This document shows, piece after piece, positions 1-64,000 of a DNA stretch of 64,000 bases. Location: assembly GCA_030692355.1 (NCBI GenBank), contig JAUYCF010000088.1, forward strand, positions 1 to 64,000, in the 5' to 3' direction. This DNA is from Thiobacillus sp. GTDB lineage: Bacteria > Pseudomonadota > Gammaproteobacteria > Burkholderiales > Thiobacillaceae. Below the pieces are notes generated by a model. That model was given only the letters and a program-made list of their open reading frames with translations. It was not told the origin of the DNA and did no database searches. The position numbers and the translations under genes were made by a program. Position 1 is the stretch's first letter, and each line of letters opens with the position of its first letter.

Positions 1-746
1 GCGTCGAGGTTGACCATGGCCTGGTGCACCGCCTGGCGCGCGTATTTTTCCAGGATGTCGTCGGTGAAATAGCTGTAGTCGAAGCGGCCGCCACCGCCGC
101 CGGAGCCCTGCTCGCGGCGCCCGTCCTGCTCGGCGATGACCTGCAGCGACAGCCGCACCAGCGGGCGCACGTCGGCCGCCAGGTGGCCGTCGGAGCGGGC
201 GATAAAAATCACTTCGTATTCGGAGGCGAGGCTCGCCATGACCTGGGTGACGCGCGGGTCCATCGCACGGGCTTTCTTCTCCAGCCGTTCCAGCATTGTG
301 ACTTTGGCTGCGTCGTCCAGGCTCACCAGCGGATCGACCGCGTGATACAGCTGGCGGCCTTCGCCGCGCTGCGCCACGCCGAAGCTGCGATTCTGCCCGG
401 CGCGCGCGATGGCGCGGGTGGCATCGGCGGCCGCGCCGAGTGCGTCGAGGCTGATGTCGTCGGAATAGGCGAAGGCGGTCTTCTCGCCCGAGATCGCGCG
501 CACGCCGACGCCCTGATCGATGTTGAAGCTGCCGGATTTGACCTGGCCTTCTTCCAGGCTCCAGCCTTCGGAGCGCGAGTACTGGAAATACAGATCGGCG
601 TAGTCGACGTCATGCGTCAGCAGGCGGCTGAATACCGGCGCAAGCTTGTCGGCGTCCAGCCCGTTCGGCGTCAGCAGCGTGGTCTCGGCGGAATGAAAAA
701 GCTGTTCGGCGGTTTGAATGGGAACAAAGGCGTCGGTGGGGTTCAT
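1..746 (-). CDS. tldD: Metalloprotease TldD, N-terminal part (runs off the left edge)
   Basis: Minus-strand reading from ATG at 746: MNPTDAFVPIQTAEQLFHSAETTLLTPNGLDADKLAPVFSRLLTHDVDYADLYFQYSRSEGWSLEEGQVKSGSFNIDQGVGVRAISGEKTAFAYSDDI..., a TldD/PmbA-type N-terminus. Confidence 0.9.
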   Translation of the reverse strand, partial: MNPTDAFVPIQTAEQLFHSAETTLLTPNGLDADKLAPVFSRLLTHDVDYADLYFQYSRSEGWSLEEGQVKSGSFNIDQGVGVRAISGEKTAFAYSDDISLDALGAAADATRAIARAGQNRSFGVAQRGEGRQLYHAVDPLVSLDDAAKVTMLERLEKKARAMDPRVTQVMASLASEYEVIFIARSDGHLAADVRPLVRLSLQVIAEQDGRREQGSGGGGGRFDYSYFTDDILEKYARQAVHQAMVNLD

Positions 747-758
747 GGTGCGTCCTGT

Positions 759-1703
759 TTACTTGGTGGGCTCGCGCTTGGCCACGGCGCGGCGTTCGAT
801 CACGTCGACCTGGATCTGCTGGCACTGGATGAAGCGGTGCTGCAACGCGGGCAGGCTCTTCCTGAGGCTGGCCTGGTAGGCCGGGTTGATGTTGGCGATG
901 ACGACGCCGGAACCGCGCGGCAGGCGGTCGAGCACCACGCCCCAGGGGTCGACGATCATGCTGTCGCCATGGGTTTCCCGGCCCGACAAATGATAGCCGC
1001 CCTGCGCCGGGGCAATCACGTAGGCGAGGTTTTCGATGGCGCGCGCGCGGATCAGGGTTTCGAAATGCGCGCGCCCGGTGGTGGCGGTGAACGCCGACGG
1101 CACCACGATGATGTCGACGTCGGGCATGGCGCGGTACAGCTCGGGGAAACGCAGGTCGTAGCAGATCGACAGGCCGATGCGGCCGAACGGGCTGTTGACG
1201 ACGACGGCCGTGTCGCCCGGCTCGATCAGCCTGGCTTCCTGATAGCGCTCGTTGCCGAGGTCGAGGCCGAACAAGTGGATCTTGTCGTAGCGCGCCACCA
1301 GCTTGCCGCGCTCGTCATACACCAGGCAGCTGTTGCGCACCTTGTTCGCCACGCTGGCCTCCAGCGGCACCGAGCCGCCAATCAGCCAGATTTTGTGTTT
1401 CTTCGCCATGCGCGATAGAAACGTCTGGATCGGGCCGTGGCCTTCGGCCTCGCGCGCCTTCACCACATAGGTATCCTTCATCGCCATGATGCAGAAGAAC
1501 TCCGGCAGCACGACCAGGCGCGCCCCTGCGTCGACCGCCAGCTCGATGAGCTGCTCGGCTTCGGCCAGGTTGGCCGGCACGCTGGGGCCGGATGCCATCT
1601 GGATCGCCGCCACGCGCACGGTGCCGGCCTGCGGCGCGGATTTCTTGACCTGGGCGCCTTTGGGGCGCGCCACGCCGGGTCTTGCTGGTTTTTTCGTCGT
1701 CAT
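759..1703 (-). CDS. Carbon-nitrogen hydrolase (nitrilase superfamily)
   Basis: 314 aa ORF; VVLPEFF, YDKIHLFGLD, GLSICYDLRFPELYR motifs (Glu-Lys-Cys triad). Confidence 0.93.
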   Translation of the reverse strand: MTTKKPARPGVARPKGAQVKKSAPQAGTVRVAAIQMASGPSVPANLAEAEQLIELAVDAGARLVVLPEFFCIMAMKDTYVVKAREAEGHGPIQTFLSRMAKKHKIWLIGGSVPLEASVANKVRNSCLVYDERGKLVARYDKIHLFGLDLGNERYQEARLIEPGDTAVVVNSPFGRIGLSICYDLRFPELYRAMPDVDIIVVPSAFTATTGRAHFETLIRARAIENLAYVIAPAQGGYHLSGRETHGDSMIVDPWGVVLDRLPRGSGVVIANINPAYQASLRKSLPALQHRFIQCQQIQVDVIERRAVAKREPTK

Positions 1704-1719
1704 GTAACAGATTCCACGA

Positions 1720-4700
1720 TCAAGGTTCAGAGGTTCCAGTTTTGGCCCGAGCCAACTTTTTCACATCGGGTTCCTGCCACGCCCCGGTCACCATGTATTC
1801 CTGGCTGACGGCTTCCTCAAACGGGTCGCGCAGCAGTTTTTGAGCGGCCAGCGCGCCCACCCCGGCCAATGGCCCGCCGATCAGGGCGCCCGCCACGGCC
1901 AGGCCTTCGGACAATTTGGGGATCACTTTCACCCGCAGCTGCACCGATTCCTGATTGAGGTCGGCCAGTCCGGACATATTGACCTTGGCTGCCGGCCCGC
2001 GCATCCTGAAATCATCGCTGTAGACCACGCCGCGCGCGATGCGCAGGGTGGCGCCGATATCGTCGAAGGCATAGCCCTGATTGAAGATATCACGGAAATC
2101 GAAGCTCAGCCGGCGCGGCAGCGATTGCAGGCTCAGCACGCCGAGCAGCTTGCCGGCGCCGGGGTTGATCTTGAGAAACTGCCCCCCCCCGGCTTTAAAG
2201 TCGAGCTGCCCCGCCAGCGTGTCGAACGCGAAATCGGCGGGCGAACCGGTCCAGCTGGCATTGCCATGGATGTCCGCGCTGCCGCGCCGCAGCGTATCGG
2301 CATACCCGAAGCGGTCCAGAAACTTGCCGGCATCCAGCACGTTCAGATTCAGTTCGGCATGGGTTTCGCTCGGCGCGCCGGCGCGCCACAGGCCGCTCAT
2401 GCGGAACACGCTGTCCGGGTGCGTGAGCCGCAGGCTGTCGATCACCAGCCCCTGCGGCGCGCCGTGCGCCACCACCTCCAGCCGCCCGAGCGGCCGTTCC
2501 TCCAGACGAAAGTCTTCCACCGTCATGTCCAGGCTCGGAAAATCCGCTGCCGTCATGTTCATGCCCTCTGCCTGACCGGTTGCGGGCGCCGCGGCCGGAA
2601 TGGTCAGTTGCCTGAACTGCGCCGATACGCGGGCGGGCTGCTCCCTGAAGGACTCCGATCCACTACCGGCCGAAGCCCCTGTGGAATCGTCTGCGCCGGC
2701 CGGGCGATAGGTCAGCACGCCGTCCAGTTCGCGCCCGCTCACCTGGGTGCGCAACAGGCCGTTACGGGTGCGTCCCTGCAGGCGCACCGCCTGATAGCGC
2801 CGCCCCATCAGGTCGAGCGCATCGAAGCGGACATCGATGGCTGAAAGCAGCAAGGCCGGCTTGCCGTTGTCCTCGGGCAGCAGCGCCGCCCAGCCCGAAA
2901 TGTCCAGGCCGCGCCCGCTGCCAGCCAGCCGCAGGCCGGGCTCGACCGGCATTTGCGCATCCCCGCCAAAGCGGATTTCTCCGCGGCCGAAGCCGCCTGC
3001 CGCGGTGCTGCGCCATACGGCGCTAGCGATTTGGCCCAGCCGCACTTCATTCAGCAGGCCGTCGCCCTGCGGCTGGCGGATCACCCGCAACGGCAGCGGC
3101 TGCGCGGCAGCCTTGGCCAGCGGCGCGGGCAGGCTGGACGCCAGTCCGACGAGATCGGATTCGATCTGGACACGCTCGCCCGCGGGCTCCAGATCGATCC
3201 GGCCGCGCCATGCGGCCTGCCCCGACAAGCGCTGGCCCCATTCCGCGCCGAGCCAGGGCGACACGCCCGCAGCGGTGGCGCGCCCCTGCGCCAGAATCTG
3301 CACCTGGCCATCGCGGGTAGCCGTGTCGATGCGCAGCGGGCCGCCGAGAAACTGCGCACCGAGGTTTCTCGCATTCAGGCTGTCCTCGGTGAAATCGATG
3401 TCGCCGCGCACCAAGTCGAGCTGCGGCAGTCCTGCCGGACGCAGGGTATCGCCCAGAAACGACAGCCGGCCGGCCAGCGTGGTGTCGTGGTTGTGGCGCA
3501 GCGGAATCATCAGTTTCAGGGCAAGTTTCATCGGGCCGCTGCCATCCACGTCGCGGGTAAACCCCCGCAGCTTGTCGCCAACCGGGCTGGCGTTGGCAAA
3601 GCGGATGAAATCCTGGATGGGCCCGTTGGCCTCGCCGTCGATATGCAGCTGCTCCTCGTGATGAATCAGGTCCGGAATGACGGCCCTCACCGGCGCCAGC
3701 GCCACCCCGTAGATCCGCGCCTGGCTGGAGGTCACCTCCATCGTCTTGCCCTGGAACAGCACGCGCCCCTGGATGCCCTCGATCCGCGGCCAGCCCGGCA
3801 CATAGTCGATCACCGCATCCCTGGCCTGCACATCGACGCGGAATACGCCGTTGCCCTGCTCGAACGGGAACTGCGCCAGATCGCCTTTGAGGTCCAGCCG
3901 CACATTGTCGGAGTGCCCGGCCACGACGGCCTGCCTCACCCAGTCGACTGTTTGGTCGCCGATTTTTTTCGGGAAGTAGCGGTACACCGCGGTGCCGTCG
4001 GCGCGGTTCAGATGCGCGCTCAGGTCGATCACGCCTGGCTGGCCTGCAATCAGCTCATAGCGCCCCTTGGCCGTGCCCGCCATGTCCCGATTGGCGAACA
4101 TCATTTCGTCCAGGGTCAGGCGGCGGCCGCGTGGCGTCTTCTTCCAGCTGCCGCGCGCCTGCACGCTGTCGAATTCGAACGACGGTTCACGGAACAGGCC
4201 GGGCAGGCTGAGGCTCAGCTGTTTCGAGTCTATTTCGAACACGCCCGCAGCCGCGTCTCCCTCGATGCGCCCGCTGAGATTGGACAGCCCGGGCTGGTTG
4301 CCGGCCGCCGTCACGCCGAGCCCGCTGAAGCGGGTCGCAATACTGAAGTTGTCCAGCCCGGGCTGCGCCCCGCGCCAGCGCAGGCGCAGGCCGTCGAGTC
4401 GCCCTTGCGGTTGCAGGGCATGCAGGCGCGCACGCAGCGCCGCATCCATCGGCAGGCTCGGCAATATCGATTGCCAGCCGCTCAGGCTGAGGGACTGTGC
4501 CGTGATTTCATGTGATGCGGCGTTCCAGGTCAGGCCCGCGCTGAACGGCGCCCCCAGTGCGGCGCCCGGCCGCGCCACGCGCAGGTTTTCAAACGCCACG
4601 CGCTGGCCGTCCGGATCCCTCTGCCACACGGCCCGGCCTTGCACCTCGTCCAGCTTCAGCGCGGGCAGGCCGTCCCCCAGGGATGTTTCGATCGCGCGCA

Positions 4701-5547
4701 GATCCAGTTCCGCGGCCACCCCGCCCAGCGCGCCGCGCACCACCTCGAATTTCAGCTTCAGCGCGCCCTGGCCTTGCCGGGGCTGATACGGCAGGGCCAG
4801 CCAGGCGCCCAGATGCGGAAACGACAGCGCCGCCATGCTGGCGTCGAGGGTACCGTTCCAGGTCTTGAGGTCGTTCGCATCGCGTGCGCTCAGTTTCGCG
4901 TCGACCGTCAGCGGCCGGGCCAGGCTGGCCGGCGGGACGGCATGCAGTTGCAGGCGGTGGGTGCGGCGCGCATTGGTCAGGGTGAAATCAACTGCGGTGA
5001 AAATCAGCGGCGGCGCGTTGCGCACCTCGTCCAGCCAGGTGAGCGTGGCGTGGCCGACGTGCACCCGCCCCTGCCGCAGCAGCCAGCTGGAAAAACCGCT
5101 GTCGGGATCGGCCGGGTTGATGGGAATGCCGCCGACGTAGAAATGGCCGTCGCGCGCGCGCCGCACCCCGAGCGTCAGTCGTTGCAACTCGATGCGGTTG
5201 AAGCGCGGCTCCAGAACCAGCAGCGAACGCCAGGCAAAAGCGGCCTCCAGTTCGGGCAGGTAAAGCGCCGGGCGGCCCTGCCGGTCGTACAGGCGCACAC
5301 CCCGCAGGCGGAATTCGGGGCGCGCCTGCTGCCACACCCCCGACACCGCCTCCAGCGTCACCCGCTGGCCCAGCGCGCGCGACATCAGGTTGGCCACCGT
5401 GTCGCGGTGATCGGCGATATTCGGCAACACCCAGAAGAACATCAGCGCCGCCGCGGTCGCAAAGCCCAGTGCAGCCAGCGCAGCCAGGGCGGCCAGCCAG
5501 CGCGATGCACGGCGCAGGAACACGGAAAGCGATGAAGAAACAGTCAT
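1720..5547 (-). CDS. yhdP: YhdP/AsmA-like large envelope protein
   Basis: 1275 aa ORF with N-terminal TM and AsmA-like/DUF3971 style repeats; C-terminal GPAAKVNMSGLADLNQESVQLRVKVIPKLSEG typical of YhdP. Confidence 0.88.
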   Translation of the reverse strand: MTVSSSLSVFLRRASRWLAALAALAALGFATAAALMFFWVLPNIADHRDTVANLMSRALGQRVTLEAVSGVWQQARPEFRLRGVRLYDRQGRPALYLPELEAAFAWRSLLVLEPRFNRIELQRLTLGVRRARDGHFYVGGIPINPADPDSGFSSWLLRQGRVHVGHATLTWLDEVRNAPPLIFTAVDFTLTNARRTHRLQLHAVPPASLARPLTVDAKLSARDANDLKTWNGTLDASMAALSFPHLGAWLALPYQPRQGQGALKLKFEVVRGALGGVAAELDLRAIETSLGDGLPALKLDEVQGRAVWQRDPDGQRVAFENLRVARPGAALGAPFSAGLTWNAASHEITAQSLSLSGWQSILPSLPMDAALRARLHALQPQGRLDGLRLRWRGAQPGLDNFSIATRFSGLGVTAAGNQPGLSNLSGRIEGDAAAGVFEIDSKQLSLSLPGLFREPSFEFDSVQARGSWKKTPRGRRLTLDEMMFANRDMAGTAKGRYELIAGQPGVIDLSAHLNRADGTAVYRYFPKKIGDQTVDWVRQAVVAGHSDNVRLDLKGDLAQFPFEQGNGVFRVDVQARDAVIDYVPGWPRIEGIQGRVLFQGKTMEVTSSQARIYGVALAPVRAVIPDLIHHEEQLHIDGEANGPIQDFIRFANASPVGDKLRGFTRDVDGSGPMKLALKLMIPLRHNHDTTLAGRLSFLGDTLRPAGLPQLDLVRGDIDFTEDSLNARNLGAQFLGGPLRIDTATRDGQVQILAQGRATAAGVSPWLGAEWGQRLSGQAAWRGRIDLEPAGERVQIESDLVGLASSLPAPLAKAAAQPLPLRVIRQPQGDGLLNEVRLGQIASAVWRSTAAGGFGRGEIRFGGDAQMPVEPGLRLAGSGRGLDISGWAALLPEDNGKPALLLSAIDVRFDALDLMGRRYQAVRLQGRTRNGLLRTQVSGRELDGVLTYRPAGADDSTGASAGSGSESFREQPARVSAQFRQLTIPAAAPATGQAEGMNMTAADFPSLDMTVEDFRLEERPLGRLEVVAHGAPQGLVIDSLRLTHPDSVFRMSGLWRAGAPSETHAELNLNVLDAGKFLDRFGYADTLRRGSADIHGNASWTGSPADFAFDTLAGQLDFKAGGGQFLKINPGAGKLLGVLSLQSLPRRLSFDFRDIFNQGYAFDDIGATLRIARGVVYSDDFRMRGPAAKVNMSGLADLNQESVQLRVKVIPKLSEGLAVAGALIGGPLAGVGALAAQKLLRDPFEEAVSQEYMVTGAWQEPDVKKLARAKTGTSEP
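2646..2691 (-). repeat. Palindromic repeat within yhdP (minus strand), second copy in mrpD
   Basis: minus strand GATTCCACAGGGGCTTCGGCCGGTAGTGGATCGGAGTCCTTCAGGG; 41/46 matches to the mrpD copy by direct comparison. Confidence 0.85.
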
Positions 5548-5626
5548 AAATGAGGATTCGCGGATGCCACGATTCTATGCGCTTGTCCGCGCCTCGCGGG
5601 GGATCCGGCAGGAAATTCGGCGCGAT

Positions 5627-6022
5627 TCATTCGTCAGTGAAGCGGTGAATCAGACGCCGGTCGCGCTTGGTGGGGCGACCCTTGATCGCTGCCGCCGGAC
5701 TGGCGGCCAGCTTGCGCTCGCTCGCCTGCTGCTGGCGCCGCGCGTGGCTGGCGGGGTCTTCTTCGTACAGCGCCTGCGCGATCGGCGCCGGGCCGCGCTG
5801 CATCGACAGCGCGCGCACCGTGACAGTCCAGTCGGCGTCGCCGACATGAAGATCCAGCCGGTCGCCCGGCCCGACCTCGCGCGCCGGCTTGACGCGCTCG
5901 CCGGCGAGCTTCACGCGGCCCTGCTCGATGGCCTGGCTGGCAAGGCTGCGCGTCTTGAAAAAGCGTGCCGCCCACAGCCACTTGTCGAGCCGCATTTTTC
6001 CGGCCCGGCCTGTGTCTGGCAT
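5627..6022 (-). CDS. hslR: S4-domain RNA-binding heat-shock protein Hsp15-like
   Basis: MRLDKWLWAARFFKTRSLASQAIEQGRVKLAGERVKPAREVGPGDRLDL is an S4 domain; ATG at 6022. Confidence 0.85.
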   Translation of the reverse strand: MPDTGRAGKMRLDKWLWAARFFKTRSLASQAIEQGRVKLAGERVKPAREVGPGDRLDLHVGDADWTVTVRALSMQRGPAPIAQALYEEDPASHARRQQQASERKLAASPAAAIKGRPTKRDRRLIHRFTDE

Positions 6023-6029
6023 GGCTTTG

Positions 6030-6935
6030 TCAGTCGGCATCGAGCACCTCCGCCAGCACACCGGGCTGCGACAGCGCCCGCGTCCACCATTCGAGCGCCC
6101 GCCCCGCTTCGCCGCTGCGCCAGGCCAGGTGCAGGGTCTCGTGCGGGTTGCCGCCGGCCCATTCGCACGCCACCAGCCGCCCAATGGCCACTTCGCGGTC
6201 GGCCAGCCAGCGCGGCAGCGAGCCCACCCCCAGCCCGGCCTGCTGGGCGGCGAGCTTGCTCGGCAAATCGGCCACCGTCAGGCGCGGCTGTTGCTGCAGC
6301 CAGCCCGCGCTGCGCAGCGGCAGGTTGCGCGCCGTGTCGGCGATCACCACCGCGCGGTGCGCCGCGATGTCGGCCTGATCGAGCGGCTTGTTGACGCGCG
6401 CCAGCGGATGCTGCGGCGCCACGCAGAACACGAATTCGATGCGACCCAGCGCGCGGGTGCGGAGGCCGCTGCCGGCAGGCGCATCGCCGCCGGCGATCAC
6501 CAGATCGGCGCGGCCGGCGGCGAGCGCGTCCCAGCCGCCCGCCAGCACTTCGTGGCGCAGCTTGAGCTCGGTGGCCTGGCCCAGCCGATAAAACGCATCG
6601 AGCAGCGGCAGCAGCGGCGCCACCGGCACAACGCCCTCGACCGCAAGGGTGAAACCCGTCTCCCAGCCACCCGCAACCTGCCGGGTCTTGTGCGCCAGCG
6701 CAGTGGCTGCGGCCAGCAGGGCGCGGCCTTCCTCCAGCAATACGCGGCCGGCCGGGGTGAAGCGCGCACGGTGGCCGGAGCGGTCGAACAGCAGCACGTC
6801 GAGGCCGGCCTCCATCTGCTGCACCGCGTAGGTCAGGCTCGACGGCGCGCGCGCCAGTTCTTCGGCGGCACGGGCAAACGAACCACGGCGTTCGATGGCA
6901 TCAAGAATGGTCAGCGCTTCCAGGGTGAGTGGCAT
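6030..6935 (-). CDS. LysR-family transcriptional regulator
   Basis: N-terminal HTH (LEALTILDAIERRGSFARAAEELARAPSSLTYAVQQMEAGLDVLLFDRSGHRARFTPAGRVLLEEGRALL). Confidence 0.92.
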   Translation of the reverse strand: MPLTLEALTILDAIERRGSFARAAEELARAPSSLTYAVQQMEAGLDVLLFDRSGHRARFTPAGRVLLEEGRALLAAATALAHKTRQVAGGWETGFTLAVEGVVPVAPLLPLLDAFYRLGQATELKLRHEVLAGGWDALAAGRADLVIAGGDAPAGSGLRTRALGRIEFVFCVAPQHPLARVNKPLDQADIAAHRAVVIADTARNLPLRSAGWLQQQPRLTVADLPSKLAAQQAGLGVGSLPRWLADREVAIGRLVACEWAGGNPHETLHLAWRSGEAGRALEWWTRALSQPGVLAEVLDAD

Positions 6936-7000
6936 GTTCGGAAAAATTGAACGAGTCGGTCGAATTGTGCCGGCTTTACACGGCAGAAGCCACGTTTATA

Positions 7001-7010
7001 TTGAATTCAA
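7001..7010. promoter_or_regulatory. Candidate regulatory palindrome between divergent LysR and pirin genes
   Basis: Perfect palindrome TTGAATTCAA in the divergent intergenic region. Confidence 0.25.
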
Positions 7011-7041
7011 CGCTTGAACATTAAACTCGAAGGGGGTTTCC

Positions 7042-7740
7042 ATGCTTACCGTGCGCAAATCGTCCGAACGCGGACACGCCCACCACGACTGGCTCGACAG
7101 TTTTCATACCTTCTCGTTTGCCGGCTACCGCGACCCCGACTGGATGGGCTTCGGCCCACTGCGCGTGGTCAACGAAGACCGCATCGCGCCGGGCGCGGGG
7201 TTCCCCACCCACAGCCACCAGGACATGGAAATCGTTACCTGGGTGTTGAGCGGCGCGCTCGAACACCGGGACTCGCTCGGTAACGGCGGCGTGATCCGCC
7301 CTGGCGAAGTGCAGCGCATGCGTGCCGGGCACGGCATCGCTCACAGCGAGTTCAACGCGTCGGCGACCGAACCGGTGCATCTGCTGCAAATCTGGATCGA
7401 GCCAGACGCGTACGGGCTGGAGCCGGACTACGAGCAGATTGCCTTTGCCCCCGAAAGCCTGCAGGGCCGGCTGCGGCTGATTGCATCGAGCGACGGCCGC
7501 GACGGCTCGGCGACGATCCGCCAGGACGCCGCGATCTACGCCGGGCGGCTGGCGCCCGGCGAGCACGCCACCCTCACGCTCGCACCGGGCCGGCAGGGCT
7601 GGCTGCAGGTGGCGGCCGGCCGGATCAAAGTGCGCGGATTGCCGCTGGACGCCGGCGACGCCGTGGCGGCTCGCTTCGAATCCGCCGTCGACATCGAGGC
7701 GCTGGACGCCAGCGAAATCATCAGCTTCGACCTCCCCTGA
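7042..7740 (+). CDS. Pirin family protein
   Basis: HHDWLDSFHTFSFAGYRDPDWMGFGPLRVVNEDRIAPGAGFPTHSHQDMEIVTWVLSGALEHRDSLGN. Confidence 0.95.
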   Translation: MLTVRKSSERGHAHHDWLDSFHTFSFAGYRDPDWMGFGPLRVVNEDRIAPGAGFPTHSHQDMEIVTWVLSGALEHRDSLGNGGVIRPGEVQRMRAGHGIAHSEFNASATEPVHLLQIWIEPDAYGLEPDYEQIAFAPESLQGRLRLIASSDGRDGSATIRQDAAIYAGRLAPGEHATLTLAPGRQGWLQVAAGRIKVRGLPLDAGDAVAARFESAVDIEALDASEIISFDLP

Positions 7741-7812
7741 AACCGGCCGGTCTTGCGGCCCCCGAGGCGGAAGACCGATACAATCACCTCCTTTCCGACG
7801 CAAGGACACGCC

Positions 7813-8382
7813 ATGCCCAAGATTCTCGCCTTTTCCGGCAGCATTCGCCGCGACGCTTTGAACCGCAGGCTGATCCAGGCGGCGGTGGATGGCACCCGGG
7901 CCGCGGGTGGCGATGTCACCCTGATCGATCTGGCGGACTATCCGCTGCCGCTCTACAACGGCGACCTCGAAGACCGCGACGGCCTGCCCGACAATGCGCT
8001 ACGCCTGAAAGCGCTGTTCAAGAGCCACGACGCCCTGCTGATCGCCAGCCCGGAATACAACAGCTCGATTCCGCCGCTGCTGAAGAACACGATCGACTGG
8101 GTGTCGCGCGAATGGCAGGGCGAATCGGGGCTGGTGCCGTATCAGAACAAGGTGGCGGCCATCATGGCCGCCTCGCCGGGCCAGTTCGGCGGCATGCGCA
8201 TGCTGCCGCACCTGCGACAGATCCTGAATGCGCTCGGCGTGCTGGTGCTGCCCGGCCAGTTCTCGCTGCCCGGCGCCGACAAGGCATTCGACGAGGAAAA
8301 CGGCGCGTTGAAATCGCCGGCGCGGCTGCATGACCTGGTGCTGGAACTGGTGAACACCGCCGCCGCCCTGAAGCGGGCATAA
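7813..8382 (+). CDS. NADPH-dependent FMN reductase / NAD(P)H oxidoreductase
   Basis: MPKILAFSGSIRRDALNRRLIQAA ... SPEYNSSIPPLLKNTIDWVSR flavodoxin-like fold. Confidence 0.92.
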   Translation: MPKILAFSGSIRRDALNRRLIQAAVDGTRAAGGDVTLIDLADYPLPLYNGDLEDRDGLPDNALRLKALFKSHDALLIASPEYNSSIPPLLKNTIDWVSREWQGESGLVPYQNKVAAIMAASPGQFGGMRMLPHLRQILNALGVLVLPGQFSLPGADKAFDEENGALKSPARLHDLVLELVNTAAALKRA

Positions 8383-8386
8383 AAAA

Positions 8387-8409
8387 GCGCCGGGGAACCG
8401 GCGCCTTTT
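8387..8409. terminator. Rho-independent, possibly bidirectional terminator
   Basis: aaaaaaGCGCCGGggaaCCGGCGCctttt directly after the stop at 8382. Confidence 0.8.
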
Positions 8410-8425
8410 GTGGGACTACCCGGGA

Positions 8426-9365
8426 TCAAGCCGACTTGCGGCGACGCAATTGCGATGCAAGCCCAAACAGTCCGATTCCCAACAGCGCCAGCGTGGCGGG
8501 TTCGGGTACGGTCCCGTTACCACCGTTACCACCGTTACCACCGTTTCCGGTGCCGCTGCCGCTGAAGCCGCCGCTGCCGTAGTCGGTGCGGGTGGTGTCG
8601 CCGGTGTCGTTAGCGTAAAGGACGCAATCGTTGGCGATTGTGTTGCCATCCATCGTCACTGCGGCATTCAGCGCGATGGCTCTACCGCAGAGAATACTGG
8701 CAGTCGAATTCAGCGTGACGCTATCAAGCGCGAGAATATTTCCTGCGAACATTGTGCTGGAACCGAGTGTCGCCGACCCGGTGCCGGACCCGCCAGTGAC
8801 GCCCATCAGCCAATAGACGCCATAGTCTGAAGCTAACGTGCCATTGGTTACGTTGACGACCGCTGCGGATGCGGTCGTGAGCGCAGTTCCGACCTGGAAA
8901 ACGAAGAGCGCACTGGGGTCATTCAGGAAGTCAAGCGTAAGTGTTCCCGTCAATTGGGCCGTTGTGCCAAATGTGTAGACGCCTGGCGTGAGTGTGAGAC
9001 CACCCAGATCCTGCCCCGTCAGGTCGTTAGTGGACGGCATGCCTGCCAGAATATTGTATGCCGTGAGGGCATCAGCCTGCGCCTGCTGTGCGACCGCATC
9101 GCCTTCGTGTACATACACAGCCCCCGTAGTCAGCGCAGGCTCCTCATTGATGGTGATGCTCTCCTGGCCCGTGATCGAATTGCCTGGGTAAACACCCAGA
9201 TTCCCCCAGAGCGTGGTCGAACCGGTGTTAGTCACCGTTGAGGCACCCAGCACCGAGAAGCTCTCCGCCGTGCCCAGAAATGGCAAAGCCACTGCCGGAG
9301 AGGCGCCGCAGGCAAAAGCAACAAACAACGGCACTGCGAATTTCAATTCCTTAATGACGTTCATT
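8426..9365 (-). CDS. Ice-binding-like (DUF3494) protein with C-terminal PEP-CTERM sorting signal
   Basis: [37 protein letters not shown] ... [45 protein letters not shown]-term [27 protein letters not shown]; signal peptide. Confidence 0.88.
8514..8546. repeat. 9-bp tandem repeat CCGTTACCA encoding a GGN-rich linker
   Basis: three copies of ccgttacca plus a degenerate one, immediately N-terminal of the PEP-CTERM motif. Confidence 0.8.
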
Positions 9366-9563
9366 TTATATCTCCTCAATTTCAGGCAGCTTTTGCCCAG
9401 GGTATTGACATTCTTTCCGTGCTGCACAAAACCAATACGATCATTGCTTGCAAGGAAATGAATGTAGGTCAGCATAAAACATGCCTAATAGTTTTTTCAT
9501 AAAAAATCATACGCTTACAAATAAATCACGCCCGATAGAAATGCATTATGTAAAAAATCCCGA

Positions 9564-9589
9564 CAAAAAAAGCACCCCGAAAGGTGCTT
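9564..9589 (-). terminator. Rho-independent terminator of the minus-strand gene 9630-10019
   Basis: minus strand reads AAGCACCttTCGGGGTGCTTTTTTT; plus-strand aaaaaaagcaccccgaaaggtgctt. Confidence 0.7.
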
Positions 9590-9629
9590 GGTACGTCACG
9601 CTGCCCCCTACAACCGGGGCATCATGCAA

Positions 9630-10019
9630 TCACTGCGACTTCATGTTGTCCTTGGCAAGGAAATACTTGCGGGCAAACGCGACCAGCTGGGCGTCGCTCG
9701 GATGGTCCACGGTTTCCACCCCGATCACTTTATCGGAGACGCCCTGGTCGTGGGAATGGATATGCTTGATCAGCTCGAGCTTGGCCTGGCCCGGGCCGAC
9801 GATCAGGATTTCCGCGGCGCCGGCCAGCGCCTCCACGACCTCGTGATAATAGTTCTGGTCTTCGGGCTGGCGACTGCCGCTGACCGAGCCGCGCTTGCGG
9901 TGGAGATTGCGATGCGGCGTGGCCGGGCTCACCACTGATTTTTCAACGTCATCCGGACTGATGTGCATGACGTTGGCTTCTTTGTGGTCGAGCCAGACGA
10001 CGGCATGGTAATGGGACAT
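9630..10019 (-). CDS. eRF1 domain 3-like / 'translational machinery' family protein
   Basis: MSHYHAVVWLDHKEANVMHIS ... AEILIVGPGQAKLELIKHIHSHDQGVSDKVIGVETVDHPSDAQLVAFARKYF. Confidence 0.65.
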   Translation of the reverse strand: MSHYHAVVWLDHKEANVMHISPDDVEKSVVSPATPHRNLHRKRGSVSGSRQPEDQNYYHEVVEALAGAAEILIVGPGQAKLELIKHIHSHDQGVSDKVIGVETVDHPSDAQLVAFARKYFLAKDNMKSQ

Positions 10020-10100
10020 GATTTTCTTTCGTGGTTGATGGTTGAACGGCTAATGATTCCAGTTAATGACACGCGCGAGAAGGCAAAGATATGGATTGAC

Positions 10101-10219
10101 CCCGGATTGTTCATCAGGCGATTTATGGCACGTAGGGTGCACTCCGTGCACCGGTTGACACCCGAAGGTGCACGGAGTGCACCCTACGCAAAGCATCTCG
10201 CCCTAATGAACAATCCGGG
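10101..10219. repeat. Nested inverted-repeat element: outer CCCGGATTGTTCAT... IR around an inverted GTAG-REP pair (BIME-like)
   Basis: outer arms CCCGGATTGTTCATCAGGCGA / TCGCCCTAATGAACAATCCGGG; inner GTAGGGTGCACTCCGTGCACC / GGTGCACGGAGTGCACCCTAC at 10132-10187. Confidence 0.85.
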
Positions 10220-10251
10220 TTGAACCACTTTCTCACCTGCCCCCACGCCGT

Positions 10252-12219
<1,968 letters not shown>

Positions 12220-12270
12220 ACGGTCTCTCCACTGATAGAGTGTTTGATACTGCAAATTCTAATCCATGCC

Positions 12271-14994
12271 ATGAGCAATCCCGCACTCGACCGTGTTGTC
12301 CGCTGTTCCCGCTATGGCCGCCGCCTGCTGGCGGCACAACCCCTGCTGGCCGAAGCCGTGACCGGGCAACTCGACCAGGCCTTCACCCGCGACGCGATGC
12401 AGGCATTTTTGAGCGCGCCCGCGTGCGCCGACGAAGCTGCGCTGCATCAACGTTTGCGGCAACTGCGCCAGCGCGTGTGGCTGGTCGCCACCGCGCGCGA
12501 CCTGGCAGGCAGCGCCGATCTGGCCGAAGTGACGGCGACTTACAGCACGCTGGCCGAGGTCTGCCTCGCGGCCGCGCTCGATTTCCACCACGCCGCGCTT
12601 GCCGCGCGCCACGGCGAGCCGCGCGACGAACACGGCCAGCCGCTGCAGATGGTCGTCGTCGGCATGGGCAAGCTCGGCGGCGGCGAACTCAACGTGTCGT
12701 CCGACATCGACCTCATCTACCTCTACCCCGCGGAAGGCGACACTACGGCCGACGAGGCTGGCGCCGCGACTATGTCCCGCAGGGATGGTATCCAGACGGG
12801 CAAGCCGATTAGCAACCACGAGTTCTTCGTCCGCCTCGGACGCAAGCTGACGGCCGCGCTGTCGGAAGCCACCGCCGACGGCTACGTGTTCCGCGTCGAC
12901 CTGCGGCTGCGGCCGTGGGGGGATTCCGGGCCGTTCGCCATGGGCTTTGCAATGCTGGAGGACTATCTGGTCGCGCAGGGGCGGCCGTGGGAGCGCTACG
13001 CCTGGATCAAGGCGCGCCCGCTCACCGGCGGCCGCCACGACGAACTGATGGCAATCGTGCGGCCCTTCGTATTCCGCAAATACCTCGACTTCGGCGCGTT
13101 CGCCGCGATCCGCGACCTCCACGTGCAGATCCGGCGCGAGGTCGCGCGCCGCGAGATGGCCGACAACATCAAGCTGGGGCCGGGCGGCATCCGCGAGATC
13201 GAATTCACCGCGCAGGTATACCAGCTCATCCGCGGCGGCCGCATTGCCGCGCTGCAACAGCGGCCGACGCTGACCGTGCTGGGCGAACTGGTAAAAAACG
13301 AGCTGATGACGGCCGACGCGCAGCAGGAACTGGCCGCCGCCTACGATTTCCTGCGGCGGCTGGAACACCGGCTGCAATACCTGGACGACGCGCAAACCCA
13401 GCAGTTGCCGGAAGATGCCGAATCGCAGGCGATGCTCGCCGAGGCGATGGATTTCCCCGACTATGCCGCGCTGCTCGTCGCGCTTGAGCGCCATCGCAAC
13501 AAGGTCACGCGCCATTTCGAGCAGATGTTCGCCGCGCCGCAAACCGACCAGGTGAGCCACCCGCTGACCGCCGTGTGCTGCGGCACGGCCGATGCCGAAT
13601 CCACCCGCGCGCTGCTGGAAAACGCGGGATACGACGATCCGCAGCGGGTGCTGGCCACGCTTGACGCGCTGCGCCAGCACACCGCGCGGCTGGCCGAATC
13701 GACCCAGCTCAGGCTCAACGCGCTGTTGCCGCCCGCGCTCGAAGTCATCGGCAGCCAGCCCGATCCGGCAGCCACGCTGGAACGCTTTGCCGCGCTGATC
13801 CAGGCCATCTCGCGCCGCGCCACCTACCTGGCGCTGCTGGCGGAATATCCGGCGGCGTTGCGGCAGCTGGTGCGCCTGCTGGCGGCGAGCCCGTGGGCGG
13901 CGCAGGTGCTGACGCTGCAGCCGCAGTTGCTGGACGAGCTGATCGCGCCTCAATCCCTGATGAGCGTTCCCGACTGGGCGCAGCTTGCCGCGCAATTGCG
14001 CGACGAGCTCGACGCCCATCCCGGCGACACCGAAGCGCAGATGGATGCGCTGCGCCGTTTCAAGCAGGTGCAGACGCTGCGCCTCTTGGCGCAGGACGTG
14101 GCCGGCCGGCTGACGCTGGAAGCGCTGTCGGACCACCTGTCGGATCTCGCCGGCACGCTGCTCGCCGAGACACTCGACCGCTGCTGGGCCGGGCTGAAAT
14201 CGCATCACCGCGACACGCCTCGCTTCGCCGTCATCGGCTACGGCAAGCTCGGCGGCCGGGAGCTCGGCTACGCCTCCGACCTCGACCTGGTGTTCCTCTA
14301 CGACGACGGCGACGAGCGCGCGCAGGAAATCTACGCGCGGCTGACGCAGCGCATCAACACCTGGCTCGGCACCCTCACCCCGGCGGGCATCCTCTACGAA
14401 ACCGACCTGCGCCTGCGCCCGGACGGCGCGGCGGGCCTTTTGGTCAGCTCGGTCGAGGCGTTCCGCGACTACCAGCTGCATCACGCCTGGACGTGGGAAC
14501 ACCAGGCGCTGACCCGCGCACGCTTCGTTTGCGGCGATGCGGCGATCGGCGCGGCCTTCGAGGCCCTGCGCCGCGAGGTGCTGTGCCTGCCGCGCGACGC
14601 CGAAAAGCTACACGAAGAGGTGCTGGCGATGCGAAAAAAAATGCACGCCGGCCACGTCAACGACAGTGAATTATTCGACCTCAAGCATGACAGCGGCGGC
14701 ATCGTCGACGTCGAATTCTGCGTGCAGTATCTGGTGCTGCGGCAAAGCGCTACGCATCCCGAACTCGCCGACAACGTCGGCAACATCGCGCTGCTGCTGC
14801 GCGCGGGCGCGGCCGGGCTGGTCCCCGTCGAACTCGCGCAGGCCGCCGCCGACGCCTACCGCGAACTGCGCCGCCGGCAGCATGCGATCAAGCTCAGCGG
14901 CGCGGACTATGCGCGGGTGCCGCTGCCCGCCGTGGAAACCGTGCGCAATGCAGTCAAGATGCTGTGGGCGCAGGTCATGGGCGTGTCTGCCTGA
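12271..14994 (+). CDS. glnE: Bifunctional glutamine synthetase adenylyltransferase/deadenylase
   Basis: MSNPALDRVVRCSRYGRR; two nucleotidyltransferase centres GMGKLGGGELNVSSDIDLIYLYP and GYGKLGGRELGYASDLDLVFLYDD. Confidence 0.96.
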   Translation: MSNPALDRVVRCSRYGRRLLAAQPLLAEAVTGQLDQAFTRDAMQAFLSAPACADEAALHQRLRQLRQRVWLVATARDLAGSADLAEVTATYSTLAEVCLAAALDFHHAALAARHGEPRDEHGQPLQMVVVGMGKLGGGELNVSSDIDLIYLYPAEGDTTADEAGAATMSRRDGIQTGKPISNHEFFVRLGRKLTAALSEATADGYVFRVDLRLRPWGDSGPFAMGFAMLEDYLVAQGRPWERYAWIKARPLTGGRHDELMAIVRPFVFRKYLDFGAFAAIRDLHVQIRREVARREMADNIKLGPGGIREIEFTAQVYQLIRGGRIAALQQRPTLTVLGELVKNELMTADAQQELAAAYDFLRRLEHRLQYLDDAQTQQLPEDAESQAMLAEAMDFPDYAALLVALERHRNKVTRHFEQMFAAPQTDQVSHPLTAVCCGTADAESTRALLENAGYDDPQRVLATLDALRQHTARLAESTQLRLNALLPPALEVIGSQPDPAATLERFAALIQAISRRATYLALLAEYPAALRQLVRLLAASPWAAQVLTLQPQLLDELIAPQSLMSVPDWAQLAAQLRDELDAHPGDTEAQMDALRRFKQVQTLRLLAQDVAGRLTLEALSDHLSDLAGTLLAETLDRCWAGLKSHHRDTPRFAVIGYGKLGGRELGYASDLDLVFLYDDGDERAQEIYARLTQRINTWLGTLTPAGILYETDLRLRPDGAAGLLVSSVEAFRDYQLHHAWTWEHQALTRARFVCGDAAIGAAFEALRREVLCLPRDAEKLHEEVLAMRKKMHAGHVNDSELFDLKHDSGGIVDVEFCVQYLVLRQSATHPELADNVGNIALLLRAGAAGLVPVELAQAAADAYRELRRRQHAIKLSGADYARVPLPAVETVRNAVKMLWAQVMGVSA

Positions 14995-15001
14995 GTCCCG
15001 C

Positions 15002-15553
15002 TCAAGGCTGGCGTCGCCGCGCCTTGCGGCGCTGCCAGGCGCGCACGATGCGCAGCCGCCAGGTCCAGTGCACGGCAAAATAAATCAGCACCGACAGGCA
15101 CGTCGCCAGCGTCAGCAGGCCCAGCGCCAACGGCGGCCCCACCGTGTACAGGCGGTCCACCCACAGCGCCAGCCCGGTCGCGGTTTTGGCCGCGACGCGC
15201 TCAAGGTCGACCTCGGCCAGCGCCACATTTGCATGCCCCAGCATCCAGGCGCCCAGATGGTACGCCGCGTAGTACACCGGCGCGAAGGTGATGGGGTTGG
15301 TGATCAGGGTGCTGCCGACCGCGGCCGGAATGTTGGCGCGCAGCAGCAGCGCCGCCATCGCCGCGAAAAAAATCTGCGCCAACGGCATCAGCAGGCCGAA
15401 GAAAACGCCGATGGCCAGGCCCAGGGCGATCCCGCGCCGGTTGACATGCCACAGGCGGCGGTCTTGCAGCAGCGGCCCCATCCAGCGCAGCGCACGGTGT
15501 TCGCGCAGGGTGTGCGGGTCGGGTAGAAAACGGCGAAAACGCTTGGGTAGCAT
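15002..15553 (-). CDS. DUF2062 membrane protein
   Basis: WHVNRRGIALGLAIGVFFGLLMPLAQIFFAA ... NPITFAPVYYAAYHLGAWMLG. Confidence 0.85.
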   Translation of the reverse strand: MLPKRFRRFLPDPHTLREHRALRWMGPLLQDRRLWHVNRRGIALGLAIGVFFGLLMPLAQIFFAAMAALLLRANIPAAVGSTLITNPITFAPVYYAAYHLGAWMLGHANVALAEVDLERVAAKTATGLALWVDRLYTVGPPLALGLLTLATCLSVLIYFAVHWTWRLRIVRAWQRRKARRRQP

Positions 15554-15557
15554 CGGA

Positions 15558-17198
15558 TCAGGCGGCAGTGTGAGGGTGAGGTTCGTCAGGTATGACGGTC
15601 CGGTCGGCGGAAAGGTTTAATGCCTGTAGCGTCATCGCCGCTTTCAGCGCCTGCTCGGCGAGGCGGCGCATCCGGCTCAGGCGGCGCAGACACAGTTCCA
15701 TGTCGTGGATATCGAAATCGCCGCGCGCGCCTTCGGCCAGCGCCGCCGCCTTGAGCGCGCGATAGTGCCGCTGCAGCTCGGCCTGACGCGCGTCCGGCTC
15801 CACCGCTCCCGCCTCGGCGTCCAGACTCAGCAAGGACTCAGCCTGTTCCATGAACACCATGATCCGATCGCGCAGTTGCGGCGAGCCAAGGGTTCCGGGA
15901 TAAGGCATCGCCATCAGTTCGGCGGACAGTTCGACCACCGTATCGTAATAACGCGCCGCGCGCAGCACCTCGGGCAGGCGCTGCGCGCTCTCGGCCGCCA
16001 TGCTGACCCGGTGCAGCTGCGCGATGAAGCGGGCGATGGCTTCGTTCAGCTGTGCCACCACCGCCTGCTCCGGCAGCGACGCCGGCGAGGCCGCTTGCTG
16101 GATCGTCCACACCCGGCGCGCGCCGCGCAGGGCGATTTCTCCCATGCGGCGCACTTCCTGGATCAGCGCGCCCAACGCCAGCGCGGGCACGGAGAGCACG
16201 TTGTTGTCGAGATGCCGCGGGCGCGCCTCGTCTTCCTCGGCGGTGCGGAAGCGGCGGGCGAGAAATTCCGCCAGGCGGGCGGCAAGCGGCCACATCAGCA
16301 CCACCCCGAGCACGTTGAAAACCGTATGGAACAGCGCCAGCGTCACCGCCGGCGCAGCATCCAGTTCCAGCAGTTGCCGCAACCACTCAATCGCGTCGAT
16401 CAGCCAGGGCAGCAGCAGCAGGGCCACCGCGCCGGTCAGCAGGTTGAACAGCACATGCGCCGCTGCCGCCCGGCGCGCATTCGGGGTGGCACCCAGCGCC
16501 GCCAGCAGCGCCTTGACGGTGGTGCCGATATTGGCGCCGATCACCACGGCGGCGGCGTCATGGATCGTCAGCAAGCCGCCCTGCGCCGCGGTCAGCGCCA
16601 CCGCCAGCGCCGCGCTGGACGACTGCATCAGCACGGTGAGCACCGCACCGGCGCCGACGTGCGCCAGCACCCCGAGCACACCGCTGCCGCCCGGCAGCGC
16701 CATCTGGCTGCCAAGACCGGTGAAGGTGTCCCTCAGCACGTCGATGCCGAGGAACAGCACGCCGAAGCCGGCCAGCGCCATGCCCAGCGCGCCGCGACGG
16801 CGTCCCGCGCCGGTGAAGTGCAGCACCATGCCAAGGCCGATCATCGGCAGCGCCAGCGCCTCGATCTTGAAATCCACCCCGGCGATGGCGACCAGCCAGC
16901 CGGTCATAGTGGTGCCGACGTTGGTGCCGAACAGCACCCACAAGGCCTGCCCGAGCGTCAGCAGGCCGGCGTTGACGAAGCCGATGGTGGCGACCGTGAC
17001 CGCAGAGGACGACTGCACCAGCGCGGTGATCAGCGTGCCCGAGGCGAGGCCGCGCAGGCGGGTGCCGGTCGAGCGCGCGAGGATGCGTTCCAGCGCCGGG
17101 CCGGCAGCGAGCTTGAGTCCATCGGTCATCAGCCACATGCCCAGCAGGAACAATCCGATGCCGCCCGCGAGTCCGCCCGCGACAGTAAATCCCGACAT
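15558..17198 (-). CDS. Na/Pi cotransporter family protein with C-terminal PhoU-like region
   Basis: duplicated QSSSA motifs (TALVQSSSAVTVATIGFVNAGLL, LMQSSSAALAVALTAAQGGLL), GTNVGTT, GANIGTT. Confidence 0.92.
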   Translation of the reverse strand: MSGFTVAGGLAGGIGLFLLGMWLMTDGLKLAAGPALERILARSTGTRLRGLASGTLITALVQSSSAVTVATIGFVNAGLLTLGQALWVLFGTNVGTTMTGWLVAIAGVDFKIEALALPMIGLGMVLHFTGAGRRRGALGMALAGFGVLFLGIDVLRDTFTGLGSQMALPGGSGVLGVLAHVGAGAVLTVLMQSSSAALAVALTAAQGGLLTIHDAAAVVIGANIGTTVKALLAALGATPNARRAAAAHVLFNLLTGAVALLLLPWLIDAIEWLRQLLELDAAPAVTLALFHTVFNVLGVVLMWPLAARLAEFLARRFRTAEEDEARPRHLDNNVLSVPALALGALIQEVRRMGEIALRGARRVWTIQQAASPASLPEQAVVAQLNEAIARFIAQLHRVSMAAESAQRLPEVLRAARYYDTVVELSAELMAMPYPGTLGSPQLRDRIMVFMEQAESLLSLDAEAGAVEPDARQAELQRHYRALKAAALAEGARGDFDIHDMELCLRRLSRMRRLAEQALKAAMTLQALNLSADRTVIPDEPHPHTAA

Positions 17199-17317
17199 TG
17201 CGCATCCGTGTATTTAATGTGTGCCAGAATTGTAGGGCGCGCTGACACGAATTTCATATTTGAAAAAATCGTTTCAGCAAGACCCAGGCTGAATGCCGAC
17301 CCCACCGGAGACATCGC

Positions 17318-20026
<2,709 letters not shown>

Positions 20027-20101
20027 AACCATGGACCGCATCGAACACGCGTTCGCCCTGCTACGCCGGCTGCGCGCCAGGCGGCGCCCGGAGTAGGCCG
20101 C

Positions 20102-21838
20102 GTGGATTTCTTCAATCAACTCGTCCTCGCCGGCGCGGTGCTGCTGTTGCTGGCCATCCTCGCCAGCGCGCTGTCGTACCGCATCGGCATGCCGCTGCTG
20201 CTGGTGTTCCTGGCGGTCGGCATGCTGGCCGGGGAAGACGGCCCGGGCGGCATCCTGTTCGACGACAGCGGCATCGCCTACACCGTGGGCAGCGTCGCGC
20301 TCGCCGTCATCCTGCTCGACGGCGGCCTCAACACCCGCGCCGACAGCTTTCGCGCCGGCCTGCGCCCGGCATCGCTGCTGGCCACCGTCGGCGTACTCAT
20401 CACCTGCGTGGTGACCGGCCTGTTCGCCGCCTGGATGCTCGGTTTCGGTCTGCTCGAAGGCATGCTGGTCGGCGCCGTGGTGGGCTCCACCGACGCCGCT
20501 GCGGTGTTCGCGCTGCTGCACGCCAAGGGCCTCGCGCTAAAACAGCGGGTATCGGCCACGCTGGAAATCGAATCGGGCAGCAACGATCCAATGGCGGCGC
20601 TGCTCACCATCGCCCTCATCGAGCTGATTCTCTCCGGTCAAAGCGCGCCCGGCTGGGAAACCCTCGGCCTGTTCGTCCAGCAAATGGGCCTGGGGCTGGT
20701 CGTGGGCCTCGGCGGCGGCTGGCTGCTGGTGCGGCTGGTCAACCGCCTGCCGCTGGAGCGCGGCATGTATCCCATGCTGGTCCTCGCCGGCGGCCTCGCG
20801 CTCTACAGCCTCACCACGGTGCTGGGCGGCAGCGGCTTCCTCGCCGCCTACCTGGCCGGCGTGGTGGTGGGCAACAGCGCGCCGCGCGAATCGACCAACA
20901 TCCTGCAGGTGCACAACGGCCTGGTCTGGCTGGCGCAGATTGCCATGTTCCTCATGCTGGGCCTGCTCGCCTCCCCCAGCAGCCTGCTCGAACATGCCCC
21001 CGCCGCCCTGGCGATCGCGCTGGTGCTGATGTTCGTCGCGCGGCCGCTGGCAGTGGCGCTGTGCCTGTTGCCCTTCCATTTCCCGTGGCGCGAGCAGGTG
21101 TTCATCGCATGGGTCGGATTGCGTGGCGCGGTGCCGATCATTCTGGCCTTGTTCCCGCTGCTGGCAGGCATCCCCGAGGCTGCGCTGATTCTCGATGTCG
21201 CCTTCTTCGTGGTGCTGATCTCGCTGACCCTGCAGGGCTGGACCATCCCCGCCCTGGCCCGTCGCCTGCGGCTGCAGGTTCCGCCCGCGCCGACGCCGAC
21301 CGAACGCTTCGACCTGGCGTCGGCACCCGCTGGCGGCCATGCCTTTTTTGGCTATCGGCTGAAAGCGGACGGCCAGTTCATCGGCCGCTCCGCCAGCGCG
21401 CTGCGCCTGCCCGGCGAGGCGCGCCTGCTGACCGTATTGCGCGATGGCCTGGCGCTGGTGCCGGATACGGCCGGCGAACTGGTCGCCGGGGATACGCTCT
21501 ACGTCCTGGCAAATGAAGCGGACAGCACCGCGCTGGGCGATCTGCTGGCGGCACCCCGCGCGCCCGCCTATCTCGAGAAGCGCCAGTTCTACGGCGATTT
21601 CATCCTGAACGGCGAATCGATCATGGCGGATGTCGCCGCGCAGTATGGCCTGCCCCTGCCGCCGGAAATGTCCGACCTGACGCTGGAGACGTTTATCATC
21701 AGGAAGCTTCCCGGCGTCCCCGTGGTCGGCGACCGCGTCCGGCTGGGCAAACTGGAATTCGTGGTGCGCGCGATCGTCGACGGCCGCATCAGGCAGGTGG
21801 GCCTGAGAATCCCGACCCATCTGGTGGATGCGCCCTGA
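20102..21838 (+). CDS. K+/H+ antiporter, CvrA/NhaP2 type (CPA1 with TrkA-C-like tail)
   Basis: GTG start; GMLAGEDGPGGILFDD, GSTDAAAVFALLHAKGLALKQRVSATLEIESGSNDPMA, WVGLRGAVPIILALFPLLAG. Confidence 0.92.
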   Translation: MDFFNQLVLAGAVLLLLAILASALSYRIGMPLLLVFLAVGMLAGEDGPGGILFDDSGIAYTVGSVALAVILLDGGLNTRADSFRAGLRPASLLATVGVLITCVVTGLFAAWMLGFGLLEGMLVGAVVGSTDAAAVFALLHAKGLALKQRVSATLEIESGSNDPMAALLTIALIELILSGQSAPGWETLGLFVQQMGLGLVVGLGGGWLLVRLVNRLPLERGMYPMLVLAGGLALYSLTTVLGGSGFLAAYLAGVVVGNSAPRESTNILQVHNGLVWLAQIAMFLMLGLLASPSSLLEHAPAALAIALVLMFVARPLAVALCLLPFHFPWREQVFIAWVGLRGAVPIILALFPLLAGIPEAALILDVAFFVVLISLTLQGWTIPALARRLRLQVPPAPTPTERFDLASAPAGGHAFFGYRLKADGQFIGRSASALRLPGEARLLTVLRDGLALVPDTAGELVAGDTLYVLANEADSTALGDLLAAPRAPAYLEKRQFYGDFILNGESIMADVAAQYGLPLPPEMSDLTLETFIIRKLPGVPVVGDRVRLGKLEFVVRAIVDGRIRQVGLRIPTHLVDAP

Positions 21839-21937
21839 ACGCGAACACGCCCGATCTTGTTCGGGGCCGTAAAGCCGGCCATCATGGTTCTGGCCCGCCA
21901 GCGATAACAACCGAAACAAAGAATCACACACAAAACG

Positions 21938-23614
21938 ATGACGCAGCCTTTTGACGAATTTGCCCTGCTCCTGATCATCACCACCGTGCTGGGGGCGATC
22001 GCGGTGCGGCTGCGCCAGCCGGTCCTGATCGCCTACATCGCGGTCGGCATTTTGCTCGGGCCAGCCGGCTTCTCGCTGGTGTCGGCGCACGACCAGATCG
22101 ACCTGCTGGCGCAGATCGGCATCACCGTGCTGCTGTTCGTGGTTGGGCTCAAACTCGATCTGCGCCACATCCGCCATATCGGCCCGGTCGCGCTCGCCAC
22201 CGGCCTGGGGCAGCTCAGCTTCACCATCGTGTTCGGCTTCTTCATCGTCCTCGCGCTTGGCAAGGGCTGGCTGGAGGCACTCTACATAGCGGTGGCGCTG
22301 ACGTTTTCCAGCACCATCATCATCGTCAAGCTCCTGTCCGACAAGCGCGAACTCGACTCGCTGCACGGACGCATCGCGGTCGGTTTCCTCATCGTGCAGG
22401 ACCTCGCCGTGGTGGTGGCGATGATGGTGATGAGCGGGCTCGGCGGCATGGGCGAGGAAGGCGTCAGCGGCATGACCCTGGTGCTGACCCTGCTGGCGCG
22501 CCTGGGTGGCGCCGCGCTGCTGCTGTTCATCCTGATGCGCTATGTGCTGCCGCGCATCGTCGATACCCTGGCGCGCTCGCAGGAACTGCTGATGATCTTC
22601 GCCATCGCCTGGGGCACCGCGCTGGCGGCGGCGGGCGAATTCGCCGGCTTCAGCAAGGAGGCCGGCGCCTTCATCGCCGGCTTCTCGCTCGCCTCCACCG
22701 CCTACCGCGAGGCGATCAGCGCGCGGCTCACCAGCATCCGCGACTTCCTGCTGCTGTTCTTCTTCATCGACCTCGGCGCCAATCTCGATTTTTCCACCCT
22801 TGGCGACGAAATCAGTTCCTCCATCGTGCTGTCGCTGTTCGTGCTGATCGGCAATCCGCTGATCGTGATGGCGATCATGGGCTACATGGGCTACCGGAAA
22901 AGAACGGGCTTTCTCGCCGGGCTGACGGTGGCGCAGATTTCCGAGTTCTCGATCATCTTCGTCGCCATGGGCATCACCCTCGGCCACGTCGGGCCCAACA
23001 CGCTGGGGCTGACCACCCTGGTCGGCCTCATCACCATCGCGCTGTCGTCCTACATGATTTTGTACTCGCACCGCCTGTATGCCTGGCTGGCGCCCTCGCT
23101 GGGACTGTTCGAACGCAAGAACCCCTTCCGCGAACTGGCGGTCGAGCACACCCCGCGCGACGGCGTGCGGCCCGACGTGGCCATTTTCGGCCTCGGCCGC
23201 TATGGCAGCCGGCTGGCGCATTCGCTGCTCAAACAGGACATTCATGTGCTGGGCGTGGACTTCGACCCGGAAGTGGTGAGGGCGCAGCAGCACCTCGGTC
23301 TGGATGCCCGCTTCGGCGACGGCGAGGCGCCGGACTACGTCGAGAGCCTGCCGCTGGCGGGGGTGCCCTGGGTGGTCAGCACCCTGCCCGACCGCGCCTC
23401 CAACCACGCCCTGCTCAATGCGCTGGCGGAACACCATTACAGCGGGCAGATCGCCATCGTGGCGCGCGACGAGGCCGATGCAGCCAGCCTGCGCTCGCTC
23501 GGCCGGGTCGAGATCATCATGCCGTTCAACCAGGCGGCCGATTTTGCCGCGCTCGACCTTGCGGCGCGCATCGCCGCGTCCGAATTGAACAAAGACAAGG
23601 AGACCGCATCGTGA
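21938..23614 (+). CDS. CPA2 cation:proton antiporter, KefB-like with TrkA-N domain
   Basis: LIAYIAVGILLGPAGFSLV ... FSSTIIIVKLLSDKRELDSLHGRIAVGFLIVQDLAVV; IFGLGRYGSRLAHSLLKQDIHVLGVDFDPE Rossmann motif. Confidence 0.93.
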   Translation: MTQPFDEFALLLIITTVLGAIAVRLRQPVLIAYIAVGILLGPAGFSLVSAHDQIDLLAQIGITVLLFVVGLKLDLRHIRHIGPVALATGLGQLSFTIVFGFFIVLALGKGWLEALYIAVALTFSSTIIIVKLLSDKRELDSLHGRIAVGFLIVQDLAVVVAMMVMSGLGGMGEEGVSGMTLVLTLLARLGGAALLLFILMRYVLPRIVDTLARSQELLMIFAIAWGTALAAAGEFAGFSKEAGAFIAGFSLASTAYREAISARLTSIRDFLLLFFFIDLGANLDFSTLGDEISSSIVLSLFVLIGNPLIVMAIMGYMGYRKRTGFLAGLTVAQISEFSIIFVAMGITLGHVGPNTLGLTTLVGLITIALSSYMILYSHRLYAWLAPSLGLFERKNPFRELAVEHTPRDGVRPDVAIFGLGRYGSRLAHSLLKQDIHVLGVDFDPEVVRAQQHLGLDARFGDGEAPDYVESLPLAGVPWVVSTLPDRASNHALLNALAEHHYSGQIAIVARDEADAASLRSLGRVEIIMPFNQAADFAALDLAARIAASELNKDKETAS

Positions 23615-24507
23615 CTGCATCCCTATCGCTGCTCGCCACCACCGACTTTTCCGCCCCGGCGCGCCATGCGCTGGAACGCGCGGCGCAGCTTGCTGCCGCC
23701 CATCCGGGAGCACAGCTCACCGTGGCCCACGTCGTCAGCACCTCGATGCTGACGCGACTGCGCGGCGTGATGCGCGACGAGGCGCCGGCGATGGAAGCCC
23801 GCGTCGCCGACGAGACGCAGCAGGCCCTGACGGAACTGGCGGCCCGCCTCAGCACGCAGTACGCCTGCCCGGTCAACACCCGGCTCGCCCAAGGGGTGGC
23901 GCTGGACGCCATCACCGAGCTCGCCAATGAACTGCAGGCAAACCTGCTGGTAATGGGCGCGCGCGGCGCGCATTTCGTGCGCGAGTTCCTGCTCGGCTCG
24001 ACCACCGAGCGCGTGCTGCGCAAGACCCGCCGCCCCGTGCTCGCGGTCAAGCAGCGGCCGCAGGGCGCCTATCGGCGCGTGCTGGTGCCGGTCGACTTCT
24101 CGGTCCATGCCCTGGCGGCCGCGCAGACCGCGCACCGCTGGCTGCCCGACGCCGAAATCGTCCTGCTGCACGCGTTCGAGGTCGACATCGAAGGCACCCT
24201 GCGCTTCGCCAGCATTGCCGAGGAGCAGATCCATGAGTACCGCGCCCGCGCCCGCGTGGAAGCACTCGACGCGATGACGCAGTTCGTCGACCAGCTGTCG
24301 ATTCCGGCGGGCCAACTGACGCGCCTGGTCGTGCACGGCGCCCCCACCCTGCGCATCCTCGAACACGAACAGTCGCTCGACGTCGACCTCATCGTCATGG
24401 GCAAGCACGGCCAGTCAACGCTGGAAGAGCTGTTGCTCGGCAGCGTCACCAAACACGTGCTGGCCTATTCAAGCAGCGACGTCCTCATCGCCGGCCATCC
24501 AGCCTGA
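23611..24507 (+). CDS. Universal stress protein, two UspA domains
   Basis: LLVMGARGAHFVREFLLGSTTERVLRKTRRPVLAVK and LIVMGKHGQSTLEELLLGSVTKHVLAYSSSDVLI. Confidence 0.92.
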   Translation: MTASLSLLATTDFSAPARHALERAAQLAAAHPGAQLTVAHVVSTSMLTRLRGVMRDEAPAMEARVADETQQALTELAARLSTQYACPVNTRLAQGVALDAITELANELQANLLVMGARGAHFVREFLLGSTTERVLRKTRRPVLAVKQRPQGAYRRVLVPVDFSVHALAAAQTAHRWLPDAEIVLLHAFEVDIEGTLRFASIAEEQIHEYRARARVEALDAMTQFVDQLSIPAGQLTRLVVHGAPTLRILEHEQSLDVDLIVMGKHGQSTLEELLLGSVTKHVLAYSSSDVLIAGHPA

Positions 24508-24518
24508 GCCATTCCGCC

Positions 24519-25214
24519 ATGCCCAGCGCCGCCCCGACCCGCCGCAACCCCCACCTGTTCCGTTACCTGCTGATCGGCTTTCTCACCGTCGCGCCGCTGT
24601 GGGTGACCTGGCTGGTGTTCGACTTCCTGTTCGGCCTGCTGGCCGGCGCCGGCGCGCCCTTCATCAAGGCCCTGGCGCGTTTGCTGCGGCCGCTCTCCAA
24701 CACCCTGGCTTCCTGGCTGCTCGATAGCGACGTGCAATACGCACTCGCCGCCCTGTTCACGCTGGCCCTGCTGTATCTGATCGGTCTGTTTGCCTCGTTC
24801 GTGATCGGCAAAAAGCTCATCGCCACCGTCGAATACTGGGTCAGCCGCCTACCGCTGGTGCAAACCATCTACGGCGCGACCAAGCGCTTCCTGCAAACCG
24901 TCAGCAAGCCGCCGGTGCAGGGGCAGCGGGTGGTGCTGATCAGTTTCCCATCGCCGGAAATGAAAGCGGTCGGTCTTATCACCAAGGTGATGACGGACGC
25001 CGACAGCGGGCAGGAACTGGCGGTGGTCTACGTCCCCACCTCGCCCAACCCGACCTCGGGCTATATCGAGATTTTGCCGCTTGCAGAAGTGGTGATGACC
25101 GACTGGACCATGGAGGAGGCGATGAGCTTCGTCATGACCGGCGGTACCAACGCGCCCGACAGCGTGCGTTTCAGCAATCCACCGCATGCCGTGGTGGAGG
25201 CCCCGCTGCGATGA
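24519..25214 (+). CDS. DUF502 membrane protein
   Basis: RYLLIGFLTVAPLWVTWLVF ... YIGTK-like IYGATKRFLQTVS ... VLISFPSPEMKAVGLITK ... VPTSPNPTSGYIEILP. Confidence 0.9.
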   Translation: MPSAAPTRRNPHLFRYLLIGFLTVAPLWVTWLVFDFLFGLLAGAGAPFIKALARLLRPLSNTLASWLLDSDVQYALAALFTLALLYLIGLFASFVIGKKLIATVEYWVSRLPLVQTIYGATKRFLQTVSKPPVQGQRVVLISFPSPEMKAVGLITKVMTDADSGQELAVVYVPTSPNPTSGYIEILPLAEVVMTDWTMEEAMSFVMTGGTNAPDSVRFSNPPHAVVEAPLR

Positions 25215-25708
25215 CAATCTCGCTTGCCGGCGTCCGCGCCACGCTCTGGCGCAGCGCCCTGTTCGCCGGCTTGTGGTGGGCGCTGACCAATGGCCGCGCC
25301 GACAGTTGGGGAGTAGGCGGTGTCAGCATTCTCGCCGCGGCGATCCTCAGCCTGCGCCTGCTGCCGCCGGTGCCCACCACCATTTCGCGCATCGGCCTGC
25401 TGCGTTTCCTCGGTTTCTTTTTTATCCAGTCGCTGCGTGGCGGCGCCCAGGTCGCATGGTTCGCCCTGCGCCCCCGCATGGGCCTGCGACCGGGGATCCA
25501 GGAAATCCCCCTGCGCCTGCCCGAAGGCATCGGCCGTGTGCTGCTGACCAACACGCAGAGCCTGCTGCCGGGCACCCTCTCCGTGGAACTGCGCGGCAAT
25601 CGCCTGTGTCTGCATGTGCTCGACATCGAAGCGCCGACGGAGGCCGGCGTGCGCCATGCCGAAACCCGCGTGGCCCACATGCTGGGGCTGCAACTGGAGC
25701 AGCCATGA
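25211..25708 (+). CDS. mrpE: Na+/H+ antiporter subunit E (MnhE/MrpE-like)
   Basis: MrpE pattern LTNTQSLLPGTLSVELRGNRLCLHVLD; ATGA overlap with neighbour. Confidence 0.88.
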   Translation: MTISLAGVRATLWRSALFAGLWWALTNGRADSWGVGGVSILAAAILSLRLLPPVPTTISRIGLLRFLGFFFIQSLRGGAQVAWFALRPRMGLRPGIQEIPLRLPEGIGRVLLTNTQSLLPGTLSVELRGNRLCLHVLDIEAPTEAGVRHAETRVAHMLGLQLEQP

Positions 25709-25989
25709 GCAATCTGACCCTGATTCTTTCCGTCTTCCTGCTCGCCAACCTGCTGGTCGCCCTGCTGCGTGTGGCGCGCGGCCCCACTCCGGCCGACCGC
25801 CTGCTGGCGGCGCTGCTGTTCGGCACCACCGGCGTGGCGATCCTGCTGCTGCTGGCGTTTGCCACAGCCAGCGCCGCCCTGCTCGATGCCGCGCTGGTGT
25901 TCGCCCTGCTGGCAGCGATCAGCGGCGCGGCGTTTGCCCAGCGCGCATGGCGCGAGGAACAAGCCGAGGCGATGCATGACGATGACTGA
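25705..25989 (+). CDS. mrpF: Monovalent cation/H+ antiporter subunit F (MrpF-like)
   Basis: VARGPTPADRLLAALLFGTTGVAILLLLAFATASAALLDAALVFALLAAISGAAFAQ. Confidence 0.85.
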   Translation: MSNLTLILSVFLLANLLVALLRVARGPTPADRLLAALLFGTTGVAILLLLAFATASAALLDAALVFALLAAISGAAFAQRAWREEQAEAMHDDD

Positions 25990-26287
25990 GATCGCAAGCT
26001 TCATTCTGCTGCTGACCGGCGCCGTGTTTTTCTTCGCCGGCACCGTCGGCCTGCTGCGCTTTCCCGATGTCTATACCCGCCTGCACGCGCTGGCCAAGGC
26101 CGACAATCTCGGGCTTGGTTTCATCGTGCTTGGCCTGTTGCTGCAAACCTCCAGCCCGGCGACGGCACTGAAGCTGATCCTGATCTGGCTGCTGGCGCTC
26201 GCCGCCAGCGCCACCGTCGGCTTCCTAATCGCCCGCCGCGCGCGCCAGAACGGCATCGTGCCGTGGCAGTCGGGAGACCGCCCATGA
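25976..26287 (+). CDS. mrpG: Monovalent cation/H+ antiporter subunit G (MrpG-like)
   Basis: GTVGLLRFPDVYTRLHALAKADNLGLGFIVLGLLLQ. Confidence 0.9.
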   Translation: MTMTEIASFILLLTGAVFFFAGTVGLLRFPDVYTRLHALAKADNLGLGFIVLGLLLQTSSPATALKLILIWLLALAASATVGFLIARRARQNGIVPWQSGDRP

Positions 26288-26544
26288 CGCCGGCGCTGGC
26301 CTTCGACCTGCTGCTGATCGCGGCGCTCTTGTGGAGCGCGGCGCGCGCGCTCACCATCGCCGACGTGTTCCACGCGGTGGTGCTGTTCATTGTTTTCGGC
26401 CTCTTGATGGCGCTGGCCTGGGCCCGCCTCGGCGCCCCCGACATCGCGCTGGCCGAAGCCGCCATCGGCGCCGGACTCACCGGCGCGCTGCTGCTCGATG
26501 CGGTCGGCCACCTGCGGGCCAGACAGCGGGAGCCGGAACAATGA
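26284..26544 (+). CDS. MbhD/DUF4040-type subunit (free-standing equivalent of an MrpA C-terminal segment)
   Basis: MTPALAFDLLLIAALLWSAARALTIADVFHAVVLFIVFGLLMALAWARLGAPDIALAEAAIGAGLTGALLL. Confidence 0.85.
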   Translation: MTPALAFDLLLIAALLWSAARALTIADVFHAVVLFIVFGLLMALAWARLGAPDIALAEAAIGAGLTGALLLDAVGHLRARQREPEQ

Positions 26545-27203
26545 AAGCCTGGCTCACTGCGCTGACCGTCCTGCTCTGCAGCGGGCTGGCGCTGGCGCTC
26601 GGCGGGGCCATGCTGGCGCTGCCAGAATTTGCGGTGCGCCTGCCCGCGCAGGTGACGGCGAATCTCGACACCAGCGGCGTCTCCCACCCGGTCACCGCGG
26701 TGCTGCTCAACTTCCGCGGCTACGACACCCTGCTGGAAGTGGCGGTGCTGCTGCTGGCGCTGCTGGGGGTGTTCGCGCTCTCGCGTCATGCCGATGAACA
26801 CGCCCCTCGCGCCACGCCCGCCCATCCCGTGCTGCAGACCCTGGCGCGGTTGCTGGCGCCGCTGATGGTGCTGGTGGCGGGCTATCTGCTGTGGGTCGGC
26901 GCGCACGCGCCGGGCGGCGCGTTTCAGGCCGGCGCGGTGCTGGCCGCCGCCGGGGTGCTGCTGCGCCTGGCCGGACTGCTGCCCGCCTGGGCGCAGCCGG
27001 GACGGCTGCTGCGCGGCGGGCTGGCGCTGGGCCTGCTGGTCTTTCTGGCGGTGGCCGTCGCCGGGCTGCCGCAGGGCAGCCTGCTGCACTACCCGGTCAG
27101 CATGGCGGGCGCGCTGATCCTGCTGGTCGAGGCCGGACTCACGCTGTCGATCGGACTCACGCTGGCTGGCCTCTATCTCGCCAGCGCAGGAGCGAAGCGA
27201 TGA
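26541..27203 (+). CDS. MnhB/MbhE-MbhF-like subunit
   Basis: HPVTAVLLNFRGYDTLLEVAVLLLALLGVFAL ... APGGAFQAGAVLAAAGVLLRLAG. Confidence 0.88.
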   Translation: MKAWLTALTVLLCSGLALALGGAMLALPEFAVRLPAQVTANLDTSGVSHPVTAVLLNFRGYDTLLEVAVLLLALLGVFALSRHADEHAPRATPAHPVLQTLARLLAPLMVLVAGYLLWVGAHAPGGAFQAGAVLAAAGVLLRLAGLLPAWAQPGRLLRGGLALGLLVFLAVAVAGLPQGSLLHYPVSMAGALILLVEAGLTLSIGLTLAGLYLASAGAKR

Positions 27204-27520
27204 GCGCCGCGCTGCTCTATGCCCTGGCCGGCGCCGCGCTGTTCGCCATCGGACTGGCCGGTCTGCTGCTACAGCCGCATCTGCTGCGCAAGATTCTCGC
27301 CTTCAACATTCTCGGCAGCGGCGCCTTCCTGATCCTGGTGGGACTGGGCCAGCGCGACGGCATAATCGACCCGGTGCCGCAGGCAATGGTGCTCACCGGC
27401 ATCGTCGTCGCCATCGCCGCCACCGCGCTGGCACTGGCGCTGGCGCGGCAGCTGCTCGACCTGACCGGCCAGATGCGGCTGCCGGAAGATCGGCCCGATA
27501 CGGAGCCGGCGGATGACTGA
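27200..27520 (+). CDS. mrpC: MrpC/NuoK-like subunit
   Basis: LLQPHLLRKILAFNILGSGAFLILVGLGQRDGIIDPVPQAMVLTGIVVAIAATALALAL. Confidence 0.9.
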   Translation: MSAALLYALAGAALFAIGLAGLLLQPHLLRKILAFNILGSGAFLILVGLGQRDGIIDPVPQAMVLTGIVVAIAATALALALARQLLDLTGQMRLPEDRPDTEPADD

Positions 27521-28973
27521 TTTTCCCGATCCCCTGCCGTGGCTGATCGTGCTGCCGCTGCTGTGGGGCACGCTGGCCTTCCTGCTCGGCCCGGGGCGCG
27601 GCGGCCGGCTTGCCATCGCGGCGATCGCATTGCAGGGTGTGCTTGCACTGCAGCTTGCCGGCCAGCTGCTCGATGACGGCAGCCGCGTCTACGCGGTCGG
27701 CGGCTGGGGCGCGCCGCTCGGCATCGACCTCATGGCGGACGGCCTTGCCGCGGTGATGCTGCTGCTGACGCAGGCAGTCGCCCTGCCGCTGGCGGTTTTT
27801 GCGCGCGGCTACTTTGCCGCGAGCCCGAAAGGGCGCGAGCTGTTCTGGCCGCTCACCGGTTTCCTGCTGGCCGCCCTCAACGCGCTGTTCGTATCGGCCG
27901 ACCTGTTCAACATCTACGTCACGCTCGAACTGCTGGGGCTGGCGGCGGTCGGCCTGGTGGCGATCGCCGGCGGCAGGCAACCGGTGACGGCGGCGATGCG
28001 CTATCTGTTCGCCACGCTGCTCGGCTCCGGCGCGTACCTGCTCGGCGTCGCGCTGATTTACGGCAGCTACGGCAGCGTGTCGCTGGCGGTGCTGACGCCC
28101 CTGCTCACGTCCGAAGCCCCGCTGGCCGTCACCCTGGCAGCGGCGCTGATACTGACGGGCCTGCTGCTGAAAACCGCGCTGTTCCCGTTTCATTTCTGGT
28201 TGCCGCCGGCCCACGGCGGCGCGCCGGCGCCGGTCTCCGCGCTGCTGTCGGCGCTGGTGATCAAGGCCTCGTTCTACCTGGTGCTGCGGCTGTGGCTGGA
28301 ACTGTTCGCGCCGCTCGCCACCGTCGCTGCGGCGCAGCTGATCGGTGCGCTCGGCGCGGCGGCGATCCTGTGGGGCTCGTGGCTGGCGCTGACGCAAACG
28401 CGGCTGAAAATGCTGGTGGCTTATTCCACCGTGGCGCAGGTCGGTTATCTGTTCCTGCTGTTCCCGCTCGCCACCCTGGTGCCGCTGGGGGCTGCCGACA
28501 GCGCAGTCCAGGGCGGGGTGATGCAGGCAGTGGCGCACGGGCTGGCGAAGGCGGCGATGTTTGCCGCCGCCGGCAGCATGATCGTCGCCACCGGGCGTGA
28601 CGACATCGGTCGCCTGGGTGGCGTCGGCGCGCGCCTGCCGCTGACCCTGTTCAGCTTCGGCCTCGCCGGGGTGACGCTGATGGGGCTACCGCCCTCGGGC
28701 GGCTTTTCCGCCAAGTGGCTGCTGCTGATGGCGGCACTGGAAAGCGGCCAGTGGTGGTGGGTGGCGGTGATGATCGCGGGCGGCCTGTTGACCGCGGCCT
28801 ACGTCTTCAAGGTGTTGCGCCGCGCTTTCCTGCCGGTGGCCGAAGGCGACCGCGTGACGCGGGTGCCGCGCACGCTGGAGTTCAGCGCCTTTGCGCTGGC
28901 GCTGGCGGCGATCCTGCTGGGGCTGTTCGGCGCGCCGCTGCTTGAACTGCTGGCGGTCGGGAGGGCGGCATGA
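27513..28973 (+). CDS. Proton-conducting antiporter-like subunit (MrpD-like), paralog 1
   Basis: LFNIYVTLELLGLAAVGLV, HFWLPPAHGGAPAPVSALLSALVIKASFYL, KMLVAYSTVAQVGYLF, GLPPSGGFSAKW. Confidence 0.9.
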   Translation: MTDFPDPLPWLIVLPLLWGTLAFLLGPGRGGRLAIAAIALQGVLALQLAGQLLDDGSRVYAVGGWGAPLGIDLMADGLAAVMLLLTQAVALPLAVFARGYFAASPKGRELFWPLTGFLLAALNALFVSADLFNIYVTLELLGLAAVGLVAIAGGRQPVTAAMRYLFATLLGSGAYLLGVALIYGSYGSVSLAVLTPLLTSEAPLAVTLAAALILTGLLLKTALFPFHFWLPPAHGGAPAPVSALLSALVIKASFYLVLRLWLELFAPLATVAAAQLIGALGAAAILWGSWLALTQTRLKMLVAYSTVAQVGYLFLLFPLATLVPLGAADSAVQGGVMQAVAHGLAKAAMFAAAGSMIVATGRDDIGRLGGVGARLPLTLFSFGLAGVTLMGLPPSGGFSAKWLLLMAALESGQWWWVAVMIAGGLLTAAYVFKVLRRAFLPVAEGDRVTRVPRTLEFSAFALALAAILLGLFGAPLLELLAVGRAA

Positions 28974-30478
28974 TCGACCCCTGGCTGCCCGCGCTGGTGG
29001 TGCTGAGTTCCTTCCTGCCCGGCCTCGTCATTTTCTTCCTCGCCGAGGAACGCATCCGCCTGCGCACTGCGCTCAACCTGATCGGCGCATTCGCCAAGAT
29101 CGCGCTCATCGGCGTGATGCTGTGGGGTGTGCTCAATGACCACGAATACGTGTTCCGTCACACCGTGCTGCCGGGTCTCGACCTGGTGCTGAAAGCCGAC
29201 GCGCTGGCGCTCTTGTTCGTCACCCTGTCGGCGGTGCTGTGGCTGTTCACCACGCTCTACGCGATCGGCTACCTCGAAGGCGCGCCGAACCGCAGCCGCT
29301 TCTTCGGCTTTTTCAGCCTGTGCGTCACCGCCACCGTCGGGGTGGCGATGGCGGGCAATCTGTTCACTTTCTTCCTGTTTTACGAACTGCTGACGCTGGC
29401 GACCTATCCGCTGGTGGTGCATCGCGGCACCGAGAAAGCGCTGCGCGCGGGCCATATCTACCTTGCCTACACGCTGGGCGGCGGCGCGCTGCTGCTGATC
29501 GGCACGGTGTGGCTGTACGGCGTCGCCGGCCAGGTCGACTTTGCTCCGGGCGGCACGCTGTCCACGCTGACGCCGGACACCGCCGGCCAACTCCAGATCA
29601 TTTTCCTGTTGCTGATCGCCGGCCTCGGCGTCAAGGCCGCGCTGGTGCCGCTGCACGGCTGGCTGCCGATGGCGATGGTGGCGCCGGCGCCGGTGTCGGC
29701 GCTGCTGCACGCGGTGGCGGTGGTGAAAGCCGGCGCCTTCGGCATCGTGCGCGTCGTCTACGAAGTCTATGGCATCGAATTCGCGCAATCGCTCGCCCTG
29801 CTGCTGCCGCTGGCGATTGCCGCCTCGATCACCATCATCTGGGGCAGCCTGCGCGCGCTGTTCCAGGATGATCTCAAGCGGCGTCTGGCCTATTCCACCG
29901 TCAGCCAGGTCGCCTACATCGTGCTCGGCGTCACGCTGTTCGGCCCGCTCGGCACCCTCGGCGGCCTGGTGCATCTGGTGCACCAGGGCATCATGAAAAT
30001 CACCCTGTTCTTCTGCGCCGGCAACTACGCCGAAACCCTCGGCATCCACAAGGTCAGCGAGATGGACGGGGTCGGCCGGCGCATGCCGTGGACCACGCTC
30101 GCCTTCACCCTCGGCGCCTTCGGCATGATCGGGGTGCCGCCGCTGGCCGGCTTCATCAGCAAGTGGTATCTCGGGCTCGGCGCGCTGGAGGCGGGCATGC
30201 CGTGGGTGCTGGCGGTGCTGGCGGCATCGAGCCTGCTGAACGCCGCCTACTTCCTGCCCATCCTGCACCGTGCCTGGTTCCGGCCGCCGTCCACCGCCTG
30301 GCCGCATGAGTCCATCCCGCAGCGCGGGCGCTGGGAAACCGCGCCGCTGCTGCTGCTTCCGCCGCTGGCCACCGCCGCTGCCACGCTGGTCGTCGGCCTG
30401 TTCGCCGCCAGCGATTTCAGCCCGCTGGACTGGGCCAAGCTCATCGCCGATCGCGAGTACCTGCAATGGACGCCCTGA
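28970..30478 (+). CDS. Proton-conducting antiporter-like subunit (NuoM/MrpD/MbhH-like), paralog 2
   Basis: FTFFLFYELLTLATYPLVVHRGTEKALRAG, HGWLPMAMVAPAPVSALLHAVAVVKAGAFGIVRV, RRLAYSTVSQVAYIVLG, GVPPLAGFISKWYLG. Confidence 0.9.
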   Translation: MIDPWLPALVVLSSFLPGLVIFFLAEERIRLRTALNLIGAFAKIALIGVMLWGVLNDHEYVFRHTVLPGLDLVLKADALALLFVTLSAVLWLFTTLYAIGYLEGAPNRSRFFGFFSLCVTATVGVAMAGNLFTFFLFYELLTLATYPLVVHRGTEKALRAGHIYLAYTLGGGALLLIGTVWLYGVAGQVDFAPGGTLSTLTPDTAGQLQIIFLLLIAGLGVKAALVPLHGWLPMAMVAPAPVSALLHAVAVVKAGAFGIVRVVYEVYGIEFAQSLALLLPLAIAASITIIWGSLRALFQDDLKRRLAYSTVSQVAYIVLGVTLFGPLGTLGGLVHLVHQGIMKITLFFCAGNYAETLGIHKVSEMDGVGRRMPWTTLAFTLGAFGMIGVPPLAGFISKWYLGLGALEAGMPWVLAVLAASSLLNAAYFLPILHRAWFRPPSTAWPHESIPQRGRWETAPLLLLPPLATAAATLVVGLFAASDFSPLDWAKLIADREYLQWTP

Positions 30479-32076
30479 TCGTCGCCAGCCTGGCGGCGCC
30501 GCTGCTGGTCGCCGGGATGCTGTGGTTTCCGTCCAGCCGTGCGCTCGGTCTGCGGCTGGCGCCGTGGACGCCGCTGCCGGCGCTGCTGCTTGCGCTGATC
30601 GCGCCTGTCCCGCAGCAGTTCGATCTGCCCTGGCTGCTGCTCGGCACCCGCCTCGGCCTCGACGACACCGGCCGCGTCTTCCTGTTGTTCACCGCGCTAA
30701 TCTGGCTCGCCGCCGGCTGGTTTGCCCGCGCCTGGCTGGCACATGATGAACGCCGCCACGGCTTTGCCGGGTTTTTCCTGCTGACCCAGGCCGGTAACCT
30801 CGGCGTCTGCCTGGCGCTCGACGCGGCGAGCTTCTATTTCTTTTTCGCGCTGATGACGTTCGCCGCCTACGGCCTCGTCGTGCACGATCGCAGCGCCGCA
30901 GCATGGCACGCCGGCAGGGTGTATCTGGCGCTGGCGCTGGCGGGCGAAATGCTGATCCTGTCGGGCCTGCTGCTCGCCGTGGCGGCGCATCCGCTTGCCG
31001 TGGCCTGCCTGATCCTCGGCTTCGGCGTAAAGACCGGGCTGCCGCTGCTGCACGTTTCGCTGCCGCCGGCGTATGCCGCCATTCCCATCCCCGGCGCGGC
31101 AGTGCTGGCGGGAGCGATGATCAAGGCCGGCCTGCTCGGCTGGCTGCGCTTCCTGCCGCTGGGCGAAGCGGCGCTGCCGGATACCGGCACGGCGATGCTG
31201 CTGGCCGGCCTGCTCGCCATCTTCTTCGGCAGCGTCATCGGCCTGACCCAGCGCCAGCCCGGCGCGCTGCTCGCCTACTCCAGTATCAGCCAGATGGGCT
31301 ATCTCGCGATTGCCATCGGCGCCGGCCTCCTGGCCCCCGGCCTGTGGCCGCTGCTGCTGCCGGCAGTCATCCTCTACGCCGTGCACCACGCGCTGGCGAA
31401 AAGCGCGCTGTTCCTCGGCCTCGGCGTGCTGCAGCGACGCGGCGCCACACCGGGCGTCCTGCTTTGGATGGCGCTGCCGGCACTGGCGCTGGCAGGCGCG
31501 CCCTTCACCAGCGGCATGCTCGCCAAGAGCGGCCTCAAGCAGGCGCTGCATGGCCTACCGGCACCCTGGGCCGACACCCTCCCGCTGCTGCTGGCGGTCG
31601 GCGCGCTCGGCACCGCACTGCTGATGCTGCGCCTGCTGTGGCTGGTGCAGCGCCAACCGGCACCGGATGCCTCAGGCCGCGGCCTGATGGCGCCCTGGCT
31701 GCTGACGCTGGTTGGCGTCGCCGGGCTGGCCGCCTGGCTGGCACCCGCCGCGAGTTGGCAGTCCGCGTTGACAACGCCGGCCGTGCTGGCGGCAAGCTGG
31801 CCGCTGTTCGCCGCGCTGGCGCTGGCCTTCGCGGCCCTGCGCCTGAGACTGCGCGCTCCCGCCGTTCCCCCCGGCGATCTGCTGCTGCCGCTCGAACGCC
31901 TGCTCGCTGCGCTGTGGCGTCTGCGCCGCCACCTGCCGCGACCAGCGACGCCACCCGCGTTACCGCGTACCGCTGCGTTCCCCCCGCGACTGGAAGCCCA
32001 GCTGCGCGCCTGGTCGCTGGCAGGCGGGCTGTGGCTCGCCGGCGTGGCCATCCTGGCCGTCCTCCTCGCGCGCTGA
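30466..32076 (+). CDS. Proton-conducting antiporter-like subunit, paralog 3 (divergent)
   Basis: AYSSISQMGYLAIAIGAGLLAPGLWPLLLPAVILYAVHHALAKSALFLG; lacks the usual WLPxAH motif. Confidence 0.82.
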   Translation: MDALIVASLAAPLLVAGMLWFPSSRALGLRLAPWTPLPALLLALIAPVPQQFDLPWLLLGTRLGLDDTGRVFLLFTALIWLAAGWFARAWLAHDERRHGFAGFFLLTQAGNLGVCLALDAASFYFFFALMTFAAYGLVVHDRSAAAWHAGRVYLALALAGEMLILSGLLLAVAAHPLAVACLILGFGVKTGLPLLHVSLPPAYAAIPIPGAAVLAGAMIKAGLLGWLRFLPLGEAALPDTGTAMLLAGLLAIFFGSVIGLTQRQPGALLAYSSISQMGYLAIAIGAGLLAPGLWPLLLPAVILYAVHHALAKSALFLGLGVLQRRGATPGVLLWMALPALALAGAPFTSGMLAKSGLKQALHGLPAPWADTLPLLLAVGALGTALLMLRLLWLVQRQPAPDASGRGLMAPWLLTLVGVAGLAAWLAPAASWQSALTTPAVLAASWPLFAALALAFAALRLRLRAPAVPPGDLLLPLERLLAALWRLRRHLPRPATPPALPRTAAFPPRLEAQLRAWSLAGGLWLAGVAILAVLLAR

Positions 32077-32082
32077 CAGGGC

Positions 32083-33777
32083 TTGGACATGGGCGCGGCC
32101 AGCCTCATCCTTCCCATCCTGCTGCCGCTGCTGATCGTGCCGCTGGTGCTGTTTTCCGCCAGCCGCGCGATGGGCTTGCGCCTGGCGCCGTGGGCGCCAC
32201 TGCCGGGACTGATCCTGGCGCTCACGGCGCCGGCCGATTCGCATCTCGACCTGCCCGGCGTGCTGCTCGGCACCAGCCTCGGGCTCGACGCAACCGGCCG
32301 TCTGTTCCTGCTGTTCACCGCGCTGGTGTGGCTGCTGGCCGGCGGATTCGCGCACGGCTGGCTGCGCGACGACGCCGGCAAACACCGTTTCTGGGCGTTC
32401 TTTCTCGCCGCCCAGGCGGGCAATATCGGCGTGTGCCTCGCCATGGATGCGGCCAGTTTCTATCTGCTGTTCGCCCTGATGAGCTTCGCCGCCTACGGCC
32501 TCGTCGTGCACAGCGGCACCGTCGAGGCACTGCGTGCGGGCCGGGTGTATCTGACGATGGCGGTGCTGGGCGAAGCGCTGCTGGTGGCGGGCATGCTGCT
32601 GGCCGTCGGCGCGGCGGATACGCACCGACTCGTCGATCTCGCCGCCGCGCCGCTTGCCGGCCCCGCCGCCATACTGCTGATCGCCGGCTTCGGCATCAAG
32701 GTCGGCGTGCCGCTGCTGCACATGTGGCTGCCGCTGGCGCACCCGGTGGCGCCGGTACCGGCCAGCGCGGTGCTGTCGGGGGTGATGCTGAAAGCCGGTC
32801 TGCTCGGCTGGCTGCGCTTTCTGCCGCTGGGCACGCACGCCCTGCCGGAAGCAGGCGCGGTGCTCATGGTCGCCGGACTGGCGGCGATGTTCCTCGGCGT
32901 TGGCGCCGGCCTCGCGCAGCGCAACCCCAAAGTGCTGCTGGCCTATTCCAGCGTCAGCCAGATGGGTTTCATGACGCTGGGAGTCGGCGCCGGCCTGACC
33001 GCGCCGGCCTTATGGCCGCTGCTGCTGCCGGCGGTGGGGCTGTACGCGCTGCATCACGCGCTGGCGAAAAGCGCGCTGTTTCTCGGCGTCGGTCTGATTC
33101 GCGTGCGCGGCGCCCATCTCACCTATCTGGCGGCGCTCGCGCTGCCGGCGCTGGCGCTGGCCGGTGCGCCGCTAAGCAGCGGCATGCTGGCTAAAATCCA
33201 GTTGAAGATCGCGTTGGCGAAGCTGGCTGCGCCATGGCCGGATCTGCTGGCCGGCCTGCTGCCGCTGGCCGCGCTCGGCACGGCCCTGCTGATGGCCCGC
33301 CTGCTGTGGCTGATCCGGGACCAGTACGCAACAGTCGAGCCGCCCGCCGGCTCAGCACACATCGCAAGCAGACTCGACATCCCCTGGCTGCTGCTGGTGC
33401 TGGCATCGGTCGGGCTGGTCTGGGCAATGCCCCCGCACCCCCTGCTGCCGCAGGCGCTGAGTCCCGGCACCGTGCTGGACGCGGCCTGGCCGCCTCTGGT
33501 CGCGACCGCGCTCGGGTTTGCCGCGTTGCGCCTGCGCTGGCGCGCGCCGATGCTGCCGCCGGGAGACGTGCTGGTACCGCTGCTGCGCGGGCTGGCTGAT
33601 CTCAGGCGGCACGCGACGGGGGCGTTGCCGAAATGGCGGATCGCGCTGCCGGTCGGCTCACGCACCGCGGCCCGCTCGCCGCAGCTGGAAGCGCGGCTGC
33701 GCGCATGGGGCACGGCGGGCGCCTTGTGGCTGGCGCTGCTGGCAGCGGTGATCGCACTGCTGGCCGGTGCGGGTTAG
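32083..33777 (+). CDS. Proton-conducting antiporter-like subunit, paralog 4 (TTG 32083 or ATG 32089)
   Basis: LLHMWLPLAHPVAPVPASAVLSGVMLKAGLLGWLRFLPLG; AYSSVSQMGFMTLGVGAG; colinear with paralog 3 along its whole length. Confidence 0.85.
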   Translation: MDMGAASLILPILLPLLIVPLVLFSASRAMGLRLAPWAPLPGLILALTAPADSHLDLPGVLLGTSLGLDATGRLFLLFTALVWLLAGGFAHGWLRDDAGKHRFWAFFLAAQAGNIGVCLAMDAASFYLLFALMSFAAYGLVVHSGTVEALRAGRVYLTMAVLGEALLVAGMLLAVGAADTHRLVDLAAAPLAGPAAILLIAGFGIKVGVPLLHMWLPLAHPVAPVPASAVLSGVMLKAGLLGWLRFLPLGTHALPEAGAVLMVAGLAAMFLGVGAGLAQRNPKVLLAYSSVSQMGFMTLGVGAGLTAPALWPLLLPAVGLYALHHALAKSALFLGVGLIRVRGAHLTYLAALALPALALAGAPLSSGMLAKIQLKIALAKLAAPWPDLLAGLLPLAALGTALLMARLLWLIRDQYATVEPPAGSAHIASRLDIPWLLLVLASVGLVWAMPPHPLLPQALSPGTVLDAAWPPLVATALGFAALRLRWRAPMLPPGDVLVPLLRGLADLRRHATGALPKWRIALPVGSRTAARSPQLEARLRAWGTAGALWLALLAAVIALLAGAG

Positions 33778-33940
33778 CCCGGTTTGCGCGGGCTCGGCGG
33801 TCTGCTGCAACCGTCGCAGCGGCGGCGGCACTGCCGTCTTAGCGTCGGGACTTCACCGGATACAAGCCAGCGCTGGCAGTGCTGCAATTTTCCGGCTATA
33901 GTCGTTGCTACTTTTGTAGCAATTCGCTTCGAGGTGAATC

Positions 33941-34168
33941 ATGAGCATGCCCGTCCGCATCGACGACACCCTGTATGAAATGGCCCGTGCCCAAGCCCAT
34001 GCCGAGCGGCGCACCATCGCCGGCCAGATTGAATTCTGGGCCATGATCGGCAAGGCCTCGCTCGACAACCCCGATCTGCCGGTCGATTTCGTGCGCGAGC
34101 TACTGATCGCCCGCGCCGAAGGCCCTACCCTGGCGACGCCCTTCATGCCCGAAGGCCGGCGCGACTGA
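33941..34168 (+). CDS. ParD-like antitoxin
   Basis: MSMPVRIDDTLYEMARAQAHAERRTIAGQIEFWAMIGKASLDNPDLPVDFVRELLIARAEG; immediately upstream of a RelE/ParE ORF. Confidence 0.8.
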   Translation: MSMPVRIDDTLYEMARAQAHAERRTIAGQIEFWAMIGKASLDNPDLPVDFVRELLIARAEGPTLATPFMPEGRRD

Positions 34169-34170
34169 AG

Positions 34171-34446
34171 ATGCCTGGAATCCAGGTTCTCCAGAGTGCC
34201 GCCTTCCACCGCACCTACAAGCGCCTGCACCCGAACCAGAAAGCCGATGTCGATGATGCCGTGCAAGCCATTGTCGCCACGCCAGAAATAGGCGAAGCCA
34301 GGAAAGGCGACCTCAGCGGCGTCTTCGTTTACAAATTCAAGTGCGTCGGCCAGCTTGCGCTGCTGGCCTATGAATACGATCCGGCAACCCGACTCCTGCT
34401 CCTGCTCGGTTCGCACGAAAACTTTTACCGCGAATTGAAGCGCTAG
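34171..34446 (+). CDS. RelE/ParE-family toxin
   Basis: QSAAFHRTYKRLHPNQKADVDDAVQAIVATPEIGEARKGDLSGVFVYKFKCVGQLALLAYEYDPATRLLLLLGSHENFYRELKR. Confidence 0.88.
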   Translation: MPGIQVLQSAAFHRTYKRLHPNQKADVDDAVQAIVATPEIGEARKGDLSGVFVYKFKCVGQLALLAYEYDPATRLLLLLGSHENFYRELKR

Positions 34447-34663
34447 GCACGTAGCCTCGTAAACGAACTGGAGAAGCCGACCCGGTGGCCAGAAGGAGAA
34501 AGCCGCCGGATGGATGCCGGAGCAACGGAAGTGGCGTCCATCGACTCCCGTGGCGCGAAGAACATCGGAAAACCGCACGCACGGCTCGGCGGGAGTGAAG
34601 GGCGAGCGCCTTTTTCTACCATTTCCGTTGGCTTGGCCAGCCCGCGCAAGGGCGCAATGTGGA

Positions 34664-35827
34664 TCAGGCCAGTTGCTGCCCCCTGCTGCAGGACGATACC
34701 GCCCGGTCTTTCCCGCTCTGTTTGGCGGTGTACATGCGCTGGTCGGCGATTTCAACCAGCGTTTTCCAGTTGCCGGCCGTGTCTTCCATCCGCTCTGCGA
34801 TACCGATGCTGGCAGTGATCGGCTTGTTGTCCGGCCTCAGGCCGAAGCCGCCTGCGCGAAGCCGTTCTATGGCGGTGATTGCATCGTTGCAGTAAGTGTT
34901 GGGCAGGATCAGGATGAATTCCTCGCCGCCCCAGCGCGCCAGCATGTCCCCGGTGCGAAGGGTGGCGCGGATTTGTTCGGCGGCGCCGATCAGCACTTGA
35001 TCGCCAGCTTCATGGCCGAAACCGTCGTTGACGCTCTTGAAATTGTCCAGGTCGATGAAGGCCAGCGACAGCGGCGTGCCACTGCGGGAGGAAAGGATGA
35101 ACTGGATTTCCAGCAGCTCCATTCCGCTCATGCGGGAGAAACATCCCGTCAGCGCATCGCGGATCGCCGTGCGCACCAGCGCGATCATGAAGCCGAGCTG
35201 GCTCATGCAGGAAAGCGCGGCCACGATTGCGATTAAAACCACTAGCCAGGAAGTGCTGATGAGCGTGGTCAGATTCAGGATGTCCGTGCCCATCAGGGCG
35301 GAAGCGACCTCGGCGATCAGCACCGGAGCTGCGTAGACCGCCACTTCCAGGGCGGTGAGGGGAAACATGCTCAGGCCCGCAACCATCACGATCGGCAGAA
35401 AAGCGTAGGTCGCGGCGATGGTTGCCGCCACTCCGTTCAGATAGATTCCGGACAGCAGCAGATAGGAAAACATGAAGAATGCAGTCGGAATGGCGAACAA
35501 GGCGCCGAGCGCCAGGTAAGCGTCGCGCATCCGGGTCGAGCCATTGAACGAAAGAGCCAGCCCGGCGAATGCGATGCCGGCCACAACGCGACCGATGGCC
35601 AGTTGCCCCCAGATCGGCCACGGCAGCACCAGCATGTCGGGAACGATGAACAGCACGGTAAGTGCGGCGAACAGGGCGGCGATCAAGCGCACGCGGGAGA
35701 TGATCATCGAAGCGCGGCGCGTGGACAGCAGCGACATGTGCTTGCCGGGGAACAGCAGCCACAGAATTTCTTCACGTGGCAATTCGTTGAGGATGCTCTT
35801 GATGGCTGGATGTTCGAGTGGCTTCAT
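34664..35827 (-). CDS. Membrane-anchored diguanylate cyclase (GGDEF)
   Basis: about 6 TM segments then DALTGCFSR ... LRTGDMLARWGGEEFILILPN (GGEEF active site with RxxD I-site). Confidence 0.93.
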   Translation of the reverse strand: MKPLEHPAIKSILNELPREEILWLLFPGKHMSLLSTRRASMIISRVRLIAALFAALTVLFIVPDMLVLPWPIWGQLAIGRVVAGIAFAGLALSFNGSTRMRDAYLALGALFAIPTAFFMFSYLLLSGIYLNGVAATIAATYAFLPIVMVAGLSMFPLTALEVAVYAAPVLIAEVASALMGTDILNLTTLISTSWLVVLIAIVAALSCMSQLGFMIALVRTAIRDALTGCFSRMSGMELLEIQFILSSRSGTPLSLAFIDLDNFKSVNDGFGHEAGDQVLIGAAEQIRATLRTGDMLARWGGEEFILILPNTYCNDAITAIERLRAGGFGLRPDNKPITASIGIAERMEDTAGNWKTLVEIADQRMYTAKQSGKDRAVSSCSRGQQLA

Positions 35828-36032
35828 TTTCTAAATAAGTATTCTTGTGTGATTGACTGGATTTAGAACCGCACTGCAAGCAACGGACTACATGGCGATG
35901 ACAAAGGAGCCAGGATAGTTAATACATAAAAAATCAAGATTGTTAATGCTACTACGTTACGGTGACTTCATCTCATCGCGCAGCATCCGTGTTGACTGCC
36001 GGGTTGGACGAAGCCACTACGCGGAGGAGTCC

Positions 36033-36115
36033 AACTCGGGGTCAGGTCTAGAAACCAACTCCAACTCGAACCAACTCGGGGGCAGGTCTAGAAACTCGGG
36101 GTCAGGTCTAGAAAC
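36033..36115. repeat. Three copies of AACTCGGGGTCAGGTCTAGAAAC next to the transposase 3' end
   Basis: copies at about 36033-36055, 36073-36095 (one mismatch) and 36093-36115; inverted match CTAGACCTGACCCC at 37007-37020. Confidence 0.85.
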
Positions 36116-36965
36116 GATGTCTCACCCGCCCGCCCCTTCTGACTATTTTGCCCACCGTCGTGAAATGAAGCCCGAAATGGTCGGCAATCTGCTTATAGGA
36201 ATATGCCCCTGTCGCATAGGCCACGACAATGGCCGCATTCCTGCTTTCCGCGCCAGCTACGATATCCGTCAGGGAAGGGGGCGGCGCGCGGCGCTGCACA
36301 GCGGGAATTTGGACATCCTCCCGTATCTCGGCTTCCATTCTGGCCTGCATGCGCTCGACGAATTGTTCATTCCCCAGAAACACCTGCCCGTGCAGGTTCA
36401 ACCAGGGTGAAGCCGCCCTGACACCCTCCGCCACAAACTGCGCGTAACGCGTTTGCGCCGTGGCGCGCCGCTTCCCGAACATCGCCAACAAGCCATCCGC
36501 CGCCAGCCATGGCGCAGAAGGATCGAGTCCGACGCTTGCGCGATAGCTGCTCCATGACCAGTCCGCCGGGTCTTTCACCATGCCCGCACGAACGGGATTA
36601 AGCACAACATAGCGCGCCAACTCCAGCAGATAAGCGTCACTATCAACCAGAATGGCCTTGAAGCGTCCTTGAAACAGATGGCCCGCACGCTGGTGTCTTC
36701 GATTGCTGGCCTGGGTATAAACCCCATTGAGCTGGCGCATCCCCCTGGAAAGATTCCCGTCCGGCGTCTGGATCAGCAGATGGTAATGGTTATCCATCAG
36801 GCACCAGGCATGGCACACCCAGTTGAACCGGTCCACCACCTGCTCCAGTGTCGCGAGAAACTGCCGCCGGTCCTGGTCATCATCGAAGATGGCCTCGCGC
36901 CTGTCACCCCGCGCGGTAACGTGATAAAGCGCATCGGGAAACGCTATTCGAATGGGACGGGACAT
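36108..36965 (-). mobile_element. REP-associated tyrosine transposase (RAYT, Y1_Tnp / IS200-like)
   Basis: MSRPIRIAFPDALYHVTARGDRREAIFDDDQDRRQFLATLEQVV ... WCLMDNHYHLLIQTPDGNLSRGMRQLNGVYTQASNRRHQRAGHLFQGRFKAILVDSDAYLLELARYVVLNPVRAG. Confidence 0.93.
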
Positions 36966-37006
36966 GATGGCAACGATACACGGGGAAATGGCACAAGGCT
37001 ACAAGG

Positions 37007-37020
37007 CTAGACCTGACCCC
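37007..37020. repeat. Inverted copy of the transposase-flanking repeat
   Basis: CTAGACCTGACCCC is the reverse complement of GGGGTCAGGTCTAG. Confidence 0.8.
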
Positions 37021-37240
37021 CGCTCGCACTGCGGCCTGCATCTTTGTCGTAAGGAACTCACGACCCTCGATTACTCGAACGCCGCTCCTTCGTGCTACCA
37101 AGGCGTATGGACAATTCCTTGGACGGGACTTTAACCCGCTAGCTAAATTGCTGTTACTGCGAACACCTGACCCCGTCGTTCCGTGACCCCGTCGTTCTGC
37201 GTTCGTCGTTCAGAAACAAGTGCGCCCTGCCGGGCGCACC

Positions 37241-37270
37241 AAAAAAAACGGACTCCCAAAGGAGCCCGTT
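37241..37270 (-). terminator. Rho-independent terminator of the porin gene
   Basis: minus strand AACGGGCTCCtttGGGAGTCCGTTTTTTTT. Confidence 0.75.
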
Positions 37271-37308
37271 CAGCTTCGTCATTCAAACCGGGTTGCCCCG
37301 GCGCGAGA

Positions 37309-38268
37309 TTAGAAGTTGTGGGTCATGCCCAGGTTCCAGCCGGAGATATCATCACCGCTGTCATTGTCACCGTTGCCGAACACAACAAAGAGGGTGGAAC
37401 GCTTGGACAGGTTGTAATCAGCGCCCAGAGCCCACGCGTTCTGGTCCTTACCAGCGCCTACAGTCGCATGGTCATAGTCAACCTTGCCATACTGGCCCTT
37501 GAGGACGATCGCGCCCATGGAGAACGAACCAACCAGGAACAGGCTGTCGCGGTCGTTGCCGAGGTTGATATCTACATTTTCATAGACTGCGCCAAGCTTG
37601 GCAGCGCCAAAGGAGTAGCCTGCACCCAATTTCCATGCCCTGCGATTAGCTGCATCGATGTCTTCCCAAGCCATATCAACAGTCAGGGGGCCATTTGCAT
37701 AGCCGCCGGCCAGGGAGATGGCATCAACCGTCTTGCCGTCATCCAGCTGGTCCATCGAGGTCACCACGGCGCCGGAGAAGGACAGGCCGCCCATGTTCGG
37801 GGAGATGTAGGCAATCGCGTTGCTGGCACGGCTGTGGCCGGTGATCAGCGCAACGCCGTCCAGGCGCGTGGCGGCGTAGTCAGCGATGGTGTCGGCGAAG
37901 ACGTTGTACTTGGTGGTGGACAGCTTGTAGGGGGTGTCGTGACGACCGATCACCACGGTACCGAAGCCGCCGGACAGGCCGACGAAGGTGTTGCGCAGGC
38001 CGGAACCGCCGAAAGCGGTGTCATTGCTGCTGGTGGCATCGAACTGCTGCTCGATCTGCCAAATGGCCTTCAGGCCACCGCCCAGATCTTCAGCGCCCTT
38101 GAAGCCGATACGGCTGGCGTTGGTTTTGACATCCATGTCGACGCCGGACGCGTCGGTGTCTTCGATGGCGATGTGCATGCGGCCATACACGTCAACGTTG
38201 GCAGTAGCCGCAAAAGCGGGAGCGGAAACGACGCCGGCAACAGCCAGGGCGATCAGGGATTTTTTCAT
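37309..38268 (-). CDS. Gram-negative (Neisseria/Bordetella-type) porin
   Basis: MKKSLIALAVAGVVSAPAFAATANVDVYGRMHIAIEDTD ... FVGLSGGFGTVVIGRHDTPYK ... terminal NF. Confidence 0.95.
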   Translation of the reverse strand: MKKSLIALAVAGVVSAPAFAATANVDVYGRMHIAIEDTDASGVDMDVKTNASRIGFKGAEDLGGGLKAIWQIEQQFDATSSNDTAFGGSGLRNTFVGLSGGFGTVVIGRHDTPYKLSTTKYNVFADTIADYAATRLDGVALITGHSRASNAIAYISPNMGGLSFSGAVVTSMDQLDDGKTVDAISLAGGYANGPLTVDMAWEDIDAANRRAWKLGAGYSFGAAKLGAVYENVDINLGNDRDSLFLVGSFSMGAIVLKGQYGKVDYDHATVGAGKDQNAWALGADYNLSKRSTLFVVFGNGDNDSGDDISGWNLGMTHNF

Positions 38269-38457
38269 TGCTTTCTCCTAAGAAAGTAAAAACAGAAACC
38301 GTTATATGGTCGAAGCTCTGCAAAACTGTCCTGCACGGATATGTGCTTGGGGGACGCAATCGATTATCCAGACCCCGGGGCGACCGGCAAGCAAAGCTGT
38401 TGTTTTTTCTGTTTCCTGGCGGAGAAAGTGTTGTTTTGTTGCACAAAGGCAACAGCT

Positions 38458-38868
38458 TCAGTTACGCAGCGCCAGAAATTCGGATGGCGTGACGACGGGA
38501 ACCAGGCTTTGTCTGAAATCGCGCGGATTGCGGGTGACGAGGTAATCGGCCTGGCACTGGGCAGCGGTGACTGCCTGCACGGCGTCTTCAAAGTCACGCC
38601 AGCCGAGCGCCAGTGCCTGCTGCAGAACCAGATTATCAACCGGCTCGACGCGGAGCAAAGTGGTCAGGTCGATCAGAACAGCGGCGGTCTTTTGTTGCCC
38701 TGGATGCCTGGCCAACAGGTCATGCAGGGTGGTGAGGGTGTGTGCGGCGATATGGCCCGATGCGCTGCCCTGTTCGATGTGTGCCAGCAAGCGCGCCGAA
38801 TCGTCGAACCAGGGCTCACGTTGCGCCAGCACGTCGAGCACGACGTTGATGTCGATGAAGAGCCTCAC
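38458..38868 (-). CDS. PIN-domain toxin (VapC-like)
   Basis: MRLFIDINVVLDVLAQREPWFDDSARLLAHIEQG ... FEDAVQAVTAAQCQADYLVTRNPRDFRQS. Confidence 0.88.
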   Translation of the reverse strand: MRLFIDINVVLDVLAQREPWFDDSARLLAHIEQGSASGHIAAHTLTTLHDLLARHPGQQKTAAVLIDLTTLLRVEPVDNLVLQQALALGWRDFEDAVQAVTAAQCQADYLVTRNPRDFRQSLVPVVTPSEFLALRN

Positions 38869-39101
38869 AGCCCGTGCTTGCTGTGAAGATGGGCTTTGTA
38901 TTCTTCGATATCCGTCTGCGGCGGCAATACCCCCGCCAGACGACTGACCCGGGGCGGCAACGCTTGCCGGGCATCGTCGGGCAGGCTGGCAAGGTATTGC
39001 GTCAACAGGCGCGACAGGCTGGTTCCATGCGCGGCAACGTAGCGCTTGGCTTTTTTGACGGTGTCGGCATCGATGCTGAGCGTGAGTTTGTTGGTGGACA
39101 T
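38865..39101 (-). CDS. DUF6364-like antitoxin
   Basis: MSTNKLTLSIDADTVKKAKRYVAAHGTSLSRLLTQYLASL; overlaps PIN ORF by 4 nt. Confidence 0.8.
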   Translation of the reverse strand: MSTNKLTLSIDADTVKKAKRYVAAHGTSLSRLLTQYLASLPDDARQALPPRVSRLAGVLPPQTDIEEYKAHLHSKHGL

Positions 39102-39285
39102 GGCGAACCCCATTGCACGTATTGATTGGAGATCAATATACGTATCAGAATAAGATTTGCCAAGTCAGACTTTACGTGGCGTCAAATCCCTGCGGCCATT
39201 TCCGCGCGATGTGGAACACGCGAAGGCAACAAAACAAGCGCAAACAAAACCCGCCCGCAAAAGGCTTTAGACGCCCCATCTTCCC

Positions 39286-39733
39286 TCACCCGGGTTCGTC
39301 GACGTTGCCGAACGGGTTGATCACCTCAACGCCACTTGACGCGAAATGGCGCACATTGCGGGTGGCCACCTTGAGGTCGTGCAGCAATGTGGTGGCGGCA
39401 ATCAAAATATCGGCACCATCATGCCAAAGCCGGGCGGATAACACCCCCCATCGACGCGCGACGGCCGGCGTGACAGGCAATACCTGCCTTCGTAGAGATG
39501 CGGCAAACGCTCCAGCCAGCGGGTCAGTGCGTCGGCGAATGCAGGCTCTGCCCGGCGCTTTTTTTCGATGCCACGTTCGATCTCTCCGATGCTCACCACG
39601 CTCAGGAACAAATCGTCATCCCGAACCCCCGCAAGCCAGTTCAGCAACGTCGGCGATGGCCGGCGTTTGCGCAATTCCGAAATAACCACCGTGTCCGGCA
39701 GGATCACGACAAGTCCCCGTCGCGCAGCGCCAC
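39286..39733 (-). pseudogene. Frameshifted FitB/VapC-like PIN toxin
   Basis: N-part ILPDTVVISELRKRRPSPTLLNWLAGVRDDDLFLSVVSIGEIERGIEKK...LPHLYEGR in one frame; C-part PVTPAVARRWGVLSARLWHDGADILIAATTLLHDLKVATRNVRHFASSGVEVINPF in another; break near 39480. Confidence 0.8.
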
Positions 39734-39989
39734 GGGGATGCGCCCGACCGGCTTGTCGTCTTTTGGCATGGCCGGCAGGTGGGCAACGAACCCTGGCGCG
39801 GCGGCGCGCGCGTCCTGGCGCGGCGGCGCGCGCGTCCTGCCGCAACGACTCGAACGCCTGTTCCGACACCACCACCACAGCTTGACGGCCACGCCGGGTA
39901 ATGTGCTGCGGTTCGCCGCGCAAGGCCGCTTCGACGACCTGGCTGAATTAAGTTTTGGCGTCTTGCAGCCGCCACTCGCTTGCCGGCAT
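39724..39989 (-). pseudogene. Decayed Phd/YefM-type antitoxin
   Basis: ATG at 39989: MPASEWRLQDAKT*FSQVVEAALRGEPQHITRRGRQAVVVVSEQAFESLRQ; TAA at 39948-39950, then a 22-bp tandem duplication changes frame. Confidence 0.8.
39797..39840. repeat. Perfect 22-bp tandem duplication
   Basis: ggcgcggcggcgcgcgcgtcct x2 (39797-39818, 39819-39840). Confidence 0.95.
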
Positions 39990-40215
39990 GCGTTTCTCCT
40001 GCTGGTCAGATTATCTGGTCTGACTTTGGCAGGCGAAGCAGTTTCCGTCAAATCCAGGGCGAAGGACCGAACGGAATAAATGGTCGCGGCGATACGGAGT
40101 TCGTTGATCCTGCCGACAACTTGTGCCCTCTGGGTATTCTGAATTGCTTCCCGCAGCGCCGCGCTCGCGGTCGCAATGACGAAATTCGTCTCCTTAGGCA
40201 GACCTGTGCAGTTGT

Positions 40216-41118
40216 TCAGTCCGCCGCGATCTGTTGCAGCAGCCGCAGCGGCGGCGCGCTGCCGTCCTTGTCCTGGCCGGCGTACAGGGTGAGGTGCGGA
40301 TAGGGAATCTCGATGCCGGCGGCGTCGAAGGCCTTCTTCAGGCGGTACAGGAATGCGCGGCGGACCGTCCACTGTTCGAGCGGCATGACCTTGAAGCGGC
40401 AGCGGATGACGACTGCCGAATCCGCCCACTTGTCGACCCCGGCGATTTCGAGGTCCTCCACGATTTTCTCGCCCAGTTCGGGGTCGCTGCGCATGCCGGC
40501 GGCCACTTCGCGCATCACGGCGTAAACCTCGTCGACGTCCTCGCGGTAGGCCACGCCGATGTCGAGCAGCGCGAAGGCAAAGCCACGGCTACGGTTGGTG
40601 ACGCTGGTGATGGTGCCGTTGGGGATGTAATGCACGCTGCCTTCGAAATCGCGCAGGCGGATGTAGCGCAGCGTCATCTCCTCGACCAGCCCGCCCTTGC
40701 CGGCGACCTCCACCACATCGCCCTGGCGCACCTGGTTTTCCAGCAACAGGAAGAAACCGTTGAAGTAGTCCTTGACCAGACTTTGCGCGCCGAAGCCGAT
40801 GGCGATGCCGAGCACGCCGGCGGTGGCCAGGATCGGCGCGATGGAAATGCCGACCGCGGAGAGCACCAGCATGCCGCCGACCAGCGTGATGATCACGGCG
40901 GCGACATAGCGGAATACGCGTTCCAGCGTATCCAGGCGCTTGATCCGTTCGCGATCGCCGAGGTCCTGCTGCATGTGCGTCCGCAGCCGCGCCAGTCCCT
41001 TGCGCGACAGCCTGAGCAGGAGCCAGGTCAGCGCCAGAATGATCACGACATGGAGCGCGCTTTCCAGCAGCCACAGCCAGTCGCCCAGGGCCTGTTTCAA
41101 GGTGGCGAGCAATTCCAT
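40216..41118 (-). CDS. Mechanosensitive ion channel family protein (MscS)
   Basis: GVLGIAIGFGAQSLVKDYFNGFFLLLENQVRQGDVVEVAGKGGLVEEMTLRYIRLRDFEGSVHYIPNG. Confidence 0.95.
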   Translation of the reverse strand: MELLATLKQALGDWLWLLESALHVVIILALTWLLLRLSRKGLARLRTHMQQDLGDRERIKRLDTLERVFRYVAAVIITLVGGMLVLSAVGISIAPILATAGVLGIAIGFGAQSLVKDYFNGFFLLLENQVRQGDVVEVAGKGGLVEEMTLRYIRLRDFEGSVHYIPNGTITSVTNRSRGFAFALLDIGVAYREDVDEVYAVMREVAAGMRSDPELGEKIVEDLEIAGVDKWADSAVVIRCRFKVMPLEQWTVRRAFLYRLKKAFDAAGIEIPYPHLTLYAGQDKDGSAPPLRLLQQIAAD

Positions 41119-41366
41119 TCATGTCTCCTTTGAGAGAGTTGGGTACGCAGGCAATAGCCATGCGCGATGCGCGCATCTTGCGAGGGTCTGCGCGGCAGAG
41201 AACGACTGCGACGGGGCGCGGTCCGATTATTTGATGGGAAACAGCGACGGCATCACACGGGATAAGGCCTGAAATGCCAGCCTGTTGGTAGTGTGCAAGT
41301 TTAGTCCCATCGATGCCGCCTGCCAAATCAACTGCCAGGATGGACCTACAATATGGATGACCACGA

Positions 41367-42470
41367 ATGGATACCACCATGACGACGCGCGATCTGCCTG
41401 CTTTTTTTCTGGCCCTGCTTGCGACATTTTCCATGCACGCCCTGCACGCCGCGGAACCGGCCCCGGCTGCCCAAATGGGCGCGTACTACGGCAGCAAGGC
41501 AACCGAATATCCCGCCTGGTTCAAGGCCAGCTTTCTGGATCTGCGGGAAGACATCGACGAAGCGCGCAAAAACGGCAAGCGCGTCATCCTGATGTTCACC
41601 CAGGACGGCTGCCCGTATTGTTCGGCGCTGGTGGAACGCAATCTGTCGCAGCGCGAGCTCGAGGCCACGATGCGGGAAAAGTTCGACGTCATCGCGGTCA
41701 ACATCTGGGGCGACCGCGAGGTCGTCGGGCTGGATGGCAAGTCATATACGGAAAAGAGCTACAGCGCGGCGCTGAAGATCCAGTTCACCCCCAGCCTGCT
41801 GTTTTTCGACGAGGCAGGTAAAACCGTCCTGCGGCTCAACGGCTATGTGCCGCCGGCACGCATGCAGGCCGCGCTCGACTGGGTCGGCGAACGCCATGAA
41901 AGCAAGATCGCCTTCCGCGATTTCGTCGCCGCGCGCGAAGCGCCCAAAAAACAGGCCTCGGGCGAGATGATCGGGGAGGACTTCTTCCTGAAAAACGCCA
42001 CCGACCTGCGGCGCCGCGGCAAGCCGTCCAGGCCGCTCGCGGTGTTCTTCGAGCAGAAGGACTGCCCCGACTGCGAGGTGCTGCATCGCCGCGTGCTGGC
42101 CGACCCGGAAACCCGTGAGGTCATCGCCAGGTTCGACAACGTGCAGCTCGACATGTGGTCGCGCGACCTCATCACCACGCCGGAAGGCCAGCGTATGGCG
42201 GTGCGCGACTGGGTGCGCCAGCTCGGCGTCAACTACGCCCCCGGCATCGTCCTGTTCGACCCGGCCGGCAAGGAAGCCATCCGCTGGGAATCGTCCTTCC
42301 GCGTGTTCCATACCCTGGGCATGTTCGATTACGTCGCGTCGGGCGAACACCTCCGGGAGGCCAACTTCCAGCGCTTTCTGTCCGCCAGGACCGAGCACAT
42401 CCGCGAATCCGGGCGCGACGTGAATATCTGGCGCTACGCGGACGAACCGGTCGCCCCCCCCGCACCCTGA
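41367..42470 (+). CDS. Periplasmic protein with two thioredoxin-like domains
   Basis: signal peptide; VILMFTQDGCPYCSALVERNL and LAVFFEQKDCPDCEVLHRRVL. Confidence 0.85.
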   Translation: MDTTMTTRDLPAFFLALLATFSMHALHAAEPAPAAQMGAYYGSKATEYPAWFKASFLDLREDIDEARKNGKRVILMFTQDGCPYCSALVERNLSQRELEATMREKFDVIAVNIWGDREVVGLDGKSYTEKSYSAALKIQFTPSLLFFDEAGKTVLRLNGYVPPARMQAALDWVGERHESKIAFRDFVAAREAPKKQASGEMIGEDFFLKNATDLRRRGKPSRPLAVFFEQKDCPDCEVLHRRVLADPETREVIARFDNVQLDMWSRDLITTPEGQRMAVRDWVRQLGVNYAPGIVLFDPAGKEAIRWESSFRVFHTLGMFDYVASGEHLREANFQRFLSARTEHIRESGRDVNIWRYADEPVAPPAP

Positions 42471-42664
42471 GCGGCGCCACGGCATGCCGGTGCCTGGCGA
42501 TCCGCCACGCGCGAACGCTGGCCGACGCCTTGCCGGCATCCTGCGCACTTGCGACTAAACCGCGCAACGCACTGCCCATGCCAGGCGCAGACTCATGGCG
42601 GGGCAACTCACGTTAGAATGGCCGCGTTTTCCGCCGCACGCTGGACCCCATCCCGATTCCATCG

Positions 42665-45463
42665 ATGACGCTTTTCTTCGCTGTACTGACCCCGTTCATG
42701 GGCGCGGCCCTGGTTGCGCTGGCGTCCCGCCTCGGACGCTCGCATTCCGCATGGGCGGCGGGCGCGGTCACGCTGGCGGCAATCGCCTGGCTGGCGCCTT
42801 CGCTGCACCTGCCGTTCGAGGGCGCCACGCTGATCCAGCAGCACGACTGGATGCCGGCCCTGGGGCTCAACCTCGCGTTCCGCCTCGACGGCCTGGCGCT
42901 GCTGTTCGCCGGGCTCATCCTCGGCATCGGCCTCCTGATCGTGCTGTATGCGCGCTACTACCTGTCCGAGCGCGACAGCATGGGGCGCTTCTACAGCTAT
43001 CTGATGCTGTTCATGGGCTCGATGCTCGGCATCGTGCTGTCGGAAAACCTGATCCAGCTCCTGATCTTCTGGGAGCTGACCAGCCTGTCGTCCTTCCTGC
43101 TGATCAGCTACTGGCAGCACCGCGAGGAAGGCCGCCAGGGCGCGCGCATGGCGCTGGCGGTGACCGGCGCCGGCGGCTTCGCCATGCTGGGCGGCTTTCT
43201 GCTGCTCGGCCACATCGTCGGCAGCTACGAGCTGTCCGTGGTGCTCGCCTCGGGCGACCTGATCCGCGAACACCCGCTCTATGTGCCGACGCTGACGCTG
43301 ATCCTGCTCGGCGTGTTCACCAAGTCGGCACAGTTCCCCTTTCACTTCTGGCTGCCGCACGCGATGGCCGCGCCCACCCCGGTGTCGGCCTACCTGCATT
43401 CGGCGACGATGGTGAAGGCCGGCGTGTTCCTGCTGGCGCGGCTATTCCCGGCACTGTCCGGCACCGCGGAATGGTTCTGGCTGGTCTCCGGCGCAGGGCT
43501 GGCCACGCTGCTGCTGGGCGCCTACGTCGCGCTGTTCAAGCATGATTTGAAGGGCCTGCTGGCCTATTCGACCATCAGCCACCTCGGCCTGATCACGCTG
43601 CTGTTCGGCCTGTCGACGCCGCTGGCGGCGGTAGCCGGCGTGTTCCACATCATCAACCACGCCACCTTCAAGGCCTCGCTGTTCATGGCAGCCGGCATCA
43701 TCGACCACGAGGCGGGCACGCGCGACATGCGGCGCTTGAACGGCCTGTGGAAGTTCATGCCCTACACCGCGACGCTGGCGATGGTGGCTGCCGCCGCGAT
43801 GGCCGGGGTGCCGCTCATGAACGGCTTTCTCTCCAAGGAAATGTTCTTCGCCGAAGCGATGCACATTTCCGAAGGCCATGTCGGCGGCTGGCTGCTGCCC
43901 GCGCTGGTGACCCTGGCCGGCGCGCTGGCGGTGGCCTACTCGATCCGCTTCATCCACGACGTCTTTTTCAACGGCGAGCCGGTGGACCTGCCGAAGACGC
44001 CGCACGAGCCGCCGCGCTGGATGAAGGTGCCGGTGGAAATCCTGGTGGTGCTGTGCCTGGCGGTCGGCATCGCGCCCGCGCTCACCGTCGGCCCGCTGCT
44101 GGCGGTGGCGGCACAGAGCACCCTGCAGACGCCGCTGCCCGACTACCACCTGGCGCTGTGGCACGGCATCAACCCGGCGCTGGTCATGAGCCTGATCGCG
44201 CTGGCCGGCGGCACGCTGATTTACCTGGCGCGCCGCCCACTGTTCGCCTGGCACGAGCGCGGCCTCGGCCGGCTCGACGCGCGCGTGGTCTTCAACGCAT
44301 TGCAGGATGGGCTGTTCGCCCTGGCGCGCTCAATCACCCGCCTGATCGACACCGGCTCGCTGCAGCGCCAGGTGTTCTTCCTGCTGTCAGCCGCCCTGGT
44401 GCTCGGCGTCGCGCCGTGGCTGGGCGGCGGCACGCCGCTGGCCGGCGGCCGCGAAGGCCTGCCGCTCGACGCCGTCAGCCTGCTCGCCGCCAGCACCCTG
44501 ATCGTCGCCACGCTGGCTACCGTGTGGCTGCACCGGCAGCGTTTCATCGCACTGGTGATGATCGGCGTGGTGGGACTGGTGGTGGCGCTGACCTTCGTCA
44601 AGTTTTCCGCGCCCGACCTCGCGCTGACCCAGCTGTCGGTCGAGATCGTCACCATCGTCCTGCTGCTGCTGGCGCTCTACTTCCTGCCGCAGCATGCCGC
44701 GCCGGAACAAGACCGCGCGCGGCTCTGGCGCGACGGCGCGATCGCGCTGACGGCAGGCGCCGGCACCGCCGCGCTGGCGTGGGCGGTGCTGACCCGGCCC
44801 TACGACACCATTGCCGGCTACTTCCTCGCCAACAGCGTGCCGGGCGGCGGCGGCAGCAACGTGGTGAACGTCATCCTGGTCGACTTCCGCGGCTACGACA
44901 CGCTGGGCGAGATCACCGTGCTGGCGCTGGCCGGGCTCGGCATCGTGGCGATGCTGCAGGGCCTGTCGCTGAACGCGCCCAGCCGCGACGCCGCCGGCCG
45001 CAACTGGGATGCCGACGCCCACCCGGCCATCATGGCCACGCTGACCCGCATCCTGTTGCCGCTGGCGCTGCTGGTCGCGGTGTTCATCCTGTTGCGCGGC
45101 CACAACCAGCCGGGCGGCGGCTTCATCGCCGGCCTCATCACGGCGGTGGCGCTGATCGTGCAGTACCTCGCCAACGGCGCGGCCTGGACCCACCGGCGCA
45201 TGGCCTCCGACAGCCATCCGATGGTCGCGTGGGGACTGGCAATCGCCGCCTTCACCGGGCTGGCGAGCTGGCTGTTCGGCTATCCCTTCCTCACCTCGAC
45301 CTTCAGCCACATGGACTGGCCGGTCGTCGGCGAGTTCGAGCTGGCCTCGGCGATGGCGTTCGACCTTGGCGTGTTCCTCGTCGTCGTCGGCGCCACGCTG
45401 ATGATCCTGGTCAACCTCGGCGGCCTGCATCACACCCTGCCCAAACACCGGGAAAAACACTGA
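42665..45463 (+). CDS. mrpA: Monovalent cation/H+ antiporter subunit A (MrpA with fused B region)
   Basis: 932 aa; [109 protein letters not shown]. Confidence 0.96.
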
Positions 45464-45807
45464 TGGAAATGTTGATTGCCCTGGTCATCGGCGTGCTCAC
45501 CGCGGGCGGCGTGTTCCTCGCATTGCGCGGGCAGACCTTTCCGGTGGTGCTGGGACTCACCCTCATGTCCTACGCCGTCAACCTGTTCCTGTTCGTCATG
45601 GGCCGGCTCGCCATCGGCGTGCCGCCGGTGATCAGCGATGCGGCGGCAGGCTACACCGACCCGCTGCCGCAGGCGCTGGTGCTCACCGCCATCGTCATCA
45701 GCTTCGGCATGACCGCCTTCGTCATCGTGCTGGCGCTGAAGGCGCGCGCCGAACTCGGCAACGACCATGTCGACGGCCGCCACCACAATGAGGACCGGCA
45801 CGCATGA
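45463..45807 (+). CDS. mrpC: Na+/H+ antiporter subunit C
   Basis: [49 protein letters not shown] ... DPLPQALVLTAIVISFGMTAF. Confidence 0.95.
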   Translation: MEMLIALVIGVLTAGGVFLALRGQTFPVVLGLTLMSYAVNLFLFVMGRLAIGVPPVISDAAAGYTDPLPQALVLTAIVISFGMTAFVIVLALKARAELGNDHVDGRHHNEDRHA

Positions 45808-47372
45808 ACTGGCTCGATCATCTGCCCATCCTGCCGGTGGTGCTGCCGCTTATCGCAGGCATCGTTTTGCTGGGGCTGCGCAGCCGCAGCCTGGCGGTGC
45901 AGCGCGGCGTCAGCCTCGTCGCCGCCCTGGCGCTGATTCCGCTGGCGATCGCGCTGGTGCAAACGGCCAGTGACGGCACCCAGCTGGTCTACCAGCTCGG
46001 CAACTGGGCCGCGCCCTATGGCATCGTGCTGGTGGTCGACCGGCTGGCGGCGTGGCTGCTGCTGACGACGGCCCTGCTGGCGGTGTTCGCACTGCTGGTC
46101 GCAATCCGCGGCAGCGACACGCAAGGCCGCCACTTCCACGTGCTGTTCCAGCTGCAGCTGTTCGGCCTGAACGGCGCCTTCCTCACCGGCGACCTGTTCA
46201 ACCTGTTCGTCTTCTTCGAGATCCTGCTGCTCGCCTCCTACGGCCTGCTGCTGCACGGCGGCGGCCGCCAGCGGGTGAAGGCGGGGCTGCATTTCGTCGT
46301 CATCAACCTGGTCGGCTCGACGCTATTCCTGTTCGCCGTCGGCACCTTGTACGGGGTAACCGGCACCCTCAACATGGCCGACCTCGCGGTGAAGCTCGCG
46401 GCCACGCCGCCGGACAACCTGGCGCTGGTGCAATCCGCCGGCCTGCTGCTGTTCGCCGTGTTCGCGCTGAAGGCGGCGCTGTTGCCGCTCTACCTGTGGC
46501 TGCCCGCCGCCTACGCCCATACCAGCGCGCCGGTGGCGGCGCTGTTTGCCATCATGACCAAGGTCGGCGCCTACAGCATCCTGCGTGTCTACACGCTGAT
46601 GTTCGGCGACGACGCCGGACCGGTCGCCAACCTGCTCGACCCCTGGCTGGCGCCGCTGGCGCTGGCGACGCTCACGCTCGGCATGCTCGGCGTGGTGGCC
46701 AGCACCACGCTGCGGCAGCAAGCGGCCTATCTGGTGGTGGCCTCGATCGGCAGCCTGCTCCTGGCCTTCGGCCTCGGCAGCCCCGATGCAATCGCCGCCG
46801 GCCTGTACTACCTGCCGCATTCCACCTTCGCCGCGGCCGCGCTGTTCCTGCTGACCGATTCGATCAGCCGGGCGCGCGGCGAATTCGCCGACCGCTTCGA
46901 GTCCGGCCCCGAGATGCCCGGCGCGCGCGTGCTGGGCGGGCTGTTCTTTGTCGCCGCCGTGGCCATCGCCGGGCTGCCGCCGCTGTCGGGCTTCCTCGGC
47001 AAGTTCATGCTGCTCAAAGCCGCGCTCGACTCGCCGCTGATGCCCTGGGTGTGGAGTATCGTTCTGGTCACCGGGCTGCTGAGTATGATCGCGCTGGCGC
47101 GGAGCGGCAGCCTGCTGTTCTATCGCACCCACAGCCCATACGACTCCACACGGGCTTCAGCCCGTAGTGGATCGGAGTCCTTTAGGGCGCATGATGCGGC
47201 GTCGCTGACGCCGCCGTCGATGGCCGCACTGGCGCCCGTCGGCGGCCTGCTGCTGCTGGTCGCAGGCCTGGTGATCTGGGCCGGACCGCTGTCCGATTAC
47301 GCCAGCGCCACCGCGGCGCAGCTGCTGGCGCCGCAGCAGTACATCGAAGCCGTGTTGGGGCGCACGCCATGA
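45804..47372 (+). CDS. mrpD: Monovalent cation/H+ antiporter subunit D
   Basis: LFNLFVFFEILLLASYGLLLHGGG, YLWLPAAYAHTSAPVAALFAIMTKVGAYSILRVYTL, GLPPLSGFLGKFMLL. Confidence 0.95.
   Translation: MNWLDHLPILPVVLPLIAGIVLLGLRSRSLAVQRGVSLVAALALIPLAIALVQTASDGTQLVYQLGNWAAPYGIVLVVDRLAAWLLLTTALLAVFALLVAIRGSDTQGRHFHVLFQLQLFGLNGAFLTGDLFNLFVFFEILLLASYGLLLHGGGRQRVKAGLHFVVINLVGSTLFLFAVGTLYGVTGTLNMADLAVKLAATPPDNLALVQSAGLLLFAVFALKAALLPLYLWLPAAYAHTSAPVAALFAIMTKVGAYSILRVYTLMFGDDAGPVANLLDPWLAPLALATLTLGMLGVVASTTLRQQAAYLVVASIGSLLLAFGLGSPDAIAAGLYYLPHSTFAAAALFLLTDSISRARGEFADRFESGPEMPGARVLGGLFFVAAVAIAGLPPLSGFLGKFMLLKAALDSPLMPWVWSIVLVTGLLSMIALARSGSLLFYRTHSPYDSTRASARSGSESFRAHDAASLTPPSMAALAPVGGLLLLVAGLVIWAGPLSDYASATAAQLLAPQQYIEAVLGRTP
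47142..47187 (+). repeat. Palindromic repeat within mrpD, second copy in yhdP
   Basis: GACTCCACACGGGCTTCAGCCCGTAGTGGATCGGAGTCCTTTAGGG; hairpin arms GACTCC/GGAGTC and CGGGCT/AGCCCG. Confidence 0.85.
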
Positions 47373-47866
47373 GACGCTTGCTGCCGCATCCCCTGCTGAC
47401 CGTCTCGCTCGCCCTCCTGTGGCTGCTGCTGGTCAACCAGCTGACCGCCGGCCACGTCGTGCTGGGCGCGCTGCTCGGCTGGCTGATTCCCTTCGCCACC
47501 TCGAGCTTCTGGCCGGAACGCATCCGCATCCACCATCCGCTCACCCTGCTGCGCTTCCTCGGCGTGTTCGTCATCGACATCGTACGCGGCAGCTTCCTGG
47601 TCGCCTCGCTGATCCTCAAGGGCCCCAAGCGCCTGCGCCCGGCCTTCGTCGAGGTGCCGCTGGCGCTCGAAACCGATCTCGCAATCGGCCTGCTGGCCAA
47701 CACCATCTCGCTGACGCCGGGCACGGTGTCGGCCAATCTGAGCGCGGACAAGCGCACCCTGATCGTTCACACGCTGGATACCGGCGACGCCGCCGCCCTG
47801 GTCGCCGAGATCAAGCAACGTTACGAAATGCCGCTGAAAAAAATCTTCGAAGAAGGGAGCGAATGA
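47369..47866 (+). CDS. mrpE: Na+/H+ antiporter subunit E
   Basis: MRRLLPHPLLTVSLALLWLLLVNQLTAGHVVLGALLGWLIP ... LANTISLTPGTVSANLSADKRTLIVHTLD. Confidence 0.94.
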   Translation: MRRLLPHPLLTVSLALLWLLLVNQLTAGHVVLGALLGWLIPFATSSFWPERIRIHHPLTLLRFLGVFVIDIVRGSFLVASLILKGPKRLRPAFVEVPLALETDLAIGLLANTISLTPGTVSANLSADKRTLIVHTLDTGDAAALVAEIKQRYEMPLKKIFEEGSE

Positions 47867-48135
47867 TGCTGGAAACCGTCATCCCGATCGCCTATGCGCT
47901 GGTCAGCCTGGCCTTCCTGCTGAGCTTCTGGCGCCTGCTGCGCGGCCCCGACGCGCCCGACCGCATCCTCGCGCTCGACACCCTCTACGTGAACACCATC
48001 GCGCTCTTGGTGCTGCTCGGCATCCAGCTCGGCAGCGCGATCTATTTCGAGGCGGCACTGCTGATCGCGATGATGGGCTTCGTCGGCACCGTGGCGCTGT
48101 GCAAGTACCTGCTACGTGGCGACATCATCGAATGA
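47863..48135 (+). CDS. mrpF: K+/H+ antiporter subunit F
   Basis: LLRGPDAPDRILALDTLYVNTIALLVLLGIQLGSAIYFEAALLIAMMGFVGTVALCKYLLRGDIIE. Confidence 0.94.
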   Translation: MMLETVIPIAYALVSLAFLLSFWRLLRGPDAPDRILALDTLYVNTIALLVLLGIQLGSAIYFEAALLIAMMGFVGTVALCKYLLRGDIIE

Positions 48136-48148
48136 GGACCGGGCAGCC

Positions 48149-48478
48149 ATGATCGACATCCTGCTTTCCGTGCTGATTCTCACTGGCGCGATCTTCACCT
48201 TCATCGGCTCCCTGGGCCTGGCGCGCCTGCGCGACTTCTACACCCGCCTGCACGGCCCGACCAAGGCCACCACACTGGGCGTCGGCTGCCTTCTGATCGC
48301 CTCCGCCGTGTATTTCAGCGTGCGCGAGGAAGGCGTCAGCCTGCATGAAGTGCTGGTCACGCTGTTCCTGTTCATCACCGCGCCGGTCTCCGCGCACCTG
48401 CTCGCCAAGGCGGCGCTGCACCTGAAGGTCAGATCGCTCGTCGCCACGCCGCCGGACAACGACGCCCCGGCAGAGTGA
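48149..48478 (+). CDS. mrpG: Na+/H+ antiporter subunit G
   Basis: MIDILLSVLILTGAIFTFIGSLGLARLRDFYTRLHGPTKATTLGVGCLL. Confidence 0.94.
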   Translation: MIDILLSVLILTGAIFTFIGSLGLARLRDFYTRLHGPTKATTLGVGCLLIASAVYFSVREEGVSLHEVLVTLFLFITAPVSAHLLAKAALHLKVRSLVATPPDNDAPAE

Positions 48479-48595
48479 ACGCGCCCGTTATGTGCGCTAT
48501 GCAACAGACGAAAGCAAGCAAGCCCACTATCCTCCTTTAAGCTAAAACGACTGCGGCGCATTCCGCTGCCGCATGTCAACCCAAAGGATTCACCC

Positions 48596-49273
48596 ATGCG
48601 CACGCCCCTCATCGCACTCCCCCTGCTGGCCACTTTTCTGCTCTCCGCCTGTGCCACCAACGATCTGGGCGACTCGCGCGATCTCTCCAAGACCCAGACG
48701 GGCGCCATCATCGGCACCGCGAGCGGTGCGGCGCTGGGCGCGATCATCAACCACAAGAACCGCGGCAAGGGCGCGCTGATCGGCGCGGTCGGCGGCGGTC
48801 TGGCCGGAACCGGCGTCGGCTACTATATGGACACGCAAGCCAGGGACCTGGTCAAACAGTTGCAGCCGGAAATCCAGCGCGGCGAAATCAGCGTCGACAA
48901 ACGCGCCAGCGACAACGCCGTGCTGGTCAGCATGACGGCCAACACCGGCTTCGACACCAACTCCTCCATGTTGAAGCCCGGCTACACCACGACGCTGAAC
49001 AAGATTTCCCGCGTGCTGAACCAGTACGGAAAAACCACCGTCACCGTGATCGGCCATACCGACAGCGTCGGCTCCGACGCCGCCAACCAGGTCCTGTCGG
49101 AAAATCGCGCGCAGTCGGTGATGAATTACTTTGCCGGCCAGAACGTCAACCCGCTGCGCCTGGAAGCCTATGGCCGGGGCGAGTCCGAGCCGCGCGCCGA
49201 CAACGCGACCGAAGCCGGTCGCCAGCTGAATCGCCGGGTCGAATTGTGGATCCTGCCGGTGGTCGCGAACTAA
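48596..49273 (+). CDS. OmpA-family lipoprotein (YfiB-like)
   Basis: LLSACATND lipobox; glycine-zipper GAIIGTASGAALGAIIN; VTVIGHTDSVGSDAANQVLSENRAQSVMNYF. Confidence 0.92.
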   Translation: MRTPLIALPLLATFLLSACATNDLGDSRDLSKTQTGAIIGTASGAALGAIINHKNRGKGALIGAVGGGLAGTGVGYYMDTQARDLVKQLQPEIQRGEISVDKRASDNAVLVSMTANTGFDTNSSMLKPGYTTTLNKISRVLNQYGKTTVTVIGHTDSVGSDAANQVLSENRAQSVMNYFAGQNVNPLRLEAYGRGESEPRADNATEAGRQLNRRVELWILPVVAN

Positions 49274-49343
49274 GCGATTCCGTTGCCGCCGCAGACCCTG
49301 CGGCAACGGCCCGGGGCGGGCCTCCTACAACAGCACACCCCTT

Positions 49344-49460
49344 GTAGGAGCGGCTTCAGCCGCGATGCGGGCGGGTAGCCCGCAAAGGTGGCGCGGCGAG
49401 ACCCTGGCGAGTATTTTCCCTTTGCGCCTTGCGGCGCATCGCGGCTGAAGCCGCTCCTAC
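49344..49460. repeat. Inverted pair of GTAGGAGCGGCTTCAGCCGCGATGCG REP units (BIME-like)
   Basis: 26-bp perfect inverted repeat, 49344-49369 and 49435-49460. Confidence 0.9.
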
Positions 49461-49528
49461 GGCGGTGCCTGCGGGATGCCGAATGGCAGGGCTTCGCAGG
49501 ATGGCTTTTTTCGGTCTAAAGTGAAGCC

Positions 49529-50887
49529 ATGACCAAACTGCTTCGCTTCCTGTCACGCCTTGTCCTGCCCGCCTGCCTGATCCTGGGGCTGGCCGCGCCT
49601 GCCGGCGCGGCGATGGTGCGGGTGCTGACGGTGCAGGGGGCGATCAGCCCCGGCAGCGCCGACTATCTGTTGCGCGGCATCGACAAGGCGATCGAGGACC
49701 AGGCGCACCTGATCGTGATCGAGATGGACACGCCGGGCGGGCTCGACACCGCGATGCGCGACATCATCAAGGCCATCCTGGCATCGCCGGTGCCGGTCGC
49801 CACCTATGTTTCGCCCAAGGGTGCGCGCGCCGCCAGCGCCGGCACTTATATCCTGTATGCCAGCCACATTGCGGCGATGGCGCCGGCGACCAATCTGGGC
49901 GCGGCGACGCCGGTTGAACTGGTGCCCGCGGGCGGCGACAAGCCCGGCGCACCGGAGAAACCCGATGCAACCAAACCCGCCGACGCGCCGCCGGGCGACG
50001 CCAAGATGCGCAAGGCGGTGCACGACGCCGCGGCCTACATCCGCGGCCTGGCCGAGTTGCGCGAGCGCAATGTCGAGTGGGCCGAGCGCGCGGTGCGCGA
50101 GGCCGTCAGCCTGCCGGCGTCCGAGGCGCTGGAACTGAAGGTGATCGACCTGGTGGCGACCGACCTCGACGATCTTTTGAGGCAGGTCAACGGCCGCGTC
50201 GTCAAGATGAACGGCGACACGGTCACCCTGGACACCACCAATGCCGCCGTCGAGCGCGTCCAGCCCGACTGGCGCAGCCGCCTGCTGGCAGTGATCGGCG
50301 ACCCCGGTATCGCCTACATCCTGATGCTGCTGGGCATCTACGGGCTGATCTACGAATTCTCCAACCCCGGCATGCTGTTCCCCGGCGTGGTCGGTGGCAT
50401 CTGCCTGCTGCTGGCGATGTTCGCGCTGCAGGTCATGCCGATCAACTATGTCGGGCTGGCGCTGATCATTCTCGGCATCGTGCTGATGATTTCGGAGGCC
50501 TTCATGCCCAGTTTCGGCGCCCTGGGGGTGGGGGGGCTCATCGCCTTCATCATCGGCTCGGTGATGCTGATCGACACCGACGTCCCCGGCTACGGCATCC
50601 CGTGGGCGCTGATCGTTCCGGTGGCGGTCACCAGCGGGCTGTTCAGCTTCTTTGTCGTCGGCATGGCGGTCAAGGCACGGGCGCGGCCGGTGGTGACCGG
50701 CGCCGAGCAAATGATCGGCGCCCCCGGCGAAATCCTGGAGGACATGGAGCACGAAGGCTGGGCCCACGTCCACGGCGAGCAGTGGCGGGTGCGCAGCAAG
50801 GTGCCGCTGAAGCGCGGCGACCGGGTGCGGGTGCGCGCCCGGCACGACCTGACACTCGATGTGGAACCGGACCGGCAAGGTTCATAA
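49529..50887 (+). CDS. NfeD-family membrane serine protease
   Basis: LIVIEMDTPGGLDTAMRDIIKAILASPVPVATYVSPKGARAASAGTYILYASHIAAMAPATNLGAATPV. Confidence 0.95.
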   Translation: MTKLLRFLSRLVLPACLILGLAAPAGAAMVRVLTVQGAISPGSADYLLRGIDKAIEDQAHLIVIEMDTPGGLDTAMRDIIKAILASPVPVATYVSPKGARAASAGTYILYASHIAAMAPATNLGAATPVELVPAGGDKPGAPEKPDATKPADAPPGDAKMRKAVHDAAAYIRGLAELRERNVEWAERAVREAVSLPASEALELKVIDLVATDLDDLLRQVNGRVVKMNGDTVTLDTTNAAVERVQPDWRSRLLAVIGDPGIAYILMLLGIYGLIYEFSNPGMLFPGVVGGICLLLAMFALQVMPINYVGLALIILGIVLMISEAFMPSFGALGVGGLIAFIIGSVMLIDTDVPGYGIPWALIVPVAVTSGLFSFFVVGMAVKARARPVVTGAEQMIGAPGEILEDMEHEGWAHVHGEQWRVRSKVPLKRGDRVRVRARHDLTLDVEPDRQGS

Positions 50888-50893
50888 AGGAGA

Positions 50894-51658
50894 ATGATCA
50901 TGTTTGAATTTGGCGGTATCACCATCGTCTTTGTAATCGTCGCGCTGCTGGCAGCCAGCATCCGCATCCTGCGCGAGTACGAGCGCGGCGTGGTGTTCAT
51001 GCTCGGGCGCTTCTGGAAGGTGAAGGGGCCGGGGCTGGTGGTCATCATTCCCGGCATCCAGCAAATGGTGCGGGTCGACCTGCGCACCGTGGTGTTCGAC
51101 GTGCCGAGCCAGGACGTAATCTCGCGCGACAACGTCTCGGTCAGGGTCAACGCGGTGGTGTATTTCCGCGTCATCGACCCGGCCAAGTCGATCCTGCAGG
51201 TGGAGGACTACATGAACGCCACCAGCCAGCTGGCGCAGACCACGCTGCGCGCGGTGCTGGGCAAGCACGAACTCGACGAGATGCTGGCCGAGCGGGAAAC
51301 CCTCAACTCCGACATCCAGAAGGCGCTGGACGCGCAGACCGATGCCTGGGGCATCAAGGTCTCCAACGTCGAGATCAAGCACGTCGACATCGACGAAACC
51401 ATGGTGCGCGCCATCGCCAAGCAGGCGGAAGCCGAACGCGAACGGCGCGCCAAGATCATCCATGCCGAGGGCGAACTGCAGGCCTCGGAAAAGCTTCTGG
51501 CCGCTGCCGAGATCCTTGCCGGCCGGCCACAGGCGATGCAGCTGCGCTATCTGCAGACGCTGTCCAACATCGCCGGCGACAGGACCAACACCATCGTCTT
51601 CCCGATGCCGGGCGAACTGATGAACCTGATGATGCGCGGCACGAAACCCGGCGAATAA
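50894..51658 (+). CDS. Slipin/stomatin-like SPFH protein
   Basis: [72 protein letters not shown]. Confidence 0.96.
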
Positions 51659-51823
51659 GGGCACGCACCCGGCAAAAACCCCGATTCCAGCAAGGTTTCG
51701 GGTAGCAAGCCGGCCCGCATCACGGTATCCTGATACCCTATCCCGAACGTCTTCGGGAACCTGTGCCGGCAAACAGCACTCTGTACTGGCACTTCCCATT
51801 TTTAATTCACGTGAGGAAACCAC

Positions 51824-52489
51824 ATGAACCCGCAAGCCACCACCCTCGGCCGCAGCCAGTCTGCGGCGCTGTCGACCAACAAGGTCGTCAAGAATACCTA
51901 CATGCTGCTGTCGATGACGCTGGCGTTTTCCGCGTTGACAGCCGGCCTGTCGATGTCGCTGAACCTGCCGCACCCCGGCCTCATCATCACCCTGGTCGGC
52001 TACTTCGGTCTGCTGTTCCTGACCACCAAGTTCCGCGACAGCAGCCTCGGCATCGCCTTCGTGTTCGCGCTCACCGGCTTCATGGGCTATACGCTCGGCC
52101 CCATCCTCAACGCCTACCTGTCGCTGCCCAACGGCGGCCAGGTGGTGATGATGGCGATGGGCGGCACCGCCGCGATCTTCCTCGGCCTGTCGGCCTATGT
52201 GATGACCACCCGCAAGGATTTCAGCTTCATGGGCGGCTTCCTCATGGTCGGCATCCTGGTCGCCTTCCTCGCCGGCATTGGCGCAATCTTCTTCGAGATG
52301 CCCGGCCTGTCGCTGGCGGTCTCCGCGATGTTCGTGCTGCTGATGTCCGGCCTCATCCTGTACGAGACCAGCAACATCATCAACGGCGGTGAGACCAACT
52401 ACATCATGGCGACCGTCACGCTGTTCGTCGCGATCTTCAATCTGTTCACCAGCCTGCTGCATTTGCTGGGCTTCGCCAACAACGACTGA
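51824..52489 (+). CDS. Bax inhibitor-1/YccA family protein
   Basis: NKVVKNTYMLLSMTLAFSALTAGLSM ... YETSNIINGGETNYIMATVTLFVAIFNLFTSLLHLLG. Confidence 0.95.
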   Translation: MNPQATTLGRSQSAALSTNKVVKNTYMLLSMTLAFSALTAGLSMSLNLPHPGLIITLVGYFGLLFLTTKFRDSSLGIAFVFALTGFMGYTLGPILNAYLSLPNGGQVVMMAMGGTAAIFLGLSAYVMTTRKDFSFMGGFLMVGILVAFLAGIGAIFFEMPGLSLAVSAMFVLLMSGLILYETSNIINGGETNYIMATVTLFVAIFNLFTSLLHLLGFANND

Positions 52490-52495
52490 ACGTTG

Positions 52496-53293
52496 ATGGC
52501 AGCAGCAAACGAAACGGCGTCTTCCAGGGCGCCGTTTTTTATCGACACCCACTGCCATCTCGATGCGGCAGAGTTTGATGCCGACCGCGATGCCGAGTAC
52601 GCGCGCGCCGTCGCCGGCGGCGTCACCACTTTAGTGATTCCCGGCGTCAGCCGCGAGAGCTTCGCCGCCGTGGCCGCCACCTGCGCGCGCCACCCCGGCT
52701 GCCTGCCGGCGTGGGGGCTGCACCCGATGTACATCGGCGTGCACCGCCCCGCGCACCTGGCGGACCTGCGCGCACAGATCGAGACGCAGCGCCCGGTGGC
52801 GATCGGCGAAATCGGGCTCGACCGCTTCGTCGACCTCGACTATCCGACCCAGGAGTATTTCTGCATCGCACAACTCAAGATCGCGCGCGAATTCGACCTG
52901 CCGGTATTGCTGCACTGCCGCCGCGCCAACGACGACCTGCTCAAACACCTGCGCAGGATCGGGGTGCGCGGCGGCATCGCCCATGCCTTCAACGGCAGTC
53001 CGCAGCAGGCGGACGCATTCATCAAGCTGGGATTCAAGCTCGGCTTCGGCGGCGCCTTCACCTGGCCGCGCGCCAACAACCTGCGGCGGCTGGCGGTCGA
53101 CCTGCCGCTGGAGGCGATCGTGCTGGAAACCGACAGTCCCGACATGCCTCCGGTATGGGTCGGACGCGGACGCAATGCGCCCGGCGAATTGCCGCGCATC
53201 GCGCAGACCCTGGCCGAACTGCGCGGGATTGACCTGGCCACCGTGGCGCAGGCCACCACGCGCAACGCCCGCGAACTATTCGGCCTGGATTAA
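52496..53293 (+). CDS. TatD-family hydrolase
   Basis: FIDTHCHLDAAEFDADRDAEYARA ... AIGEIGLDRFVDLDYPTQEYFC ... VLLHCRRANDDLL ... VLETDSPDMPP. Confidence 0.93.
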   Translation: MAAANETASSRAPFFIDTHCHLDAAEFDADRDAEYARAVAGGVTTLVIPGVSRESFAAVAATCARHPGCLPAWGLHPMYIGVHRPAHLADLRAQIETQRPVAIGEIGLDRFVDLDYPTQEYFCIAQLKIAREFDLPVLLHCRRANDDLLKHLRRIGVRGGIAHAFNGSPQQADAFIKLGFKLGFGGAFTWPRANNLRRLAVDLPLEAIVLETDSPDMPPVWVGRGRNAPGELPRIAQTLAELRGIDLATVAQATTRNARELFGLD

Positions 53294-53306
53294 GGGTGCG
53301 TCAGCT

Positions 53307-53414
53307 GGCGCAACCGAAATCCCCCCTGCCCGCGGCGGAAATCGATGCCTGGCTTTGGGTAGGGTGCACTCCGTGCACCTTCGAACAACGATTGGTGCAC
53401 GGAGTGCACCCTAC
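53307..53414. repeat. Direct-repeat cassette, copy 1, containing a GTAG-REP inverted pair (53359-53414)
   Basis: ggcgcaaccgaaat...cgcggcggaaatcgatgcctggctttgg + GTAGGGTGCACTCCGTGCACC...GGTGCACGGAGTGCACCCTAC. Confidence 0.9.
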
Positions 53415-53480
53415 GCACTGCAAGTCGCCTAATGGACAATCCGGGTTTAACTATTCGGCTGGGTTCAAGCCGACTCAATC

Positions 53481-53593
53481 GGCGCAACCGAAATTTCCCA
53501 CCCACAGCCCGCGGCGGAAATCGATGCTTGGCTTTGAGTAGGGTGCACTCCGTGCACCTTCGAACAACGATTGGTGCACGGAGTGCACCCTAC
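53481..53593. repeat. Direct-repeat cassette, copy 2 (REP pair 53538-53593)
   Basis: ggcgcaaccgaaat...cgcggcggaaatcgatgcttggctttga + the same REP pair with identical loop ttcgaacaacgatt. Confidence 0.9.
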
Positions 53594-53618
53594 GCCCTGC
53601 GAATATCGGCGCAGGGCC

Positions 53619-54089
53619 TTACAGCCAGCGCCGCACCCGGGTTTGATACTCGCGGTAGGCGTCGCCGAAGCGGGCGCGCAGGTGCGCTTCCTCGTGGCGG
53701 ATCACGCCATAGCGCAGCATGGCCCAGATCAGCGGCGCGAACAGCAGCGGCCATGCTGTGGCCAGCAGCAGCGACACCCCGGCGAAAATGAACCAGTCGC
53801 CGACATAGATCGGATTGCGGCTGAAGCGGAACGGCCCGCCGGTGCACAGGCTGGAGGCAGCCTTGTAGGGATTGACCGTGGTGCGGTGGCGCCAGAAGGT
53901 CGCCAGCGTCCAGATGAACAGCGCCAGCCCGACACCCACTAGCAGCCAGCCCAGCGGCCGCATTGCTGCGCCCCAATCCAATGGCAGCGCATGAACATTA
54001 CGGTCCAGCCACCAGCCGCCAAGCAGCGCCGCGGCATAGGGCGCGGGTGGCAACACCCGTGTGGCCGGCTTGTGGGAAGGGGAAGCCAT
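53619..54089 (-). CDS. Isoprenylcysteine carboxyl methyltransferase / PEMT-like membrane methyltransferase
   Basis: TFWRHRTTVNPYKAASSLCTGGPFRFSRNPIYVGDWFIFAGVSLL ... RHEEAHLRARFGDAYREYQTRVRRWL. Confidence 0.9.
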   Translation of the reverse strand: MASPSHKPATRVLPPAPYAAALLGGWWLDRNVHALPLDWGAAMRPLGWLLVGVGLALFIWTLATFWRHRTTVNPYKAASSLCTGGPFRFSRNPIYVGDWFIFAGVSLLLATAWPLLFAPLIWAMLRYGVIRHEEAHLRARFGDAYREYQTRVRRWL

Positions 54090-54101
54090 GCGAGAAGCCT
54101 C

Positions 54102-54265
54102 TAGTGTCGTGAATCAGAAATATCGAAACATAAAACGGCGTCTTTTTCCGCATGGCGGCGTTGCTCGTCGTTGCCATAGTCCGGGCTATGTCGCCTCCTC
54201 GCGCCTTGCCCTGCGAAAAAATCCATCCGTTTTATTTGTCCCGCTATTTCTGATTCACGACACTA
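54102..54265. mobile_element. MITE-like element with 21-bp perfect terminal inverted repeats
   Basis: TAGTGTCGTGAATCAGAAATA (54102-54122) and TATTTCTGATTCACGACACTA (54245-54265); no coding capacity; partly palindromic interior. Confidence 0.88.
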
Positions 54266-54907
54266 TCGCAAGTCGGACTGCGCCACCGCGCGCAGGAACT
54301 CGTTGCGCATCTGGTCGCTGTCGCGGAAGCAGCCGGTGAACGCCTGCGTGACGACGCGCTCGTCGCCGCGCCGGTCTTCGCCCAGCAGCAGGCACAGCTG
54401 CTCGGCCTCGACGATGCATGCCGCGCCCAGCGCCAGCCCGTGCGTCACCAGCGCCTCGGCGATGTCGCGCGTCATCCATTCCTGGTAGGTGAAGCGGTGG
54501 CCGATGGCGTCGACCATGCGCGCGATGCGGCCGAAGCCGTGCAGCCGCCCGCCGGGGATGTAGGCCACGTGCGCCACCCCGCGAAACGGCACTAGGTGAT
54601 GCGGGCACACGCCGTGCACCGCGATGCCGCGCACCACCACCATGTCGTTGCCGTCGTCGGCAAAACCCTCGCCCAGCGCGGCGGCGGGGTCGATCGTGTA
54701 ACCGCCGAGCAGGCGGCGCTGCCACAGCTCGCGCACCCGCTCGGCGGTGCGCCCGGTATGCACCGAATCCGGCGCCACCCCGCAGGCGACGAGCATGGCG
54801 TTGACCGCCTGCTCGAACGCCGCCGGGTCGAACGGCCCGGTCTGCGGAATGCCGAGGCTGCCGCCGCCGCGCGGCATGTGACAGTCGTCGTGGTCGCAGT
54901 CGGCCAT
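54263..54907 (-). CDS. folE: GTP cyclohydrolase I
   Basis: GIAVHGVCPHHLVPFRGVAHVAYIPGGRLHGFGRIARMVDAIGHRFTYQEWMTRDIAEAL ... ACIVEAEQLCLLLGEDRRGDERVVTQAFTGCF. Confidence 0.93.
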   Translation of the reverse strand: MADCDHDDCHMPRGGGSLGIPQTGPFDPAAFEQAVNAMLVACGVAPDSVHTGRTAERVRELWQRRLLGGYTIDPAAALGEGFADDGNDMVVVRGIAVHGVCPHHLVPFRGVAHVAYIPGGRLHGFGRIARMVDAIGHRFTYQEWMTRDIAEALVTHGLALGAACIVEAEQLCLLLGEDRRGDERVVTQAFTGCFRDSDQMRNEFLRAVAQSDLR

Positions 54908-55689
54908 TATTTGAGCGTCGCCTTGAGGAACTCCAGCGTGCGCGTCCACGAATCGGTATCGGCCGCGTTGTCGTATTTGAGCGGCAGTCCGAACTGCGCG
55001 GCGTAGCTGTCGGCTTCGCGGTTGGTGAAGGTGTGCTTGACGCCGGGGTAGGCCACGAACATGTAGTCGGCCTTGGCGTTGTCCATTTCGGTCTTGAACG
55101 CCTCGACCTGGGCGGGCGGCACGATGGGGTCGGCCTCACCATGGAAGATGCGCAGCTTGGTCTTGATGTCGCCCGGCTTGACCGATATGTCGGTCGCCAG
55201 CACGCCGTGGTAGCTGACCGCCGATTTCAGCGGCATGCCCGAACGCACCATGTTGAGTACCACGCCGCCGCCGAAGCAGTAGCCCAGCGCGGCGATCTCG
55301 CCCTGCTTCACGTTGGGCTGCTGATCAAGGAAGTTGCGCGCGGCATCGAAGCGCGCGTAGGCCAGCGGCGGATTCTTGTTGACGCTGCCCGCCAGCGCAC
55401 CGGCGTCCTTCGGATTGTCGGCCACCTGGCCGTTGCCGTACATGTCGACCACCAGCGCCACATAGCCCTCGCTTGCCAGCATGCGCGCGCGCTTTCTCGC
55501 GTAGTCATTGGCGCCCCACCATTCGGGAACCACCAGCACGCCCGCGCGTTTGTCTTTGACAGCATCGTCATACGCCAGGTAGCCCTTCATGGCGGTATCG
55601 CCGGCCTGGTACGCGACATCCTTGCCGACCACGGCGGCGAGGGCGGAAGAGGTGAAAAACAACAATGACAGCGCAAGTGCAGTTTTCAT
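54907..55689 (-). CDS. Secreted dienelactone hydrolase-family protein
   Basis: MKTALALSLLFFTSSALAA; VVPEWWGANDYARKRARMLASEGYVALVVDMYG; AALGYCFGGGVVLNM. Confidence 0.93.
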   Translation of the reverse strand: MKTALALSLLFFTSSALAAVVGKDVAYQAGDTAMKGYLAYDDAVKDKRAGVLVVPEWWGANDYARKRARMLASEGYVALVVDMYGNGQVADNPKDAGALAGSVNKNPPLAYARFDAARNFLDQQPNVKQGEIAALGYCFGGGVVLNMVRSGMPLKSAVSYHGVLATDISVKPGDIKTKLRIFHGEADPIVPPAQVEAFKTEMDNAKADYMFVAYPGVKHTFTNREADSYAAQFGLPLKYDNAADTDSWTRTLEFLKATLK

Positions 55690-55856
55690 GGGCGTCTCCG
55701 GGAGTGAGTGATCAAAGGATCGGGGTGCGTGGGTCCAAAAGCATACCGCGCCGGCACACGCAATAACAACCGCATTCCCATAACGGCCATGCGCCCGTGC
55801 TGTGTGCGTCGCCCGGACAGCGTAAACTCGCGGCTCCACCCGCACGCCCGACCGCC

Positions 55857-56579
55857 ATGACCGAACCCATCCGCCTTGCCAAACGCGTCGCCGAACTGCG
55901 CGCCTGCTCGCGCCGCGAAGCCGAGCAGTTCATCGCCGGCGGCTGGGTGCGGGTCGACGGCATCGTGATCGAGGAGCCGCAGTTCCGCGTTACCGACCAG
56001 CGCATCGAAATCGACCCCCGGGCCAACCTTGCACAGGCCGAACCCGTCACGCTGCTGCTGCACAAACCGCCCGGCTATCTCACGATAGAGGGCGACAAGC
56101 CCGCATCGCAGTTGCTCACTCCCACCACCTTGTGGGCCGAAGACCTCTCCGGCCTGCGCCCATTGAAAAAACACTTCGCCCAACTGACTTTATGCGCGCC
56201 GCTGGAAACCGACGCCAGCGGCCTCGTGGTCTTCACCCAGGATTGGCGCGTGGCGCGCAAGCTGACCGAAGACGCCGCCACCCTGGAGCACGAAGTCATC
56301 GTCGAAGTCGCAGGCGAACTCGCCCCCAACGGCCTCAAGCGGCTGAACCGGGGCATCCCTTACCACGGCAAGACCCCGCCCGCCATCAAGGTCAGCTGGC
56401 AAAATGAAACCCGCCTGCGGGTGGCGCTGAAAGGCGCCCAGCCCGGACAGATCGCGCACCTGTGCGAAGCCGTCGGCCTGCAGGTGCTGTCAATGAAGCG
56501 CATCCGCCTCGGCCGCGTCCCGCTGGGGAAGCTGCCGCCCGGGCAGTGGCGCTACCTGTACGAGGATGAGCGGTTTTAG
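55857..56579 (+). CDS. Pseudouridine synthase (RluF/RsuA family)
   Basis: S4-like N-term LAKRVAELRACSRREAEQFIAGGWVRVDG; LETDASGLVVFTQD. Confidence 0.92.
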   Translation: MTEPIRLAKRVAELRACSRREAEQFIAGGWVRVDGIVIEEPQFRVTDQRIEIDPRANLAQAEPVTLLLHKPPGYLTIEGDKPASQLLTPTTLWAEDLSGLRPLKKHFAQLTLCAPLETDASGLVVFTQDWRVARKLTEDAATLEHEVIVEVAGELAPNGLKRLNRGIPYHGKTPPAIKVSWQNETRLRVALKGAQPGQIAHLCEAVGLQVLSMKRIRLGRVPLGKLPPGQWRYLYEDERF

Positions 56580-56817
56580 TAAAAACGACGCGCACCCCGC
56601 ATGATTGAGTAAATCCCTCATCGGCGATGTACAAAACCGCGCACCACCGCCGATATCACGACACCCCGCCTCACGCGCCCGCAACCCGCATCAAAGGGTG
56701 CGTCGGCCGCAAAGCCCTGCATTACGCCAACATCGCAATTGATTCCCGCATAAATCGTTTGCTGGAACGAGTATTGCTGACCATGCAAATCATCGGCAAC
56801 GCCCGCCTAGAGATTGC

Positions 56818-58208
56818 ATGGAAAACTTTTTCACCCAGTTCGCTGATTTCGTTCTGGCATGGCGCTGGCCGTTGCTGCTGGCCGTGGCGGGGATATTTAC
56901 CGTTCAAATTTCACGGGTGCCCGTTGGGCATCGCCGCTATACGGCGGCCATGACCCTGTATTTTTTTCTGCTGATTGTTGCTTTCTGGATCATGAAACCA
57001 ATCAAGAAAGCGCTTTTTGTCGGTTATTACAAGACTCACGGTGGGTTTAATGGTTTGGAACCGGCCCAGATGGAGCTTCTGGCCAAGGAAACCAATATTT
57101 TATTGGCACTCGTAATGGCGCTGATACTGGTTTGGCTGCGCCGGCGTTTCGTAGCCCGCGGGTTTGGCCTGGCGGTCGCTCTGTTATTCGCGGCAGGTCT
57201 GGCGGCAATGATTCCACTCGTGCGCGAACCGGGCGAAGCCTCGGTCTGGGCGCTATATCTCTTTGGTGACGTGTACGTCAGCAGCATGGTCGCCTTGTTT
57301 TTTGCCACCCTGCACGATCACTCAAGCGTGGGCGATGCACGACACATCTATGGACTGATCGGCCTGGGCGGCGTCTTGGGCGGACTCGCCGGCAGCGTTG
57401 CGGGGGGGGACTGGATCGCGCCGTGGGCGTTCCGGGCGTGCTGGGCGTGAGTCTCACCCTGACGCTTTGCGTGGCGGCGATCGGGTGGCTGGTTTCCAGG
57501 AGCACTCCAATTCAGTGCGTCAACGCGGGATCCGGCAAGATAGACACGGAATCAGGCCGCGGCGGGCTGTTCAAGGGCGCACGCGCCATTCTCGATTCCC
57601 GTGCTTTGCTTTTAATCGCCGGCGTGATTCTGCTGTATGAAGTTGCGTCGGTCATCATCGATTATCAATTCACTGCCGCCGTCAGCCGGGCCGTGGACGC
57701 CGCTCAACTCAAACAATATTTCAGCGCGGTCTACACCTTCTCCAATGCCATGGCGGTGCTGGTCCAACTGCTTCTAACGACATGGATCCTGCGCCGCCAC
57801 AGCTTAAAGCTGGCTTTGCTGGTGATGCCCATGGCCATCCTGCTGGGTGAATCCGCCTACCTGATATTTCCCGCTTTGCTCACAGCAAGCCTGCTCAATA
57901 CGGCAGATGGCGCTTTTGCCTATTCCATTCAGCAAACCGCGCGCGAAGCCCTGTATGTGCCCTTGTCTCGAACCGAAAAATACGAAGCCAAAGCCTTCAT
58001 CGACATCGTCTGGCTACGATTTTCCAAGGGTCTGGCTGTGATCCTGAGCCTGGCCTTGAGCCTGTTGATCCCGGATGGAGGAGAAATGCTGCTGGCGGGC
58101 GGGGTCATCCTGCTCGCGCTGGTCTGGCTGGCATTGCTGATCCCGCCCGCCGTTCATGCCGTGCCGCCTCGCCAAAAAACCCACATCCAACCTGTTCCTG
58201 TTGATTGA
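56818..58208 (+). pseudogene. Npt1/ATP-ADP-translocase-like polytopic membrane protein, split by a frameshift at a G8 tract
   Basis: 56818-57450 and 57423-58208 look like N- and C-parts of one transporter; frames change near cGGGGGGGGa (57402-57409). Confidence 0.65.
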
Positions 58209-58213
58209 ACTCC

Positions 58214-60274
58214 ATGAAAACCAAAATGGAAACCAAAATGAAAAAGACGCAAAACAAGATCCGAAAGCTGTTTCCCGGTCTGATTCTGGCGCTCACGACC
58301 AATGCCAGTCTGGCTGTGGACAAGGAGCCGGTTGACCTGGCCCCGGAAGTCCTGACGTCGCCTTACCAGGAAAGCAATCCGGAACAATCTGTCGCATCGT
58401 CAACTTCAACGGTGCCGACGGCGCTTGCCACACCCGGCAGCTTCAATTTGACGCTGGCCGATATCGGCCATCGACAGGGACACTTTTTTGAAGGCGCCTA
58501 TGGCGTGCACAGCAAGGATTTCTTCTTTCCCTTGCCACGAGGAGCGAGCCTTCGACAGGGCTCGCTTCGGGTCCATTTCCGCGCATCGCCCCTGCTAAAC
58601 GCGGCTTCCAGCCTGCGGTTCGCAATCAATGGGAAACCATCCCGACTGCTCAGTCTGGAAAACCGCGAGCAGGCGACCTTTATCGATATTCCGCTGGATC
58701 AGGAAGCGATGCAGCGCGATGCCTTGCAGCTAACCGTCAAGGCGGTGCTGTCACATGGCGAAAACCGCTGTTTTGACGAGCGCCGGCTGGCATTGCATTT
58801 CGTACAGATTTTGCCGCAAACCGCTGTGACCATCGAACTTGATCCCGCAACCAACCTGGCAGCGGCGTGGACTTCGCTCCCCGCCCAGGTAAAAGTGGGG
58901 GTGCCGCAAACCAACAGCCCGTCGGTGACCGCTGCGCTGTTGCAGACAGCGGTTTTGCTGCATGGCATGGGGCGTCAAGTCAGTTTTACCGCCTCCACCC
59001 AAACGGCGGATGTCATGGTGGGGAGCGAAGCCGAATTATCACGCCGTTATCCAGGCGCGCTGCCGCAAGGCCTGGACAAGGACGGCGCACTGGCGCTCAC
59101 GCACGATATCACTGGCAAGCCATTGATTCTGGTCACCGATCGTCTTCTGGCAAGTCCGCTGGCATCCCAGCCGCTTCATTTGGCGGGGCTGCTGCGCGGA
59201 AATCAATACCGCCATGGGCAAGCCGTCTCGCCGGCCAAAAACCGGGAGGTAGTGGACCTGATAGCGGCCGGCCTCGGCGAAACCCAGTATGTCAGCCGCA
59301 ACATCGAATGGAGCATCGACCTGGCCGCACCTCTCACTCCGGCAGACAAGCGTTTGCAGCGTCTGGTGGTCAATATTGTGTCCGCCCCCCAGCCGAAGGA
59401 AGGCCAGCAGCTGCTGCAGGTTTTCCTGAATGGAATATTGCAGGAAGTTCGCCCGCTTGACCGGGATGGCAAACCCCACACGCTGCGTTTTGACCTGGAA
59501 ACGTCAGCACAGCGCACGGGAATCAACAATCTGCGCATCGCGGTGCAACGAACGGATGTGCAAGGCGATTGCCAGGGCGTCTTGTCTGCTTTTCCGGTTC
59601 AGCTATTGCCGGGCACACGGATTGATCTGATCGATGCGGACATCAAACCAGCCAGCTTCAATGATCTGCGTGCTCATTTTGCCAAGGGCGTGGACATTTA
59701 TCTGACGCCTGACAGCCAGGCAAATTTGCTGCGGGAACTCCAGATGGCGGCTTCTGTATTTGCCAACCTGGGGCTTGATGTTACGGAAGATCGGGTTCAT
59801 TTCCTGAAGGCGGGAGAAGCCTTCAAGCCCCAGCATCCCTTTGTTTTAATCGGACGCGGCGTGGCACTGGAGAAAGCGGGGGTCCATCTGGAGCGTGGAC
59901 GGGTCAAGGTGCTGGATGGAAACAACCAACCTTTGCTGGATCTGGACCACCTGCCTGGCGTTGGACTGGCGCAGCTGGTTTCCCAAAGCGGGAAGCTGGG
60001 ATTGTCTTTGCTGACGCCGGCCGGGGGCCCGTTGCCCGCTTCCGGGAAACTGCATCTGGATCGCGACAATGTCGCCTTTATTACGGAACAGGGCGTGGCC
60101 CTCACGCTCGATTCCCGCGAACCCGCCATATCGAAGATAGCGTATCCGGACTATAGCGACTGGCTTGACTGGTTTGCGCAACACCGTTTCTGGGTGATCG
60201 CCCTGGGCTGGATGCTGATCGGCGCCACGATGGTCGGCCTCTATCGCAAAATCCGTGCGCACGGGAAAACCTGA
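58214..60274 (+). CDS. BcsB-like periplasmic polysaccharide synthase subunit
   Basis: signal peptide; FFFPLPRGASLRQGSLRVHFRASPLLNAASSLRFAINGKPSRLLSL ... C-terminal TM WFAQHRFWVIALGWMLIGATMVGLYRK. Confidence 0.82.
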   Translation: MKTKMETKMKKTQNKIRKLFPGLILALTTNASLAVDKEPVDLAPEVLTSPYQESNPEQSVASSTSTVPTALATPGSFNLTLADIGHRQGHFFEGAYGVHSKDFFFPLPRGASLRQGSLRVHFRASPLLNAASSLRFAINGKPSRLLSLENREQATFIDIPLDQEAMQRDALQLTVKAVLSHGENRCFDERRLALHFVQILPQTAVTIELDPATNLAAAWTSLPAQVKVGVPQTNSPSVTAALLQTAVLLHGMGRQVSFTASTQTADVMVGSEAELSRRYPGALPQGLDKDGALALTHDITGKPLILVTDRLLASPLASQPLHLAGLLRGNQYRHGQAVSPAKNREVVDLIAAGLGETQYVSRNIEWSIDLAAPLTPADKRLQRLVVNIVSAPQPKEGQQLLQVFLNGILQEVRPLDRDGKPHTLRFDLETSAQRTGINNLRIAVQRTDVQGDCQGVLSAFPVQLLPGTRIDLIDADIKPASFNDLRAHFAKGVDIYLTPDSQANLLRELQMAASVFANLGLDVTEDRVHFLKAGEAFKPQHPFVLIGRGVALEKAGVHLERGRVKVLDGNNQPLLDLDHLPGVGLAQLVSQSGKLGLSLLTPAGGPLPASGKLHLDRDNVAFITEQGVALTLDSREPAISKIAYPDYSDWLDWFAQHRFWVIALGWMLIGATMVGLYRKIRAHGKT

Positions 60275-62166
60275 TGTCAGCTCAAATTCCCTTTGCAGTC
60301 CCACATGCCAATGCGCACATCGGCGACGCATTGGTTCGGGACGGCCTTTTAAGCCAGGCGCGCCTGGATGAGGCTTTGGCCCTGCAAGCACGCTGGGGAA
60401 CCCGGCTGGGGGACATTCTGCTGGCCAAGGGCTGGGTGCGCGCATACGACTTTTACCGCACGCTGTCTGTCCAGTTCGAACTCCCCTTTGTCGATTTGCT
60501 TAAATCGCCCCCGGACGAAAGCCTGTTCGTCATGGCGGAACTCGATCAGTATGCCCAGTCCCTTTACCTGCCATGGAAGCAGGAAAATGGAAAATTACTG
60601 ATCGCCGTCGCCGATCCCAGCGAGACCATGCTGGCCCAGCTTGAAGACCGATATGGCAAGTCTGTGCGATTCGTCATCACGTCCAAGTTCGACATCATCT
60701 GGAGTGTGCAGCGCGTCGCCAATGCACGCCTCACCGACAAGTCGGTCCTGGAGCTGGCTCGACTACGTCCCGACCAATCCGCCCGGCAGGTGTTTACCGG
60801 CCGACAGATTATCGTCATCGGCGTGCTGGCAACCTTGATATTGACCTGCCTGGTGCTATGGCCCGTCGTGACACTCATCGCCCTCAACGGTTTCCTGTCC
60901 GTTTTCTTCCTGCTCAGCTTCGGCTTGCGTACCGTGCTGACCTGGGTGGGCTCGCATCGCAGCATTGATCTCAAGGTCAGCGATGCCGAGGTCGCAGCAC
61001 TGGAGGACCATGATTTGCCGGTTTACACCATTCTGGTACCCATGTACAAAGAACCGGACACCTTGCCCATCCTCAGCTCGGCGTTGCGGCGTATGGATTA
61101 CCCCCTGTCCAAGCTGGATGTGAAGCTGGTACTTGAAGAGGACGACATAGAAACCATACAGGCAGCAAAAGATCTTGGCCTGGAAGGCATTTTCGAAATC
61201 ATCCGGGTGCCCCACTCACAACCCAGAACCAAACCCAAGGCCTGCAACTACGCGCTCAATTTCGCGCGCGGCGAGTTGCTGACCATCTACGATGCCGAAG
61301 ACAAACCCGAGCCGGATCAACTCAAAAAAGCCGTCATCGCGTTTCGCAAGGCGCCAGACAATGTGGCCTGTATTCAAGCTCGCCTAAATTATTTCAACTC
61401 CACTGAAAACTGGCTCACCCGCATGTTCACGCTGGAGTATTCCCTCTGGTTTGATTTTTACCTGCCTGCGCTGGAAGCCTTGAAGATTCCCATTCCGCTA
61501 GGCGGCACCTCCAACCACTTCAAGATGGACGTGCTACGGGAGGCCAATGCCTGGGATCCCTTCAACGTCACGGAAGATGCCGATCTGGGCGTGCGGCTCA
61601 CCCAGCGCGGTTATCGCGTGGGCGTGGCCAACTCGACCACCTTCGAAGAGGCCAACAGTCACGTTGGCAATTGGATCCGCCAGCGTTCGCGCTGGTTCAA
61701 GGGATACATGCAAACCTATCTGGTCCACATGCGCAAACCTGTCGAGCTTTACCGCTCACTGGGCCATACGGGCTTCTGGGGTTTCCAGTTCTTTGTCGGC
61801 GGCAACATTCTCACCGCCCTTTCCCTGCCCTTTATGCTGGTCATGTTCGCTTACTGGCTTGCGACGCGCTGGAGCGGATTTGACATTATTTTTCCACCTG
61901 TTGTGCTGTATATCAGCTTGTTCAACCTGATTATCGGAAATGGATTTTTTGTCTATCTCAACATGCTCGGGGCATTCAAGCGCCACAACTTTCACCTTAT
62001 GCCCTATGCCCTGACCGTACCCGCTTACTGGTTGCTGATGACGGTGGCCGCCTACAAAGGTCTCTGGCAGCTGATACACAACCCTTTCTTCTGGGAAAAA
62101 ACCACTCATGGCTTATCCCAATTCAAACACGATGACATCGATCTACATCGCCAGCCGCAAGCCTAG
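60274..62166 (+). CDS. Family 2 processive-type glycosyltransferase with N-terminal MshEN (c-di-GMP-binding) domain
   Basis: tandem 24-residue motifs HIGDALVRDGLLSQARLDEALALQ and RLGDILLAKGWVRAYDFYRTLSVQ; GT motifs DAED, TEDADLGVRL, QRSRWFKGYMQT. Confidence 0.88.
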   Translation: MSAQIPFAVPHANAHIGDALVRDGLLSQARLDEALALQARWGTRLGDILLAKGWVRAYDFYRTLSVQFELPFVDLLKSPPDESLFVMAELDQYAQSLYLPWKQENGKLLIAVADPSETMLAQLEDRYGKSVRFVITSKFDIIWSVQRVANARLTDKSVLELARLRPDQSARQVFTGRQIIVIGVLATLILTCLVLWPVVTLIALNGFLSVFFLLSFGLRTVLTWVGSHRSIDLKVSDAEVAALEDHDLPVYTILVPMYKEPDTLPILSSALRRMDYPLSKLDVKLVLEEDDIETIQAAKDLGLEGIFEIIRVPHSQPRTKPKACNYALNFARGELLTIYDAEDKPEPDQLKKAVIAFRKAPDNVACIQARLNYFNSTENWLTRMFTLEYSLWFDFYLPALEALKIPIPLGGTSNHFKMDVLREANAWDPFNVTEDADLGVRLTQRGYRVGVANSTTFEEANSHVGNWIRQRSRWFKGYMQTYLVHMRKPVELYRSLGHTGFWGFQFFVGGNILTALSLPFMLVMFAYWLATRWSGFDIIFPPVVLYISLFNLIIGNGFFVYLNMLGAFKRHNFHLMPYALTVPAYWLLMTVAAYKGLWQLIHNPFFWEKTTHGLSQFKHDDIDLHRQPQA

Positions 62167-63646
62167 GCTCCGGCTCCTCTCCCTGGCGGTGTTTCTCGCC
62201 CTGGGCTGCCTCTATATCGGCCTCAATATCTGGCTGGGCGGGAACGGTTTTATCAGCGATTTCGATTTGCATCGCTGGAGCAAGGCCGTTACGTCGATCG
62301 ATGCCGACGAGTTCCGAATCGAACACATCGGTTTGCTCTATCCCCACGGACCGATATACCTGCTGGCCATGGTGCGTAGCGTGCCTGGCATCGACAGCGC
62401 GCTCGCTGGCGCTGCCCTGTCGGCAATCCTCATTGCGCTCATGTTCGGGTTATGGAATCGTCATTTGTGGCACAAGGGCTACCCGTTGTGGTCCCGTCTG
62501 GCAATGGTGGCGCTGCTGGCGCTCCATCCTTACAGCCTGTGGGCGGCAAGCTCCGGCCTTCACAACGCCCTGCTCCTGCTCATGTTCTACGTGTTCTGTT
62601 ATGGCTGCTATCTCATCATCAGCATCCATGACCTGCGTGCCGTGGTGCTGGTCTCTTCGATGTTTGCGGTGCTATTTTTTGCCGACGAACGAACGATGCT
62701 GCTGTTTCTGGCACTGATGCCCCTGATCCCCATACTGGCGCCAAGCCGCATGTTGGGCAACTCGCTGGTCGGCATCTACAGCATTCTGGGTTTTCCGCTG
62801 ATGGTCGCCGCGGGCGGCTGGCTATTTCTCAACTGGGTATTTCATGGCAATGCCTGGGGCTTTTTGCAGTCACCCGAGGCCAGTTTCCGCGGTGCGCTGA
62901 GCCATCCCGAAAGCTCGCCGTGGCTATCCGCGATGGGTGGCCAATGGCTGGCGCCCCTTGGCTGGGCTCTGATGTTTTCCGCGCTGGCCTTTCCGCTCCC
63001 GCTCTGGCTTGCCTGGCGCTATCGCCGATACCCCGCCAGGATGGCTGCGGCGCTGTCCCTGTTTATACATCCCGTGCTGGCGGTTGGACTGGGCACCCTG
63101 ATTTTTTTCCTGCCGGATTTGTCCGGTTTCCTGTTCCTGCTTGTCCCGGCAACGATGACGGCAATCCTGCTGATGCCACGCTCGCGGAAAATCAATCTCA
63201 TGCTGGCGATGCTTGTAATGGGCAACCTGGGCGGCTGGCTGGCATTGAGCTGGCAGCCGTCCCATGAAACCCATGCCTGGCAAGGCGCGCTTTCAGGCAA
63301 TGTTCAACCCGCCAGGGATGACCAGATTGAAATGGGGCGGTGGCTTGGAGAAAATGCCCAACCCACCCTCATCGACGATCGCTCGCTTTATCGGGCCATT
63401 TCGGCCCGCGGCCATGCGCGCAACCTGATTCTGCCGTTTTCCCATCAGTTCAAGAATGAGATGAAACGGCCACAGCCGCTTACCCAGCAGATCGTCGTCG
63501 CCAACCCCGCCAGGCCAGCTGCGGCTCTGGATCGCGTAACCCAGCAGTTCCCGGAACTCTTCTGGAATGGCGCCCCGGGATACGACCTTGTCTATGACAC
63601 GGGCGAGTGGCGCGTCTGGCGCAAACAGCCACAAACAGAGCCTTGA
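62132..63646 (+). CDS. Polytopic membrane protein, possible GT-C-like enzyme of the EPS locus
   Basis: about 10 hydrophobic segments followed by a C-terminal soluble domain; overlaps the GT gene. Confidence 0.6.
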   Translation: MTSIYIASRKPRLRLLSLAVFLALGCLYIGLNIWLGGNGFISDFDLHRWSKAVTSIDADEFRIEHIGLLYPHGPIYLLAMVRSVPGIDSALAGAALSAILIALMFGLWNRHLWHKGYPLWSRLAMVALLALHPYSLWAASSGLHNALLLLMFYVFCYGCYLIISIHDLRAVVLVSSMFAVLFFADERTMLLFLALMPLIPILAPSRMLGNSLVGIYSILGFPLMVAAGGWLFLNWVFHGNAWGFLQSPEASFRGALSHPESSPWLSAMGGQWLAPLGWALMFSALAFPLPLWLAWRYRRYPARMAAALSLFIHPVLAVGLGTLIFFLPDLSGFLFLLVPATMTAILLMPRSRKINLMLAMLVMGNLGGWLALSWQPSHETHAWQGALSGNVQPARDDQIEMGRWLGENAQPTLIDDRSLYRAISARGHARNLILPFSHQFKNEMKRPQPLTQQIVVANPARPAAALDRVTQQFPELFWNGAPGYDLVYDTGEWRVWRKQPQTEP

Positions 63647-63662
63647 TTGACGAGCACGCCCC

Positions 63663-64000
63663 ATGAAAAGAATATTGACGCAACATCTCTTGTATATCCT
63701 GGCGATTCCGCTGGCCGCCAGCGCGGGCGGCCATATGCGAAGCGGCGGAGAAAGCTTCGCATCGCTAGGCCTGAGCATGGACCTGGGCGACCGTATTTTC
63801 GACAAGAGCGGAAATGCCCTCTCCAGCAGTTGCAGTCCAGGTCAATCTTTCAGCGCCTATGGCGAATATGGCTGGTCTTATTACACCACGCTGTTTGCGA
63901 GCGGATCCTTGCGCCACCAGAGCTGCGCCAGTGACGCAAAATGGGGGGTGGAAAGCGGCAAGATCGGGCTCGCACGCCGCCTCGATCCGTTTCGCAACAC
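63663..64000 (+). CDS. Secreted/outer-membrane protein, N-terminal part, cut by right edge
   Basis: MKRILTQHLLYILAIPLAASAGGHMRSGGESFASLGLSMDLGDRIFDKSGNALSSSCSPGQSFSAYGEYGWSYYTTLFASGSLRHQSC...; signal peptide and amphipathic beta-strand-like segments; absent from the ORF track because it is open-ended. Confidence 0.6.
   Translation, partial: MKRILTQHLLYILAIPLAASAGGHMRSGGESFASLGLSMDLGDRIFDKSGNALSSSCSPGQSFSAYGEYGWSYYTTLFASGSLRHQSCASDAKWGVESGKIGLARRLDPFRN

Follow-up and report, generated by a model that had tools for sequence, protein, structure and literature searches.

A putative Xag/Sfz-type exopolysaccharide synthase operon in Thiobacillus sp. that lacks the usual glycosidase gene

Described xag and sfz clusters and the layout of the locus

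The closest described systems are the xag genes of Xanthomonas and the sfz and sfb clusters of iron-oxidising bacteria. In X. oryzae pv. oryzicola, deletions of xagA and xagB abolish the extra biofilm of a mutant in rpfG, which encodes an HD-GYP c-di-GMP phosphodiesterase, a phenotype that links xagABCD to the c-di-GMP pathway (PMC3609779). The bcsB-xagB-xagC-xagD run of stalk-forming iron oxidisers was reported by Kato et al. 2015 (PMC4643136); the names sfz1-6 and sfb1-4 come from a 2021 pan-genome paper (PMC8250860). The sfz genes, including those of Mariprofundus ferrooxydans PV-1, have been put forward as candidates for a role in Fe(III) stalk formation (PMC8250860).

Here, we analysed a 64-kb stretch of Thiobacillus sp. 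DNA (the window), situated on contig C117 of a 3.27-Mb assembly of 117 contigs; the contig ends at 66627, beyond the window. The features of the locus are as follows.

56818..57450, + strand: NTT/TLC-type ATP-ADP transporter, N-terminal half (36-42% identity to the first ~200 aa of NTTs that are encoded by a single ORF in loci L003, L004 and L032)
57423..58208, + strand: remainder of that NTT gene (C-terminal half), read in a different frame (PF03219 TLC, 36.6 bits)
58205..60274, + strand: BcsB-like periplasmic subunit with a C-terminal anchor (= Sfz1; PF03170, 34 bits, cut-off 21)
60274..62166, + strand: MshEN-GT2 synthase (= XagB/Sfz2), 630 aa (PF05157, 52 bits; NF053729; GT2)
60316..60474, + strand: MshEN_N within the synthase (aa 15-67), two 24-residue c-di-GMP motifs with a 5-residue spacer
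61006..61716, + strand: GT2 catalytic domain of the synthase (TED at 61570-61578, QxxRW at 61681-61695)
62108..63646, + strand: XagC/Sfz3, polytopic, predicted GT-C glycosyltransferase fold (AlphaFold2 pLDDT 91.6, pTM 0.91)
63647..63662, + strand: 16-base gap at the usual place of the xagD/sfz4 GH113 gene (about 1 kb), from the sequence and its relatives
63663..64000, on the contig to 64508, + strand: outer-membrane beta-barrel (= Sfz5, XagA homologue; AlphaFold2 beta-barrel, pLDDT 79)
64486-66441, outside the window: CotH kinase gene (= Sfz6; PF08757, 175 bits)

A sequence-only reading of this DNA had proposed an undescribed operon of five same-strand, overlapping or abutting genes. The run itself is borne out from 56818 to beyond 64000, and from 58205 four genes abut or overlap: those for the BcsB-family protein, the MshEN-GT2, the polytopic membrane protein, which that reading had also recognised, and the gene starting at 63663. 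Its translocase-like first gene, a 210-aa ORF at 56818-57450, covers no more than the N-terminal part of a single NTT; its fifth, secreted or outer-membrane protein is an outer-membrane protein that is incomplete in the window. Extending the contig past 64000, as had been advised, shows that this fifth gene ends at 64508 and that the CotH kinase gene follows before the contig end at 66627. The label 'undescribed' does not hold, because the locus shares synteny and homology with the published xag, xag-like, sfz and sfb clusters (PMC4643136, PMC8250860, PMC3609779); the proposed synteny check thus arrives at a known named system, under names other than bcs or nfr. The same gene order is seen again in 20 distinct loci of Beta-, Gamma- and Zetaproteobacteria, so the arrangement is far from chance. 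A defence system was also considered and rejected, PADLOC having returned zero hits.

The MshEN-GT2 has homologues at 55-66% identity in 37 distinct loci that were gathered here; most come from Beta-, Gamma-, Alpha- and Zetaproteobacteria, with a few from other bins, and component profiles run over them separate two main layouts. The sfz type, BcsB-XagB-XagC-GH113-barrel-CotH and usually an NTT, is carried by Mariprofundus including M. ferrooxydans PV-1, an Azoarcus bin, a Nitrosomonadales bin and several Gammaproteobacteria. The xag type, [BcsB]-XagA-XagB-XagC-GH113, occurs in Pseudomonas, Acetobacteraceae and Pseudoxanthomonas, and in Xanthomonas without the upstream BcsB. The XagB of the window groups with sfz-type sequences in a supported clade (99/98), with a BcsB-like Sfz1 upstream and a CotH Sfz6 downstream; by homology and gene order, the window operon is of the sfz type.

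Compared with sfz1-6 of PV-1 (L017, where gene lengths are close to those in Table 2 of PMC8250860), the window shares the components in the order sfz1-sfz2-sfz3-sfz5-sfz6, a XagB that is 60% identical, and an ATP-ADP antiporter nearby. It differs in having no sfz4 (GH113), in an NTT that lies upstream and is frameshifted, and in shorter BcsB-like and CotH proteins with no SH3 part. With Xanthomonas xagABCD (PMC3609779) it has in common XagB, XagC and an XagA-homologous barrel, whereas there the barrel gene precedes xagB and the GH113 gene is retained; unlike the window, the Xanthomonas loci fetched have no BcsB-like gene upstream of xagA, and a BcsB profile signal is found downstream of xag. 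Ferriphaselus sfb1-4, or xag-like CDS9-12 (PMC4643136), were compared by their published description: they are reported also to hold bcsB-like, xagB and xagC genes in one run, to lack sfz5 and sfz6, and to keep xagD.

An absent glycosidase, a split transporter and probable horizontal acquisition

Between the end of XagC at 63646 and the barrel start at 63663 there is no GH113 gene, and a profile search found none in the whole genome, while the same search recovered the gene in 9/9 locus genomes used as a positive control; relocation of the gene elsewhere in this genome was rejected on that basis. The other 20 distinct sfz-type loci all possess the gene (L081 being counted as a duplicate of L006), so that the window copy alone is without it; two further loci, L025 and L043, also have no GH113 in their fetched stretches. 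The window operon is, by homology, a xag/sfz member short of one component, the XagD/Sfz4 glycosidase, and not a complete xag/sfz operon. As for the enzyme itself, the Sfz4/XagD proteins of relatives score 105-158 bits as GH113, with E151 and E241, both invariant, placed as would suit the catalytic pair in this class of enzyme. PMC8250860 had assigned Sfz4 to GH10; on these profile matches, Sfz4/XagD is GH113 instead.

The NTT gene is the second irregularity. Its C-terminal half shares 37-49% identity with the matching region of the NTTs of L003, L004 and L032, and in relatives the two halves are joined in one ORF of 470-509 aa. The switch of homology from one frame to the other at about 57.4 kb marks either a broken gene or a misassembly.

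Two observations point to acquisition of the operon by horizontal transfer, namely its lower G+C (0.55-0.59 vs 0.66 in the rest of the window) and its rarity in the genus: only one of 35 congeners (G003) has a full-length XagB homologue, which shares 47% identity and lies next to a different barrel. In that congener the XagA-like barrel and XagB genes lie at a contig end (L076, G003:C16), and because their arrangement differs, xagB was apparently gained at least twice in the genus.

In this context, the loss of the glycosidase following horizontal transfer and the split of the NTT over two frames could mean that the window holds a decaying, non-functional xag/sfz copy, all the more as no other sfz-type locus is without GH113 and the genome holds none elsewhere. 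We consider this unlikely, though not far-fetched: the BcsB, XagB, XagC, barrel and CotH genes are all open over their full length, the catalytic and c-di-GMP residues are conserved, and the one frameshift may stem from a sequencing error, the assembly being a draft.

CotH kinase and NTT genes are adjacent in other sfz-type operons (L080, L082, L083 and the Mariprofundus loci), which suggests that the kinase could be supplied with ATP outside the cytoplasm. In a survey of 274 genomes from the class, the two genes lie side by side in 4 besides the window's own, and a close XagB homologue adjoins the pair in 4/4; the pairing occurred in none of the 8 tested CotH genomes that have no close XagB homologue. 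Because it is found only beside close XagB homologues, the pairing is a trait of this operon lineage, and CotH-NTT as a general kinase-transporter pair was rejected. A literature search found no link between CotH and a nucleotide transporter. The pairing permits, and does not demonstrate, an extracytoplasmic phosphorylation step.

The synthase, its BcsB-like partner, the membrane enzyme and the barrel

Aligned over about 600 aa, the XagB of the window reaches 60-66% identity with XagB/Sfz2 proteins from Mariprofundus, Xanthomonas and Gammaproteobacteria. This near full-length identity, together with a gene order shared with the published clusters, argues against the earlier view that the locus is a distinct exopolysaccharide system making a polymer unlike the Xag/Sfz product; the missing GH113 and a XagB branch that stands apart from Mariprofundus and Xanthomonas speak for such a system, which we nevertheless regard as very improbable.

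The N-terminus of XagB has two 24-residue motifs, a 5-residue spacer and the conserved Gly and Gln residues of MshEN domains, as defined by the MshE consensus (PMC5013675). G17, G24, L31, L35, Q38, R44, L45, G46, G53, L64 and Q67 match that consensus, and three positions depart from it: H15 (Arg9), I16 (Leu10) and F60 (Leu54). With most contacts kept, the domain is probably a c-di-GMP receptor. PMC8250860 termed the Sfz2 N-terminus EpsE-like and sought c-di-GMP motifs in the BcsB-like subunit, a protein that is non-cytoplasmic by that paper's own prediction; the 24+5+24 layout identifies this N-terminal region of Sfz2 as an MshEN domain. The Mariprofundus XagB proteins (L008, L015, L017, L024) carry an extra N-terminal ~60 aa that resemble a second copy of the MshEN motif, which the window protein does not have.

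The catalytic domain agrees with the sequence-only reading of a GT2 with TED and QxxRW motifs: in a family alignment of 31 rows, the Asp, TED and QxxRW positions are invariant or nearly so, and the GT profile matches the BcsA structures 9fmv/4hg6 with E about 1e-14. The MshEN domain is fused to a processive-type GT2, and the BcsB-like gene lies directly upstream, as that reading had also proposed. This gene starts at TTG 58205 or ATG 58214, is syntenic with Sfz1 of PV-1, and belongs to the PF03170 family; its family profile matches the solved BcsB chains 6yg8/7lby/9fmt weakly (E about 0.003-0.008), and the BcsB similarity of the Sfz1-like protein is, at the profile level, weak and mostly N-terminal. 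The operon holds no PilZ, BcsA or BcsZ, again in agreement with the initial reading, and Pfam gives no PilZ hit on the GT.

In PV-1, upstream of sfz1, one frame (L017:5527-7338) combines a transposase match with a strong BcsB-profile match and looks like a second BcsB-like gene interrupted by a transposon.

The mixture of bcs and nfr logic that had been suggested is present, in a locus that is neither a canonical bcs nor a canonical nfr operon. Like the BcsA-BcsB cellulose synthase, the window pairs a processive-type GT2 with an anchored periplasmic BcsB, and activation by c-di-GMP would, by analogy, be common to both; it differs in that MshEN replaces the C-terminal PilZ of BcsA, an extra GT-C protein is present, its own barrel replaces BcsC, and there is no BcsZ. 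NfrB of the E. coli NGR glycan system (PMC8669469) is likewise an MshEN-controlled glycosyltransferase, but has other partners and carries MshEN C-terminal to the GT, whereas MshEN is N-terminal in the window protein, which matches only NfrB positions 482-622 (the MshEN segment). Despite the similarity to BcsB and BcsA-like GTs and the MshEN shared with NfrB, a disguised cellulose or NGR operon is vanishingly unlikely and was rejected, given a GT without PilZ, no second BcsB in the genome (PF03170 search), an inverted domain order relative to NfrB, and scores far below curated cut-offs (CelA, 46 bits vs 699; NfrB equivalog, 38 bits vs 1170).

Directly downstream of xagB, the window XagC is 29-39% identical to its sfz- and Xanthomonas-type homologues. 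The top PDB hits of its model in Foldseek are all GT-C enzymes (AftA, DPY19, STT3, ArnT, PglB, PMT), at moderate TM-scores of 0.43-0.56 over the query, for which reason the call stays at the level of the fold; an acidic residue in the first loop, Glu72, is conserved in 27/34 sequences. Sfz3, listed as 'unknown' in PMC8250860, is here predicted to be a GT-C-fold enzyme.

Sfz5 is also 'unknown' in PMC8250860, and xagA was reported absent from both Ferriphaselus genomes (PMC4643136). The barrel model finds the COG4313 channel 4rl8 and FapF (5o68) in Foldseek, and HHalign of Sfz5 vs XagA gives 99.4% (E 5e-21), compared with 0.2% for an unrelated-profile control. The window thus has the outer-membrane barrel of these clusters, and by remote homology Sfz5 is the XagA counterpart in sfz-type loci.

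Proposed mechanism and significance

We favour, with a probability of about 0.8, a horizontally acquired, c-di-GMP-switched Xag/Sfz exopolysaccharide synthase operon with GT-C decoration and barrel export. Binding of c-di-GMP to the N-terminal MshEN of XagB/Sfz2 would switch on the GT2 domain, which, with its BcsB-like partner and in the manner of BcsA-BcsB, would polymerise a sugar chain and extrude it across the inner membrane. XagC/Sfz3 may then add sugars on the periplasmic side from polyprenyl-phosphate donors, and the Sfz5/XagA barrel may export the chain through the outer membrane. Trimming or release of chains, which would fall to the usual GH113 glycosidase, is the step missing from the window copy; the secreted CotH-family kinase and, originally, the NTT transporter would be accessory parts. 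The product is a putative polysaccharide by homology. Several points count against this reading: the rpfG effects are partly transcriptional, Arg9, Leu10 and Leu54 of the MshEN consensus are replaced, the likeness to BcsB is weak, and the lost GH113 and frameshifted NTT could be signs of decay.

A more elaborate, and distinctly doubtful, version is a two-synthase extracytoplasmic glycan line, in which the c-di-GMP-gated GT2 would make and extrude the backbone, the GT-C enzyme would decorate it in the periplasm with sugars taken from lipid carriers, and the secreted CotH/Fam20-like kinase would phosphorylate the glycan or a matrix protein with NTT-supplied ATP. If true, it would yield a phosphate-rich, metal-binding matrix.

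The gene set itself was already known, as xag in Xanthomonas and as sfz/sfb in iron-oxidising bacteria; what is new here is the GT-C fold of XagC, the Sfz5-XagA homology, the GH113 and MshEN assignments, the xag-sfz link and the glycosidase loss. The window operon belongs to a poorly understood but known exopolysaccharide family and is one gene short, ordinary in kind and useful in detail. The set is widespread in Beta-, Gamma-, Alpha- and Zetaproteobacteria and is a candidate for iron stalks, which serve as microbial biosignatures. Two of its parts that had no assigned function in the reports consulted now carry predicted folds (GT-C and barrel), and these, the identity of the Sfz5-XagA barrel and the MshEN reading of Sfz2 are concretely testable. 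The window copy, naturally without the glycosidase, offers a test of whether GH113 is dispensable.

Elsewhere in the window, on the minus strand at 34664-35827, an ORF resembles a membrane-anchored GGDEF diguanylate cyclase with a GGEEF motif, a possible source of c-di-GMP nearby.
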